From assembly GCA_013152475.1 (NCBI GenBank), contig JAADGH010000078.1:155916-219915 (forward strand): a stretch of DNA of 64,000 nucleotides, written 5' to 3'. Below the pieces are notes generated by a model. That model saw nothing but the letters and a program-made list of their open reading frames with translations, did no database searches and was not told the DNA's origin. The DNA is from Planctomycetota bacterium (lineage in GTDB: Bacteria > Planctomycetota > Brocadiia > JAADGH01). Shown here piece after piece: positions 1 to 64,000 of the stretch (position 1 is its first letter; each line of letters begins with the position of its first letter). A program made the position numbers and the translations under genes.

Positions 1-3000
1 GACAGGGAAGCGCGCCGTGCCGGCCCGGCCCTTCGGCGACCCAACGGCCTTCCATCCGCGCTGCATTTTGTCGTCCACAAGCGCCAAACCCCCGGTGAGT
101 TTCGCGTCGGTTGCGTAACAGGCCGGATAGACGTATGTCTCGCGTTTGGGCGTATTGACCGGAACGATCGTCACGTCATCCATATACATCAAGACGTCCT
201 TCTGTTCTTCTCGTGAGTCTGTGCTTACCGCGATGTAGAGGGCGTCGTAGTAGTCGGGAACGGTGAACTCGGTCTGGAGGAGCTGCCACGCGCCCCGGCC
301 AGTCAGGTCGTATCGGTTCGTGTAGAACGCCCCTTGCGTCCGGCCCTTGGCCCGCATGGCGACCCTCGGCCGCGGACCGGGCACGCCCTCGCCGATCCGG
401 TCCACGCGCAGCCAGAGCTGCATACGATAGGTCTTGCCTCGTTCGAGCCAGGTAATCTCCCACGGTGGCCCGCAGGCATAGCGCGTGACGAAGTACTCGT
501 TCTGTCCCTTGATCTCTCCCGACGCCATGGCCGACGCCCGACCGGTGTGGGGGGCGTCTGTGTTCCGACTGAGCTTCAGGTCGCCGCGCACCGTCCAGCC
601 CCGGGTATCCTCCTCGAAGTCGGGGTTCGGCATCAGGGCGGGAACGGGCCGCCGCGCGGGATTCAGCGCGGCCCTCTCCATCAGGTCATACACCTCGTTC
701 AACTTTGGGCCGGGGAACTTGCTGATCTCGTACATCGCCATCGGCGCCGAGCAGATGGGCAGGCCGTAGCAGATGCCATTGCCCGGGCCACCCTTCTTGA
801 AGGCGATCAGCCCGTTGATGAACGCCTCCCGCGTCACATCCATCAGCCGCTTGTCATGGGAGTAGTTGGCGGCAAAGGCCAGACCGTTGGCCTCGATCAA
901 CGAAAGGATGGGACTCACGCCGGTGTTGGGGCAGGTGGTATAGTGAAAGGCCCCTTCCTCCGGGACCCACATGTGGTCCACCAGGTAATTCGCAATCTTG
1001 ACAATCCGTTCCGCCACTTCCCTGTCCCCGGTGGCGAGGTAAAAGTACTTCAACGCCGTCATCAGCACGCCCGCCATGAACCCCGCCTCGCCATGATGCT
1101 TCTCCTGGCACCGGCAGTGCCCGCCGCCGAGTTTGTGGATCCACAGGCCGTACTTCGGGTCGCCCTTCGCCTTCACCTCCTCGTACATCAAACGCATACC
1201 GTTCAGATAAAACTCGTCGTACGTGGCGAAGTAGGTGGACATGGCGATGATCCCCATCCACCCCGGCACGCGGGCGTTGCCGTAGGAAAACTCCGTCGTG
1301 TTCCACCCGCACACCCAGCCGCCAAGCTGCATGGCGCTGCGGTGGACCTGGCGGTCGCCGGTGAGGAAGTAGTACTCCAGGTTGCCCTGGTTCCACATGT
1401 GGCCTCGGTTGGTGCAGTAGCCGGTGGCGTAGAGGGTCATGCCGAGATGGTTGTAAGGATAGTATCCGCCGGTGTGCCCCATGCAGTGCACCCACGCCTG
1501 CCCCACGCGCCGCCCGGGACCCGGCCCCGCCACCTGTCCGGCGGCATAGTGCACCACGTCCACGTCGGCATTGTGGCGCGAGGCCTGTTCGGCGGCGACG
1601 AAGAAGCGCCGGTCGCCGGTGCGGAAGTACTGGGTAAAGAGGCCGTGCGGCGTGTCGTATTCGATGTTCCGCCAGCTATGGGAGCGCCCGCCCTCGGTGT
1701 CACCAAAGTTCATCAGGCCGTACCAGTGCCGGGCCTTGCGGAGGTCGAAGTACTGGTCGATCCCATCGCTCATGATCTTGTCGTACATGGCGAATTCCTT
1801 CGGATCGTCCGACGCGATGCCAAAGAGCGCACCCGACTTGCAGTACCACTTCGGGTTCGCCGTCACCAGCAACGGAGAATTGACCCGCGCGAGAATTTCC
1901 TTCGGCGTCGCTGCGTCGCTCGGCCCGAAGCAGAGCTCATGGCGCTTCTCGAAACCCGAGCGGAAGGTGTAGTTTCCGTCGCGCAGGTAGAAGGTGAGGA
2001 TTTCCTCGTTCGGCTTGTTCGCATAGCGGTCCTTCGGCTCGATCTTTGGGTAGAGGCCGATGACGAGCTTCCCCCCTTCGACATGCAGGCCCTTCGGCCA
2101 CTGCTGCCAGAAGTCGCGCACGGCAACGCTCAGTGCGCCTTTGCTCACCAGGCCGGGGCAGCGCTTGCCTTGTTCATCACCCATAAGCCACTTGTCGTCG
2201 AAGTGCTGAAACAGCCGTTGCCCCTCGCCCAGTTCGGCGATGCGGTCGCCCTCAAGGAGAACCTTCCCCGGTCCTCTTGACTCGGCCGGCCCAAAAACCA
2301 GGTCGAGCGCGGCAAATGATTTCATCTCGTCGCCGTACTTGTATTCCGGCTTGACAATATCGTGCTGGAGGATGTGATCCACACGGACGAAGGGATCGCC
2401 GAAGTGGCAGAAGTAGCGAAGCGTGAACCCGAAGTACGGCTCGCCCTTCTCATTGACATGGTGCCCGCTCACCTTGATTACCGCGCGTTGCGCGTTGCTC
2501 TCCTCCACCTCCACCGTCTCGACCTTGCCGGTATAAATCGTTCCATCCACGGCCGTCAGACGCGACACGGGGAGGGCCGACACGATCCGGTCGTTGACGT
2601 ACAACCCACCCAATCCCGTGGTTGTATTGATGACGAGCCTGGTATCGCCCATGCCGACGATGATGCTCTCCCCATCCCGTATGACCATCGAGCCGGTTCG
2701 GTATAGAATCGGCTGGGACTCGGCCCCGATGATGAGCTTGAGCTTCTTCGTCTGATTCGCTCCCACCTTGACCTTCGAAGTCACCAGCAGCCACTTGATC
2801 GTCCCATCCGGCCAGCGAACCAGCGCGCGCGTGGCGATGGGGAGGGCCTGTTCGCCATCCATCAGCCGCGCCATGTGCGCCCAGCCGAGCGCGCCCTTGG
2901 GGAGGGGGACGCCGAAGGTGACGGGTTCGTTCCGAGCCATTCCCTCCGTCTCCGTCACGGTCAGGGGCACATGCAGCGTCTTCGCGCTGCCCTTGGGAAA

Positions 3001-3366
3001 CATCCCGGGCGGCTTGACCTCGATGACCTCACTCGACACTTTCGGTCCTTCTTCGGCTTTCGCTGTCACCTGGACAGACCGTCTCTGGTCGGACGGAATG
3101 CCTGCGATGTCGAACCGGTGGTTTCGACAGGCCTCCGGCTCGGGCTTCATCGTCTCGGTACACCGATCGTCCGTGCCATACCGGCACGTAGCGACGGCCG
3201 GGAGGTTCGTGGTGAATCGCACCTCGATGGTGTAGGTCTTGAGATCCTCCTGCAATCGCGGCTTGGCCGAGAGATGTTCGATCTTGAGTTCGCCTTCCGC
3301 CAATGCAGCCGGGGCTGTAACCACAACGCAAAACAGGACAACGCATGTCAATCGGAATGGTTTCAT
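1..3366 (-). CDS. Large secreted exo-rhamnogalacturonan-lyase-like / RIFT-barrel protein (PcRGLX/YetA-like), C-terminus truncated by window edge
   Basis: Manual minus-strand translation from ATG at 3366 is open for 1122 codons to base 1. It starts MKPFRLTCVVLFCVVVTAPAALAEGELKIEHLSAKPRL (signal peptide) and contains NEPVTFGVPLPKGALGWAHMARLMDGEQALPIATRALVRWPDGTIKWLLV, typical of the PcRGLX N-terminal domain. An alpha/alpha-toroid-like region and a CBM-like C-terminal part (PNPDFEEDTRGWTVRGDLKLSRN) follow. Absent from the ORF track because it has no stop in the window. Confidence 0.85.
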   Translation of the reverse strand, partial: MKPFRLTCVVLFCVVVTAPAALAEGELKIEHLSAKPRLQEDLKTYTIEVRFTTNLPAVATCRYGTDDRCTETMKPEPEACRNHRFDIAGIPSDQRRSVQVTAKAEEGPKVSSEVIEVKPPGMFPKGSAKTLHVPLTVTETEGMARNEPVTFGVPLPKGALGWAHMARLMDGEQALPIATRALVRWPDGTIKWLLVTSKVKVGANQTKKLKLIIGAESQPILYRTGSMVIRDGESIIVGMGDTRLVINTTTGLGGLYVNDRIVSALPVSRLTAVDGTIYTGKVETVEVEESNAQRAVIKVSGHHVNEKGEPYFGFTLRYFCHFGDPFVRVDHILQHDIVKPEYKYGDEMKSFAALDLVFGPAESRGPGKVLLEGDRIAELGEGQRLFQHFDDKWLMGDEQGKRCPGLVSKGALSVAVRDFWQQWPKGLHVEGGKLVIGLYPKIEPKDRYANKPNEEILTFYLRDGNYTFRSGFEKRHELCFGPSDAATPKEILARVNSPLLVTANPKWYCKSGALFGIASDDPKEFAMYDKIMSDGIDQYFDLRKARHWYGLMNFGDTEGGRSHSWRNIEYDTPHGLFTQYFRTGDRRFFVAAEQASRHNADVDVVHYAAGQVAGPGPGRRVGQAWVHCMGHTGGYYPYNHLGMTLYATGYCTNRGHMWNQGNLEYYFLTGDRQVHRSAMQLGGWVCGWNTTEFSYGNARVPGWMGIIAMSTYFATYDEFYLNGMRLMYEEVKAKGDPKYGLWIHKLGGGHCRCQEKHHGEAGFMAGVLMTALKYFYLATGDREVAERIVKIANYLVDHMWVPEEGAFHYTTCPNTGVSPILSLIEANGLAFAANYSHDKRLMDVTREAFINGLIAFKKGGPGNGICYGLPICSAPMAMYEISKFPGPKLNEVYDLMERAALNPARRPVPALMPNPDFEEDTRGWTVRGDLKLSRNTDAPHTGRASAMASGEIKGQNEYFVTRYACGPPWEITWLERGKTYRMQLWLRVDRIGEGVPGPRPRVAMRAKGRTQGAFYTNRYDLTGRGAWQLLQTEFTVPDYYDALYIAVSTDSREEQKDVLMYMDDVTIVPVNTPKRETYVYPACYATDAKLTGGLALVDDKMQRGWKAVGSPKGRAGTARFPV

Positions 3367-3536
3367 GTTGATTCCTTGTTCCTCTTTTGTCTTGAGAACC
3401 CACGCAACGGCAGAATAGCATAGCGCGCGGCCAGGAGCGGCTCAAGCGAATTCCCCACATGGAGCACAATCACATCGGCGCCGCATCCGGATCTTCCTTT
3501 GAAATCGGGACCGCATTCGGATAGACTTCATCTGAG

Positions 3537-3741
3537 GTAACCATTTAGCCAAGTACAGGTTGTGTGCCACGCTCAAGCTCCGGCTTGAGCGTGCAGGCGG
3601 CGGGGTGCCTGGCGGTTCGCAAGACACGCTCAAACAAGTTTGAGCGTGGCACCTGGCCCCCGATATTTCTGTAGGGCAAGCTCGCAATGATGGGGCTTGC
3701 CGCCTCAATATGCCCTCACCAACACTTGGCTAAATGGTTAC
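3537..3741. mobile_element. MITE-like element, 18-bp perfect TIRs (GTAACCATTTAGCCAAGT) flanked by 8-bp TSD CATCTGAG; IS66-like termini
   Basis: TIR-L 3537-3554 is the exact reverse complement of TIR-R 3724-3741. Direct repeats CATCTGAG at 3529-3536 and 3742-3749. No plausible CDS inside; contains two palindromes (3568-3593, 3625-3648). Confidence 0.85.
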
Positions 3742-3797
3742 CATCTGAGAAGACCACGGGAAAACAGCCAGCAGAGAAGCCCAACAGGAGGTGTCAG

Positions 3798-5330
3798 ATG
3801 AGAAAGTTTGCACTGTCCCGAATACTCCAGATCCTTGCATTTCTCTCAGCCCTTGCGGCCCTCGCAACGTGCGCCACTGCCCAAACAGAAAAGGCGCGCG
3901 CGCTGGAGAAGATTCGCAAGCACATCAAGCCCCTGACTCATCCCCTCGGCGACCGTCTGCCGATCATCACCTGGCAGAACCGCAACCTCCCTCTCGGCAT
4001 GGAGGCAGGGAACATAGAGGAGAATCAAAAAGTCTTCGTGGACCGCGGCTTCCTGCCCACGTGCAACGCGTGCGTGAATCCCGAGAAGGCGAAGCTCTAC
4101 GTCCCGATCTTCAAGTTCTGGCAGAGCCAAGGCTTCCCCGTCTGCATCCTTCCGCAGGGCTGGGTGCAGACGCTCTACACAACGGCCCGGAACGGCCGGT
4201 ACAAATGCCCCCACCAACCGCCCGCCGAGCAAAGCGAGCACTACCCCTGCCCGGCTCTCATGATGACCCACAAACGCATCCCCTCAGCGGCCGCACGGAC
4301 CGCCGACACCCTCCGGGCGCTCAAGGAAAATGGCATCAAGCTCAAACTCCTGTTGGTTGATTTCGAATCCGGCGCATATCTGCGGAACGCGGCCGACCGG
4401 GAAGAAAATGTCAGGAAGCAGATGGAGATGGCGGCGCAGTGCCCCCGCTGCATCGAGACCTTTGGCAAGGAGGCCCTGTCCACACTCGACGGCTATGTCG
4501 GCGTGGTGAACAAGGCGCGCGCCAGCGCCACGAAGCAGGCCCTCTGCGATCCCGCCCGTTCCGTATTTCCCGACCTCTTTATCGGCAACTATTACGCCTG
4601 GCCGATCAATCGCGTTCCGCGGCCCGAGGGCCGGTGGCCGGCCTACGGCTACGAGGGCAGCGGCCTGAACGTCTTGATGCCCCGTGTCTACATGAACGCC
4701 GGCTGGGGCGGCGCGGGCAGGGACCAGGACAAGATGAACTGGAACGCCTTCTTCTGCTGCCTGGAAGGCTTCTCGCCAGCGGCGTCGGTGAGGCGCGAGG
4801 GAGAGCTTCTGATCCCCTGGCCGCACGTCTGGCTCGGTGGCTCATACCTGAAGTTTGTGATGAAGGGCCGCAAGCTGCCGGAGCCCTGGGTCATGAGCGA
4901 GATGGCGCGGCACATGATGCTGCGCGGGGCCGAGACCTTCGCCATCTGGGTGGACGCTCAGATCGGCGAGTTCCCCGCCGACTACCCCTATCCCGAGTAC
5001 GCCGAGATGGGGCAATTCTGCTACGACGTCAAGGGCGTGCAGGAGGGTTTTAGCGACATGCTGCGCTTCAACTCTTTCCTGCGTAAAGCCAAGCCCATGA
5101 ACTTCGAAGTCCCGGGCGCACGGTCGCAACTGGGTGCGGAAACGGCCACATGGTCCGGCGTGCAGACACCTGAGAAGGCCCTTGTCCGGACGATCTCCTT
5201 CAACCAGGGCAAGATCGTTGAGAAGAAGATAGAGGCCTATGGCAAATCCATCCCCCTGACCTTCGGACCGAAGGGGCAGTTCTACTGGGTCTATCCCGAT
5301 GGGAGGGCGGAAAAGATCGAAGGCGAGTGA
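3798..5330 (+). CDS. Secreted hypothetical protein, possibly a TIM-barrel glycosidase-like fold
   Basis: ATG 3798 after AGGAG; MRKFALSRILQILAFLSALAALATCATAQ signal peptide; 510 aa. The upstream extension in the ORF track runs into the MITE and is not credible. Confidence 0.8.
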   Translation: MRKFALSRILQILAFLSALAALATCATAQTEKARALEKIRKHIKPLTHPLGDRLPIITWQNRNLPLGMEAGNIEENQKVFVDRGFLPTCNACVNPEKAKLYVPIFKFWQSQGFPVCILPQGWVQTLYTTARNGRYKCPHQPPAEQSEHYPCPALMMTHKRIPSAAARTADTLRALKENGIKLKLLLVDFESGAYLRNAADREENVRKQMEMAAQCPRCIETFGKEALSTLDGYVGVVNKARASATKQALCDPARSVFPDLFIGNYYAWPINRVPRPEGRWPAYGYEGSGLNVLMPRVYMNAGWGGAGRDQDKMNWNAFFCCLEGFSPAASVRREGELLIPWPHVWLGGSYLKFVMKGRKLPEPWVMSEMARHMMLRGAETFAIWVDAQIGEFPADYPYPEYAEMGQFCYDVKGVQEGFSDMLRFNSFLRKAKPMNFEVPGARSQLGAETATWSGVQTPEKALVRTISFNQGKIVEKKIEAYGKSIPLTFGPKGQFYWVYPDGRAEKIEGE

Positions 5331-5351
5331 GGGCGCGCCCGACCGGACACA

Positions 5352-5380
5352 TTGACACACCCATCCGCCTGTGATAGGAT
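5352..5380 (+). promoter_or_regulatory. Sigma-70-type promoter candidate upstream of the LarA-like gene
   Basis: TTGACA-N17-TAGGAT in an intergenic region. Confidence 0.6.
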
Positions 5381-5434
5381 GGCGGCAGAGAGGAACGCGG
5401 TTTCCGAATTTTCGCATTTGCGGGAGATGGTGAT

Positions 5435-6712
5435 ATGGCAGTTGGACTGGGTTATGAAGACAAGGTTTTGACCGAAGACGAGGCGCGCGAGACCATCGCC
5501 AGGGGCCTGGCCCAGGAGAAGTGGGACGGCAAGAAGGTAGTTGCGCTCATCCCCGACCACACCCGCAGCGGCCCGATCGGCATGGTGATTAAGATGGTCT
5601 ACGACACGATCGGCGAGCAGTGCGGGCTCTTCGACTGCCTCGTGGCCCTCGGCACGCACCCGCCCCTGTCCGAGGACAAGATCCTCGAACGGTGCGAGCT
5701 GACCCGCGAGGAGTGGCAGACGAACTACAAGAAGATGCGCCTCTTCAACCACCACTGGGAGAAGCCGGACACCTTTGCCGAGGTGGGCAAGTTCACCGAG
5801 GACATGATCGAGGAGATCTCCGAGGGCCGCATGCGCGAGGAGGTCCCGGTGACCCTGAACAAGATGGTCCTCGACTACGATGTGATCCTGATCATCGGCC
5901 CCACCTTCCCGCACGAGGTGGTGGGTTTCAGCGGCGGGAACAAGTACATCTTCCCGGGCATCTCCGGCAAGGAGCTGATCGACTCGTTCCACTGGCTCGG
6001 GGCGGTGATCACGAACCCGAAGATCAACGGCACGAAGTACACGCCGGTGCGGAAGGTGGTCGATACGGCCGCCGCGATGGTGCCGGTGCAGCGCCTCTGC
6101 GTGAGCATTGTGGCGCACTTCGGGAAGCTGAACGGGGTCTACATCGGCGCGCCGGAGGACGCATGGGCCGACGCGTCGGACCTGTCGGACAAGCTGCACA
6201 TCGTCTACAAGGACAAGCCGTATAAGCAAATCCTCTCCATGTCGCCGGAGATGTACGACGACATCTGGACGGGGGGAAAGTGTATGTATAAGCTGGAGCC
6301 GGTGGTGGCCGACGGGGGCGAGCTGATCATCTACGCGCCGCACATCGACGAAATCTCCTACACCCACGGCAAGATCATCGACGAGATCGGCTACCATACG
6401 ATCGAATACTTCCTGGCGCAGTGGGACAAGTTCAAGGGCTACCCCCGCGGCGTGACGGCGCACTCGACGCACGTGAAGGGGATCGGCGCCTACGAGAACG
6501 GTGTCGAGAAGCCACGCGTGAATGTGACCCTTGCCACGCGCATCCCCAAGGAGCGGTGCGACCGGGTGAACCTGGGCTACCGCGATCCGGACTCGATCAA
6601 TCCGGACGACTTCGAGAACCGCGAGGACGAAGGCGTGCTCTGTGTCCACAAGGCAGGGGAGATGCTGCACCGGCTCACAGACCCACCGGCCTGGGCGAGG
6701 TTTGATGGGTGA
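5435..6712 (+). CDS. LarA-like (DUF2088) nickel-pincer-cofactor-dependent racemase/epimerase family protein
   Basis: Motifs IPDHTRSGP, ALGTHPP, PTFPHEVVGFSGGNKYIFPG, DSFHWLG, with LarA-type His/Lys positions retained. Confidence 0.85.
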   Translation: MAVGLGYEDKVLTEDEARETIARGLAQEKWDGKKVVALIPDHTRSGPIGMVIKMVYDTIGEQCGLFDCLVALGTHPPLSEDKILERCELTREEWQTNYKKMRLFNHHWEKPDTFAEVGKFTEDMIEEISEGRMREEVPVTLNKMVLDYDVILIIGPTFPHEVVGFSGGNKYIFPGISGKELIDSFHWLGAVITNPKINGTKYTPVRKVVDTAAAMVPVQRLCVSIVAHFGKLNGVYIGAPEDAWADASDLSDKLHIVYKDKPYKQILSMSPEMYDDIWTGGKCMYKLEPVVADGGELIIYAPHIDEISYTHGKIIDEIGYHTIEYFLAQWDKFKGYPRGVTAHSTHVKGIGAYENGVEKPRVNVTLATRIPKERCDRVNLGYRDPDSINPDDFENREDEGVLCVHKAGEMLHRLTDPPAWARFDG

Positions 6713-8232
6713 ATCTCTGGTTTGTCAAGACCCCTCGATACATCTGGCCCTTCAACTCGGAGACCAGCGCCTTCTGGCAGCCGCTCGGCTTCGCTTCGAT
6801 GGCGGCGGTCCTCCGCGAGCGGATGCCCGATCTCGCCCTTCGCATCATCGACTGCCCCGCGCTGAAGATGGGGTGGCGCTCGCTCGAACAACTTCTCCGC
6901 TCGGGCATGCCGGACCTTCTCTGCATTGGCGAGGAGACCGTCTCGGCCCATGAGGCCCTCCGCCTCGCGCGCCTGGCGAAGGAAGTCCGACCCGACGTGA
7001 CGGTCATCGCCGGCGGCTGCTATTTCGCCTATGCCGTCGAGGACACGTTGCTCAACCATCCCGTCGACTTCATCGTCCGGTCCGAAGGGGAGGAGACTCT
7101 CTCCGATCTCGTGCGCGAGCTCCTGCGCAAGGCCCCCGATCCGGCGCGTGTCCTCGGCATCGCCTATCACGACGGCGGGGAGATTCGGCAGACGTCCCCC
7201 CGGCCTCTCATAGAGGATCTGAACACACTGCCGAGCCCTGCCTATGACATGCTGCCGATGGATCGCTACGGTCGCGGGTCGAGGAACCATCCCAACCTTG
7301 CGGCCATCGAGCACTCCCGGGGCTGCATCGACACGTGCAGCTTCTGCATCCTCTGGCGGCACATGGGTGACGAGACGAACGGCGCATGCCGACCCCGTCT
7401 GCGCACCAAGAGCGGCGCGCGGAGCTTCGAGGAGGTGCGTTTGCTTGTTGAGCGGTACGACCGGAAGACCCTCGGCTGGGTGGACCCGAGCTGGAACGCC
7501 GACCCGGCATGGAGCGATGAATTCTGCACCTTGATGGTCCGCCGCAACATGCAGGTCATGGCCTCGGCCTGGATGCGGGCCGACTGCATCGTCCGCGACG
7601 AGAAACTCGGCATCCTCAAGAAGCAGGTGAAGTCCGGCCTCCGCCGGGCCATCATCGGCGTGGAGCGGATCCGGGACGTCGATCTGCGCAGGTTCGGCAA
7701 ACACAACAATGCACCGGATGTCACGGCCGAGGCCTTCGCGATCCTCCGGAAGAACTATCCCGAGGTCGATACCATCGGCACGTTCATCTACGGCGTCTGG
7801 GAGGAGACGGAGGAGTCGATCGCCGGGCTGCTGGAATACGCCGCCGCCCAGCGCATGGACTATTCCTTCTTTATCCCCGTCACGCCGAACCCCGGCACGC
7901 CCGTCCGCGATGAGGCCGTCCGCCGGAACGCCATCGAGGTCGATGACTTGCGCGCCTACAATTTCATCACGCCCGTCATGCGGTCGAAGGACCTCACGGC
8001 GGCCCGGTTGCAGGACATCTTCCACAAGCACGCCGCACTCTGGTGGATCCGGGACGGTGCGCGGGGCATACGCCGTTTGCTCTTCGAGCGCGATGCGCGG
8101 AAGCGCGGCGTGCGGCGGGCGCTTTTCCGCCACGGGCTGAGGGTGTTCAACTCGGCCCTGTGGAACCGCATCACGCGTCGTGACGGCAATCCAGCTTTGC
8201 ACTTTGTTGTGCCGTCATGGTATAATTCTTGA
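6709..8232 (+). CDS. B12-binding-domain radical SAM protein
   Basis: N-terminal Rossmann-like B12-binding region (VIAGGCYFAY, IVRSEGEETLSDLV) and RGCIDTCSFC (CX3CX2C). GTG start overlaps the preceding stop (GTGA). Confidence 0.85.
   Translation: MNLWFVKTPRYIWPFNSETSAFWQPLGFASMAAVLRERMPDLALRIIDCPALKMGWRSLEQLLRSGMPDLLCIGEETVSAHEALRLARLAKEVRPDVTVIAGGCYFAYAVEDTLLNHPVDFIVRSEGEETLSDLVRELLRKAPDPARVLGIAYHDGGEIRQTSPRPLIEDLNTLPSPAYDMLPMDRYGRGSRNHPNLAAIEHSRGCIDTCSFCILWRHMGDETNGACRPRLRTKSGARSFEEVRLLVERYDRKTLGWVDPSWNADPAWSDEFCTLMVRRNMQVMASAWMRADCIVRDEKLGILKKQVKSGLRRAIIGVERIRDVDLRRFGKHNNAPDVTAEAFAILRKNYPEVDTIGTFIYGVWEETEESIAGLLEYAAAQRMDYSFFIPVTPNPGTPVRDEAVRRNAIEVDDLRAYNFITPVMRSKDLTAARLQDIFHKHAALWWIRDGARGIRRLLFERDARKRGVRRALFRHGLRVFNSALWNRITRRDGNPALHFVVPSWYNS
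8197..8226 (+). promoter_or_regulatory. Sigma-70-type promoter candidate for the PD40 lipoprotein
   Basis: TTGCAC-N18-TATAAT just before the start at 8278. Confidence 0.55.
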
Positions 8233-8277
8233 CCAACAAGCTTCTTGCGCCCATCAGACATCGCAAGGGAGAATGCT

Positions 8278-10056
8278 ATGAGCAGAACCACCGCAAGGCG
8301 ATTGACGCTGGCCGTTGTCCTCTCGCTGTTTGTGTATGCGCTTGCCTGTTACTCCCCCATCAGTTGGTCGCCGGACGGGAAGTACGTCGCGTTCGTCCAA
8401 TCGGTGGAAGGGGAGAAGGAGGGGGAACTGGTCCCCGAGCTGTGGTTGGTGGATGTGACGGCCAACCGGGGCGAACGCATCGCCGCCGGCAAAGCCGCCT
8501 TTAGCGCGCCCGCGTGGTCGCCGGACGGCGCGAAGATTGCCTTCATACAGACCGACGCCGAGTCCCTGCCGCAAAAACCGGACGCCGGGACGGGGATGAA
8601 GGCCTCGCTGGTCCTGTACGACATGAAGTCGAAGAAGACCGCGAAGGTCTGCGACACCTTTGTGCCTGTGGGCCGCGATGATACCGGTACGATACTGCGC
8701 GTGGCCCGGCTCGCGCCGACCTGGTCGCCCGACGGCCAGAGGCTTGCCTTCGATCACATGGCACGGGGAAAGGACACAAAGGTCATGATGACGGACCTGA
8801 ACGGGAACACGAAGGTCGTTCTCGAAAATGCCATGTACCCGCAGTGGTCGCCGGATGGGGTGTGGATCGCCTGCCTTTTCAAGTCCAACGATCCGCTCAC
8901 CCGGATGATGAAAACAGGCGCGAAGATCATGGCGGTGCGCGCCGACGGAACGGGGCAGAAAACCATAGCCGATTACATTCCCGTCGACTATAAGCACGTG
9001 GACGATCCGGTTCGAATCGCATGGGCGCCGAACAGCCGCCAGATCGCGTTTGCGTCGCGAGTGTCACCCATGAAAAGTAGATATGGTATCTTCCTCGCCG
9101 ACCTCGACGGCAAGAAGACCCCCTTCATACTGGGAGAGAAAAACGCGGAGGTCAGCAATCCGGCGATGACGCGGGACGGCAAGCAGGTGGCCTTTGTGAG
9201 ATGGCAGGAAAAGGAAGACCAGGATACCGGGGAGTTCACCATCGTCGCCGTAGATGTGATACGGGGCAAGGAGCGCGTCCTCGCCCGCGTGCCAGGGAAG
9301 GACAGGGGGCAGGTCGCGAGCCTGTCCTGGTCTCCGGATGGGAACTGGTTGGCGTATCGCTGGCAGATCCGGGTGGTCCGATTGGTCCGGGCCGACGGCT
9401 CGGAGCAGAAGGAACTTAGCGCGGACCCGACATCGCTGGCCGCGCTCGTGGAGGAGTACGGGAGCCTGGCCGGGAAAGCGCGCGACAGGGGGGCATTCGG
9501 CAAATCACGCAAAAACGCGAAGCGGGCCATTGCATATGCCGACGACTTTGCGCGGCGGTTCCCGACGTCGAAGACCTACGGCGACGCCATGATCACCAAG
9601 GCGAAGTGCCTATTGATGCTGAACCGGCCGCAGGCCGCCGCCGATCTTCTCGACAGCCTCTCCTTCGCCCGGCCGAACCCGAAGGCCGAGCGCCAGGCCC
9701 AGTTCCAACTTGCGCAATGCCATGTCGCCTTGGGGCAATACCGCGACGCCCTGGCCATCTGGGGCGGCCTGGCGGAACTTTTCCGTAAAGACCCGATTGC
9801 GGAACAGTCACGAACGCGAATTAAAGAGATTGAGGCAGCGCTGGCCAAGGCGCAGAAACTGACCGGGCAACTGACAAAGAAAAAGGACCCCGCCGCCTTT
9901 CTTGATCTGGCGGAGGTGTACTCGGAGAAGCTTCTCGACCCGAAGAAGAGCACCGAGGCGCTGCAGAGCCTGCTCAAGGAATTCCCCAACAGCAAGGAAG
10001 CGAAAGAGGCGAAAGGCTTGCTGACGAAGATCAAGGAGAAGTTCGCAAAGGAATAA
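8278..10056 (+). CDS. TolB/PD40-type beta-propeller lipoprotein with C-terminal TPR-like region
   Basis: Start ATG 8278 (MSRTTARRLTLAVVLSLFVYALAC lipobox); repeated W/SPDGxxxAF motifs; helical repeats near the C-terminus. Confidence 0.8.
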   Translation: MSRTTARRLTLAVVLSLFVYALACYSPISWSPDGKYVAFVQSVEGEKEGELVPELWLVDVTANRGERIAAGKAAFSAPAWSPDGAKIAFIQTDAESLPQKPDAGTGMKASLVLYDMKSKKTAKVCDTFVPVGRDDTGTILRVARLAPTWSPDGQRLAFDHMARGKDTKVMMTDLNGNTKVVLENAMYPQWSPDGVWIACLFKSNDPLTRMMKTGAKIMAVRADGTGQKTIADYIPVDYKHVDDPVRIAWAPNSRQIAFASRVSPMKSRYGIFLADLDGKKTPFILGEKNAEVSNPAMTRDGKQVAFVRWQEKEDQDTGEFTIVAVDVIRGKERVLARVPGKDRGQVASLSWSPDGNWLAYRWQIRVVRLVRADGSEQKELSADPTSLAALVEEYGSLAGKARDRGAFGKSRKNAKRAIAYADDFARRFPTSKTYGDAMITKAKCLLMLNRPQAAADLLDSLSFARPNPKAERQAQFQLAQCHVALGQYRDALAIWGGLAELFRKDPIAEQSRTRIKEIEAALAKAQKLTGQLTKKKDPAAFLDLAEVYSEKLLDPKKSTEALQSLLKEFPNSKEAKEAKGLLTKIKEKFAKE

Positions 10057-10068
10057 CCCTTCGACGCC

Positions 10069-10740
10069 TTGGCGCATCCCATGCTGGAAGTCATTGAGAG
10101 AATCTGCTCTTCCGTCTGCCACACGCTGCCCGACCGAACGTTTTGGTTCGGCGGCGCAGCGCTGCCGCTTTGTGCGCGGTGCACCGGTGTCTACGTGGGT
10201 TTTCTCCTGACGATGGCCGGCTTCGCATGCACTCGGCTGCGTCGGTGCACAGTGGTTTCGGGAAAGCTCTTGGCGCTGAACATCCTCCTGATCGTTCTGT
10301 TCGGCGCCTGCGGGTTTGCAGGGCTGTACGGCGCGCTGGCCCTGTCGGAGTACCCGAGACTGCTGCTGGGGCTTTCGTTTGGTTTCGCCATCGCGACCTT
10401 TGCCTTTCCCCTGACACGCGGGTGGCTGCTGGGGATGGAGTGTCGCTCGTGGGACGGCAAGGACAGGCTCCGGTTTCTCTGTCTGCTTGCCGGCTTGCTC
10501 CCGGTGAGCCTTGCCATTCAATCGGGTTGGGCGTTTCTGTTCTGGCCGGTGTCCCTGCTGGCGGTTGTGGGCCTGATCGGTTCGCACTTCCTGGCCGATA
10601 TCCTGATTCTGAGCTGGCTGTTCAAGCCGCGGAGACGATCTATCGCCTGGGGGGCCGCCGTCCCCGCACTTGCGGCGATTATGTGCACGGGCGAGTTTTT
10701 CTTCTACGCTGCATGGCGGCACTGGTGGAACGTTCTGTAA
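10069..10740 (+). CDS. DUF2085 family membrane protein
   Basis: SSVCHTLPDRTFWFGGAALPLCARCTGVYVGF signature and several TM segments. Start (TTG) uncertain. Confidence 0.8.
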   Translation: MAHPMLEVIERICSSVCHTLPDRTFWFGGAALPLCARCTGVYVGFLLTMAGFACTRLRRCTVVSGKLLALNILLIVLFGACGFAGLYGALALSEYPRLLLGLSFGFAIATFAFPLTRGWLLGMECRSWDGKDRLRFLCLLAGLLPVSLAIQSGWAFLFWPVSLLAVVGLIGSHFLADILILSWLFKPRRRSIAWGAAVPALAAIMCTGEFFFYAAWRHWWNVL

Positions 10741-10761
10741 GTTCGCTCTGAGGAGAACCAA

Positions 10762-13700
10762 ATGAGATTACGGATAGCGTTGCCCTTTTTCTTCCTGACG
10801 GCCGTCATGGCCATGGCCCAGGATGCGCCCAGGCCGGGGCGCAAATCCGCCGTCTGCCCGCGCAGCAAGTTCCCCGTCACCATCGACGGCAAGCTGGACG
10901 ACTGGAAGGACGTGGACGGCAACCAGGGAATCGTCATCGGCGAGGCGGACCGCATCCACAAATCTCAGCACTACCGCGGCCCCGAGGACGCCTGCGCCAT
11001 CCTTTACCTGAAGTGGGACGACGAGAAGCTCTACGTCGCGGCGGTCGTCACCGACGACATCGTGCGCAACACCAACTCCGGCCCCATCAACAACCAGAAT
11101 GGCGACGGCATCCTGATTTGCTTCGCGCCCACCATCCCGCCGGGCAATCAAGCAAAGCGTGTGGACTACACCTACTCCTATATCCTCACCCCAGGCGACT
11201 TTGGGGACGTCAAGCCGCAGATGCAGATTGTGAAGGGGGACAAGAAAACAACCTGCGAACGCGCCGCCCGGAGAACCAAACACGGCTACCAGTTGGAGGC
11301 CGCCTTTCCGCTTGCCCTCCTGCCGGAGCTCCGGCCTGAACCGGGTAGGACGGTCGGCTTTGAGGCATGCCAGTATGAGGGCGACCGCATCGCCCTGCCC
11401 ACCCTCCGCACCGAGATCCTGGCATGGAACAGCACGAAGGACCGCATGGATGCGTCGGAGTGCGGAAAGCTTACCTTTACCGGTCCCTTGCAGCAGGGGC
11501 CGGCGACGTCGCCCGGCGAGGTGTATGCCGAGGTCATGATCCAGAAGCCCTTCAAGCCAACCGGCCCCTATGCGGCCCGGAAGATCACCGAATCTTTCGC
11601 CACCCGCGGCGTGCCGTTGTCGCTCTACTTCGACCGGGCCGAGCGGGACGAGATTCTGGACCGGGCCGGCGACAAGCGGTTCCCGGTGCGCCGAATGCTC
11701 GAACGCATGCTCGTCGTATGCGATTCCTACCTGGAGACGTGGAAGCCGAAGCGCTACGAGATGAAGTCCCTGACCGTTGCGAACGCGGAACAGGTGAGCA
11801 AGGTCGTCCATCGTCTGGGCCTGGCCTTCGTCCTCACCGAGGAGGCCGTGTACGCCGACCTGGCGCGGCGCACGCTCCTGCAGATGGCGGAGACGGTGGG
11901 CAACTGGTCCGGCGATCTAACGGACGATCAGAAGGTACAGGTTGCCGCCACGCTCTCCCACGCCCTCGCCGTCGGGTATGACTGGGTGTTCAACGCGCTG
12001 AACGACGAGGAGCGGAAGACGCTGCTCAATGCTATGGTCGAAGCCGGCGCCCGGCTCGAAGCGGCGGGCAAGGGGCGCTGGGCCCTCGCCGTGCTCGGCA
12101 TCGCAACGAGAAAGCACAACGAGAAGGCCGACGCCTGGATGAAGCTCGGCGAGGACGCGGTGCGCAATCTGGCCAAGAGCGGGTGGGGCAAGACGGCGGA
12201 TGAGATCGAGAACGCCCTGTGGCGGTTCCTCCTGGTCGCCGAACCGCTGAAGCGAACGGCGGGCCGCGACCTCTACCTCGAAATCGGCCTGGCCGAACCG
12301 GCAAGCCGCCTGATGACGCTGCGGCGGACGAAGGTGGCCGACGGATGGGCGATTGATCCCTTGCGAATCTGTCTCGGGACGAACACCAAGGCGGCGCTGG
12401 CGCTGAAGATCGCGGGCGAGTTCGCAAATCCGAATTCCATGTGGTTCTATGGGGTCTGCTTTCAGGAGTTTCCGACCTCCTCGAACGGGCCGGACGATGT
12501 GTATTCCATCCTCTGGTTTGACCGCCGCGTGAAACCCGAAGCCCCGGACTGGTTCAACGAAAAATCTCAGGCGTTGCTTCTGAAGGAGCTCAAGGAGCGC
12601 GTGGTTGCGGAAGAAAGGAGCGACGCCCTCGAACGGTCGAAGGCCCGCATGGCGCCGAAGCGGAAGACGGTACAGGAGCAGATCACCCAGCCCGTCCCCT
12701 TCTCGGCGGAGTGGCTGAAGACTGTGGATGAGAAGGTGCTGGATGACTTCCAGGTCACCGTCAAGCCCGAGCTACTCAAAGTCCATCCCCGGCTCTACTA
12801 CACAGCCGATGACCTTCCTCTCCTCCATGCCCGGGCCGAGAGCACGCATCAGAGGCCCTGGCGGGCGTTCATGGATTTGATGAAGAAGTCCGTCACACGG
12901 AAATATCGATCGCTCCGGGAGCTCAGCAAGAGTTCGACGCCGACAGGCCGTGGCACCGGCGACCGGACGGCCACGTATGGCATCGCCTACGGCCTGACCG
13001 GCGACGACGCCTTTGCCGAACTGGTCAAGCGTCATATACTCGGCATGTGCGGCGAGTTCCCGTGGGAGGCGAACCGGACGGACCTCGTCCACGGCCACGC
13101 CCTGGCCGGGCTGGGCATCGCTTACGACTGCGCCTACCCCTACCTGATGCCCGAGGAGAAGGTGCTCGTCCGCGACACGCTCATCAAGCAGGCCGGCATC
13201 ATGGCCGACGGCTTCGGCTATCTCCTCCGCGGCAAGACCGGCGCCGAGAAGAAGAAGCTGGCCGAGGAGTTGAAAAAGATTTATGCCGACCCCCGGCGCG
13301 GCGGCACGGCTCGGAAGTGGCGGAGGCCGGCCTCGGCCAACAACCACAGTTGGATCCAGAAAACGGGCCTGGCTATCGCGGCGACGGCGATTCTCGACGA
13401 GTGCCCCGATGCGAAGGAGTGGCTCAAGCGCGTGCGGTGGGAGTATGAGAAGGTCCTCCAGATCCACGGACCCGACGGCGCATCGTGCGAGGGCGGGGGG
13501 ATGTACTGGTCGTACGGACTTCAGTGGATGCTCAAATACCTCGAGTTACTCTACCACACCAGCGGCGAAGATCTCTACGACAGCGCCTGGTTGGAGAATA
13601 CAGGCTATTACCGGCTCTATATCATGACGCCCGACCGGGCGCACGTGGTGAACTTCGGCGACAACCCCACCACCGTCGGGCGCCGGGGGTTCCTGGAATA

Positions 13701-15120
13701 CCGCCTCGCCTCGGAGTTCCGCGAAGAGTACGTCCAATGGCTGGGAGAGACGCTGACCTACGAAGAGGGGATCATCGGCCCGCCGGGCGCGCCCTTCTGG
13801 AACCTCTTCTGGTACGATCCGTCCCTTGATCCGAAGGCGCCGGACACGCTGCGGCCGTACCGGTACTTCAACGATCTGGAAATGGCGACGATGCGGACCG
13901 ACTGGGGCAAGGATGCGACGATGGTCGCCTTCCGCTGCGGTCCGCCGGGGGGCTACTCCGTGCATCGGCACGGGGCCGGCGGCTACGGCCATGCCCAGCC
14001 GGATCAGAACCACTTCATGTTGTTTTCCGGTGGCGAGTTCCTTCTCAGCGATCCGGGCTACTCACGGTGGAAACTGACGCGGGAGCACAATACCATCCTC
14101 GTGGACGGCTACGGCCAGGTGGGCGAGCAGGAGCACTGGTTCCATCGGAAACTCGACGAGGACCAGTTCGGGCGGATTGAGGAATTCTTCGGATCAAAGA
14201 CGTACTGCTACGTTCGGGGCAATGCCGCACCTGCCTACCACTACAAGAAGAACGATCCGAACAAGCGGGGGAACGTGGAGGAGCCGGAAGACCTGGACCT
14301 CACCAAGTACCTCCGTCACCTCCTTTTTGTGGGCGGCAAGTACCTGGTCACCTTTGACGAGATCGAAACCGCCTCGCCCCGTCGGATCGACTGGCTGCTG
14401 CACTCCGAAAGCCCCTTTGAGGTGGGAGGCGAGCGGGAGTTCACGGCGAAGCAGGGCGACATGCGTCTGGCCGTGAAGGTGGTCGAACCGGACCGCATCG
14501 AATACAAGACCGGGCCAATGATGGTGCGGGTAAGCGTGAAATGGAAGCCCGATGGCAAAGTGGACTATTCCGAAGTCCCCTCGCAGAAGGGATACGTCCT
14601 GGACCTCTGGCCTGCCAACAAGACCACCTCGGTCTACTTCCTTGCGGCCTACTATCCCTATAAGGCAGGCGAGGTGGGCAGCGTGCCGGTCATCCGAAAG
14701 ATATCGGGCGACGGGTGGGTCGGCATCACCGTGGCCTCCGAGACCGTCACGGATCGGGTCATCTTCAACACGAGTGGCGGAGGCGTGAAGGCTGATGGCA
14801 TTGCCACCGACGCGGCGCGATGCGTCGTCGGGACCGATGTCGAAGGCAAGGTCAAGCGCTTCGTTCTCCACAGCGGCACGGTGTTGAAGGTGGGGGATCG
14901 CGTGTTTGCCCAACTGGGCCGCCCCGCCGTGGTAGTATCCGATGGCAGACGAACCGAGATTCGGTGCAACGAGGCGATGGCCGCAGAGGTGTTCGTGCCC
15001 CAGCGGCCGACAACGGTATTCCTGAACGACAAAGAACGTGAGATTGTGTATAATGGAAACACGAATCTCTTGCGTGTTCAACTTCAGGAGGGAGACAACA
15101 AACTGGAGGTCGAGTTTTAG
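10762..15120 (+). CDS. Heparinase II/III-family protein with N-terminal CBM9/DOMON-like domain
   Basis: 1452 aa with signal peptide; FPVTIDGKLDDWKDVDGNQGI (CBM9-like); RHGAGGYGHAQPDQNHFMLFSGGEFLLSDPGYSRW (heparinase II/III-like core). Confidence 0.85.
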   Translation: MRLRIALPFFFLTAVMAMAQDAPRPGRKSAVCPRSKFPVTIDGKLDDWKDVDGNQGIVIGEADRIHKSQHYRGPEDACAILYLKWDDEKLYVAAVVTDDIVRNTNSGPINNQNGDGILICFAPTIPPGNQAKRVDYTYSYILTPGDFGDVKPQMQIVKGDKKTTCERAARRTKHGYQLEAAFPLALLPELRPEPGRTVGFEACQYEGDRIALPTLRTEILAWNSTKDRMDASECGKLTFTGPLQQGPATSPGEVYAEVMIQKPFKPTGPYAARKITESFATRGVPLSLYFDRAERDEILDRAGDKRFPVRRMLERMLVVCDSYLETWKPKRYEMKSLTVANAEQVSKVVHRLGLAFVLTEEAVYADLARRTLLQMAETVGNWSGDLTDDQKVQVAATLSHALAVGYDWVFNALNDEERKTLLNAMVEAGARLEAAGKGRWALAVLGIATRKHNEKADAWMKLGEDAVRNLAKSGWGKTADEIENALWRFLLVAEPLKRTAGRDLYLEIGLAEPASRLMTLRRTKVADGWAIDPLRICLGTNTKAALALKIAGEFANPNSMWFYGVCFQEFPTSSNGPDDVYSILWFDRRVKPEAPDWFNEKSQALLLKELKERVVAEERSDALERSKARMAPKRKTVQEQITQPVPFSAEWLKTVDEKVLDDFQVTVKPELLKVHPRLYYTADDLPLLHARAESTHQRPWRAFMDLMKKSVTRKYRSLRELSKSSTPTGRGTGDRTATYGIAYGLTGDDAFAELVKRHILGMCGEFPWEANRTDLVHGHALAGLGIAYDCAYPYLMPEEKVLVRDTLIKQAGIMADGFGYLLRGKTGAEKKKLAEELKKIYADPRRGGTARKWRRPASANNHSWIQKTGLAIAATAILDECPDAKEWLKRVRWEYEKVLQIHGPDGASCEGGGMYWSYGLQWMLKYLELLYHTSGEDLYDSAWLENTGYYRLYIMTPDRAHVVNFGDNPTTVGRRGFLEYRLASEFREEYVQWLGETLTYEEGIIGPPGAPFWNLFWYDPSLDPKAPDTLRPYRYFNDLEMATMRTDWGKDATMVAFRCGPPGGYSVHRHGAGGYGHAQPDQNHFMLFSGGEFLLSDPGYSRWKLTREHNTILVDGYGQVGEQEHWFHRKLDEDQFGRIEEFFGSKTYCYVRGNAAPAYHYKKNDPNKRGNVEEPEDLDLTKYLRHLLFVGGKYLVTFDEIETASPRRIDWLLHSESPFEVGGEREFTAKQGDMRLAVKVVEPDRIEYKTGPMMVRVSVKWKPDGKVDYSEVPSQKGYVLDLWPANKTTSVYFLAAYYPYKAGEVGSVPVIRKISGDGWVGITVASETVTDRVIFNTSGGGVKADGIATDAARCVVGTDVEGKVKRFVLHSGTVLKVGDRVFAQLGRPAVVVSDGRRTEIRCNEAMAAEVFVPQRPTTVFLNDKEREIVYNGNTNLLRVQLQEGDNKLEVEF

Positions 15121-15122
15121 AC

Positions 15123-17396
15123 GTGAAGATGAAGATGTTGTTGCACATAATCGGTGTTCTCCTGGTCGCGGCGGCTGTACTGGCCCAGGAGCAGGAGGAA
15201 GTGGGGATCAAGGATGTTCCGATGGCCTCCCTGTCGATTCGGGTTGTGGCCAAGGAGACAAGGGAGCCCATTCCGGAGGCGAAGGTCCAGGTTTTCGGCG
15301 GGCAGGTGGGCACGACGGACCCGGATGGGATCGCCCTGATGGACAACCTGCCTACGGGACGCTGCCGCGTGGTCGTTTCGAAAGAGGACTTTGCCACCGC
15401 CTATCAGTACGTCAACCTGGAGCCGGACAAAGAGGCCTCTCTTGAGGTCGCCCTCGGCCCCGAGGGCAAGATCATCGGCATCGTCACGAACGAGTACGGC
15501 GAGATTCTCCGCGACGCCACCTGCTCCATCTACACAAAAGAGGGGCGCCTGGACCGCGAGCCGCTTGACGAAAATGGGATCTTCACGATCGACGGCCTGT
15601 CGATCGCGGAGAGCTACACCCTTCAGATCTACCAGGCGGAGTACTGCACGAAGACCCTGACGGACGTGAAGATCCCGGAGGAGACGCGCCTTCTCACCCT
15701 GGAGATCGCGCTCGACACCGGAGGGTATGTGAAAGGCAAGGTGACCGACATGCGGGGCAGGCCGGTGGAGGGCGCTCATGTCACGGCCTCCGGTTCGAGA
15801 TCGACAGCCGACACCGATGCCGAGGGCGTCTATGTCCTCGACAAGCTGCCCCTCCAGAAGACATGGCTTCGCGTGACCGCGCCGAAGTGCGCCCCCGACC
15901 GGCGCCAGATCACGCCTGCGCGGGATGGAACCACGGTGAACTTCCGCCTCTCGCCCGGGAGCCGCCTCGCCGGGCGTGTGATGGGTGAGGAAGGCAAGCC
16001 GCTCGATCAGGTCGCGGTCCGGGTGTACGCCAGCTCCTTCGGCTATGTGGGCGAGATGGTAACCGGCGAGGACGGCCGCTTTGCATTCGACTCTCTGCCC
16101 GACGAAACCGTGATTCTCTACTGCCGCACCCCTGAATACAGCGATCCTCGAACACGAGTGAAGCCCGGCCAGAAGGACATGGTGGTTACACTCTATCGCT
16201 CAGGCCACATCCTCGGGAAGGTCGTGGATGAGGCAGGCAAACCCGTCACGGAGTTCCGCGTGTTTCTCGGCTTGGATCGAACACAGAAAGGCGACCGCCG
16301 GCCGAGCTACCCGAGCCGGTTTCCCTACCGCACGGGTCTGCCCGTATTCGCTGCCGACGGCGCCTTCCGAATCGAGGGGGTGACGGTGGGGGCCCCGTAC
16401 CGCATCACCGTCTCCGCCCGCGACTACGCCACGGCGACCGAGTCGCGCGTCATGGGCATTCCCCTTGAGAAGGACGATGTGGTCACCATCGTGGCCGATA
16501 AGGGCCGGACCTTTTCCGGGAAGGTCGTGGATGCGGCGTCGCAGAAGCCGGTGGCCGGCGCCGAAGTCATTCTGTCTGTCCAGAGACCGGGTCGCCACAG
16601 CAGCTCCCGCTACAAACGCTCCCATGTGTCCAGCAATCTACCGGCGGGGTCCCTGAGCTGTTCGAGCCGGGACGATGGAACTTTCCGGTTGGACAATGTG
16701 TCCCCTCGGGGGTACTACGTCATAGTGACCCACCCGGACTACGCCGATCTGTCCGCGGGCTATGTTCGTTTCTCCCCGTCGTCCAAGAACGTCAAATCGA
16801 AGAACCAGACCTACGTCGACATCCCTCCCGCCACAGAACGTGGGATCAAGGGCGCGCTCCTCAGGCTGAGCAAGGGCGCCACGATCTCGGGCATCTGCTA
16901 TGGCGAGGATGGGAAGCCCGCAAGCGGCGCGCGGGTCGTTCTGTCGGGGGTCAGGTATGTGACGACGAACGGGGACGGGACGTATCGCTTCGACAAGATC
17001 CTGCCGGGGCGATACTATCTGAGCTTTTACGAGATGACCCCACGCTCCTCAAAGTCGGCCCGGACCTATCGCAGCCGGTACGTTACGGCGGAAGCCGATG
17101 AAGAGATCACGGTGGACTTCCGCCCTCAGGAAGGATTGACACTGACCGGGCGTGTCGTCGGGAACAAAAAACTGCGGAGGAGCCTTCGCATCCGGGTCCA
17201 GGAGCTCAGCGACGCGAGGGCATCGGTCAGCACAGCCACCGACTCCAAAGGCCGATTTTCCGTCAAGGGTCTGAACCCCGGGCGCTACCTGGTAAGTGCG
17301 CTCCGCTACAAGAACCGCCGGTATCAAACGATCTCCAAAAAGACGGTGGCCGTGTCGGAGGAGAAGACCCCTGCCGTGATCCTTCGCCTGAAGTGA
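15123..17396 (+). CDS. Secreted multi-repeat carboxypeptidase-regulatory-like (CarboxypepD_reg) protein
   Basis: Signal peptide and repeated G.V.D..GKPV.GA.V / T..DG.F.FD.LP.G.Y modules. Confidence 0.8.
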   Translation: MKMKMLLHIIGVLLVAAAVLAQEQEEVGIKDVPMASLSIRVVAKETREPIPEAKVQVFGGQVGTTDPDGIALMDNLPTGRCRVVVSKEDFATAYQYVNLEPDKEASLEVALGPEGKIIGIVTNEYGEILRDATCSIYTKEGRLDREPLDENGIFTIDGLSIAESYTLQIYQAEYCTKTLTDVKIPEETRLLTLEIALDTGGYVKGKVTDMRGRPVEGAHVTASGSRSTADTDAEGVYVLDKLPLQKTWLRVTAPKCAPDRRQITPARDGTTVNFRLSPGSRLAGRVMGEEGKPLDQVAVRVYASSFGYVGEMVTGEDGRFAFDSLPDETVILYCRTPEYSDPRTRVKPGQKDMVVTLYRSGHILGKVVDEAGKPVTEFRVFLGLDRTQKGDRRPSYPSRFPYRTGLPVFAADGAFRIEGVTVGAPYRITVSARDYATATESRVMGIPLEKDDVVTIVADKGRTFSGKVVDAASQKPVAGAEVILSVQRPGRHSSSRYKRSHVSSNLPAGSLSCSSRDDGTFRLDNVSPRGYYVIVTHPDYADLSAGYVRFSPSSKNVKSKNQTYVDIPPATERGIKGALLRLSKGATISGICYGEDGKPASGARVVLSGVRYVTTNGDGTYRFDKILPGRYYLSFYEMTPRSSKSARTYRSRYVTAEADEEITVDFRPQEGLTLTGRVVGNKKLRRSLRIRVQELSDARASVSTATDSKGRFSVKGLNPGRYLVSALRYKNRRYQTISKKTVAVSEEKTPAVILRLK

Positions 17397-17409
17397 GCCC
17401 CGCACCATA

Positions 17410-17634
17410 ATGACCCGCGGCAAGCCGCCCTTCGTGCCGGAGTATGAAGACAAGGTGATCCGTGAGGAAGGGAACACGGAGATCGTCCAGGACAAGGCCG
17501 GCCGCTGGCTCCGCTGCTTCAAGGGCCGGCGGCATGGTTTCATGTCGGACCACATCAAGCACGCCGTCTCGTCCGAGAAGGACTGGGAGGAGAACGTCGC
17601 CCCCCGCAAGCGCGTCTGCGAACTGGACCACTGA
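17410..17634 (+). CDS. 74-aa ORF resembling an internal piece of UroD-family (MtaA/CmuA-type) methyltransferases; possible gene remnant
   Basis: PPFVPEYEDKVIREEGNTEIVQDKAGRWLRCFKGRRHGFMSDHIKHAVSSEKDWEENVAPR matches a pattern I recall from UroD-like proteins. No catalytic barrel follows. Confidence 0.45.
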   Translation: MTRGKPPFVPEYEDKVIREEGNTEIVQDKAGRWLRCFKGRRHGFMSDHIKHAVSSEKDWEENVAPRKRVCELDH

Positions 17635-17653
17635 CCGCACGAATCCCGCTCTA

Positions 17654-17683
17654 TTGACATTGCTTCTCCGGCCCGTGTATGAT
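17654..17683 (+). promoter_or_regulatory. Sigma-70-type promoter candidate for the ASKHA protein
   Basis: TTGACA-N18-TATGAT in an intergenic region. Confidence 0.6.
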
Positions 17684-17737
17684 GATATTTAAAGGCGCTA
17701 TCTGAGCTTCTGTTTCCTTGCAATTGGGATCATTCTC

Positions 17738-19593
17738 ATGGCCAAGACGTATCGTGTGACGTTCGAGCCGGAAGGGCGAAGCGTGTTCGCCCTGGAGGGG
17801 ACCACGGTGATCGAGGCCGCCGGCCGGGCGGAAATCATCCTGAACCTGCCGTGCGGCGGCAAGGGCACCTGCGGGAAGTGCAGGGTGGAGGTCCCCGTTG
17901 GTTCCCCGCCCCACTCCGAAAAGGAGCTGGAGCACCTGAACGAGGACGAGGTCCGCCGCAATGTCCACCTGGCCTGCCAGACACACATCCATGCGGACAT
18001 GACGATCAACATTCCGAGTGAGACGCGCTTCTTCGAGCAGAAGATCCTCGTCGAGGGCGCCGGCCGCGAGGTCGCCCTCGAACCCGGCGTGAAGAAGGTC
18101 TTCGTGAAGGTGAAGGAACCGTGCCTTGAGGACCAGACGGCCGACGTGGATCGCGTGCTCGAATCGGTCAAGGACATGGCCTCGGACGCCCGCGTGGACC
18201 TGGATACCATCCGTACGGTCCCCGATCGGCTCCGGGAGGGCAAGTTCAAGATTACGGTGGTCCTGAACGGGAACGAGCTGCTGTCCATCGAGGGAGGCGA
18301 CACGACCGAGCACACCTACGGCGTTGCCTTTGACATCGGCACCACAACGATCGTGGGGATGCTGCTCGACTTGAGATCGGGCAAACTGGTCGCGACGGCA
18401 TCGCGCACGAACCCGCAGGTGGTCTATGGGGACGATGTCATCAGCCGCATCAGCTACGCCATGGAGAACAAGAACGGCCTCGCCGAGCTCCAGGAGCGCG
18501 TGGTGGCGGCGATCAACGAGATCATCGCCGAGATATGCCGCCAGGCCGGCGTGAACCGCCGGCATGTCTACGAGGTCTTCGCCGTCGGCAACACGACCAT
18601 GCACCACCTGCTGCTGGGGGTCCACCCGAAAAACATCGCCCAGGCGCCCTACGTGGCTGCCGTGCGGAAGTCGATCGAAACCAGGGCCGCCGACCTGGGC
18701 ATTCACATCAACGAATACGGGCGCTTCCATGCCATGCCGAACATCGCCGGTTTCGTCGGGGGCGATACCGTCGGCGTCATCCTGGCCGCGGGGATGATGC
18801 ACAGCGACGATCTGAAGCTGGCCATCGACATCGGCACCAACGGGGAGCTGGCCATGGGGACGAAAGACCGCATGATCTGCTGCTCCACCGCCGCCGGCCC
18901 CGCCTTCGAGGGCGCGCGGATCAAGTTCGGCATGCGGGCGGCCGACGGGGCCATCGAGAAGGTGGTCATTCGCGACGACGTGGAGGTCAACGTCATCGGC
19001 CGCGCCCGGGCCCGTGGGCTCTGCGGGACGGCGCTGATCGATGCCGTCGCCGAGCTTCTGCGGGTGGGCGTCATCGACTCCACCGGAAAGATCCTTGCCC
19101 CGGAGGAGGCGAACGGCGACGTCCCCGATGCCGTCAGGAAGCGAATCGTGCCCGGAGACATGGGATACGATTTCGTCCTCGTCCCTGGCAGCGACACCCC
19201 GTCGGGCCAGCCCGTCCTCCTGATCCAGAAGGACGTGCGCGAGGTGCAGCTCGCCAAGGGGGCCATCTTCGCCGGGATTCAAATCCTGAAGCATGAACTG
19301 GGTGTAAAGGACGAGGACATTACCGAGGTGCTCCTTGCCGGGGCCTTTGGGAACTTTATCCGCCGGAGCATGGCCAAGCGGATCGGTCTCTTGCCGGACA
19401 TCCCCACCGACCGGATCAAGTTCATCGGCAACGCCGCCGGCGCGGGGTCGCGGATGGCCCTCGTCGCCAAGGGCTGCCGGCGCGAGGCGGAGCGCATCTC
19501 CGCCGAAACGGAATACATTGAGCTCGGAGGGCGGCCCGACTTCCAGAACGAATTTATGATGGCGATGATGTATCCGGAGAGGCTGAACCACGA

Positions 19594-19597
<4 letters not shown>
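17738..19597 (+). CDS. ASKHA-domain corrinoid-activation protein (RACo-like, N-terminal [2Fe-2S] ferredoxin, DUF4445)
   Basis: LPCGGKGTCGKCRVEV...HLACQT Fe-S ligands; GVAFDIGTTTIVGMLLDL and KLAIDIGTNGELAMG ASKHA motifs. Confidence 0.9.
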
Positions 19598-22501
<2,904 letters not shown>

Positions 22502-22544
22502 ATATATTTGTGGCAAGTGTTCCTTTTTAATAGGAGGTGGAAGT

Positions 22545-22862
22545 ATGGCTGCGGAAGAAAAGGGCTTTTTCGGGGCGCTGTTTGACCTGTCGTTCTCGAG
22601 CTTCGTAACGACGAAGCTCATCAAGGTGCTGTATCTTCTCATTATTGCGATCGCGGCGCTTGGCGCGCTCGGGATACTGGCCAGCGCGGCGATGGCGGGT
22701 GGGCTACGGGCCCTTATAGGGGTCGTTGTTGCTCCCATTGTGTTTATTCTCTGGGTCCTCGGCGGGCGCGTGTGGCTGGAGCTGATCATCGTCATGTTCC
22801 GCATCGCAGAGAACGTCAGCAAGATCGCCGAGCAAAAGGGCGTAGCGCCGCCCGAGAGCTGA
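22545..22862 (+). CDS. Small membrane protein, DUF4282-like
   Basis: ATG 22545 after AGGAGGTGG; two TM helices; ALFDLSFSSFVTTKLIKVLYLL and RVWLELIIVMFRIAENV. Confidence 0.8.
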   Translation: MAAEEKGFFGALFDLSFSSFVTTKLIKVLYLLIIAIAALGALGILASAAMAGGLRALIGVVVAPIVFILWVLGGRVWLELIIVMFRIAENVSKIAEQKGVAPPES

Positions 22863-22958
22863 TCCTCTCGAACCCGCACAGCGGCGACACGGAAGAAACA
22901 GGGCCGATAGAGCGGGGTTCGTTCGACCCCGCTCTGTCCCCCTGCGCTTGCTTCGATC

Positions 22959-22987
22959 TTGACATCAAGACGCGGTTGTGATAGAAG
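22959..22987 (+). promoter_or_regulatory. Sigma-70-type promoter candidate for radical SAM-folC
   Basis: TTGACA-N17-TAGAAG. Confidence 0.5.
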
Positions 22988-23040
22988 CAACTATGAACCA
23001 TGCTGGATGGTGCTGTTCCATCTGATTTCCTTTCCGAGTT

Positions 23041-24708
23041 GTGGATCGCATGAATATCGTCCTGTTCAGTATGCCGGATAGCATTCCGCACTTCAGCCCG
23101 ATGGCCTGGAAGCCGCCGAGCCTGGCCTGCGGCCTGCTGGCTGCGAATGCACCGAAGCACGATGTGTTCATCGCCGACCTCGTCCTCCGGCGGGCCGATG
23201 TGCCGGGCGCGGTGCGGGAGGCGGTCAAGACCCACCAGCCGACGCTTGTGGGCCTGAGTGCGATGAGCTTCCAATACGATACGGCGCGGCACTGCGCGAA
23301 GCTCATCCGCAAGGAATTTCCCGACGTCAAGATCGCCATCGGCGGGTATCATGCGACACTCATGTTCATGGAGATCAGCGAGGGCGAGGACGGACAGTAC
23401 TTCGACTTCATCATCCGCGGCGAGGGCGACAAGTCCTTCGTCGAGCTGGCCGACGCCGTGGACGGCAACCAGGACTACTCGGGCATCCGCGGCCTGACCT
23501 ATATCGCCGACGGCGAGGTCTGTCACAACCCGCCCCGCGAACTCGAGGACCTGGAGACCATCGCCTACCCGAAACGCGACGCGCGGATCTGGACGGGGTA
23601 TGGGTATTACACGCGGAACCTGGACATCCTCGAGACGTCGCGCGGCTGCGTCATGGCCTGCACCTTCTGCAGCATGCAGAAGATGTACGGCAAAAACTTC
23701 CGCCGCTTTCCTCTCGACCGGGTCATTGCAGACATCGCCGACGCGAAGGCCCACGGCGTTCGCGCCATCGCCATCGGCGACGACAACATCACGCTGGATA
23801 TTCCCCGCTTCGAGGAGCTGTGCGAGCGAATCGTCGCGGCAGGGCTGGACGACATCTTCTACATCGTCCAGGCCAGTTCCCACGGCATCGCATCGAGCGA
23901 GTCGCTCGTGCGCAAGATGGACAAGGCGAACTTCCGCATCGTCTTCCTCGGTATCGAGAACGTGAGCGCGCGCAGCCTGAAGCATATGAAGAAAGGGAAC
24001 ATCGTCGAGAAGACGAAGGAGGCCGTGCACCTGCTCCACAAGTACAGGATCCTGATCGTGGGCGGGATGATCATCGGCCACCCGTGGGACAACGAGCAGG
24101 AAATCATCGAGAACTACGACTTCTTCGACGAGCTCGACATCGACTTCTACGGCGACCAGATCATTACCCCTTACCCCAAGACCATCGCCCGCGACCAACA
24201 GGTCGAGGCGGGGCACGTGATCAACCCGAACGACTTCCGATGGTACAACGGCTACTGGGCGAACATCCGCACCGACCACCTGACGTCCGACGAACTGCTC
24301 TTCCTGCGCTGGAAGCATCGCCGCCTGCGCTCGACCTTCTACAAAACGACCCAGGCGTTCCGCGAGAACTTCCCCGTGATCGACCTCCTGCGCAAGATCT
24401 GGTTCCGTCACTACAAGCGTCTGAAAGACTATGTGCGCAATCGCGGCCTGACCGCGCACGAAATCTTTGAGCGGGAGATGACCCACCACATCATGGTGAA
24501 CAACTTCTTTGGCGATCGCGAACCCTACCGCCCCTTCGACGAACTATACGCGAAAGAGAAAAACATCGTTCGGCCGGCCGACAGCACCCCCACGCCCGGA
24601 GGGAAGGACCCTATCGCCGACTGGCAGGAGGCCATCGACCGGTTCTCCTCCACCGCATCCACGTCCGGCTCCAAGGAGCCGAGCCATGTCGAAGCCGGCA
24701 ACGAGTAG
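23041..24708 (+). CDS. B12-binding-domain radical SAM protein
   Basis: IAIGGYHATL, IIRGEGDKSFVEL, TSRGCVMACTFCSMQKMYG (CX3CX2C). Confidence 0.87.
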   Translation: MDRMNIVLFSMPDSIPHFSPMAWKPPSLACGLLAANAPKHDVFIADLVLRRADVPGAVREAVKTHQPTLVGLSAMSFQYDTARHCAKLIRKEFPDVKIAIGGYHATLMFMEISEGEDGQYFDFIIRGEGDKSFVELADAVDGNQDYSGIRGLTYIADGEVCHNPPRELEDLETIAYPKRDARIWTGYGYYTRNLDILETSRGCVMACTFCSMQKMYGKNFRRFPLDRVIADIADAKAHGVRAIAIGDDNITLDIPRFEELCERIVAAGLDDIFYIVQASSHGIASSESLVRKMDKANFRIVFLGIENVSARSLKHMKKGNIVEKTKEAVHLLHKYRILIVGGMIIGHPWDNEQEIIENYDFFDELDIDFYGDQIITPYPKTIARDQQVEAGHVINPNDFRWYNGYWANIRTDHLTSDELLFLRWKHRRLRSTFYKTTQAFRENFPVIDLLRKIWFRHYKRLKDYVRNRGLTAHEIFEREMTHHIMVNNFFGDREPYRPFDELYAKEKNIVRPADSTPTPGGKDPIADWQEAIDRFSSTASTSGSKEPSHVEAGNE

Positions 24709-26044
24709 GTTCGCCACTTACGACGAAGTCGTCGCGTACCTCTTTTCCGCCATCAACTTCGAGAAGGTCAGCAAGTATTCCTACGACCCCGCAACGCTCA
24801 ACCTGAAGCGCGAACATGATCTCCTTGCCTCGGTCGGCAATCCTCACGAAAGGCAAGACTTTGTCCACATCGCCGGTACCAAGGGCAAGGGATCGACGGG
24901 CATCATGCTGGCATCGATCCTCACGGCCCACGGCCTGAAGACGGGGCTTCTCACCTCGCCGCACCTCGTGCATGTGGAAGAACGTATCACGATCAACGGT
25001 GAGATGATGTCGAAGCCACACGTGGTCGAGGTCATGAACCAACTCGCCCCGCACATCGACTCGGTGCGGGCCAAAGATCCTCGCGAGGCGCCGACCTACT
25101 GGGAGATTCTGACCGCTATGGCGTTCTTATACTGTTTCGAGGAGCGATGCGACGTCAGTGTAATCGAGGTCGGCCTCGGCGGGCGGCTCGATTCCACAAA
25201 CGTGATCACGCCGAAGGTATCTGTGATCACGCGAATCGATTACGACCATACGGAGAAGCTGGGCCGAACGCTCACGAAAATCGCCGGGGAGAAGGCGGCG
25301 ATCATCAAGGAGGACATTCCGGTGGTTGCCTCGCCCCAAGCGCCAGAAGCGCAGGCCGTCATCGAAAACCGGGCCAGGGAGACGAACTCGGAGCTTCGTC
25401 ATGCGTGCCGCATCCTGTCGGCGTGTGATACCGAACGGGAAGACAGGCCCGGCATCCTGCTCGAGATTGAGGGGCAACGCAGGCGTTACGACCGCCTCTT
25501 CGTTCCGCTCATCGGCGAGCACCAGGCGGAGAATGTGGCGACCGCTGTGGCCGCGGCCGAGGCGCTCGAAGACCAGGGCATCGTGGAACTTTCGGCGGGC
25601 GCCATACGGGAGTGTTTGGGCGGCATAGTGATTCCCGGCCGCATCGAGATCATCTCGCACCGCCCGCTGATCGTGTTGGACTGCGCGCACAACGTCGTCT
25701 CGGCAAGGGCATTAAGGCGAGCCATCACGAGACGGCTTCGTTTCGATCGGATGGTCCTTCTTCTGGGCATGTCGATGGACAAGGACCTCGACGGGTTCCT
25801 GTCGGAGCTGGTTCCCTTGGCAGATCGAGTCCTATTCACAAAAGTGGACAACCCCCGCGCGGCAGATGCGGAGGACCTCGCCGAGCGTTCCCGCCGCATC
25901 TCTCCCGTCGCCGTCGAGGCGATCCCCACTCCCGAAGAGGCCCTGGCGGCAGCGCGACGCGGGCTAAGCAAGTCGGACCTGCTCTGCATCACGGGCTCGT
26001 TTTATCTGGCAGGAAAGATGATGGAAATCTTGTCGAGGGAGTGA
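24686..26044 (+). CDS. folC: Bifunctional folylpolyglutamate synthase/dihydrofolate synthase
   Basis: HIAGTKGKGST, LLTSPHLVHVEERI, VSVIEVGLGGRLDSTN. Internal start ATG 24686 overlaps the previous gene; the ORF-track extension is spurious. Confidence 0.93.
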   Translation: MSKPATSRFATYDEVVAYLFSAINFEKVSKYSYDPATLNLKREHDLLASVGNPHERQDFVHIAGTKGKGSTGIMLASILTAHGLKTGLLTSPHLVHVEERITINGEMMSKPHVVEVMNQLAPHIDSVRAKDPREAPTYWEILTAMAFLYCFEERCDVSVIEVGLGGRLDSTNVITPKVSVITRIDYDHTEKLGRTLTKIAGEKAAIIKEDIPVVASPQAPEAQAVIENRARETNSELRHACRILSACDTEREDRPGILLEIEGQRRRYDRLFVPLIGEHQAENVATAVAAAEALEDQGIVELSAGAIRECLGGIVIPGRIEIISHRPLIVLDCAHNVVSARALRRAITRRLRFDRMVLLLGMSMDKDLDGFLSELVPLADRVLFTKVDNPRAADAEDLAERSRRISPVAVEAIPTPEEALAAARRGLSKSDLLCITGSFYLAGKMMEILSRE

Positions 26045-26183
26045 GCGTTTCCGGAACACCACGACGAGGGGTGACGGAGATGCGGATGGTTCAATGAGAA
26101 GGAAGCCAAATGTCTGGCCGCGGGGCTGAATAAAACCGCAAGAATTGGTTGGGAGGATAAGGTCTTGAATCGCTTCAGTACAC

Positions 26184-26247
26184 AAAAAAGGCAGGTGCCA
26201 GCCCGACTACATTGCTGTAGCCGTGGGGCAGAGCTGGGTCACCTGCC
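26184..26247 (-). terminator. Structured intergenic element on minus strand: 8+5 bp outer stem, GNRA-capped inner hairpin, U6 tract; terminator or small structured RNA
   Basis: Minus strand reads GGCAGGTGACCCAGC...CTACA-GCAA-TGTAG...GCTGGCACCTGCC-TTTTTT. Confidence 0.5.
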
Positions 26248-26426
26248 ACCCTTAGAGTATCAAATCCTCCGCTCACAGTCAAGCCAAAATTCAAAAAATA
26301 TTCCTGATAATTTTCGTGGGTGTTGCCTGTCAATTCCAAACTTACACCCTCTTTGTTTTCAGGATATTATACAGATTCAGCTCCTGAAACAGCCGATGTG
26401 AGAGCGCTGTTTTGCTCTCCTGGTGG

Positions 26427-27182
26427 TCATTTTTGTTCCATGGCCTGTTTCTGACCTCCGGCCCCCTTCGGATAGGCGACCCGGCAGCGGATCCACAACG
26501 TTCCCTCGCTCTTTCTCACCTTGGCCACGGCGCGTCGCATCTTCTTTTCATCAAACGGGTTACTTCCATCAGCGGATTCCGAGGACATTCGGTATTCCCG
26601 TACGCCGCTGTCGAAAGGCGTTCCCTCATACACCCTATCGGGGGCCGGGCCGCGCCGAGGCCCAGTGTATCCCTCGTAAACCGTGAAATATGCATGAGTT
26701 ATATCGCTGCCCTCCAGGAAATAGGTTTGCGACGTCTCCCGTGTGAACTGGCATGGGTGAGCGAACACGCACCAGTTCTTTTCGCGGCCGTCCGCTGTAT
26801 CGGGAAGGAAGACGGCATAGATATAATCTCCCGTCTCAACCGTCCCGTCGCCCTGCAGGGACCAGTCAACGAATCGTTCGCCGAACGGCGGGGTGGATTT
26901 AAAATACCTTCGGAAGATCGCTTCGACATAGGAAGGGTTCCCGGCATCTGACCGAAACAATTCCTCAAGCGCGCCATACTCCCCAATGCCGTCCTTGTCT
27001 TCGTCGCGGACCGCTTCCCTCTGGTACTCCTGCTGGGCGAGGGCGATCACCGCAAGAACCCCCATCCGCTCCGCAAAATGCCGGAACCCGGCAGCGCCCC
27101 GCCGCGCCTGGAACCACACGAACAGACCGCCCAGCGCAAGGCCGATCAGAACATTCACAATAATCACGATCTTCTTCGTCAT
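26427..27182 (-). CDS. Membrane-anchored hypothetical protein
   Basis: Start at internal ATG 27182 (MTKKIVIIVNVLIGLALGGLFVWFQ TM anchor); DEDKDGIGEYGALEELF; 251 aa. Confidence 0.65.
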   Translation of the reverse strand: MTKKIVIIVNVLIGLALGGLFVWFQARRGAAGFRHFAERMGVLAVIALAQQEYQREAVRDEDKDGIGEYGALEELFRSDAGNPSYVEAIFRRYFKSTPPFGERFVDWSLQGDGTVETGDYIYAVFLPDTADGREKNWCVFAHPCQFTRETSQTYFLEGSDITHAYFTVYEGYTGPRRGPAPDRVYEGTPFDSGVREYRMSSESADGSNPFDEKKMRRAVAKVRKSEGTLWIRCRVAYPKGAGGQKQAMEQK

Positions 27183-27221
27183 AGGCGTAATCCCTAATTG
27201 TAATGCGGTTGTGGATTCGTC

Positions 27222-27249
27222 TTGACGCACAGATGATACCTGATAGAAT
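27222..27249 (+). promoter_or_regulatory. Sigma-70-type promoter candidate for the DUF6259-like gene
   Basis: TTGACG-N16-TAGAAT. Confidence 0.55.
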
Positions 27250-27293
27250 GCCTCCGCGTCAAACACTTCGGGTTGACTTGAAGGAGAGACGGA

Positions 27294-30200
27294 ATGAAAA
27301 AGATCGCTGCGCCTCTTTCCGTGATTGCCGTGTGCCTCCTGCTTGGGCAGGTGTTCGCCGCCGAACCGATCGATGGGCGCTCCGCCTCACGATGGAGGCC
27401 CGAATTGCACTGGGCCCCGGGACGGGAGCCGGGGAGCTCTGCGGTCAAGGACGACAACGGCTGGCTGGAGTTCTCGCTCACCGGCGCGAACAGCCTGATG
27501 ACGTGGACGCTCGAGCCGTCGCCGGAGGAGATGAAGAACGAGCCGCGCTATCTCGTCTTCATCTATCGCGCCGAAAACCTGAAGAAAGAGGGCAGCAGCT
27601 ATCTTCTCCTCATGAGGGACGGCTCGCCCGGATGGCGGCAGCTCCTCAACGGGGAGGACCTGGAGGCCGACGGCAAGGAGCACACCGTCGCCATCGATAT
27701 CCTCAGCTATTCCCCGCCCGCACCCATCCACCAGTTTGCGTTCCGCATCGGGCCGCCGGCGGACGGCCGTGGTCGTATGTTGATGAAGATTCAATTCACG
27801 AACGACCCTCCCGCCGGGGTCGAGCCGCGAACCGCGCTGCCGGCCGAGTCGAAAAAGATGCGGATCGACTTCGAGGACATCAAGTGGAACCCCTCGCCGA
27901 ACTGGACTCCCCGCCCACCCGACAGACACGATATGCAAAAGACCGAAAAAGCCGTCCGCTTCAGCATGGTCGGCCAGCAGAAGTCCATGCGGTGGTCGGC
28001 GGCCGTGCCGAAGGGGCTGGACATCGGCAAGATGCCCTTTGTCTCGCTCCGCTATCGAGCGAAGGGAAAGTTCGGGCCGTGGGGCTATGCCTTCTACATG
28101 AGCGCTGTCGATGACAAAGGAAAGAAGGCGAGCACCTACGTGATGAAGCCGGGCGATGTGGACGGCGATGACCATTGGCATGTTTTCCATGCAAAACTTG
28201 ACGAGAAGGGCATCGGCGGGACAATGGCCGTGGGCATCGATTGCCTCAGCCCCGAGGCCGAGATCGAGATGGACTACATCGAGTACTCCTCCCTTCCGCC
28301 CAAGACGCCCATCGACGAAATGCTCACCTTCGAGAAGCGCGAGGCCACCTGGCCGAAGGGCAAGGATGGGCTTTCGACCTTGCCGGTATCGAGCGATGGA
28401 CTGGTTCCCAACCATTTCATGATCCCGCGGATGGGCATCGGGTCGTGGTTCGACACGCCGCACATCACGGCCGAAGGGATTCCCTTTGAAGTCCCCACCG
28501 ACCCTTCTGCCATGCTGGCCTCCGGTACGGTGGGCGAGGACGATCTCGCCGTCGATCTGCCGCCGGACACGAAGGAGGTCCTGCTTCTCATTGCGGCGGC
28601 CTTCCCGTATGGGGAGAAATTCGGGGCGAACTGGCGCAGGCCCACCCCGCTTCGGATTCTGAACGAACCGGAGCGACTGACCATCCAGCTCATATATGCC
28701 GACGGGACCTCGGAGCACATGCTGCCGATCCATGTCGTGAAATCGGAGTACGGCGTGGGGCATGATATTGCGGTGTATGCGGTCCACCCCGCGCCGGGCA
28801 GAGCGCCGAGCAGGCTTGTGTTCCATGACAACATGCGCAACGCGTGTTTCGGGCTCCTCGGCGTCACGGCAAATGCGGGGCAGCCGAGGTTCCGTGAGCC
28901 GGACATTCAGACGATCTGGTATCCGCCGGTGAAGAAACCCGCGATGGCTGACGCCACCATCGAGTTTCAGACGGAGAACGGCCTGACGTGGGACAAGATC
29001 GAGTCGGCCATGCTCGGCGGTGCGGTGGACCTGGCGGGGCGCTCCGTCTTCCATCTGACGCTGCAGGATGGGGAGCAGAAGAAGGAAATTCCATCCGCGA
29101 AGTGGACGGTCAAGAACGTAGAGAGAAATGGAAAGAGCTTAAAGGCTACCGTCACATATGCCGAGGGCGATGTCTCTCTCCGCGCCGTCTTCGAGGCGAA
29201 GCAGGACGGGCCAAACGGGGCTATGCTGGCGCTGGACCTGTCCAATACCGGTAAAAAACCGGTGACCGGCGCGCTCCTTTTCCCATTCGTGGACGGGCTG
29301 AAAATCGGATCGCTGAAGGATACGTGGTATTTCTGCGGCCGGCGCGGGGGCGTGATCAATCGCGTGCCGTGCTACTGGCGCGATGAGATCGGCGAGGGCC
29401 ATCCGATCCAGGTGGACGGATTCTTCAATCCGAAGATCGGCGCGGGGATCTCTTTCATGCCGCGCGATATGGAAGGGGTGTTCCGGTACTACCGCGTGGA
29501 GAAGGACGACGCCGGCTGTGGCTACTGTCTGGAGTTCCTCCCGCAGACGGTGAAGCCCGGCGGGAAATGGATGTCCATTCCCGTCCTTGCCGCCGTCATA
29601 CCCGGCGACTGGAAAGACCAATTCAGCACGTATCAGGCGTGGGTGAAGACATGGTACAGACCCCTTGTCCCGAGGAAGGACTGGTTCCGCAAGGTGTTTG
29701 CCTTCTGTCCGGGCAGCCCGACAGCAAGAATGGCCGAGCCGGTGGAGAAGCGGATCGACTTCGTGGCCAAGGCTGAGGAGCTCAAGAAGGCCATCGGGGC
29801 GTGCGACTACATGCACCTCTTCGGCTGGGCGAAGACAGAGAAGTATGGTCACTGGGGCGACTACGACCATTACGATGCCGTCGGCGGCCGGGAGCGTTTT
29901 GTAAAACAGGTCCGCCGCTGCCAGGACGCCGGCACCCCCGTGGGGCTGTATCTCGACGGGTATCTGGTTTCAACGAAATCCATCAAGCCGACAATGGAGC
30001 AGCGGAAGAGGTGGGCCATCCGCACTGCGAAGGGAGAGATGCTCTACCACAAGAGCTACGATGCCCACTCGATGTGCCCCTATGTATCGGCGTGGCGGGA
30101 CTATCTGGCAAACGTCTACAAACGGGTGGCGGCCGAGGTGAAACCGAACGGGATGTATATCGACGAGTTCGGCCGATGCATGCCCCATCGAACGTGCTAC

Positions 30201-30893
30201 AGCAAGGAGCACGGCCACCCCTCACCGATGGGCATGGCCCCGGGTGAGCGGATATTGATCCGGCAGATACGGGAAGCGGCGCCCCCGGAGATTGCGACCT
30301 ACACCGAATACATCCCGTCGGATGTGACATGTCGTTACCTGGATGGAGGCTTCGGGCATGTTTCGCTCTATGGCTGGCGGAAGGGGTATGACGACGTTGC
30401 GCCGCACTACGTGGACCTGCACCGCTTCGCCTTTCCCGATTTCAAGAGCTTCGAGCTGATCTACTATGTGCCCGGGAAGAACGGCAACTACTACCTGTTG
30501 CGGTATCCGTTCTTCAACGGAAACGGCTATTACCTGACGGGTGCATGCCTGACCAGCGACGAGCACACCCAGGCATTCTACAAGAACGTCTTCCGCGTCC
30601 AGCACGAGCACGTGGATGCCTTCACGTCGGAGGACGTCGAGCCACTGGTCCGGACCGAGACGCCGAATCTCTTTGCCAACCGCTTCTCGACATCTCGGAA
30701 AACGGTCTGGACGCTGTTTAACGCGAATTATCGGACGCTGCGGGGGAAGCTGATGGTTGTGCCGCACAGGGAAGGGACCAACTACTTCGATTCCTGGAAC
30801 AACAGGCCTGTCGAAGCGACGATCAAGGGCGGCATGGCGGAGCTGTCGTTCGAGATCGGTCCCCGGCAAGTCGGGTGCATCGTGCAGAAGTAG
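27294..30893 (+). CDS. Very large secreted protein, DUF6259-like (putative glycoside-hydrolase-like)
   Basis: Signal peptide MKKIAAPLSVIAVCLLLGQVFAAE; YMHLFGWAKTEKYGHWGDYDHYDAVGGRERFVKQVRRCQDAGTPVGLYLDGYL and NGMYIDEFGRCMPH barrel-like region. Confidence 0.7.
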   Translation: MKKIAAPLSVIAVCLLLGQVFAAEPIDGRSASRWRPELHWAPGREPGSSAVKDDNGWLEFSLTGANSLMTWTLEPSPEEMKNEPRYLVFIYRAENLKKEGSSYLLLMRDGSPGWRQLLNGEDLEADGKEHTVAIDILSYSPPAPIHQFAFRIGPPADGRGRMLMKIQFTNDPPAGVEPRTALPAESKKMRIDFEDIKWNPSPNWTPRPPDRHDMQKTEKAVRFSMVGQQKSMRWSAAVPKGLDIGKMPFVSLRYRAKGKFGPWGYAFYMSAVDDKGKKASTYVMKPGDVDGDDHWHVFHAKLDEKGIGGTMAVGIDCLSPEAEIEMDYIEYSSLPPKTPIDEMLTFEKREATWPKGKDGLSTLPVSSDGLVPNHFMIPRMGIGSWFDTPHITAEGIPFEVPTDPSAMLASGTVGEDDLAVDLPPDTKEVLLLIAAAFPYGEKFGANWRRPTPLRILNEPERLTIQLIYADGTSEHMLPIHVVKSEYGVGHDIAVYAVHPAPGRAPSRLVFHDNMRNACFGLLGVTANAGQPRFREPDIQTIWYPPVKKPAMADATIEFQTENGLTWDKIESAMLGGAVDLAGRSVFHLTLQDGEQKKEIPSAKWTVKNVERNGKSLKATVTYAEGDVSLRAVFEAKQDGPNGAMLALDLSNTGKKPVTGALLFPFVDGLKIGSLKDTWYFCGRRGGVINRVPCYWRDEIGEGHPIQVDGFFNPKIGAGISFMPRDMEGVFRYYRVEKDDAGCGYCLEFLPQTVKPGGKWMSIPVLAAVIPGDWKDQFSTYQAWVKTWYRPLVPRKDWFRKVFAFCPGSPTARMAEPVEKRIDFVAKAEELKKAIGACDYMHLFGWAKTEKYGHWGDYDHYDAVGGRERFVKQVRRCQDAGTPVGLYLDGYLVSTKSIKPTMEQRKRWAIRTAKGEMLYHKSYDAHSMCPYVSAWRDYLANVYKRVAAEVKPNGMYIDEFGRCMPHRTCYSKEHGHPSPMGMAPGERILIRQIREAAPPEIATYTEYIPSDVTCRYLDGGFGHVSLYGWRKGYDDVAPHYVDLHRFAFPDFKSFELIYYVPGKNGNYYLLRYPFFNGNGYYLTGACLTSDEHTQAFYKNVFRVQHEHVDAFTSEDVEPLVRTETPNLFANRFSTSRKTVWTLFNANYRTLRGKLMVVPHREGTNYFDSWNNRPVEATIKGGMAELSFEIGPRQVGCIVQK

Positions 30894-31045
30894 GATTGCG
30901 CGCCACAGAAATTTTTTGTTTTTCGCCGTTTTTTTCAAACGCCGGCTCTCTCCTCGTCGTCTTCAGCAAAGTAGACTTGTGTCATGTCGCGCCAAAAGAG
31001 GCGGCTGCGGCGCGATTTGGGCAGTTTCGGGGCGGAAGTTTTCTC

Positions 31046-31073
31046 TTGAATTCGACGCGGGAACCACTATAAT
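31046..31073 (+). promoter_or_regulatory. Sigma-70-type promoter candidate for the ABC/Gld-like operon
   Basis: TTGAAT-N16-TATAAT. Confidence 0.55.
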
Positions 31074-31127
31074 GCCGTGCTCGTACTCTTTTCGGAAAGA
31101 TCGTTTCCGCACGAGGAGGAGGTCACC

Positions 31128-32111
31128 TTGATTGAGGTCGATAGCCTGACGAAACGCTATGCGGAAACCGTTGCGGTGGACGCGGTTACGTTTAATGTGG
31201 GCGAAGGCGAGATCGTCGGTTTCCTCGGCCCGAACGGGGCGGGGAAGACCACGACAATGCGCATGCTCACGTGCTTCATGCCTGCCACGTCGGGGACGGC
31301 CGCCGTGGCGGGGTTTGACATCTTCACCCACTCGCTCGAGGTCCGGCAGAACGTGGGCTATCTGCCCGAGAACAACCCCCTCTATCCCGAGATGCGCGTG
31401 CGCGAGTATCTGAACTTCCGCGCCCGGATCAAGGGCGTTCCGCGCAAGGAACGCAAGGCGCGGATCGAGGACCGGATGCAGCAGTGCGGCATCGACGATG
31501 TGCAGCGCCGCCTCATCGGCCACCTGTCCAAGGGATACCGGCAGCGCGTGGGCCTGGCGGAGGCGCTCATCCACTCGCCCAAGATCCTTATTCTGGACGA
31601 GCCGACGGTCGGGCTGGACCCGAACCAGATTCGCGATGCCCGCCAGCTTATCAAGGGCCTCGGCAAGGACCACACGATCATGCTCTCCACCCACCGCCTG
31701 GAGGACGTGGAGGCCATCTGCGGGCGCGTGATCATCATCCATGAGGGCAGGATCGTCGCGTCGGATACCCCGGACAACCTGCGCCAACGCTTGGCGGGGG
31801 CGTTTACGCTGAAGGTCGAGGTGCGCGGGCCGAGCGAGCAGGTCGGCAAGGCCCTGGAGACGATCCCCAACGTGGCGCGTATCCAGCGGCGCGATGCGAA
31901 GGACGTCGCCGAGTTCAGCATCGAGGCCAAGGAAGACATCCGCGAGGAGATCTTCCAGTGCATCGCCAAGAACGGGTGGGTGCTGCGGGAGTTGCATCGA
32001 GAACATCTGCGGCTCGAGGAGGTCTTCGCGCAGATGACGGAGAAAGAGCACGCGCCGGCCGCCGCGGAGAAAGCGGAAGAGAAAGACCCAGAAAAGGAGG
32101 AAAAGAAATAG
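31128..32111 (+). CDS. ABC transporter ATP-binding protein (GldA-like)
   Basis: GPNGAGKTTT Walker A, LSKGYRQRVGLAEAL signature, LILDEPTVGLDP. Likely TTG start after GAGGAGG. Confidence 0.92.
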   Translation: MIEVDSLTKRYAETVAVDAVTFNVGEGEIVGFLGPNGAGKTTTMRMLTCFMPATSGTAAVAGFDIFTHSLEVRQNVGYLPENNPLYPEMRVREYLNFRARIKGVPRKERKARIEDRMQQCGIDDVQRRLIGHLSKGYRQRVGLAEALIHSPKILILDEPTVGLDPNQIRDARQLIKGLGKDHTIMLSTHRLEDVEAICGRVIIIHEGRIVASDTPDNLRQRLAGAFTLKVEVRGPSEQVGKALETIPNVARIQRRDAKDVAEFSIEAKEDIREEIFQCIAKNGWVLRELHREHLRLEEVFAQMTEKEHAPAAAEKAEEKDPEKEEKK

Positions 32112-32113
32112 CC

Positions 32114-32971
32114 ATGAGCAGCGCTGTTCTTTGCCAGTTGGCGACGGGTTTCTTTTCCGAACTGAAGAAGTTTGGGGGGTTCCCATTTGCCTCGGATCGG
32201 ATCTTGTTTTGGTGCCTGGTGGGCGGACTGGCCATTGTCTGCGTCGGTGTGTTCCGATCGGCTGCGGTTCGGGCGCTCTTCCACCGGGAGCTGAGCGCCT
32301 ACTTCCTGTCGCCGATTGCCTACGTCGTGCTGACGGTGTTCGTGCTGATCTCCAGCATCATCTTCCACCAAATGCTCATCAACGCGCGCACCAACGAGGT
32401 GTCGCACATCATCGGGTTCATGTGCATCCTCATGGTCTTCATCTCCCCCGTCCTGACGATGCGGCTCTTTGCAGAGGAGTCCCGGTCGGGGACGATCGAG
32501 GTCCTGATGACCGCCCCGATCACCGACGCCCAGGTGGTGCTGGGGAAGTACTTTGCGGCGATGTTTTTCTATGCCTTCCTGTTCGTTCCCTCCCTCGCCT
32601 ACACGCTGGTCCTCTGCTGGCTGGGGTCTCCGGATGATGGGACGGTCTTTTCGAGCTACTTCGCGGCGATGCTGATGGGATCGGTCTTCGTATCGGTGGG
32701 TATCCTGATCTCGTCGCTGACCAGCAACCAGATTGTGGCGGCCGTGGCGGGCATCATCTTTCTGTTCCTCATGTATGTGGCCGGGAGCTTCGTCCCGACG
32801 GGCACGCACTGGGTGCAGCGCACCCTGCGCTACCTGTCGCTTTTCGGGCATCTGGAGAACCTGCGGATGGGCGTCGTGGACACGCGCGACCTCATCTTTT
32901 TCGTCTCCATGTCCGCCTTCTTCCTGTTCCTGACCGTCCGGTCCGTCGAAAGCCGTAAGTGGAGGCTGTAA
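32114..32971 (+). CDS. ABC-2 type permease (GldF-like)
   Basis: Six TM; LFHRELSAYFLSPIAYVVLTVFVLISSIIF; MRLFAEESRSGTIEVLMTAPITDAQVVLGKY. Confidence 0.88.
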   Translation: MSSAVLCQLATGFFSELKKFGGFPFASDRILFWCLVGGLAIVCVGVFRSAAVRALFHRELSAYFLSPIAYVVLTVFVLISSIIFHQMLINARTNEVSHIIGFMCILMVFISPVLTMRLFAEESRSGTIEVLMTAPITDAQVVLGKYFAAMFFYAFLFVPSLAYTLVLCWLGSPDDGTVFSSYFAAMLMGSVFVSVGILISSLTSNQIVAAVAGIIFLFLMYVAGSFVPTGTHWVQRTLRYLSLFGHLENLRMGVVDTRDLIFFVSMSAFFLFLTVRSVESRKWRL

Positions 32972-34794
32972 TGGGAAAAAGCACAGAGCACTCACGCGAC
33001 CGCCTGGCCCTGCTGCTGGGCCTGACCCTGACCCTTGTGGCCCTGGGCCTGCTGGGAACGCTGATTCCCATCTGGAACAGGGTCGGCCCCATCAAACTCG
33101 CGAAGGGTCTGTCCATCCAGTGGGGTTCCGTTAAGTTCGGCCTTGTTGTCGCCGCAATTCTTCTTGCCCCGGCCGGGTTCCTGCTGGCCGTTCTCCGGTG
33201 GCAGAAGGGCATTGTCGCCGTCAATGTCGAAGTGATGGTCATTCTTTGTGTCATCCTGTTGTCCATCGTGAGCGTCGTCAACAGCCGCTACTACTACCGC
33301 GAGGACTGGACCCGGGTGGGCCGATATGGCCTGTCGGACCAGACCATCCAGGCGCTGGAGACGGACCTGAAAGACCAGCTGACCATCACGGTCCTCGCCA
33401 GCCCGTACGACCTCATCCCCCCTCGGTACCAACGTATGCTCCTCGGGCCGGACGGCTACACCTACCTGAGGCAAATTTTGAAGGAATACCAGGCCTATTC
33501 GGGCAAGGTCGATGTGGTCCCGCTGGACCCCGACGAGGACGTGGAGAAGATCGCCGAGCTGTTCAAGAAACTCGACATCAAGGAACGTCCCGCGCTGATT
33601 ATCCAATACAAGGACAAGCATGAGGAAATTCCCCTGGACGCCATCGCGGAGGCCGCCGGGAACCCGTACTCCCCCGAGCCCGGCGCCACGCAGCGCAAGC
33701 TGAAGGTGGAGGAAGCCGTCACCGGGGCCATCATGAAGCTCACCGAAGAAAAGCCCACGGAGCTCTGCTTCACCACCGGCCACGGGGAGAAAAACCCGGA
33801 GAACTACGAGGCCGACGGCCTGTCGAACATCCGCAAACAACTGGAGAAGGTCAATTACAAGACCCGAACGATCGACCTGACCAAGGAGTCCATCCCGAAC
33901 GACGCCGTCCTGGTGGTCGCCGGCCCCCAGAAGGTGAAGTTCCAGGACGTCGAGGTCGAGGCCATCCGGAACTTTCTGAAAAAGGACATGGGCAGGCTCC
34001 TGCTCCTGGTCGATCCGGTGTCCGAGACCGGGGCGGAGTGCGGCCTGGCCGGGCTTCTTCAGGACTACGATGTGACGCTGCGGCAGGACGCCACGGTTGT
34101 CACCCTCAGCCTGAACCGCATGATGCAACCGGTGCTGACGACCCAGGCCCGGGCATACTGCGATGAGACGGCGGCGGACAACGACATCGTGAGCAAGCTG
34201 CGGGACTATGCCTTCGGGTTCCTGCAGGCCTGCTGCCTGGAGACGCAGCCCACAACGCCGGGCCAGCCGCCGAAGAGTGAATTCAAGGCGACACGAATTC
34301 TCAAGGTCGCTGAACGGTTGAAGATCGAGGGCGGCAAGGGCATCAAAGGCGCTTGGGGCGAGACGGATCTCAAGGAAGGTCAGGAGCTCAGATTCAACTC
34401 GGACAAGGGTGACATTGCGCCGCCGCTGACCGTGGGCGTGGTCGTCCAGCCCGCAACGCCCAAGCCGCCGAATTCCTATATGCCCGCCCCGCCCCCGGGC
34501 GAGAAACCGCCCGGCCCGCGGATCGTGGTCATCGGGGATTCCGACTTCGCGTCAAACCGGTTCGCCAAGGACCGGCCATCGAACGTGGCGCTTTTCTCAA
34601 ACTGCGTCGCATGGCTTGCGGCCAAGAAGGGCAAGCTGGGCATCCCGCCGAAGGACATCGACACGCGGCGGATCGACCTCGATGCGATTACGGGGCCGTG
34701 GCGGGGGCTCTGGATCCTGCTGTTCGTCGTGGTCGCGCCGACGATGGTCGGAATCGTTCTGGGTGCTATTGTATGGGTCCTGAGAAGAAAGTAA
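32971..34794 (+). CDS. GldG-like ABC-transporter auxiliary protein
   Basis: N- and C-terminal TM; QLTITVLASPYDLIPPRYQ; FTTGHGEKNPENYE. TAATG overlap with the permease. Confidence 0.85.
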   Translation: MGKSTEHSRDRLALLLGLTLTLVALGLLGTLIPIWNRVGPIKLAKGLSIQWGSVKFGLVVAAILLAPAGFLLAVLRWQKGIVAVNVEVMVILCVILLSIVSVVNSRYYYREDWTRVGRYGLSDQTIQALETDLKDQLTITVLASPYDLIPPRYQRMLLGPDGYTYLRQILKEYQAYSGKVDVVPLDPDEDVEKIAELFKKLDIKERPALIIQYKDKHEEIPLDAIAEAAGNPYSPEPGATQRKLKVEEAVTGAIMKLTEEKPTELCFTTGHGEKNPENYEADGLSNIRKQLEKVNYKTRTIDLTKESIPNDAVLVVAGPQKVKFQDVEVEAIRNFLKKDMGRLLLLVDPVSETGAECGLAGLLQDYDVTLRQDATVVTLSLNRMMQPVLTTQARAYCDETAADNDIVSKLRDYAFGFLQACCLETQPTTPGQPPKSEFKATRILKVAERLKIEGGKGIKGAWGETDLKEGQELRFNSDKGDIAPPLTVGVVVQPATPKPPNSYMPAPPPGEKPPGPRIVVIGDSDFASNRFAKDRPSNVALFSNCVAWLAAKKGKLGIPPKDIDTRRIDLDAITGPWRGLWILLFVVVAPTMVGIVLGAIVWVLRRK

Positions 34795-34983
34795 CCGTGG
34801 ATGTATTCTCGATTTCCGGTTTTGGATTGGTAGTCGCTGGGGCACGGATTCGCTCGGATTGCCACGGATAAGATTCTGTCATGAGTAATCCGGCTTCCAC
34901 AATTCTGAACAATCTTGGTCCCCCCATCAATCGAAAATCGGCAATCGCAAATCCGATTCGGTCGGCTACGGAGGCGTGGTACA

Positions 34984-37668
34984 ATGAACTTTAAGACGAC
35001 GTTGGTGCTCTTGGTTCTGGTCGTTGTAGCCGGTGTGGCCGCGCTGATTCTCCACATAAAGGTCCCGCCGACGGAGAAGGCCAAGGAACTCGAGAAGAAG
35101 GTCTTTCAGGACTACGACTCCGCAGACGCCACCAAGCTCGAGGTCAAGACGAAAGACAAAACCTTGGCCTTTGAGAAAAAGGTTGACAAGTGGCACATGA
35201 GCGGCCCCCTCAAGGTCCGGGCCGACAAGAGCAACGTCATGGGCGTGCTCGATGCGTGCGAGAGTATGGAGAAGGTCCGGACCGTCGAGGCGAAAAAAGG
35301 CGAGGCGCTCGACCCGGCCAAGTACGGCCTTAAGAACCCGCAGGTGACGGTCACCTTCTGGACCAAGCCCAAGGACGCCAAGGAGGAAATAAAGCGGACG
35401 CTGCTCGTGGGCGACAAAACCCCGGGCGGGAAGAACGTCTATGTCCGCGCGGAGGGCAAAGAGCCGATCTACGTCGTAAGCAAGACGATCCTCGACAAGA
35501 CCGATAAGGAGGTCAATGACTTCCGGGATAAGACCGTCATCGAAATCGACACGGCGGATGTCGAGAAGATCGAACTCAAGATGGGCGATGCCAAGCCGAT
35601 CGAATGCACGAAGAAAGAGAAGGAGGGGTGGTGCCTTACGCAGCCGATCAACGACTTCGGCGACAAAAACGGGATCGAGAAGATCATCAACAAGCTCCGC
35701 GACCTGAAGGTCGAGAAGGACGATTTCATCACGGAGGACGACTCGGACCTGAAGAAGTATGGCCTTGACAAGCCGCAGGCGACGGTTGCGGTCTACCAGA
35801 AGGGCGCGGCGAAGACCCTCCTGCTTGGTAAGAGTGCCGAAGGAAAGACGGACAAGATTTACGCCAAGCGCAAGGCCGAGCCGTCCATCCTTGCCGTCAA
35901 GAAGGGCATTCTCGACGACCTGAAAAAGAAGCCGAAGGACCTGCGCAGCAAGAAGGTGGTCAACATTGTTTCCACGGGTGACATCAACAAGATCGAGATC
36001 ACGCATGGCGACCAGGCAACGGTGATCGTGAAAAAGGACGAGAAGTGGACAATCACCAAGCCTGTGGAGGAAAAGGCCGATAGCAGCAGCGTGGACGACT
36101 TCCTCGACGCGGTAAAGAACCTGAAGGTCGAGGACTGGGCGGCCGAGAAGGCCGACGACCTGAAAAAGTACGGCCTGGACAAGCCCACCGAGGTGGCCCT
36201 CTCCTTCAAGGACAAAGACAAAGAGCCGCTCAAGTTCCTCATCGGCAGCAAGGACAAGAAGGGCGGAAAACTCTATGTCAAGCGAACCACCAACGACGTG
36301 GTTCTCGTCGTGAAAGCCGACATCTACGACATGCGCCTTCGGACGGGGTGGTTGGCCTTCCGCGAGAAGAAGGTTCTCGAATTTACCCGGTCCGACGCCA
36401 AGAAGCTGACCGTGTCCCGAAAGGACAAGACCTTCGTCTGTGTCGTCGATGACAAGGGCGACTGGAACCTGGAGAAGCCGATCAAGCACAAGGGCGACAA
36501 GGGCAGCATCGACAGCATCCTCTGGGACATGTCCTACCTGAAGGCCAAGCATTTCATCGCCGAAAACCCGAAGGACCTGAAGCCGTACGGCTTGGACCAA
36601 CCGGCCGTCACGGCCGCCGTCGAATACCAGGTGAAGGTCAAGGAAGAGAAAAAGAAGAACGAGGAGAAGCCAGAGGAGAAATCCAAAGACAAGGGGCAGG
36701 AAAAGAAAGACGAAGGGAAAAAGAAAGAAGAAAAACCGAAGACCAAGATGGAAACGGCAACGCTCCTCCTCGGCAACAAGGATGAGAGCGGCGATTACTT
36801 CGCCATGATGAAGGGCGGCAAATTCGTCTTCACCATCCGCAGTTCCGTCGGCGAGCACCTGAACGAGGAATTGGCCTCGAAGAGTATCTGCTCCTTCGAT
36901 AAGGACATCGCCACCAAGCTGATCCTGAACTATCCCTCGAAGGAAGTCGTTTACGAGAAGAAGACCGACAAGGGCAACACGTGGTGGATGGTCAAGCCCA
37001 TCGAGAAGAAGGCCAAGCAGTCCGACGTGGACGACGTCCTTGGCAACCTGGATCATTTCAATGCGGACGGTATCGAGTCCTATTCCGCAAAGGCCCCTGC
37101 GACCTACGGCTTTGACAAGCCGACGCTGAAGATCACCGTCACCCTCCGGGGCGAGGGCGAGAAGGTGATCGTTATCGGCAGCAAGAAAAAAGACAAGGAA
37201 AGGTACTTCGTCCAATGCAAGCCATCGAACTTCGTGTTCCTGGTCGATGAGGCGGACATCAGGAGGCTGAGGAAGGAAGAACCCAAACCGCCGAAGAAGG
37301 AAGTGAAGAAAGCAGGGAAGAAAGCGGCAAAGAAAGAGCCGTCAAAGGCCAAGAAGAAACCGGCCCCGACAAAACCCAAGACAAAGGCCAAGCCGAAGGC
37401 TGCGCCAACGAAGCCGCAGCCAAAACCTGCCGCCAAGCCGCCGGCCGCGCAGCCCAAATCGCCTGCGTCCAAGCCTGCCGCCGAGCAGAAGAAGCCGACC
37501 GTCCCGGCCAAGCCGAAGCCGGAGGCCAAGCCTGCTCCTCCGAAGCCAAAACCCGTAGCCGGAAAGAAACCCGCTGCTCCGCCCAAACCGGAACCCAAAG
37601 CCCCGGCGAAGCCGACAGAAAAGAAGAAAGAACAGCCGAAGCCCGCGCCTGCCCCCACAGGAAAATAG
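34984..37668 (+). CDS. DUF4340-type modular protein with Lys/Pro/Ala-rich C-terminal tail
   Basis: ATG 34984, N-terminal TM; five recurring xYG(L/F)(D/K)xP modules; ~130-aa K/P/A tail. Confidence 0.8.
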   Translation: MNFKTTLVLLVLVVVAGVAALILHIKVPPTEKAKELEKKVFQDYDSADATKLEVKTKDKTLAFEKKVDKWHMSGPLKVRADKSNVMGVLDACESMEKVRTVEAKKGEALDPAKYGLKNPQVTVTFWTKPKDAKEEIKRTLLVGDKTPGGKNVYVRAEGKEPIYVVSKTILDKTDKEVNDFRDKTVIEIDTADVEKIELKMGDAKPIECTKKEKEGWCLTQPINDFGDKNGIEKIINKLRDLKVEKDDFITEDDSDLKKYGLDKPQATVAVYQKGAAKTLLLGKSAEGKTDKIYAKRKAEPSILAVKKGILDDLKKKPKDLRSKKVVNIVSTGDINKIEITHGDQATVIVKKDEKWTITKPVEEKADSSSVDDFLDAVKNLKVEDWAAEKADDLKKYGLDKPTEVALSFKDKDKEPLKFLIGSKDKKGGKLYVKRTTNDVVLVVKADIYDMRLRTGWLAFREKKVLEFTRSDAKKLTVSRKDKTFVCVVDDKGDWNLEKPIKHKGDKGSIDSILWDMSYLKAKHFIAENPKDLKPYGLDQPAVTAAVEYQVKVKEEKKKNEEKPEEKSKDKGQEKKDEGKKKEEKPKTKMETATLLLGNKDESGDYFAMMKGGKFVFTIRSSVGEHLNEELASKSICSFDKDIATKLILNYPSKEVVYEKKTDKGNTWWMVKPIEKKAKQSDVDDVLGNLDHFNADGIESYSAKAPATYGFDKPTLKITVTLRGEGEKVIVIGSKKKDKERYFVQCKPSNFVFLVDEADIRRLRKEEPKPPKKEVKKAGKKAAKKEPSKAKKKPAPTKPKTKAKPKAAPTKPQPKPAAKPPAAQPKSPASKPAAEQKKPTVPAKPKPEAKPAPPKPKPVAGKKPAAPPKPEPKAPAKPTEKKKEQPKPAPAPTGK

Positions 37669-37699
37669 CGACCCCCTCGAACGTGAACCGCAACCGAAT

Positions 37700-37725
37700 T
37701 AGGGAGGGACATTGATCCCTCCCTA
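37700..37725. promoter_or_regulatory. 10-bp perfect palindrome immediately upstream of TATAAT (37729-37734)
   Basis: TAGGGAGGGA-CATTGA-TCCCTCCCTA. Confidence 0.45.
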
Positions 37726-37810
37726 TGCTATAATAAATTGTTTGTTTGGGTATAGGCAGAAAAACCGGTTCAGTCCCGCTGCCAATGTTGTTCACTGCGG
37801 GGACCTTGCT

Positions 37811-39190
37811 ATGACGCATATTTCCACCCGTCGAACCAGTTGCCGCATCTGGGCGCTCGTCGTTTTGCTGGCCTTCGCAGTTGCGGCGCAGGCCCAGGAA
37901 AAGGTCAGTCGGCGCCGCACCCCCGTCGTCGAGGCCGTTCAACAGGTGGCCGACACGGTCGCCAACTTGAGCACCGAGCGGATACGGGTCATTCGCTATT
38001 ACGACTCCCCCTTCAGCTTCCGGGACCGGTTCCTCAATCGCTTCTATGACGACTACTTCGGCCGCTACACAGACCGCCCGTACAAGGTCGAGTCGCCCAT
38101 CGGCTCCGGGATCATTATCGACAAGAGCGGTTACATCCTCACCAACGACCACGTCGTGAGCAAGGCGTCCAACCTGAAGATCACGCTCTCCGACAAGTCC
38201 CGGTACGAGGGCACCCTCGTCAGCTCCGACCCGGTCAACGACCTGGCCGTCATCAAGGTCGAGCCGGACAAGCCCCTCCACGAGATCAAACTCGGCAAGG
38301 GCGACGACCTGATGCTGGGGGAAACGGTGATCGCCCTCGGCAACCCCATCGGCTTCGAGAACACCGTCACCACCGGCGTCATCAGCGCCCTCGACCGCGA
38401 GCTGACCCTTCGCAACGACGAGGGGCAGATCACCTACAAGGGCCTCGTCCAGACCGACGCCGCCATCAACCCCGGCAACAGCGGCGGGCCGCTCATCAAC
38501 CTGGACTGCGAGCTCGTCGGCATCAACACGGCCATCGTGGACTCCGCCCAGGGCATCGGCTTTGCCATCCCCGTCAGCCACGTGCGGAAAATCCTCAACG
38601 AGCTGCTCAACTTCCGCAAGCTGAGCAAGGCGTGGATGGGCCTCAAGGTCATTGACTCAAAGAATGCCGTCAAGGTGGACTCCGTCGCCGACGGCGGCCC
38701 GGCGAAGAAGGCCGGCATGCAGCCCGGCGACATCCTCGCTACCGCCGACGGCGTTCCCCTCGACTGCGTCCTCACATTTACGAAGCACATGGTCAGCAAG
38801 CATGTGGGCCAAGCCGTCAACTTCAAGGTCCAGCGAGGGCCCCGGACCCTCACCATTCGCGTGCCCATCGAGAGCGCCCCGAAGCCCTCTGCCCAGGGGT
38901 TGGCCCTGAAACTCTTCGGGATGCGGGTGCAGGACCTCACCGCCGCCCTCATCCAGGAGCTCGGTTTGCACGTCCGGTCGGGCGTCCTGGTGTACGGCGT
39001 CGAGGCCGGCAGCCCCGCGGCGCGGATTGGCCTGCGCTCCGGGGATGTCATCGTCCAAGCCTCCGGACAGCGGGTGAATAACCTGGACGAAGCGGGGGTC
39101 GTTCTGGACAATATCCACTCCGGCGAAATGGTGGACATCTGGGTCGTCCGAGGCCTGTATCTTTTGAATGCCCGGATGCGGGCGCGCTGA
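37811..39190 (+). CDS. HtrA/Deg-family serine protease with two PDZ domains
   Basis: Signal peptide; triad contexts TNDHVV, DPVNDLAVIKV, NPGNSGGPL. Confidence 0.92.
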   Translation: MTHISTRRTSCRIWALVVLLAFAVAAQAQEKVSRRRTPVVEAVQQVADTVANLSTERIRVIRYYDSPFSFRDRFLNRFYDDYFGRYTDRPYKVESPIGSGIIIDKSGYILTNDHVVSKASNLKITLSDKSRYEGTLVSSDPVNDLAVIKVEPDKPLHEIKLGKGDDLMLGETVIALGNPIGFENTVTTGVISALDRELTLRNDEGQITYKGLVQTDAAINPGNSGGPLINLDCELVGINTAIVDSAQGIGFAIPVSHVRKILNELLNFRKLSKAWMGLKVIDSKNAVKVDSVADGGPAKKAGMQPGDILATADGVPLDCVLTFTKHMVSKHVGQAVNFKVQRGPRTLTIRVPIESAPKPSAQGLALKLFGMRVQDLTAALIQELGLHVRSGVLVYGVEAGSPAARIGLRSGDVIVQASGQRVNNLDEAGVVLDNIHSGEMVDIWVVRGLYLLNARMRAR

Positions 39191-39196
39191 GGAACC

Positions 39197-40186
<990 letters not shown>

Positions 40187-40188
40187 CC

Positions 40189-41067
40189 GTGCTCCCGCGA
40201 GAGATCCTCAGAAAAATCCGGCGAATCCAGATTCGAACGAATCGGGTGGTGAACACCGTCCTCTCCGGCGAGTATGCCAGCGTCTTCCGCGGCCGGGGGA
40301 TGGAGTTCGACACCGTGCGCGAGTACGTCCCGGGAGACGAGGTACGCTCCATCGATTGGAACGTCACCGCCCGCATGGGACTGCCCTTCGTCAAGCAGTT
40401 CGTCGAGGAGCGCGAGCTGACGATCATGCTCCTCGTCGATGTCAGCGCGTCGGGTGACTTCGGCTCGCGCCGGCAGTTCAAGAACGAGATTGCCGCAGAG
40501 CTCTGCGCCGTTCTGGCCTTCTCGGCCATCAAGAACAACGACCGCGTCGGGTTGATTCTCTTTACCGACCGGGTCGAAAAATTCGTCAAACCGAAAAAGG
40601 GAAAGACGCACGTCCTCCGGGTCATCCGCGAGCTGCTCTACTACCGGCCCGCCGGCACGGGGACGGACATCGCAGCGGCGCTCGAATTTATGAACAAGGT
40701 AACGACGCGGCGTGCCGTGACGTTTCTTGTCTCCGACTTCCTTGCCAGCGGCTATGAGAAGCCATTGCGGATTGCGAACAAGCGCCACGATATGATTGCC
40801 GTCACCGTCCGCGACCCGCGCGAACTCACCATGCCCAACGTGGGCATGATCTCCCTCCGCGATGTGGAGACGGGGGAGACGATCCTGGTCGATACCACCG
40901 ACCGCACTCTGCGGGCAAGTTACAATCGGATGAACACGGAGTCCGCCCGCGCATTGGCCCAGCGCCTCCGCTCCATGGGCGTGGACCAGATTAGTGTCCG
41001 GACGGACCAACCGTACGTCGAGCCGCTGCTCCGGTTCTTCCGGATGCGGGAGAAGAGGTTCCGATGA
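40189..41067 (+). CDS. DUF58 domain protein
   Basis: GRGMEFDTVREYVPGDEVRSIDWNVTARMG; LLVDVSASGDFG. Confidence 0.93.
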   Translation: MLPREILRKIRRIQIRTNRVVNTVLSGEYASVFRGRGMEFDTVREYVPGDEVRSIDWNVTARMGLPFVKQFVEERELTIMLLVDVSASGDFGSRRQFKNEIAAELCAVLAFSAIKNNDRVGLILFTDRVEKFVKPKKGKTHVLRVIRELLYYRPAGTGTDIAAALEFMNKVTTRRAVTFLVSDFLASGYEKPLRIANKRHDMIAVTVRDPRELTMPNVGMISLRDVETGETILVDTTDRTLRASYNRMNTESARALAQRLRSMGVDQISVRTDQPYVEPLLRFFRMREKRFR

Positions 41068-42041
41068 GAGCGCTCTGTCTCATCTTGATCGCGTCAACCA
41101 CTCTGGCGCCTCTGGTGTGGGGGGACGACGACAAGAGCAAGGACCCGTTCCCGGTGAGGGCGCAGGCCGCCGCCGACAAGACGGCCATCAAGATCGGCGA
41201 GCGGTTCACCTGCACGATCACCATCCACGCCAACGAGGGAATCACTACAATCATCCCCGAGATTCCGAAGGACCTCGGCCCCTTTACCGTGATCGATATC
41301 AAGCGCGAGGCCCCTGTCATTGACACGAACGGCGAGACCACCGCAAAGGTCACCTGCATCCTCACCGCCTATGAGCTCGGGAAGCTGGTTATCCCCGCCA
41401 CCGAAGTGCAGTATACGCTCAAGGACGGCGCGAAGGGCATTACCACGACGAAGGCCATCCCCATCGACGTGGAGAGCGTCCTGTCGCCGGGAGGGAAGAT
41501 GACCGATATTCGCGACATCCGCGACATCTACGACTTTTCCCCCTCCGCGAAGGAGCAGCCGAGCGTGTCGAGCAAACTCCCGCTCGTGTTGCTCATCCTG
41601 CTGCTCCTCCTGCTTGCCGGATTGGCCGTTGGCCTGCACTTCCTTCGGCGGCGGACCGCGCAAGCGCGCCTGCTGCTGCCCCATGAGGCGGCGCTCGTTG
41701 ATATCGAGAGACTCCGCAACTCCGAACTGATTGCCAAAGGAAAGGTCAAGGAATTCTACTACCGCCTCTCGCTCATCGCCCGGCGGTACGTCGAGTCGCG
41801 TTTCGGCCTCCGCGCGCCGGACCTGACCACCGAGGAGTTCCTGCAGGAACTGGCGGACACGGACATGCTGCAAACGCCGGAAAAGGGCCTTCTCGAAGAC
41901 CTGCTCCGGCAGTGCGATCTCGCCAAGTTCGCGAAGGATCGGCCCGATCCATCCCGCTCCACGGCGGCCCTCGACGGCGTCACGCAGTTCGTGCATCTCA
42001 CCAAACCGGCGCTCCCGGTGGAGGGGGGGAAGGCCGCATGA
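41064..42041 (+). CDS. BatD/DUF4381-like membrane protein in the Bat cluster
   Basis: Signal peptide, BatD-like beta domain, one TM, C-terminal region ending LDGVTQFVHLTKP. ATGA-type overlaps at both ends. Confidence 0.7.
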   Translation: MRALCLILIASTTLAPLVWGDDDKSKDPFPVRAQAAADKTAIKIGERFTCTITIHANEGITTIIPEIPKDLGPFTVIDIKREAPVIDTNGETTAKVTCILTAYELGKLVIPATEVQYTLKDGAKGITTTKAIPIDVESVLSPGGKMTDIRDIRDIYDFSPSAKEQPSVSSKLPLVLLILLLLLLAGLAVGLHFLRRRTAQARLLLPHEAALVDIERLRNSELIAKGKVKEFYYRLSLIARRYVESRFGLRAPDLTTEEFLQELADTDMLQTPEKGLLEDLLRQCDLAKFAKDRPDPSRSTAALDGVTQFVHLTKPALPVEGGKAA

Positions 42042-43036
42042 TCCTGAACGATCCGTGGTTCCTCCTTTTCCTGCTTGCGGTCCCTGTTGTGCTCCTCACG
42101 TATTTCCGGACGTATGGCAGCATCGGGATCTCCACCACGGCGCCGTTTCATCGCATCAACCCCTCCCTCATGCTCATGGCCCGATACATCCTTCCCGTCC
42201 TCCGGGGGGCGTGCATCGTTCTCCTCGCCATCGCCCTGGCGCGGCCGCGAAAGGGCATGGAGGAGATCCGCGCCACCACCGAGGGGATCGACATCGTCCT
42301 TGCCATCGACACCTCCGGCAGCATGCGGGCCGTGGACAACATCGAGAAAAAGAAGATCGACCGCCTCCAGGCGGCTAAGGAGGCCGTTAAGGAATTCATC
42401 GAGGCCCGGAAGGAGCAGTACGATCGCATCGCCATGGTCGCCTTCGCCATGTATCCGGCGACACAGTGCCCGCTCACCCTCGACTACACCGTGCTCCAGG
42501 AGTTCGTCGAGAAGCTCGACTTCGCGCCCCCCAAGGAGGGCGCGACGGCCCTCGGCCTGGCCATCGGCGAGTCGATCAATCTGCTGAAGAACAGCAAGGC
42601 GAAAAGCAAGATCGTCATCCTTCTCACCGACGGACGAAACACCTTCGGTATGAAACCCATGGACGTCGCCCCGGCGGCCGTGCCCTTCGGCGTCAAGATC
42701 TACACCATCGGCGTCGGCAGCAAGATGCCGTACATCATGCGGCCCGATCCCTTCGGCAGGGAGGTCTGGCAGCGCATCGACCGGCCGGACTTCCTTCTCG
42801 ACGAGCCTACGCTCAAGGAGATTGCCAAGACCACCGGCGGACGGTACTTCCGCGCCACTGACCCGGACTCGCTGAAACAGATTTACGCCGACATCGACAA
42901 GATGGAAAAGACGAGGGTTGAGGTGCGGCACTACGTCGATTACCAGGACCTCTTTCACTGGTTCCTGTTCCCGGCCATGGGGCTGCTCCTCGTGGAAGTT
43001 GCGCTGGCCGGGACGCGGTTCAGGAGGGTCCCATAG
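42038..43036 (+). CDS. BatA-like VWA-domain protein
   Basis: DIVLAIDTSGSMRA MIDAS; TM helices at both ends. Internal ATG 42038 is the real start. Confidence 0.88.
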   Translation: MILNDPWFLLFLLAVPVVLLTYFRTYGSIGISTTAPFHRINPSLMLMARYILPVLRGACIVLLAIALARPRKGMEEIRATTEGIDIVLAIDTSGSMRAVDNIEKKKIDRLQAAKEAVKEFIEARKEQYDRIAMVAFAMYPATQCPLTLDYTVLQEFVEKLDFAPPKEGATALGLAIGESINLLKNSKAKSKIVILLTDGRNTFGMKPMDVAPAAVPFGVKIYTIGVGSKMPYIMRPDPFGREVWQRIDRPDFLLDEPTLKEIAKTTGGRYFRATDPDSLKQIYADIDKMEKTRVEVRHYVDYQDLFHWFLFPAMGLLLVEVALAGTRFRRVP

Positions 43037-43038
43037 GC

Positions 43039-44112
43039 GTGCAGTTCGACAACCTGGACAATCTGTGGCTTCTCCTGCTGCCGGCGGCGCTGGTCGCGTT
43101 CTATGTCTTCGTCTTCCGGCGCAAGCGCATGGCCACAGAGCGCTTCGCGTCGTTCCCCCTGGTGCAGTCCCTCCTCTCGGGGGTAAGCCGCCGCAAGCAG
43201 CAGGCCAAGGCCGGGATGATCGTGGCCGCGGTCCTGCTCATGGTCGTCGCGGAGTTCGAACCGATGTGGGGCTTCCGCCACGAGAAGGTGCAGCGGCAGG
43301 GCGTGGATATTGTCGTCGCCATCGACACGTCGCGCAGCATGCTCGCGCAGGACCTGAAACCGTCGCGCATGGAGCGGGCGAAGCTGGAGGTCATCGACCT
43401 GCTCCGCGCCCTCAAGGGCGACCGGGTTGCGTTAGTGGCCTTTGCGGGCGAGGCCTATCTCAAGTGCCCGCTGACCGAGGACTACGAGACGGTGGAGGCG
43501 CTGCTGAAGGGCATCGACGTCGGCGTCATTCCCCAGGGCAGCACGAACCTCAGCCATGCGATCCGCCGCTGCATGCAGGCGTTTCACGACAAGACGCGGA
43601 AGCACAAGGTGATTATCCTGCTCACCGACGGCGAGGACCATGGCTACGACCCGACGGCCGCGGCCGTGGAGGCGGCGCGGGCGGGGATAGTCATCTTCAC
43701 CGTCGGCATCGGCACGAAGGAGGGGGCGCACATTCAGGTCATCGAGGGGGGCCAGCGCATCCTCCTGAAGGACGAGCATGGATCATACGTGAAATCACAG
43801 CTCAACGAGGCGCTCCTGAGCCGTATCTGCGAGACGGCGAATGCCAAGAAGGCCGAGCGGGCCAAGGGATCGGGCGCGGGCGGAGAGATCAAGGGATACT
43901 ACATCCCTGCCTACGACCCCCAGTGGAGCCTCGACAAGGTGTACGAGACATCCATCGGCAGCATGGAGAAGCGGAAGTTCGGTTCGCGATGGGTGAAGAA
44001 ATACATCAACCGGTATCAGTGGCCGCTGCTCCTGGCGGTGGCGCTGCTGACGATCGAGGCCGTGATGAACGACGGCAGACGAGAGATGGAACCGAGGCGA
44101 AGCGAACGATGA
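43039..44112 (+). CDS. BatB-like VWA-domain protein
   Basis: VDIVVAIDTSRSMLAQDLKPSRMERAK. Confidence 0.88.
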   Translation: MQFDNLDNLWLLLLPAALVAFYVFVFRRKRMATERFASFPLVQSLLSGVSRRKQQAKAGMIVAAVLLMVVAEFEPMWGFRHEKVQRQGVDIVVAIDTSRSMLAQDLKPSRMERAKLEVIDLLRALKGDRVALVAFAGEAYLKCPLTEDYETVEALLKGIDVGVIPQGSTNLSHAIRRCMQAFHDKTRKHKVIILLTDGEDHGYDPTAAAVEAARAGIVIFTVGIGTKEGAHIQVIEGGQRILLKDEHGSYVKSQLNEALLSRICETANAKKAERAKGSGAGGEIKGYYIPAYDPQWSLDKVYETSIGSMEKRKFGSRWVKKYINRYQWPLLLAVALLTIEAVMNDGRREMEPRRSER

Positions 44113-45122
44113 CAAGAAGTCGATGGATGGTTTTAGTTTTCCTTTCGGCGGCGGTTTGCCTCGGCGGCGAGACCGCCGACGACAAGGCCTATGAGGGGAA
44201 CGGCTTTTACAGAAAGGGCGACTTCGCCGGCGCCGTGAAGCAGTACGAGGAGGCAAAGAAGCTGCAGCCGAATCGCCTCGCCATTGACTTCAACATGGGC
44301 AATGCGTATTATCGACAAAAGGAATACGCCAAGGCCATCGACGCCCACAAGATGGCCTCGGAGTCCGACAACACATTACTTTCAGCGGAAAGCTACTACA
44401 ACATTGGGAACAGCGAGTACCGCGAGGGGGAGGCGGTCAAGACAGTCAAGCCGGACGAGACGCCGCCCAGCGACAACGCGCCTGCGCAGGGAAAGAAAGC
44501 GGATACGGACCGCATCACAAAGTGGGAACAGGCATTGAACGCCTACAAGTCCGCCATCGATCTCCTGGCGAAGAGCGAGAGCGCACTTGACGACAGCGGC
44601 AAACAGGCCCTGGAGAATGCCCGGGCGAATTACGAATTTGTGAAAAAGAAGTTGGACCAGGAGAAACAGAACCAGCAGAAGAACAAGCAAAAGAACAAGT
44701 CCGGCGGCGGAGGGGGCGGAGGGGACCAGAAGAAGAAACAACAGGACAAGGGGGATAAGGACCAAAACAAGAAACAGCCGCAGGACAAACAGCAACAGGA
44801 CAAGAACAAGGAACAGCAGCAAGGCAAACAACAGCAGGACAAGAACAAGGACAAGAACAAGGACAAGGAACAGCAACAACAGAAGCCCAAGCAAGGCGAT
44901 CAAGACAAACAGAAGCAGCGGCCCCAGCCCCAGCCCCAGCCCCGCGATACGCAGGAGCAGGAGCAAGACCAACAGCAGCCGCAGCCGGCGCAGGGGAAAA
45001 TGACCAAAGAGGAGGCCGAGAAACTGCTGGGCCGACTCCGCAGCGATCAGGAAGAGCGCGAGCGAAAGAAACTCGAAAAGGCCCGGCGCCAGCGAAGGCG
45101 CAGGATCGCGAAGGACTGGTAA
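44109..45122 (+). CDS. BatC-like TPR protein with extreme Q/K/D/N low-complexity segment
   Basis: Start ATG 44109 (MTRSRWMVLVFLSAAVCLGG); TPRs; KNKDKNKDKEQQQQKPK region. The ORF-track 42918 start is spurious. Confidence 0.85.
   Translation: MTRSRWMVLVFLSAAVCLGGETADDKAYEGNGFYRKGDFAGAVKQYEEAKKLQPNRLAIDFNMGNAYYRQKEYAKAIDAHKMASESDNTLLSAESYYNIGNSEYREGEAVKTVKPDETPPSDNAPAQGKKADTDRITKWEQALNAYKSAIDLLAKSESALDDSGKQALENARANYEFVKKKLDQEKQNQQKNKQKNKSGGGGGGGDQKKKQQDKGDKDQNKKQPQDKQQQDKNKEQQQGKQQQDKNKDKNKDKEQQQQKPKQGDQDKQKQRPQPQPQPRDTQEQEQDQQQPQPAQGKMTKEEAEKLLGRLRSDQEERERKKLEKARRQRRRRIAKDW
44641..44990 (+). repeat. Imprecise AAG/CAG/GAC-rich codon repeats (low-complexity coding tract)
   Basis: Repeats such as aagaacaaggacaagaacaaggacaaggaacagcaacaacag and ccccagccccagccccagcccc. 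Confidence 0.85.
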
Positions 45123-46952
45123 GTGAGCCGGATACGAATCATAACCGTTGTTTTCGCAAGCGCTTGCATTATGGCCTCCGGCCTGCGTGCGGGCGATATT
45201 TCGGTTCAGGCGCAACTAAGCCGGAAGACGTGCAGCCTGCGGGACACTGTGATTCTGACCGTCAAGATCACCGGCGTGGCCAATCCCCCGAAACCCATGA
45301 TCCCGTCCGTCGATGGCCTTGAGGTGGACTACATTACGTCCAATCTTCAGGATCGGGGCTCCACCCTCGACCCCGATAACCTGAAGAGGCCCGTCAGTTT
45401 CTTCTACAAACTCACGCCGAAAAAGCTCGGCACGTACAAGATCCCCCCCCTCGCATTCCGCACAAACACAGGCGACAAAATCCTCACCTCGCCGCTGACG
45501 CTGGCGGTGGTCCAGACGCCGAAGCACGACGTTATCCTTTGCGAGATGATTGCGAGCAAGACGGATATCTATCTGCACGAAGCCGTGCAAATCACGCTCA
45601 AGGTCTATGCCAAGATGGGGGAACAGATTCGCGGTCCGGGGGGCAGGGCGGGTCTCACGATCGACTGGCTCAGGCAGATTCCGGGGTTCGTTGCCGTCGA
45701 GGATATCCGGCAGCGCCAGAAGCTGACCCGCGGCCGGTCAGTGCGTCGCCACGGCGAGACGTACGCCGTGGAGAGCCTCAGCCGAATCCTCTTCCCCACC
45801 GAGACAGGAGAGCGGACCCTCCCCCGTGCGTCCATCGACTTCGAATGCCTCAAGCCGTTCCTCCCACCACACACGACGGTCATCCCCGACCCGGCCTTCA
45901 GCGATGCCTTCAGAGGAGGGCAACGGTCCAGCGCCTGGCGGCGTCTCCTGGCCGAGAGCAACGAGCTCAAAATCCGCGTCCGGCCCCTGCCCAAAGAGGG
46001 GAGGCCTGATGGGTTCAAGGGCGCCGTCGGAAAATTCGAGATGACCGTGACGGTGTCCGGGAGAAATGTCCAGGTGGGCGAGCCCATCACGCTCACGGCG
46101 ATCATCCGGGGCTCAGGCTATCCGGCAACGATTGAAGCCCCCATTCCAAAAGACACGAAAGGCTTCAAGATCTACGCGGGCGATCACGACACCAAGACGG
46201 AGCGCTCGACGAACAAGATCAAAGTGACGAAGACCTTCAAAATTCTCTTCGAACCTCAGACCACGGCAGCCAAGGCCCTTCCGAAGGTGGCGTTTCATTA
46301 TTTCGATCCCCAGGCAGCGAAGTACATAACGCGGACCTTCGGCCCGACGCCGATCACGGTATCCGCATCGGACCGGAAGCCTGTGGCTGCAACAGCGGCC
46401 CCCGCCCCTATCATACCGCCCCCGCAACCACAGGTCCTGAAGGGCGACATTCAGCCGATCATCACGGACATATCGGAGCTGACGGACCAAAGCGGTCTGA
46501 TCATCCAGGAGGCATGGTTCGCGCCGGCCATCTTTGCCCCCTTGCTGCTTGCCGCGTTCTGCGCCGTGATCCAGCATCACCGGGAACGTCTCCAAACCGA
46601 TGAAGGCTTTGCGCGCAACACCTTCGCCATGCGCAATGCAAGGCGCCGCCTGTCCGCTGCAAGAACACCCCTGGCCAAGGGCGATGCCAGGGAATACCAT
46701 GCGATCCTGTCCAAGGCCGTCACGGAATATGTCGGGGACAAGCTCAATGTCTCGGCCGCCACGGTGACAAGCCAGGTCGTTGCCGATCTTCTTCGTGAGC
46801 GCGGAATCGATGAAAAAACGGTCGCTGAGGCCGGGGCCTGCCTCGGGGAATGCGAGCAAGGACGATTCGCCCCCAAGACCACGGATGCGGACCCAGCGCT
46901 GCTCAAGCGAACAAAAACGCTGCTGAAGCGGCTGGAGAGGGCGATGCGATGA
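45123..46952 (+). CDS. BatD-like protein
   Basis: Signal peptide; VQAQLSRKTCSLRDTVILTVKITG; C-terminal TM; GTG start. Confidence 0.85.
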   Translation: MSRIRIITVVFASACIMASGLRAGDISVQAQLSRKTCSLRDTVILTVKITGVANPPKPMIPSVDGLEVDYITSNLQDRGSTLDPDNLKRPVSFFYKLTPKKLGTYKIPPLAFRTNTGDKILTSPLTLAVVQTPKHDVILCEMIASKTDIYLHEAVQITLKVYAKMGEQIRGPGGRAGLTIDWLRQIPGFVAVEDIRQRQKLTRGRSVRRHGETYAVESLSRILFPTETGERTLPRASIDFECLKPFLPPHTTVIPDPAFSDAFRGGQRSSAWRRLLAESNELKIRVRPLPKEGRPDGFKGAVGKFEMTVTVSGRNVQVGEPITLTAIIRGSGYPATIEAPIPKDTKGFKIYAGDHDTKTERSTNKIKVTKTFKILFEPQTTAAKALPKVAFHYFDPQAAKYITRTFGPTPITVSASDRKPVAATAAPAPIIPPPQPQVLKGDIQPIITDISELTDQSGLIIQEAWFAPAIFAPLLLAAFCAVIQHHRERLQTDEGFARNTFAMRNARRRLSAARTPLAKGDAREYHAILSKAVTEYVGDKLNVSAATVTSQVVADLLRERGIDEKTVAEAGACLGECEQGRFAPKTTDADPALLKRTKTLLKRLERAMR

Positions 46953-47806
46953 AGGGCATCTATCCATTCCTTTTTCTGGCGCTCGCGCTGCTCCCCGCTG
47001 CGGCCCCGGCGGTGGATGGCGAAGTGGCCGAGATGTTCCGGCAAGCCAATGAAGCCTATGGCAAAGGACAGTCTCTCGCCGGCGGGAAGCGGCAGCCGGA
47101 CGCGATGCAGAAGCTTGGAGAGGCGGCCAGGCTGTACGAAGAGATCCTCGCATCCGGATTCGTAAGCTGGCCCATCCTCTACAACCTGGGCAACGCGCAC
47201 TACCGCCGGGGGCGGATCGGAAAGGCCATCGTCAACTACCGCCGCGCTGAGCGCCTCGCCCCGCGCGAACCCGCCGTCCAGGCGAACCTGCGTCAGGCGA
47301 GGCAGCAGATTAGAGACCGTGAGCTGTCGTCCGATCTGCCGTCGTTCTTCCAGTCCCTGGTGTTCTGCTACTATCGTCTGAACCTTAACGAGGCCATGGT
47401 GTTTGCGCTTTCGCTCTACTTTGCCTTCTGCCTGGGTGAGGTGATTTACATTTTTACGAAACATCGTTATGCCAAGTATGCGACCATCGTGTTCCTTGCC
47501 CTCACCGTCCTCTCCACGGTTTCGGTGCTGCTGAAGTTCCGCAACGAGTACTACCGGCCCCAGGGCGTGGTCATTGCGCCGGAGTGCCCCGTACGCGTGG
47601 GGCCGGGCAAGGAGCAGCACGTGCTCTTCACCGCCCATGAGGGGGCGGACGTCATCGTCGAGGAGGAACGTCCCGGCAGCAGCTTGGAGAAACGCTGGCT
47701 GAAGGTGAAGGTCCTCATCGAGACCGAGGAGCGGACCGAAAAGGAAACCCGGCGGCTGTATGGCCCGGTGGGATACGTCCAAAGCTCCAACGTGGAATTG
47801 CTCTGA
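46949..47806 (+). CDS. BatE-like TPR/SH3-like membrane protein
   Basis: YNLGNAHYRRGRIGKAIVNYRRAERLAPREPAVQANL; two TM; SH3-like C-terminus. Confidence 0.8.
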   Translation: MKGIYPFLFLALALLPAAAPAVDGEVAEMFRQANEAYGKGQSLAGGKRQPDAMQKLGEAARLYEEILASGFVSWPILYNLGNAHYRRGRIGKAIVNYRRAERLAPREPAVQANLRQARQQIRDRELSSDLPSFFQSLVFCYYRLNLNEAMVFALSLYFAFCLGEVIYIFTKHRYAKYATIVFLALTVLSTVSVLLKFRNEYYRPQGVVIAPECPVRVGPGKEQHVLFTAHEGADVIVEEERPGSSLEKRWLKVKVLIETEERTEKETRRLYGPVGYVQSSNVELL

Positions 47807-47811
47807 AGGGG

Positions 47812-48759
47812 ATGGCCATGGGCGGCAGGAAAAAGCGACGAGGCGAGTTCCAGGTGATCGGCGCAATCCGGGGCCGCCATGTGCCGAGCGAGCGTGTGGC
47901 CATCGGCATCGGGGACGATTGCGCGGCCATCAACGTGAGCAACGACGAGCTCTGCCTGATCACGACGGATATGCTCCTTGAAGGGACCCACTTCACCCTC
48001 GGCGAGGCGACGCCGGAAGAGATCGGCTGGAAGTCCATCGCATGCAGCCTGAGCGACATCGCCGCCATGGGATGCGAGCCGACGGCGGCGGTGGCGTCCG
48101 TCGGCTTCAGTCCGGTCATCACCGACGACTTCATCGACCGGTTCCACAACGGCATCACCGACATCTGCCGGCGCTACGCCGTCGATCTGGTGGGCGGGGA
48201 CATCACCTCGGGCGAAGGCAAGCTTGCTGTCTGCGTCACCCTGTTGGGCAGGGATGCGGGACCGCCCCCCGTGACCCGCGCCGGGGCAGAGCCTGGGGAT
48301 GCAATCCTCGTTACGGGCTCTCTCGGCGGCTCGGTGCTCGGGAAGCACCTCCGCTTCCATCCCAGGGTCAGCGAGGGGATACACCTGAACCGGTCGGCCG
48401 ACCTCCACGCGATGATCGACATCAGCGACGGACTCGCCGCGGACCTGAACCACATTGCCGAGGAAAGCGGTGTGGGAGCGGTGATCGACGCGGAGTCCAT
48501 CCCGGTCTCCCAAGACGCCCGCAAGCTGGCCAGAGAATCGGGAAGGCCGCCGGTCGAACACGCCCTGTCCGATGGAGAGGACTACGAGTTGCTGTTCACC
48601 GTCTCCCCCGAAGACGCCGAGCAACTCATCGCCGAGCAGCCGCTGGCCGTTTCCCTGACCCGCATCGGCGAAACGACGAGCGAGAAGGGCCTTGCCATCC
48701 GGCAAAAGGATGGGTCCGTCGAGCCGCTTGCCCCGAAAGGCTGGGAGCATCTGAAGTGA
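47812..48759 (+). CDS. thiL: Thiamine-monophosphate kinase
   Basis: GIGDDCAAI, LITTDMLLEGTHF, VGGDITSGEGKLAVCVTLLG, ISDGLAADLNHIAEESGVGAVID. Confidence 0.95.
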   Translation: MAMGGRKKRRGEFQVIGAIRGRHVPSERVAIGIGDDCAAINVSNDELCLITTDMLLEGTHFTLGEATPEEIGWKSIACSLSDIAAMGCEPTAAVASVGFSPVITDDFIDRFHNGITDICRRYAVDLVGGDITSGEGKLAVCVTLLGRDAGPPPVTRAGAEPGDAILVTGSLGGSVLGKHLRFHPRVSEGIHLNRSADLHAMIDISDGLAADLNHIAEESGVGAVIDAESIPVSQDARKLARESGRPPVEHALSDGEDYELLFTVSPEDAEQLIAEQPLAVSLTRIGETTSEKGLAIRQKDGSVEPLAPKGWEHLK

Positions 48760-49238
48760 GCGCGGACGCGAAGGCAGTCCTGACCACGCACTCCCCGGAG
48801 GAGACCGTTGCGCTGGGCAAGCGTCTGGCCTTGCTTCTGTCCCCCGGCGATGTCCTTGCGCTCATTGGCCCACTCGGTGCGGGGAAAACGCTCCTGGTAA
48901 AGGGCATCGCCCTCGGGTTGGCGGTGGACGACCCGCGCGAGGTGACCAGCCCGACATTCGTATTGATGAATATCTACGAGGGGAAGATGCGCATCCACCA
49001 CTTTGACGCCTACCGCCTGAAATCCGCCGGCCAAATGTTCGAGATCGGGTGCGAGGACGCCTTCTACGGCGACGGTGTGTCGGCGATCGAGTGGGCCGAC
49101 CGGGTTTCCGACTGCCTGCCCGCCGAGCATATTCGCGTCGAGATTGAGATCACCGGAAAAGCGGATCGCAAGATCATGTTCGCTGGGACGGGTCAACGCG
49201 CCCGTTCGGTCATTGACAATCTCTCGGCCTCCCAATAG
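48756..49238 (+). CDS. tsaE: tRNA t6A biosynthesis ATPase TsaE
   Basis: GTG start overlapping the thiL stop (GTGA); IGPLGAGKTLLVKGIA, EVTSPTFVLMNIYEG, HHFDAYRL, IEWADRV. Confidence 0.92.
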   Translation: MSADAKAVLTTHSPEETVALGKRLALLLSPGDVLALIGPLGAGKTLLVKGIALGLAVDDPREVTSPTFVLMNIYEGKMRIHHFDAYRLKSAGQMFEIGCEDAFYGDGVSAIEWADRVSDCLPAEHIRVEIEITGKADRKIMFAGTGQRARSVIDNLSASQ

Positions 49239-49241
49239 AAT
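49213..49241 (+). promoter_or_regulatory. Promoter candidate embedded in the tsaE 3' end, driving mutL
   Basis: TTGACA-N17-TAGAAT, 8 bp before the mutL ATG at 49250. Confidence 0.4.
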
Positions 49242-49249
49242 AGCCAGTC

Positions 49250-51043
49250 ATGCCAGCGATTCAGATACTTCCCGAAGCCATTGCCAACAAGATCGCCGCC
49301 GGCGAGGTGATCGAGCGTCCGGCGTCTGTCGTCAAGGAGCTGGTCGAGAACGCCATTGACGCGGGGGCCGCGAAGGTGGACGTGAGCATCGAGGACGGCG
49401 GACGGCGGCTGATCCGCGTTGCCGATGACGGCGCCGGCATGTCGCCGGAGGACTTGGCCCTGGCCTTCGAGAGCCATGCCACGAGCAAGCTGGGGGCGGT
49501 GGACGACCTCTTCGACATCCGAACGCTGGGCTTCCGCGGCGAGGCGCTGCCGAGCATCGGGGCGATCTCCCAGGCGAAGATCATCTCCCGCCTGCGCGGC
49601 AACGCAACGGGCGCGGAAGTGGAGATGAACGGGGGCGAGATCGGCGCGATCAAGGCCCGCGGCGCGCCGGAGGGGACGACGGTCGAGGTGCGAAATCTGT
49701 TCTTCAACGTCCCCGTCCGCCGAAAGTTCCTCAAGGCCGCATCGACGGAGATGGGACACATCAACGAGGCGCTGACGCGGATCGCGCTGTGCTATCCCAG
49801 GGTACGGTTCAACCTCTACCACAACGACCGCTCGGCCCTCAGCCTGCCGCAGGTGGAGGAGCCGGCGGAGCGGATCGCTGGCTTGTTTGGCAAGGATCTG
49901 GCCCATGACCTGATCCATCTCCGCGACCAGGGCGAAGGACTCACCATCAGAGGGTACACCGCCCCGCCCCAGCACACGCGAGCAAACTCGAAGCTGCAGT
50001 ACATCTTCCTGAACGGCCGGTACATCCGCGACCGGTCTATCATGGCGGCCATCGCACAATCCTACCAGGGCATGTTATTGCCCAAACGGTTTGCGATCGT
50101 TTTCCTGTTTCTTAAGATCGATCCGGCGTTGGTGGACGTGAACGTGCACCCGACAAAGGTCGAGGTGCGCTTCCGCGACTCGGGAAGCGTGTTCCGCCGG
50201 GTTCGGGCCGCGCTGACGGAGCACCTGAAAAACGCCAATATCAAGCCCGAACTCAAGCTGCCGGGAGGGAAATCATTCCACGGCATGAAAGCCGCTACAC
50301 AACCGCGCAGCGACTCCGTGCGCCGGGCGATTGCCGACTATTTCGAGTCCTCCCCCAAGGCGCCGCCGGTCCGTCCCAGGCAGACACAGTTTCGCCCTCG
50401 GGGGCCGGGTGTCCCTGCCCCGTCAACCGCCCGTTCTTCCTTGGCTCAGCCCAGAGAGATTCCTACCGCCGGCCCCGGTACCGTGTGTCAGATCCATAAT
50501 ACATACATCGTCGAGGAGACAGAGGACGGGCTGAACGTCATCGACCAGCACGCCCTCCACGAGCGGGTCCTCTTCGAGGAGTTAGAGGAACGGGCGAAGA
50601 AGGCGCAAGTCGCCAAGCAGCGGCTCCTGATTCCCGTGACGATCCAGCTCAGCCCGAAGGAATTTGCCGACATCATGGACCTGAAGGAGGAGCTCGACCG
50701 GATCGGCGTGGAGGTCGACGAGTTCGGCAACAACGCCATCGCCGTCCATGCCCTGCCCCAAGTCATGGGCGGGTGCGATGCGGAGGATTTTGTCCGTGAG
50801 CTGTTGGAGGATCTCTCCCAGGAGGGGGCGAAGGTTAGTCTGGTGGACAAGCGGCGGAAGATGCTGGAAGTGGCGGCATGCAAGGGGGCGGTCAAGGCGG
50901 GACAGAAACTTACGCCCGAGGCGATTCAGGGCCTCCTGAAGCGCAGAGGGAAGCTCCGCATGGGGGCCACGTGCCCGCACGGGCGGCCGACAACGCTTTC
51001 GTTCTCACTGTTTGAACTCGAAAAGCAGTTCAAGAGGAAATGA
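49250..51043 (+). CDS. mutL: DNA mismatch repair protein MutL
   Basis: IAAGEVIERPASVVKELVENAIDAGA, DDGAGM, FRGEALPSI; endonuclease motif DQHALHERVLFEE; ATCPHGRPT. Confidence 0.97.
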   Translation: MPAIQILPEAIANKIAAGEVIERPASVVKELVENAIDAGAAKVDVSIEDGGRRLIRVADDGAGMSPEDLALAFESHATSKLGAVDDLFDIRTLGFRGEALPSIGAISQAKIISRLRGNATGAEVEMNGGEIGAIKARGAPEGTTVEVRNLFFNVPVRRKFLKAASTEMGHINEALTRIALCYPRVRFNLYHNDRSALSLPQVEEPAERIAGLFGKDLAHDLIHLRDQGEGLTIRGYTAPPQHTRANSKLQYIFLNGRYIRDRSIMAAIAQSYQGMLLPKRFAIVFLFLKIDPALVDVNVHPTKVEVRFRDSGSVFRRVRAALTEHLKNANIKPELKLPGGKSFHGMKAATQPRSDSVRRAIADYFESSPKAPPVRPRQTQFRPRGPGVPAPSTARSSLAQPREIPTAGPGTVCQIHNTYIVEETEDGLNVIDQHALHERVLFEELEERAKKAQVAKQRLLIPVTIQLSPKEFADIMDLKEELDRIGVEVDEFGNNAIAVHALPQVMGGCDAEDFVRELLEDLSQEGAKVSLVDKRRKMLEVAACKGAVKAGQKLTPEAIQGLLKRRGKLRMGATCPHGRPTTLSFSLFELEKQFKRK

Positions 51044-51044
51044 C

Positions 51045-51551
51045 ATGGTGGAGGAAAATCCGGTCCTGATGCGCGAGATTCAGCGCGCCTTCCACAAGCT
51101 GACTCACGGCGGATTGCTCGTTACGTCCATCGGCGAGAACGGCAGGCCGAACGTCATGACAATCGGCTGGTGGCTGTTCGGATGGTTCTACCACGGCCGG
51201 CCGATGAGCGTCATCGCCATCCGTCCCGCCACGCACACCTTCAAGTTGCTGGCGGAGGTGCCGGAGTACGTCGTGTCCGTCCCGACGGATGACATTGCCG
51301 AGGTTGTGGCGATCTGCGGTCGGGAGTCCGGAAGGGACATGGACAAGTTTGCCGAATGCCACCTGACCGCAATCCCGTCAAAGGAAGTCCGGCCGCCGTC
51401 GATCAGGGAGAGCACATTGAACATCGAGTGCCGGATTTACCACCCCCAGGCCCCGCCCCATATGATCCTCACACCGGAACATCGCCGGAAGCCGGTCCCG
51501 GAGCAGCACACGATCTACTTCTCGGAGGTCCTGGCGGCGTGGTCGCCGTGA
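51045..51551 (+). CDS. Flavin reductase-like (FMN-binding) protein
   Basis: GGLLVTSIGENGRPNVMTIGWWLFGWFYHGRPMSVIAIRPATHTFKLL; start ATG 51045. Confidence 0.85.
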   Translation: MVEENPVLMREIQRAFHKLTHGGLLVTSIGENGRPNVMTIGWWLFGWFYHGRPMSVIAIRPATHTFKLLAEVPEYVVSVPTDDIAEVVAICGRESGRDMDKFAECHLTAIPSKEVRPPSIRESTLNIECRIYHPQAPPHMILTPEHRRKPVPEQHTIYFSEVLAAWSP

Positions 51552-51554
51552 GGG

Positions 51555-52454
51555 CTACTGAGCCGACACGGTGTCCATGAAGAGGCCCAGGATGTCCTGG
51601 TGCTTCAGGTCGGTGCAGAGCTCGCAGTTCGGCTCGCCCTGGAGGGGGACGGTGTATCCGCGCGTCAGCTCGCCTTTCGTCTCGACGAGGATTCGTCGCG
51701 GCTCCACGGTGAAGAAGCCGGGATCGTAGGCCCAGAGGATGGGACAGATGTCGTAGATCACCGGCCCGACTTTGTGCCCGCGCTTCGGCATCCAGAGGTC
51801 GATCAGCTCCACCAGCGCCTGGGCGATGGGCGTCTTGACGGGCCTTAGCTTGTCGATATACGGCGGCGCCATCACAACGCGGCAGCTCGTCTCCCAACTG
51901 GCGACGAACTTCCGGGCCTCGGAGCGGAAGACCACCGCCGCGGCATCGGGATCGCAGCGGATGTTCCACTCGATCTTGTTCTGGAACGGCGCGCCGCCCA
52001 TGATGGAGATGGCCTTGACCTTCCTGGCGAACTCGGGGTCGCGCTGCAGGGCCAGGGCGATGTTCGTCTCGGCGCCGATGGTCGCCAGGACGATGTCGCC
52101 GGCGAACTTGTCCACCGTCTCGATGATGAGATCGATGGCGTCGTCCTTCGTGGCGGGACGGAGATCGTCCTCGGGCTTGACGAAGGCGTGCTGGTTGGGC
52201 ACGTGCCCCTCGAATCGCTTCTGAATGTGCGCCTCGACCTCACCCAGCGAGCGTCCGGCCCCTGCGGCAATGGGAATGTCGTCGCGCCCGAGAACATGCA
52301 GGAGTTTGGACACGATTTCGAGGCGGAGGTCCGTCGGACCGTAGACCGTCGTGATGGCCTCCACCTCCAGCTCGGGGCGCATCACGGCGAAGGCGATAGC
52401 GAGGGCGTCGTCGATGTCATCACCGATGTCGGTGTCAATGATGATCTTGGCCAA
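51555..52454 (-). CDS. Inosine/uridine-preferring nucleoside hydrolase
   Basis: IIIDTDIGDDIDDALAIAFA. Confidence 0.93.
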   Translation of the reverse strand: MAKIIIDTDIGDDIDDALAIAFAVMRPELEVEAITTVYGPTDLRLEIVSKLLHVLGRDDIPIAAGAGRSLGEVEAHIQKRFEGHVPNQHAFVKPEDDLRPATKDDAIDLIIETVDKFAGDIVLATIGAETNIALALQRDPEFARKVKAISIMGGAPFQNKIEWNIRCDPDAAAVVFRSEARKFVASWETSCRVVMAPPYIDKLRPVKTPIAQALVELIDLWMPKRGHKVGPVIYDICPILWAYDPGFFTVEPRRILVETKGELTRGYTVPLQGEPNCELCTDLKHQDILGLFMDTVSAQ

Positions 52455-53082
52455 GGGGTGTCTCCGCTTGCGGCTCCGGCGTCTTGGCCGGGGCTTCCTT
52501 GATTTTTCTCTGCAACTCCTCGACGGCCTGGCGCATGGCGCTGGTGATGAGGCGCTCCTCGCTGGTGTAGTATTCCTTCATGTTCACCTGGATCTTCCAG
52601 ATCTCCTGCCCCGTGGCGACGTCCATGCACCGGGCGGTGAAGACGACCTTGGCCGATTGGACCATGAGAAAGAAGGCGGATTCGTAGGCGTCAACCATGC
52701 CGATGACGACGGCGTCCACGTTGAACAGCTTGCCGACCTCCGCACGACCGAGGCGGTAGATGAGGCCCTGCTCGGGGATATTCTTTGCGCGGAGCTTGAT
52801 CGTGATTTCATCCCGCCGGACCACATCATACCGTCCCCAGTCGGAGAGGGCGATGCTCACGAGGTAGGCCGTGAGTCGCCCGGGGTGCTTGGCCGTCGAG
52901 ACCCCGTGGCTTACTTTGTCAACGATGGTCTTGCGATACTTCTTGTGGTCGAACGCCAGCACGGCCACCCGCTTGACCTGCTCCTGGGGGAAGGTGGGCG
53001 CGACGGTCACGCGGATGGAATTACACCCGGCGGCCAGGCAAAGGGCAAGCGAACCGATGATGACACGCTGTCTTTTCCTCAT
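52435..53082 (-). CDS. Lipoprotein of unknown function
   Basis: MRKRQRVIIGSLALCLAAGC lipobox; start ATG 53082; overlaps the nucleoside hydrolase start. Confidence 0.7.
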   Translation of the reverse strand: MRKRQRVIIGSLALCLAAGCNSIRVTVAPTFPQEQVKRVAVLAFDHKKYRKTIVDKVSHGVSTAKHPGRLTAYLVSIALSDWGRYDVVRRDEITIKLRAKNIPEQGLIYRLGRAEVGKLFNVDAVVIGMVDAYESAFFLMVQSAKVVFTARCMDVATGQEIWKIQVNMKEYYTSEERLITSAMRQAVEELQRKIKEAPAKTPEPQAETPLGQDHH

Positions 53083-53157
53083 GGCGATCTCACCATACCA
53101 AAGAACCTGCCCCATTTCAACACGATTTTGGTGCGTCTCATCGAGCCTGTTTTCGTC

Positions 53158-53274
53158 CCTCAGTGACGGGGGGTGTCTACGCCTGCGGTCTTCGCGGCGG
53201 ATCGTGGCGCCGCCGAAATCCCGCACCCGTAAAGGGTGCGGCTGTATGAGTTTTCCGCCCCCCCGTCACTGAGG
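53158..53274. repeat. 117-bp inverted-repeat element (16-bp perfect IRs) with internal hairpin
   Basis: CCTCAGTGACGGGGGG 53158-53173 is the exact reverse complement of 53259-53274; internal CCGCACCC-GTAAA-GGGTGCGG hairpin 53221-53241. Confidence 0.75.
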
Positions 53275-53299
53275 CGTTACGGAAAAATCATGTTTTCGA

Positions 53300-53328
53300 T
53301 TGACTAACTCGGGTGCGACGCCTATGAT
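53300..53328 (+). promoter_or_regulatory. Promoter candidate for the receiver/IorA operon
   Basis: TTGACT-N17-TATGAT. Confidence 0.5.
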
Positions 53329-53386
53329 AAAGGATGTGAGGGAGGGAGCGCTGGTGATTCCCCTTTCCCTGTTTCCGAGGACCACC

Positions 53387-53764
53387 ATGGAGAAACTGAG
53401 GATTCTCGTGGCCGAGGATGATGAGGGGCTGCGGAATATGCTTGCCGAGGTGCTTCCGTACGACGTGGCCTTTGTGCGGGACGGTCAGGAGTGTCTGGAC
53501 ATGCTGGACCAGCAGACCTTCGACGTGTTGCTCCTGGACATTATGCTGCCCAAGGTGAGCGGGCTCGATCTGCTCCGCAGGACGAAAGCGAATCGCCCCG
53601 AGGTCCCAGTCGTGGTGATGACGGGGTTCGCCGATTCGCTTCGCCAGCAGGTCATGGCCATGGGGGTGGATGTCTTCCTCGAAAAACCGTTTCTGCCCGA
53701 AGACATCCTGTCAGCCATCCAGCAGGCCCTTGGGCGGAGAGGCAAGGCGAAACCGGAAGCGTAA
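53387..53764 (+). CDS. Stand-alone response-regulator receiver protein
   Basis: ILVAEDDEG, LLLDIMLPKVSG, VVMTGFAD, LEKPF; start ATG 53387 (MEKLRILVAEDDE). Confidence 0.9.
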   Translation: MEKLRILVAEDDEGLRNMLAEVLPYDVAFVRDGQECLDMLDQQTFDVLLLDIMLPKVSGLDLLRRTKANRPEVPVVVMTGFADSLRQQVMAMGVDVFLEKPFLPEDILSAIQQALGRRGKAKPEA

Positions 53765-53792
53765 ACTCAGAGAAAGGACGGGGACATCCGGG

Positions 53793-54170
53793 ATGAGTGA
53801 GAAGCGGAAGATACTGATAGCGGAAGACGACGAGTTTGTCCTCTCGCTGCTGGAGCAGATCGAGGACTACGATCTTACCATGGTGAAAAACGGCGAGGAC
53901 TGTCTTGCCGCTCTGGGGAAGGGGGCATACGACGCCGTGATTCTGGACGTCTTGATGCCCAAGACAAGCGGCCTTGCCGTCCTACGAAAACTGAAGTGTG
54001 AGTATCCGAACACCGCGGTGGTCGTCGTCACCGGCTACGGCGACATCCTCCGAACCCAGATCGTCGAGATCGGCGTCGATGCCTTCATCGAAAAGCCGTT
54101 CACCATTCCGGACATCGTCCGGGCCGTCGAGACCGCCCTGAAGTTGCGAGGGGACCCCCCGCCGTCATGA
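53793..54170 (+). CDS. Stand-alone response-regulator receiver protein
   Basis: ILIAEDDEF, VILDVLMPKTSG, VVVTGYGD, IEKPF. Confidence 0.9.
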   Translation: MSEKRKILIAEDDEFVLSLLEQIEDYDLTMVKNGEDCLAALGKGAYDAVILDVLMPKTSGLAVLRKLKCEYPNTAVVVVTGYGDILRTQIVEIGVDAFIEKPFTIPDIVRAVETALKLRGDPPPS

Positions 54171-55819
54171 AACACGCCTCGGCCGAAGAAGCGATTGCCG
54201 CCGCCGCCATCGCATCGGGCGTCAAGGTTGCGGCAGGATACCCCGGCTCGCCCTCCACCGACGCGATGGAAGCCTTTGCGCGCTATGCCGCGGGCCTGCC
54301 CGTGCACGTGGAGTGGTCCTCCAACGAGAAGGCCGCCCTCGACGTGGCGCTGGGCGCGGCCATCGGCGGGGCGCGCAGCATGGTCTTTCTGAAAAGCGTG
54401 GGGATGAACGTCGCCGCCGACTCGCTGCTATCGGCCAACATGACGGGTGTGGACGCCGGATGTGTGATCCTCCTCGGCGACGACCCCGGCGCGTGGAAGT
54501 CGCAAAACGAGCAGGACACACGCTGGCTCGCGCTCTTCTCCGAATTGCCTCTCCTGGAGCCGATTACCGCCGAGGCCGCTCCCGGGATGGTGGAGGTCGT
54601 ATTTGAGCTGTCGGAAAAATTTCACATCCCCGTCTTTCTTCGGATCACGCGGAGTCTGGGGGAAAGCCGTGTCGGCCTCACGGCAGAGCCTGCGTGGTCC
54701 GAGCGCCCTCTGTCCGAGTTCAAGCGTGAACACCTGAAGTGGATCGTCATGACGGCCAACGCGGTGAAGTACCACGAACGGCTCGCGGGTCATCTGGCGA
54801 GGATGAAGATTGAGTTTTGCGAGTCCGCGCTCAATCCTGTCCACGGGAACGGCGCCACCGGGATCATCGCGTGTGGGTTCGCATACTCCAAGCTCATGGA
54901 TGTCATGGGCAACGCCGATCCTCCGCAGTTCGCCGTGCTCGGTCTCGCGACGATCAACCCCCTGCCGGAGAGGCGTCTGATCGATTTTATCCAAGGCCGC
55001 GAGCGGGTGGTTGTGCTCGAAGAGAACGAGCCCATTGTGGAGACGCAGGTGAAGGCCCTCATCGGCGAGCGCCATCTGGCCGTACAATGCCACGGCAAGG
55101 CAAGCGGCGATCTGCCCCATGCCGGCGAGCTTTTCCGGGCGCATATCGCTCCCGCCCTGCAGCGGCTCTGTCCGTCGTTCGAGCCGGCCGGTGAATTCCC
55201 GACCTCTGCGGAGGAGAAGGAAACGCCGACGAAGGGCGGCTTCTGCGAGGGCTGTCCCCACGCCGCCACGCTGGCCGTCCTCCGCGAAGCCATCGAGGCG
55301 GCCGAGTTGCCCCAGCAGCCGATCCTCTGCGGCGACCCCGGCTGCATGGTGAAGGGTCTGTGGCCGCCGTTTCAGATGCTGGACATCAAGCTGGCAATGG
55401 GGTGCAGCATCGGTCTGGCCAAGGGCGTGGCCCATGCACGCGAGGGCCACCCGGTGATCGCCCTGGTCGGGGATTCGTCTTTCTTCCACACCGGGATCAA
55501 CAACCTCATCAATGCGGCGCACAACCGCGCACCGATCACCATTGTGATCCTCCACAACTCCACCATCGCACTCACGGGGCAGCAGAGCCATCCCGGGAGC
55601 GGGACCGACATTATGGGCAGGGAGGCGCCCACGCAGGAGATCGAGAATATCGCCCGGGCGTGTGGGATCGAACAGGTGGCGACAATCGACCCCCATGAAC
55701 ACGAATCGGCGAAAGCGGCGCTGGTCGATGCGCTTCGGCACGCCAGCTTGAGCGTGGTGGTCTCCCGCGCACCATGCTGCAAACTGGGGGAAGGCGAGGC
55801 ATCTCGCGAGGTCGAGTAG
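54167..55819 (+). CDS. IorA-like indolepyruvate:ferredoxin oxidoreductase alpha-type TPP enzyme lacking the C-terminal ferredoxin domain
   Basis: GYPGSPSTDAMEAF, FCEGCPHAATL, LCGDPGCMVKGLWPPFQMLDIKLAMGCSIGLAKGVAHA, ALVGDSSFFHTGI. Ends VVVSRAPCCKLGEGEASREVE with no Fe-S cluster motif. Confidence 0.88.
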   Translation: MKHASAEEAIAAAAIASGVKVAAGYPGSPSTDAMEAFARYAAGLPVHVEWSSNEKAALDVALGAAIGGARSMVFLKSVGMNVAADSLLSANMTGVDAGCVILLGDDPGAWKSQNEQDTRWLALFSELPLLEPITAEAAPGMVEVVFELSEKFHIPVFLRITRSLGESRVGLTAEPAWSERPLSEFKREHLKWIVMTANAVKYHERLAGHLARMKIEFCESALNPVHGNGATGIIACGFAYSKLMDVMGNADPPQFAVLGLATINPLPERRLIDFIQGRERVVVLEENEPIVETQVKALIGERHLAVQCHGKASGDLPHAGELFRAHIAPALQRLCPSFEPAGEFPTSAEEKETPTKGGFCEGCPHAATLAVLREAIEAAELPQQPILCGDPGCMVKGLWPPFQMLDIKLAMGCSIGLAKGVAHAREGHPVIALVGDSSFFHTGINNLINAAHNRAPITIVILHNSTIALTGQQSHPGSGTDIMGREAPTQEIENIARACGIEQVATIDPHEHESAKAALVDALRHASLSVVVSRAPCCKLGEGEASREVE

Positions 55820-55825
55820 GCTGCT

Positions 55826-56767
55826 TTAGTAGTGGACCTTGCCGACCTTCAGTTTGAGCGCTCGCTCGACGTTGATCATGAGGACCGCCGTCGCGATGGA
55901 CAGCATCTTCGACTCGGCCGAGTCGGCCCGGCTGGTGAGAACGACCGGCGCCTTCGCGCCGACCACAACCCCCGCCAAGCGGCAGTGGGCGAAGTAGACG
56001 AGGGACTTGACGAGGATATTCCCCGCCTCGATATTGGGCACGATTAGGATGTCCGCCTTGCCGGCGACGGGGCCGCCGATCTTCTTGTGCTTTGCGGCGA
56101 TCTCCGACACGGCGTTATCGAGGGCGAAGGGCCCGTCGATAATGCACTCGGGCGAGAACTGCCGCCGGTCGCCCATTTTCGAGATCGCGGTGGCGTCGAG
56201 GGTGGCCGGCATCTTTGGGTTGAGCAGCTCCACCGCCGCCAGCATGCCGACACGGGGCCTGCGGATGCCGAAGATATTGGCCAGATAGAGGGCGTTCAGT
56301 ACGATCTCGGCCTTCTGCTCCAGGTCGGGGGCGATGTTCATGGCGCCGTCGGTGATGAAGACCAGCTTCCCCGTCTCCTTCCACTCGACGACAAACACGT
56401 GGCTCATGATGACGCCGGCGCGAAGGCCACGCTCCCTATCGAGCACGGCACGGAGGAAGTCGTCGGTGTGGATGTGGCCCTTCATGGCGATGTCTGCGGA
56501 GCCGGTCGAGACGAGCTCGACGGCGTGGAGGGCGGCCTTGATCTCGTTCGGCTCATGGACGATCAACGTCTCGTCCACCGCGATGCCTTCCTGCTCTGCC
56601 GCGGCGAGGATCTCCTCCCTGTCCCCCACGAGGACGGCCTCGGCAATGTTCCGCTCGCGGGACTCGCGCACGGCGTGGAGCACGCTCGTGTCCTGGGCCA
56701 CCGCCACGGCGACCCTGCGCAGGGGCTGCGCCTCCACGATTTCAAGAAGTTCGTCGAAGTTATTCAT
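55826..56767 (-). CDS. Phosphate acetyl/butyryltransferase family protein
   Basis: Start ATG 56767; MKGHIHTDDFLRAVL, SHVFVVEW, ITDGAMNIAPDLEQKAEI, ILIVPNIEAGNILVKSLVY. Confidence 0.9.
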   Translation of the reverse strand: MNNFDELLEIVEAQPLRRVAVAVAQDTSVLHAVRESRERNIAEAVLVGDREEILAAAEQEGIAVDETLIVHEPNEIKAALHAVELVSTGSADIAMKGHIHTDDFLRAVLDRERGLRAGVIMSHVFVVEWKETGKLVFITDGAMNIAPDLEQKAEIVLNALYLANIFGIRRPRVGMLAAVELLNPKMPATLDATAISKMGDRRQFSPECIIDGPFALDNAVSEIAAKHKKIGGPVAGKADILIVPNIEAGNILVKSLVYFAHCRLAGVVVGAKAPVVLTSRADSAESKMLSIATAVLMINVERALKLKVGKVHY

Positions 56768-57081
56768 GTCCGTGTGGTCTCCTTCTCGATTCGCCTGCGG
56801 ACGATTTCGCCATCGAGTTGCCGGATTCGTTCCTCGGTGAGGGCGAGGTTGCGCTCCACCTTCGCCATCCGCTGAGCCAGTTTCATTTGTGCGTAAACAT
56901 CCACCTCGTAGTGAAGGTAGCAGTTCAGGTTGTCGTACTGCCGGTCCAGGCGGGCGCGCTTGGAGACCTGGTATTCGTGCATGTTTCGCAGCGCCACGAG
57001 ACTGTACTCGCTCAGGTCTCGAATTTCCTCGATGCGCCGCATCACCTTGTCGGGAATCAGGCCCGGAATGAAGACGTTCAT
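56764..57081 (-). CDS. Conserved-looking 105-aa coiled-coil protein of unknown function
   Basis: Short ORF with 4-bp overlaps on both sides; charged helical composition. Confidence 0.6.
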   Translation of the reverse strand: MNVFIPGLIPDKVMRRIEEIRDLSEYSLVALRNMHEYQVSKRARLDRQYDNLNCYLHYEVDVYAQMKLAQRMAKVERNLALTEERIRQLDGEIVRRRIEKETTRT

Positions 57082-57716
57082 GCCTCTGCCACCAGTTTTC
57101 GCAGCGCGGCCCGCAGGGATCGTTTGCCCTTCTCACGGAGGCGCTTGAGCATCTTGGGTGATGACATCTTCTCGAAGAGCTCGCGCCGTATGGCCGCGTC
57201 GGGGACTTTCCGGATTACCTCGTCGCGGAGTTCGCCGATCACATTCACGAGGTCCGCGTACTCTGGGCCGTATGTTGTTTCGATCTCCTTTCGGATGTGC
57301 GAGGCGAGCAACGGCGACGCGCCGCCCGTGGACACGGCGAGGGTCAGCCTGCCGCGCCGGACGCAGGCCGGGACGATGAAGGTGCACAGATCGGGTTGGT
57401 CCACGACGTTGACCGGGATGTTCCGCTTCCGCGCATCGCTCGACACTTTCCGATTGACGGCGTGGTCGTCCGTGGCGGCGATGACGAGGGCGGCGTTCTT
57501 CAGGTCGCTGGCTCGGTACCTGCGTCGGGCCAGCCGGAGGGCCTTCGCCCTTGGCAGGCGGCCGGAGACACCGGGGCTGATGAGCACGACGCGCCCTCCG
57601 GCATCGAGGAGGGACCGAACCTTCCGCAGCGCCACCTTTCCTCCGCCCACGACGACGCATTTGCGGCCGGCGATGTCCAGGTTGATCGGGTAGTAGCGCG
57701 GTGTGTTTTTTGACAT
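57078..57716 (-). CDS. Precorrin-2 dehydrogenase / siroheme synthase N-terminal domain protein
   Basis: YYPINLDIAGRKCVVVGGGKVALRKVRSLLDAGGRVVLISP; VNVVDQPDLCTFIVPA; VSTGGASPLLASHIRKEIE. Confidence 0.92.
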   Translation of the reverse strand: MSKNTPRYYPINLDIAGRKCVVVGGGKVALRKVRSLLDAGGRVVLISPGVSGRLPRAKALRLARRRYRASDLKNAALVIAATDDHAVNRKVSSDARKRNIPVNVVDQPDLCTFIVPACVRRGRLTLAVSTGGASPLLASHIRKEIETTYGPEYADLVNVIGELRDEVIRKVPDAAIRRELFEKMSSPKMLKRLREKGKRSLRAALRKLVAEA

Positions 57717-57722
57717 GCTTCA

Positions 57723-57751
57723 ACTATATTTTGGCTGGGGTTGTTTTTCAA
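57723..57751 (-). promoter_or_regulatory. Promoter candidate for the precorrin-2 dehydrogenase operon
   Basis: Minus strand TTGAAA-N17-TATAGT, just upstream of the start at 57716. Confidence 0.45.
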
Positions 57752-57781
57752 GCAAAAAGGGACGCGCTGGCCGTACAGAGA

Positions 57782-57815
57782 AACTCCGAGCGGCGATGGT
57801 TCGCCGCCCGGAGTT
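57782..57815 (-). terminator. Stem-loop downstream of the PD40 cluster
   Basis: AACTCCG-a-GCGGCGA-TGGT-TCGCCGC-c-CGGAGTT, 18 nt past the stop of the minus-strand gene; weak T-tract. Confidence 0.55.
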
Positions 57816-57833
57816 CCATGTGTCTGTTTTGGT

Positions 57834-58988
57834 TTACTTGTCCGTGATCGGGTTGATCACACGCATCGGGCGGGAGGGCTGTGCGCCGGTGCCGCCGAGG
57901 CGGACGTCGATGATTTCCTTCTGGAGGTCTTTCGGGATCGGGCTGGACGCATCGACGCGGAGTTCCTCCTCGGGCACGCCGGCGCGGCCCATGATCGGCT
58001 TCATGCGCCAGATGTCCCAGTTCTCCTGTCCGCGCGAGTCCCAGTTGGAGTGGAAGTAGATGTAGCCATCAGCGCCCCAGGAGGGATGGCCCTCGTGGCG
58101 TCCGCCGAAGGTAAGCTGCGTCAGGCCGCCGGAGCCGTCGCTGTCCATGATCCAGAGGTCATAGTTGTTCCACTCCAGGAACTTCATGGCGCGGTTGGTT
58201 GCGAAGCAGATCATCTTCCCGTCGGGCGACCAGCAGGGCTCAATATCGTTGGCCGGATGTTTGGTCAGACGGGTAAGGCACGAGCCATCGGGGCGGAAGA
58301 TCCAGATGTCGTTGTTCGGGTTGGAGAAGAGCCAGTCGAAGAAGGTCCGGGCGCGGTTAGAGGAGATGGCGAGGAATTCGCCGTCGGGGGACCAGCTGAG
58401 GTGGGTGCCGCGGATCCGGCACAGGCGCTTGCCCTCGGGGTCGCACACGACTACCCGGCGCTCATCCCACGCGAAGAGGGTGAGGACGCGAAGGAGGCCG
58501 TAGCCCAGGTTGTCCGGCTCGGACACAAAGGCGATGTTTCCGTCGATGGAGACCTCGGCGTCCCAGTCGTTTGTTTTGACGTCTGCGGTGATCTGCTGGA
58601 CGCCGCCGAGGCCGTTGGCCTTCTTTTCCCAGATGGTCCGCTTGCCGAGGCGCTTCGAGTCGAAGAGCAGCGTCACGCGGTCGCCGGACCAGGAGGGCCG
58701 CAGGTCGTCGGCGGGATGGTCGGTGATCTGGATGCGGCTCTGTGTGTTCTGTGTGTCCATGACCCAGATGTCGTAGTTTGGCTTGACGCGGGAGAAGCCG
58801 CGCTCCTTCGCCGAGAAGGCGAGCTTCTTGCCGTCGCGCGACACACTGGGATAGAACTTCATGGCATCCGGGGTGGTCACCCGCTCGAGGTTAGAGACGG
58901 CCTTTGTCGCCCGGATCCGTTCGGTGGCGCAGCCACAGGCAACAACCAGGAAGCAAGCCAGTAACAAGCAAACGGTTTTGCGATTCAC
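57834..58988 (-). CDS. TolB/PD40-type beta-propeller lipoprotein (paralog 3)
   Basis: LACFLVVACGCA lipobox; repeated SPDG / NYDIWVMD motifs. Confidence 0.88.
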   Translation of the reverse strand: MNRKTVCLLLACFLVVACGCATERIRATKAVSNLERVTTPDAMKFYPSVSRDGKKLAFSAKERGFSRVKPNYDIWVMDTQNTQSRIQITDHPADDLRPSWSGDRVTLLFDSKRLGKRTIWEKKANGLGGVQQITADVKTNDWDAEVSIDGNIAFVSEPDNLGYGLLRVLTLFAWDERRVVVCDPEGKRLCRIRGTHLSWSPDGEFLAISSNRARTFFDWLFSNPNNDIWIFRPDGSCLTRLTKHPANDIEPCWSPDGKMICFATNRAMKFLEWNNYDLWIMDSDGSGGLTQLTFGGRHEGHPSWGADGYIYFHSNWDSRGQENWDIWRMKPIMGRAGVPEEELRVDASSPIPKDLQKEIIDVRLGGTGAQPSRPMRVINPITDK

Positions 58989-59037
58989 GATGTCCTCCTT
59001 GCGACCTCGTTCATCTTTTGAGGAGTCAAGCCCCGCC

Positions 59038-60147
59038 TTATTGCGGCTCCGGGCCGGGCAGGCTGGGGGTCATTCGCCAGATATCCCAATTTTTCAGGAA
59101 AAATCCGCCGTACGAATGGAAATAGATGTCTCCGTCAATCGACCACGACGGGTGTCCTTCGAATTTGGAGTAGTTGGTCAACTGAATCAGGCTGCCCCCC
59201 TGAGCGTTCATGACCCAGATGTCGTAGTTCTGGTCGCCGAATGTCCTCTCGAACCAGGAGGCCGCGCGGTTGGAGGAGAAGGCGATGCGCTTCCCATCGG
59301 GCGACCACGTGGGCTGGATGTCCTGCGCCGGGTGCGACGTGAGCTGGCGCAGGTTTGCGCCGTTCTTGTCGATGGTCCAGATGTCGAAGTCGGTCTTCGT
59401 GCCTTTGCTGGCAAAGACGATTTTCGATCCGTCGGGGCTCCACTTCGGCGTTACGCCCACGCAGAGCTCTCGGGCATTGCCGCCGCTGTAGTCGCGGGTC
59501 CAGATATGGTTATCCAGGACGTATCGCCCTTCCACCCGGGCCGCGTCAATCACGGGCATTCCTGTGATCCAATTGCTCCACATGAACTCAAGCGCTCCAC
59601 CCACGAGGCTGAAGGGCAGGAGCGCGACGTCGAATATGCCCCGGACGGGGTTGCGCTCCGGCAGGGCCACGTAGCAGAAGTCGCCGTTGACCGAGAGGTC
59701 CGGCGTCACGTAGTCGGTGTAGAGGTCCTCGCCGGTCACCTGCCGCGCCCCGCCGATGCCGTCAGAGGGCTTCTCCCAGATGGAGCTGCGGCGCGTGCGG
59801 TGGGAGTCGAAGACTATGACTCGGCCCTTGGGTCCCCAGACGGGGCTGTAGTCGTTGCATTCGTTGTCCGTGGCGCGCATATATTGGTAGAGCTTTTTGT
59901 ACGGCTCGGTGACCCAGATATCGAAGTTGTTGCGCCGACCTTCCTGGGTTTTCGTCAGGCCGACAAAGGCCACCTTCTGGCCGTCGGGCGAGACCTCGGG
60001 CATGAATTCCGGCGTTGCTCTCGTCGTGATGCGGGTCATGTTGGTCACGGCCGTGGTGTGCCGGACCTTGTAGTCGTTCGCACAGCCGACCACCATAAGC
60101 GCCGCCAGCACGGTGGCCACCGTCAGGAAGGGCGTTCTTGCCGTCAC
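59038..60147 (-). CDS. TolB/PD40-type beta-propeller lipoprotein (paralog 2)
   Basis: VLAALMVVGCAND lipobox; WSPDGKRIAFSSNRA, NYDIWVMNAQG. Confidence 0.88.
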   Translation of the reverse strand: MTARTPFLTVATVLAALMVVGCANDYKVRHTTAVTNMTRITTRATPEFMPEVSPDGQKVAFVGLTKTQEGRRNNFDIWVTEPYKKLYQYMRATDNECNDYSPVWGPKGRVIVFDSHRTRRSSIWEKPSDGIGGARQVTGEDLYTDYVTPDLSVNGDFCYVALPERNPVRGIFDVALLPFSLVGGALEFMWSNWITGMPVIDAARVEGRYVLDNHIWTRDYSGGNARELCVGVTPKWSPDGSKIVFASKGTKTDFDIWTIDKNGANLRQLTSHPAQDIQPTWSPDGKRIAFSSNRAASWFERTFGDQNYDIWVMNAQGGSLIQLTNYSKFEGHPSWSIDGDIYFHSYGGFFLKNWDIWRMTPSLPGPEPQ

Positions 60148-60193
60148 GGGTCCTCTCCTTCTTGCCTAATAAAAGCGCCTCTGTTGCAAAGCT

Positions 60194-61303
60194 TTATCGA
60201 GCGAGCGTCATTCCCCAGATGTCCCAGTTCCGGAAGATCCACCACCCGCCATAGGTGTGGAAGTAGATGTCTTCATCCGAACCCCAGCACGGATGGCCTT
60301 CATACTTCGAGTCCATGGTGAGCTGCATCATACCCGTGCCGTCGGCATTCATGACCCAGATGTCGTAGTTCCAATCGCCGAGGAGGCGTTGCAGCCAACT
60401 GCTGGCGCGGTTGGAGGCGAATGCGATGCGGTCTCCGCTGGGCGACCAGGACGGCTCGATGTCGTTCAGGGGGTGAGTGGTGATCTGGGTCAGGTTGCGG
60501 CCGTCGCGATCGACCACCCAGATGTCGGCTTCCTCGTCCGCATTGATCTTGTGGAAGACGATGCGCTGACCGTCGGGAGAGATCTGCGGGCAGAGGCCCT
60601 CGACGAATTCCGTGGCGTTCTTGCCGTCGTAATCGCAGAGCCACAGGTAGCCGTTGCGGTCGTACCGGCAGAGGATGGTATCCTCGTCCACATAGGGCTG
60701 GCCGCAGATAATGTTCTTCAGCGTGAACTCAAAGCCCTTGCAGAGGAGCTCGACAGGGAGCACGAGGCATCGGCCGATGGCCCTGCCTACATCGTCGATC
60801 TCGACGGGGTGTGTGCCCGGCCAGCGCATGGCCGAGTCGAAGGCCACATAGACGAAGCCCTGTTCGTCCACGTCCGGGTCGCCGAAGCTCAGCTCGCCGT
60901 CCTCAGAGATCTGGCGAACGGCGCCCGCGCCCGTGCTGGCCTTCTCCCACACCGCGTCGGTGTAGACCCGGGGCGAGTCGAAGGCAACCGTGCGTCCGTC
61001 GGTGCTGTAGGCCGGGTTCAGGTCGTCGGCCTCATGGTCGGTGACGCGGACGATCTCGGTGGGGCTGCTGGCGCTGATGCGCCAGATGTCGAGGTTGTTC
61101 TTGCGCCCCTCTTCCTTGACCGCCTGTCCGACAAAGACAATCTCATTTGTGGCCGCCGACGCGTCGGGCTGGAACTCAGCGACCTTTCTCTTGGTCATAC
61201 GCCGCATGTTGGTGACAGATGTGGTGTGTTCGACCGTGTATGCACAACCAAATCCCACGAGACAAATCACGACAGATGCCAATACGCCGATTCTTCGACT
61301 CAT
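60194..61303 (-). CDS. TolB/PD40-type beta-propeller lipoprotein (paralog 1)
   Basis: Start ATG 61303 (MSRRIGVLASVVICLVGFGCAY lipobox); WSPSGDRIAFASNRA, NYDIWVMNADG. Confidence 0.88.
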   Translation of the reverse strand: MSRRIGVLASVVICLVGFGCAYTVEHTTSVTNMRRMTKRKVAEFQPDASAATNEIVFVGQAVKEEGRKNNLDIWRISASSPTEIVRVTDHEADDLNPAYSTDGRTVAFDSPRVYTDAVWEKASTGAGAVRQISEDGELSFGDPDVDEQGFVYVAFDSAMRWPGTHPVEIDDVGRAIGRCLVLPVELLCKGFEFTLKNIICGQPYVDEDTILCRYDRNGYLWLCDYDGKNATEFVEGLCPQISPDGQRIVFHKINADEEADIWVVDRDGRNLTQITTHPLNDIEPSWSPSGDRIAFASNRASSWLQRLLGDWNYDIWVMNADGTGMMQLTMDSKYEGHPCWGSDEDIYFHTYGGWWIFRNWDIWGMTLAR

Positions 61304-61561
61304 CAGGTGTTTTCCTCCCATGACGGTCCGAATGCCTTTTAGTTCCTCAGCGATTGAAAACAGAAGGATTCCTGCCGCTGGATGACCTGCGCGAACCGCA
61401 ACCCTCCAGCAGGCAAGCACACGTGGCCTATGAATTTACGCCAGCACATGCGCCGTGTCAAGAAAAAAATCTGCGCCTTTCTCAAAAACAATTCTTCACG
61501 CCATACTACCTAACCGGACCGCATAGGGAGGCCTGCGGGGCAAGGAATCTGGACCTCTCCC

Positions 61562-61589
61562 TTGAATCCGGGCGTTTCTCTGGTAGAAT
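61562..61589 (+). promoter_or_regulatory. Promoter candidate for the GT4 gene
   Basis: TTGAAT-N16-TAGAAT. Confidence 0.45.
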
Positions 61590-61631
61590 TGCTCTATGGA
61601 TTGACAGAGGAATGGCGCGGAGCGGTCGAAA

Positions 61632-62720
61632 ATGGCCGAACACGGACTCAAGAACGTTTTTTTTCTCAGTGCGCAGATGCAGCAGCGAGGCACCTCGAAG
61701 TACACGTTGAGCCTCGCGAAAGAGCTCGCACGTCGGGGTTACGCCATCTCCGTGGCCTGCGGCCCCGGGCCGTTGGCCGGTCGCTTCAGCGAGGCGACGA
61801 TCGACCATGTCGAGTACGACCATATCGACAGCCGCTTGCGATCTCCTTTCCTGGTTCGGAAGATCGCCAGGCAGATGCGCGACTGCGAGGCGGATGTCTT
61901 CCACCTGCAGTCGTCCGAGGCGCTCGGCCTCGGGCTGGCGCTGGCGTCGGTCGTTCGCATCCCGATGGTGGCGACGATCCACCGGCCTCTTCTCCGGGGC
62001 TGGCGCATCTGGCGGCTGGGCCGAAAGGCGGTCCGGGTGATTGCCGTCAGCGAGGCGGTTCGAGAGGACCTTGTGAACCTCGGTGGCGTGCCCAAGGAGA
62101 AGATCGAGGTGATCCCGAACGGCCTGGACCTCAACGAGTACGCCGCCCCTCCGCCCCGTGCAGCAGGGCCGCCGGTGATCGGCGTCATCGGCCCCCTCGA
62201 AAAGGTCAAGGGCCAGGAGTTCTTCCTCGACGCGGCAAAGGCCATACTCAATACCCTGCGCGACGTGGAGATCGTGATCGTCGGGAGTGGAAGTGAAGAG
62301 GCGAACCTGCGAAGGCAGGCCCGCCGGCTGGGCATTGCCAAACAGGTAACCCTCGCCACCGACATCGCCGACTATCGGCCTGTCCTCAGCACGATCGACA
62401 TCTTCGTGCTCCCCTCGCTCCAGGAGGGGTTCGGGTTCTCTGTCCTGGAGGCCATGGCGTCGGGGAAACCGGTTGTGGCCTCGGCCGTGGGCGGCGTGTA
62501 CTCCCTCGTGATCGACGGAGAAACAGGCTTTCTGGTGGACAAGGGCGACGGCAAGGCCATCGCCGCGCGGGTGCTGCAGATCCTTCGCAATCCCGAAATG
62601 GCCGCCCAGATGGGCAAGCGCGCCCGGGAGATGGTGGAGAAGGAATTCGACATCTGGAAGGTCGCCAACCGAACGGTTGAGCAATACAAACTGGCCCTCG
62701 AACCGGCAGCCGTGGTGTAG
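61632..62720 (+). CDS. Glycosyltransferase family 4 protein
   Basis: VIPNGLDLNEY, VIGPLEKVKGQEFFLDAA, LPSLQEGFGFSVLEAMASGKPVVASAVGG. Confidence 0.93.
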   Translation: MAEHGLKNVFFLSAQMQQRGTSKYTLSLAKELARRGYAISVACGPGPLAGRFSEATIDHVEYDHIDSRLRSPFLVRKIARQMRDCEADVFHLQSSEALGLGLALASVVRIPMVATIHRPLLRGWRIWRLGRKAVRVIAVSEAVREDLVNLGGVPKEKIEVIPNGLDLNEYAAPPPRAAGPPVIGVIGPLEKVKGQEFFLDAAKAILNTLRDVEIVIVGSGSEEANLRRQARRLGIAKQVTLATDIADYRPVLSTIDIFVLPSLQEGFGFSVLEAMASGKPVVASAVGGVYSLVIDGETGFLVDKGDGKAIAARVLQILRNPEMAAQMGKRAREMVEKEFDIWKVANRTVEQYKLALEPAAVV

Positions 62721-62736
62721 GGCAAACGGTTTTTCG

Positions 62737-62765
62737 TTGACACAATTCCCGTCGCGTTGTAAGTA
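62737..62765 (+). promoter_or_regulatory. Promoter candidate for kdsB
   Basis: TTGACA-N17-TAAGTA. Confidence 0.4.
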
Positions 62766-62774
62766 GGAACGACC

Positions 62775-63584
62775 ATGAACGACATGAATCTGACGGATGC
62801 CGTACCCGCAAGTGCGTCCCCCCGCGCCGTGGTCATCATCCCCGCGCGGTTCGCCTCCACCCGTCTGCCCGGAAAAGCTGTCCTGCCAGAGATCAAGGAA
62901 AAGACGGGCAAATACCTTATCGAGCACGTCTATGACCGCGTCCGTCAGGCGACGTCGATCTCGCGGGTGATCGTCGCCACGGACCATCCGAAGATCAAAC
63001 AGGTGGTCGAGGGCTTCGGCGGGGAGGCGGCAATGACCTCGCCCGAGTGCCAGTCGGGCACCGACCGCGTGGCGGAAGTCGCTGCGAACCTGGACGTGGA
63101 CATCGTTGTCAACGTGCAGGGCGACGAGCCGGAGGTCCACCCCGAGACGGTCGACGCGGTAGTTGCCCTCCTGCACGAGGACGAAGGGGCGCCGATGGCG
63201 ACGCTCGCCCACCGGATCGACGACCTCCATGAGCTGGCCGACCCGAATGCCGTGAAGGTGATCGTGGACATCAACGGCAACGCGATCTATTTCTCCCGGT
63301 ACCCGATTCCCTACATCCGCGAGTCGCCCGCGCAACTGCATGTGGAGGACTTTCCCTACCTGAAGCACCTGGGCATATATGCCTACAGGAAAGATTTTCT
63401 TCTGCAGTATACACGGCTCAAGCCGTCCCGTCTGGAGCAGGCGGAGAAGCTGGAGCAGCTCCGGGCGCTGGAGAACGGCTACCGAATCAAAGTGGCCGAG
63501 ACGCCCCACAAATCCATCGGCGTGGACACGCCTGAAGATATGAAGGCGTTTATTGAGAAATTCACCGAAGCGAATAACAGTTGA
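62775..63584 (+). CDS. kdsB: 3-deoxy-manno-octulosonate cytidylyltransferase
   Basis: VVIIPARFASTRLPGKAVL, VIVATDHPKI, VVNVQGDEPEV, YFSRYPIPYIR, HLGIYAYRKDFLLQY. Confidence 0.96.
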   Translation: MNDMNLTDAVPASASPRAVVIIPARFASTRLPGKAVLPEIKEKTGKYLIEHVYDRVRQATSISRVIVATDHPKIKQVVEGFGGEAAMTSPECQSGTDRVAEVAANLDVDIVVNVQGDEPEVHPETVDAVVALLHEDEGAPMATLAHRIDDLHELADPNAVKVIVDINGNAIYFSRYPIPYIRESPAQLHVEDFPYLKHLGIYAYRKDFLLQYTRLKPSRLEQAEKLEQLRALENGYRIKVAETPHKSIGVDTPEDMKAFIEKFTEANNS

Positions 63585-63606
63585 TGGGTCCGAGGTGCAG
63601 GTAGAG

Positions 63607-63999
63607 ATGGCTGACGAAGAAAAAAAAGACGAACAGGAAGGACAGCCGGAGGTCGAGAAGAAGGTTGACTCCGAGTGGAAGAAGCAGGCCCAGGCCGAGA
63701 AGCAGGCCGCCGCAGAAAAGCAGAAGGACAAAGAGGCGGAGAAGGTCCCCCTACCCCCTCCCGAATTCAGCGCCTTCATCAACAGCCTCGCCGTGCAGGC
63801 GCTGGTCGCCATGGGGCAGATCGAGAATCCTGTCACCAAGCAGCGGACGGAGGACCTCGACCAGGCCAAGTACACCATCGACCTCCTCGGTATGATCGAG
63901 AAGAAAACCAAGGGCAACCTATCCGACGAGGAAAAGAAACTCCTCGACCAGATCCTCTACGACCTGCGCATGCGCTACGTCGCAGCGGTGGGTGGGTAG
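63607..63999 (+). CDS. DUF1844 family protein
   Basis: FSAFINSLAVQALVAMGQIENP...DLDQAKYTIDLLGMIEKKTKGNLSDEEKKLLDQILYDLRMRYV. Confidence 0.88.
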   Translation: MADEEKKDEQEGQPEVEKKVDSEWKKQAQAEKQAAAEKQKDKEAEKVPLPPPEFSAFINSLAVQALVAMGQIENPVTKQRTEDLDQAKYTIDLLGMIEKKTKGNLSDEEKKLLDQILYDLRMRYVAAVGG

Positions 64000-64000
64000 G

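What the first reader, a model, noticed from the sequence alone, without database searches (positions are those of the whole stretch)
3529..3749. Intact-looking IS66-type MITE with perfect 18-bp TIRs and perfect 8-bp target duplication
Seen directly: TIR GTAACCATTTAGCCAAGT (3537-3554) mirrors 3724-3741, and both ends are flanked by CATCTGAG (3529-3536, 3742-3749). Established knowledge: IS66-family elements typically begin GTAA and make 8-bp duplications. Inference: a 205-bp non-autonomous derivative mobilised by an IS66-like transposase elsewhere in the genome. Perfect TIRs and TSD suggest a recent insertion.
Basis: partly seen in the sequence, partly recalled or inferred. Interest (0 to 1): 0.75.

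Follow-up and report, generated by a model that had tools for sequence, protein, structure and literature searches.

The report
IS66-type miniature transposon carrying REP palindromes
A 205-base, gene-free jumping element sits between two genes of a Brocadiia (planctomycete) genome; it belongs to a family of dozens of copies that made 8-base target duplications when they inserted, and every complete copy carries hairpin repeats of a second mobile-repeat type, so it is a well-supported but largely ordinary transposon relic with an unusual cargo.

Summary
It is one of a family. The TIR occurs 81 times (<=3 mismatches) in the 6.5-Mb genome against 3 for the reversed control, at 58 loci. Of 26 complete copies, 13 have an exact 8-bp target duplication and none has a 6-, 7- or 9-bp one; 20 match in at least 6 of 8. 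None of 650 cross-pairs reaches 7 of 8. IS66 elements of sister Brocadiales genomes end in GTAACTATTCAGCG, so filing the ends as IS66-type is well supported. No IS66 transposase was found in this genome, and no autonomous element with these exact ends in 392 phylum genomes.

All 26 complete copies carry REP-like palindromes. The window copy and two others carry a doublet of GTGCCACGCTCAAG..CTTGAGCGTG, which occurs 79 times genome-wide, mostly without TIRs, and lies near two of seven RAYT (REP transposase) loci. So these MITEs ferry REP doublets. MITEs containing REPs, and REP dimers inside longer palindromes, are already reported. This is a new member of a known kind with modest interest.

The parts
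3529..3536 (.). left target-site duplication CATCTGAG
3537..3554 (+). left terminal inverted repeat GTAACCATTTAGCCAAGT
   Evidence: 81 places genome-wide at <=3 mismatches
3555..3657 (+). type-A REP doublet unit (query 27-129), also found alone at many places without TIRs
3568..3593 (.). first REP palindrome CACGCTCAAGCTCCGGCTTGAGCGTG
   Evidence: I3
3625..3648 (.). second REP palindrome CACGCTCAAACAAGTTTGAGCGTG
   Evidence: I4
3675..3701 (.). third hairpin GGCAAGC..GCTTGCC containing CTCGCAATGA, related to other right ends of the family (L018, L002, L003)
3724..3741 (-). right terminal inverted repeat
3742..3749 (.). right target-site duplication CATCTGAG

Best explanation
The 205-bp element is a miniature inverted-repeat transposable element (MITE) with IS66-type ends. 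It inserted in the intergenic region between a leftward gene (start about 3366) and a rightward gene (start about 3798). An IS66-type DDE transposase acting in trans bound the GTAACCATTTAGCCAAGT ends and made staggered cuts, so the insertion duplicated 8 bp of target (CATCTGAG). Its interior is a REP doublet (BIME-like), a repeat that the genome's RAYT transposases probably spread separately. The doublet was captured between IS66-type ends, and the composite then transposed as a unit, giving at least three copies with different duplications. Shown: ends, duplications, family, REP identity, co-movement of ends and REP. Inferred: the IS66 transposase, the RAYT origin of the REP, the direction of capture.
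For: TIR at 81 places / 58 loci against 3 for the control. 26 paired copies: exact flush repeats 13 at 8 bp, 1 at 5 bp, 0 at 4, 6, 7, 9 or 10; mean flank identity 0.80 at 8 bp against 0.26 at 9 bp; 0 of 650 cross-pairs >=7/8. IS66 (PF03050) elements of the class have ends GTAACTATTCAGCG, some with exact 8-bp TSDs (L116, L122). Brocadia-genus genomes hold related MITEs with GTAACTATTTAGCCAAGTG ends, one with TSD CGAAAATC. Three A-type composites with TSDs CATCTGAG, AAACAGTA, CAAGAATC share both ends and interior. REP palindrome: 79 sites against 0 for the control. Seven Y1_Tnp matches; all four tested match the RAYT model NF047646, one above its cut-off, and two of the seven loci hold four type-A palindromes against 0.22 expected.
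Against: No IS66 transposase was found in the genome, and no autonomous element with these exact ends in 392 phylum genomes, in the named contigs or in viral contigs. The match to Brocadiales IS66 ends is 11-12 of 14 bases and stops after about the first 13. The empty site could not be observed.
Confidence: 0.85

Rival explanations
1. The element is a MITE with these ends, but its mobilising transposase belongs to another 8-bp-duplicating DDE family, or to an undescribed one.
For: No PF03050 in the genome; no autonomous partner found anywhere searched.
Against: GTAA termini with 8-bp duplications are characteristic of IS66 (established knowledge), and IS66 elements of the same class share GTAAC[T/C]ATT[C/T]AGC. 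Other 8-bp families have different termini (established knowledge; not tested here).
Confidence: 0.1
2. REP doublets inserted repeatedly, through RAYT activity, into already dispersed MITEs that served as neutral landing sites, rather than being carried by them.
For: REP palindromes also occur alone at many sites, and unrelated REP types occur in different copies.
Against: Within a subfamily the MITE-REP junctions are shared by copies with different target duplications: window, L002 and L003; the 132-bp group; the 108-bp groups. The composite therefore moved as one. No complete copy without REP-like palindromes was found among 26.
Confidence: 0.1
3. It is not a transposon but a regulatory or terminator hairpin whose ends are inverted by chance.
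For: Strong folding (-114.4 kcal/mol, z -8.0); intergenic position.
Against: Dispersed family with flush 8-bp duplications; no terminator-like site in the region.
Confidence: 0.01

Closest known systems
IS66-family insertion sequences (PF03050 elements of Brocadiales) and their MITEs
   Same: GTAA termini, 8-bp target duplications; first ~13 bases alike (GTAACYATTYAGC)
   Different: No coding capacity, 205 bp; sequence after base 13 differs; cognate transposase not found
REP/BIME elements mobilised by RAYT transposases (GTAG- and CGTC-tagged REPs, PMC3733652; REPINs, PMC3116915)
   Same: Short GC-rich hairpins in inverted doublets, many dispersed copies, some next to RAYT genes
   Different: Here the doublet lies between DDE-type TIRs with 8-bp duplications, so the unit that moved is not the REP alone
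Coxiella QMITE2 (reviewed in PMC10969869) and REP dimers inside longer palindromes in Anabaena variabilis and Halothiobacillus neapolitanus (PMC3733652)
   Same: REP palindromes inside a longer palindromic or MITE-like element
   Different: Different ends and hosts; PMC3733652 describes the outer palindromes as REP targets, while here the target duplications show that the outer element itself transposes

Membership tests
MITE | short (<~500 bp), with TIRs and no transposase gene | tested here: met
   205 bp, perfect 18-bp TIRs; paired copies 103-313 bp
MITE | multiple dispersed copies with target-site duplications | tested here: met
   58 loci; 13 of 26 paired copies with exact 8-bp TSD, 20 of 26 with >=6/8
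IS66-derived | 8-bp target duplication | tested here: met
IS66-derived | GTAA-type terminus like IS66 of related hosts | tested here: met
   GTAACTATTCAGCG ends of class IS66 elements, 11-12 of 14 bases alike
IS66-derived | cognate autonomous IS66 element with the same ends | tested here: inconclusive
   none found: no PF03050 at E<=10 in the genome; no carrier. Absence in a fragmented MAG, where repeats are easily lost, is weak evidence
REP/BIME (interior) | multi-copy palindrome in inverted doublets | tested here: met
   79 palindromes, 0 in control; doublet units alone
REP/BIME (interior) | association with RAYT genes | tested here: inconclusive
   RAYTs present; 2 of 7 loci carry four type-A palindromes against 0.22 expected, but cleavage or mobilisation is untested

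The most novel reading that the evidence does not exclude
The IS66-type ends and the REPs form a regular two-transposase partnership across Brocadiia: DDE-type ends repeatedly capture unrelated REP palindromes (GTCATTCCCGCG, GTGCCACGCTCAAG, in Brocadia GATGCTGAA..TTCAGCAT) because the hairpin favours transposition or protects the element, so REP cargo is functional rather than incidental.
Probability: 0.12. Interest if true: 0.6.

Novelty: new member of a known kind. Interest (0 to 1): 0.35.

Why it matters
It is a clean case in which independent 8-bp duplications show that REP palindromes are dispersed as passengers of a DDE-type MITE. That gives a second route, besides RAYT, by which REPs can spread. 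It also adds a MITE family in a poorly studied planctomycete class, shared at the level of its ends with the genus Brocadia.

Tried and rejected
Autonomous partner: PF03050 in own genome, TIR pattern in 58 and 392 relatives, named genome contigs and viral contigs, and a search of the fetched locus flanks for a distant second end with the same duplication gave no transposase-bearing copy. A tblastn of class IS66 loci against the fetched own-genome loci gave one weak hit (L135 query to L084) lying outside the TIR element and not followed up. Empty site: joined flanks hit only the two halves in the window's own genome. Terminator reading: no terminator-like site. Literature for IS66-derived MITEs with REP cargo: no direct precedent found in the open-access library, but related precedents were found. 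Two family scans failed on frame errors; the RAYT one was repeated correctly.

Full report
What is there. The window lies in a 6.5-Mb, 250-contig MAG. Its relatives at class level include a genome whose MITE position (G004 C34:3547-3679) coincides with a named Candidatus Brocadia record (L145), so the class is taken as Brocadiia, Planctomycetota (inference).

It is a family. The 18-mer at up to 3 mismatches has 81 places in the genome, against 3 for the reversed control, grouped in 58 loci. Twenty-six complete copies of 103-313 bp could be paired. Exact direct repeats flush with the ends are 8 bp in 13 copies and 5 bp in one; none is 4, 6, 7, 9 or 10. Three more copies match 7 of 8 and four match 6 of 8, as expected for older insertions. 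Random pairing of left and right flanks (650 pairs) never reaches 7. This rules out chance and a mere hairpin.

Which transposase. The genome has no recognisable IS66 transposase, but 39 of 75 class genomes do. Their elements often end in GTAACTATTCAGCG and relatives of it, with exact 8-bp duplications in L116 and L122. The MITE ends GTAACCATTTAGCC match these in 11 of 14 bases, and the Brocadia versions (GTAACTATTTAGCC) in 12 of 14. At one mismatch the 19-base end occurs in this genome and five genomes of one Brocadiales genus, and in no other of 392 sampled phylum genomes. A mobiliser of IS66 type is the best reading, but its gene was not found.

The interior. Every complete copy carries REP-like palindromes. 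Twenty-three carry the GTCATTCCCGCG..GCGGGAATGAC type (143 strand hits genome-wide at up to 1 mismatch, 0 in the control; 33 of 88 listed palindromes lie within 200 bp of a TIR against 0.35 expected). Three, including the window copy, carry a doublet of GTGCCACGCTCAAG..CTTGAGCGTG (79 palindromes, 0 in the control). The doublet unit also occurs alone at many places. RAYT genes are present, and two of seven RAYT loci hold four of these palindromes, where 0.22 are expected. The window copy also has a third hairpin in its right half, related to other family ends.

Direction of events. Copies of one subfamily share both TIR-REP junctions but have different duplications: CATCTGAG, AAACAGTA and CAAGAATC for the type in the window; ACGAAATC and GGGGATAC for the 132-bp type; GCTCTGTT and CAGGGCGA for a 108-bp type. 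The composite therefore moved as a unit, and the REP is at least a passenger. Singlet and doublet REPs occur within one backbone (L047 or L050 against L069 or L049), with the singlet loop matching one or the other half of the doublet, which fits deletion between palindromes (inference). Some copies have a left TIR plus the doublet and end at the doublet's own edge (L004-L007); this is unexplained.

Age. The window copy and L002 are 96% identical over aligned columns but differ by indels of up to 14 bp; L003 is 88%. Perfect ends and duplication fit a comparatively young insertion, but the direct source copy was not found, and no sister genome allows an empty-site test.

Position. The element lies between a leftward gene with PcRGLX-like domains (start about 3366) and a rightward gene of 510 aa without a Pfam match (start about 3798). 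A weak promoter-like site (TTGAAA-17-TAGACT, 3499-3527) ends just before the left duplication, so the insert may lie in the 5' leader of the rightward gene. This is a consensus match only.

Known and new. MITEs with REP palindromes (QMITE2) and REP dimers inside longer palindromes are reported. What is added is a family in which the target duplications show that the outer element, not the REP, is the moving unit.

Noticed in passing
L004-L007 (G000 C224:14113, C154:2839, C155:36492, C119:296): Left IS66-type TIR plus REP doublet ending abruptly at the REP unit's own right edge, without a right TIR; two of them with imperfect offset repeats in the flanks.
   Followed up: partly
window 3499-3527: Promoter-like site (TTGAAA-17-TAGACT) ending just before the left target duplication; the element may form the 5' leader of the gene at 3798.
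   Followed up: no
L098, L101, L107 (Brocadia-genus genomes): Related MITE ends GTAACTATTTAGCC with a different interior palindrome, GATGCTGAAATAAATTCAGCA, present in low copy elsewhere in those genomes.
   Followed up: partly
L143, L144 (MAG Yes70-25): MITE-like copies with GTAACTATTTAGCCAAGTGAAG left ends and diverged right ends (..GGCAAAGTGTTAC); L144 appears flanked by AATATGAA on both sides.
   Followed up: partly
L018, L016 and the flank of L012 (own genome): A third dispersed palindromic repeat, GACGAAGCAATCTC / GAGATTGCTTCGTC, near or inside the family's elements.
   Followed up: no
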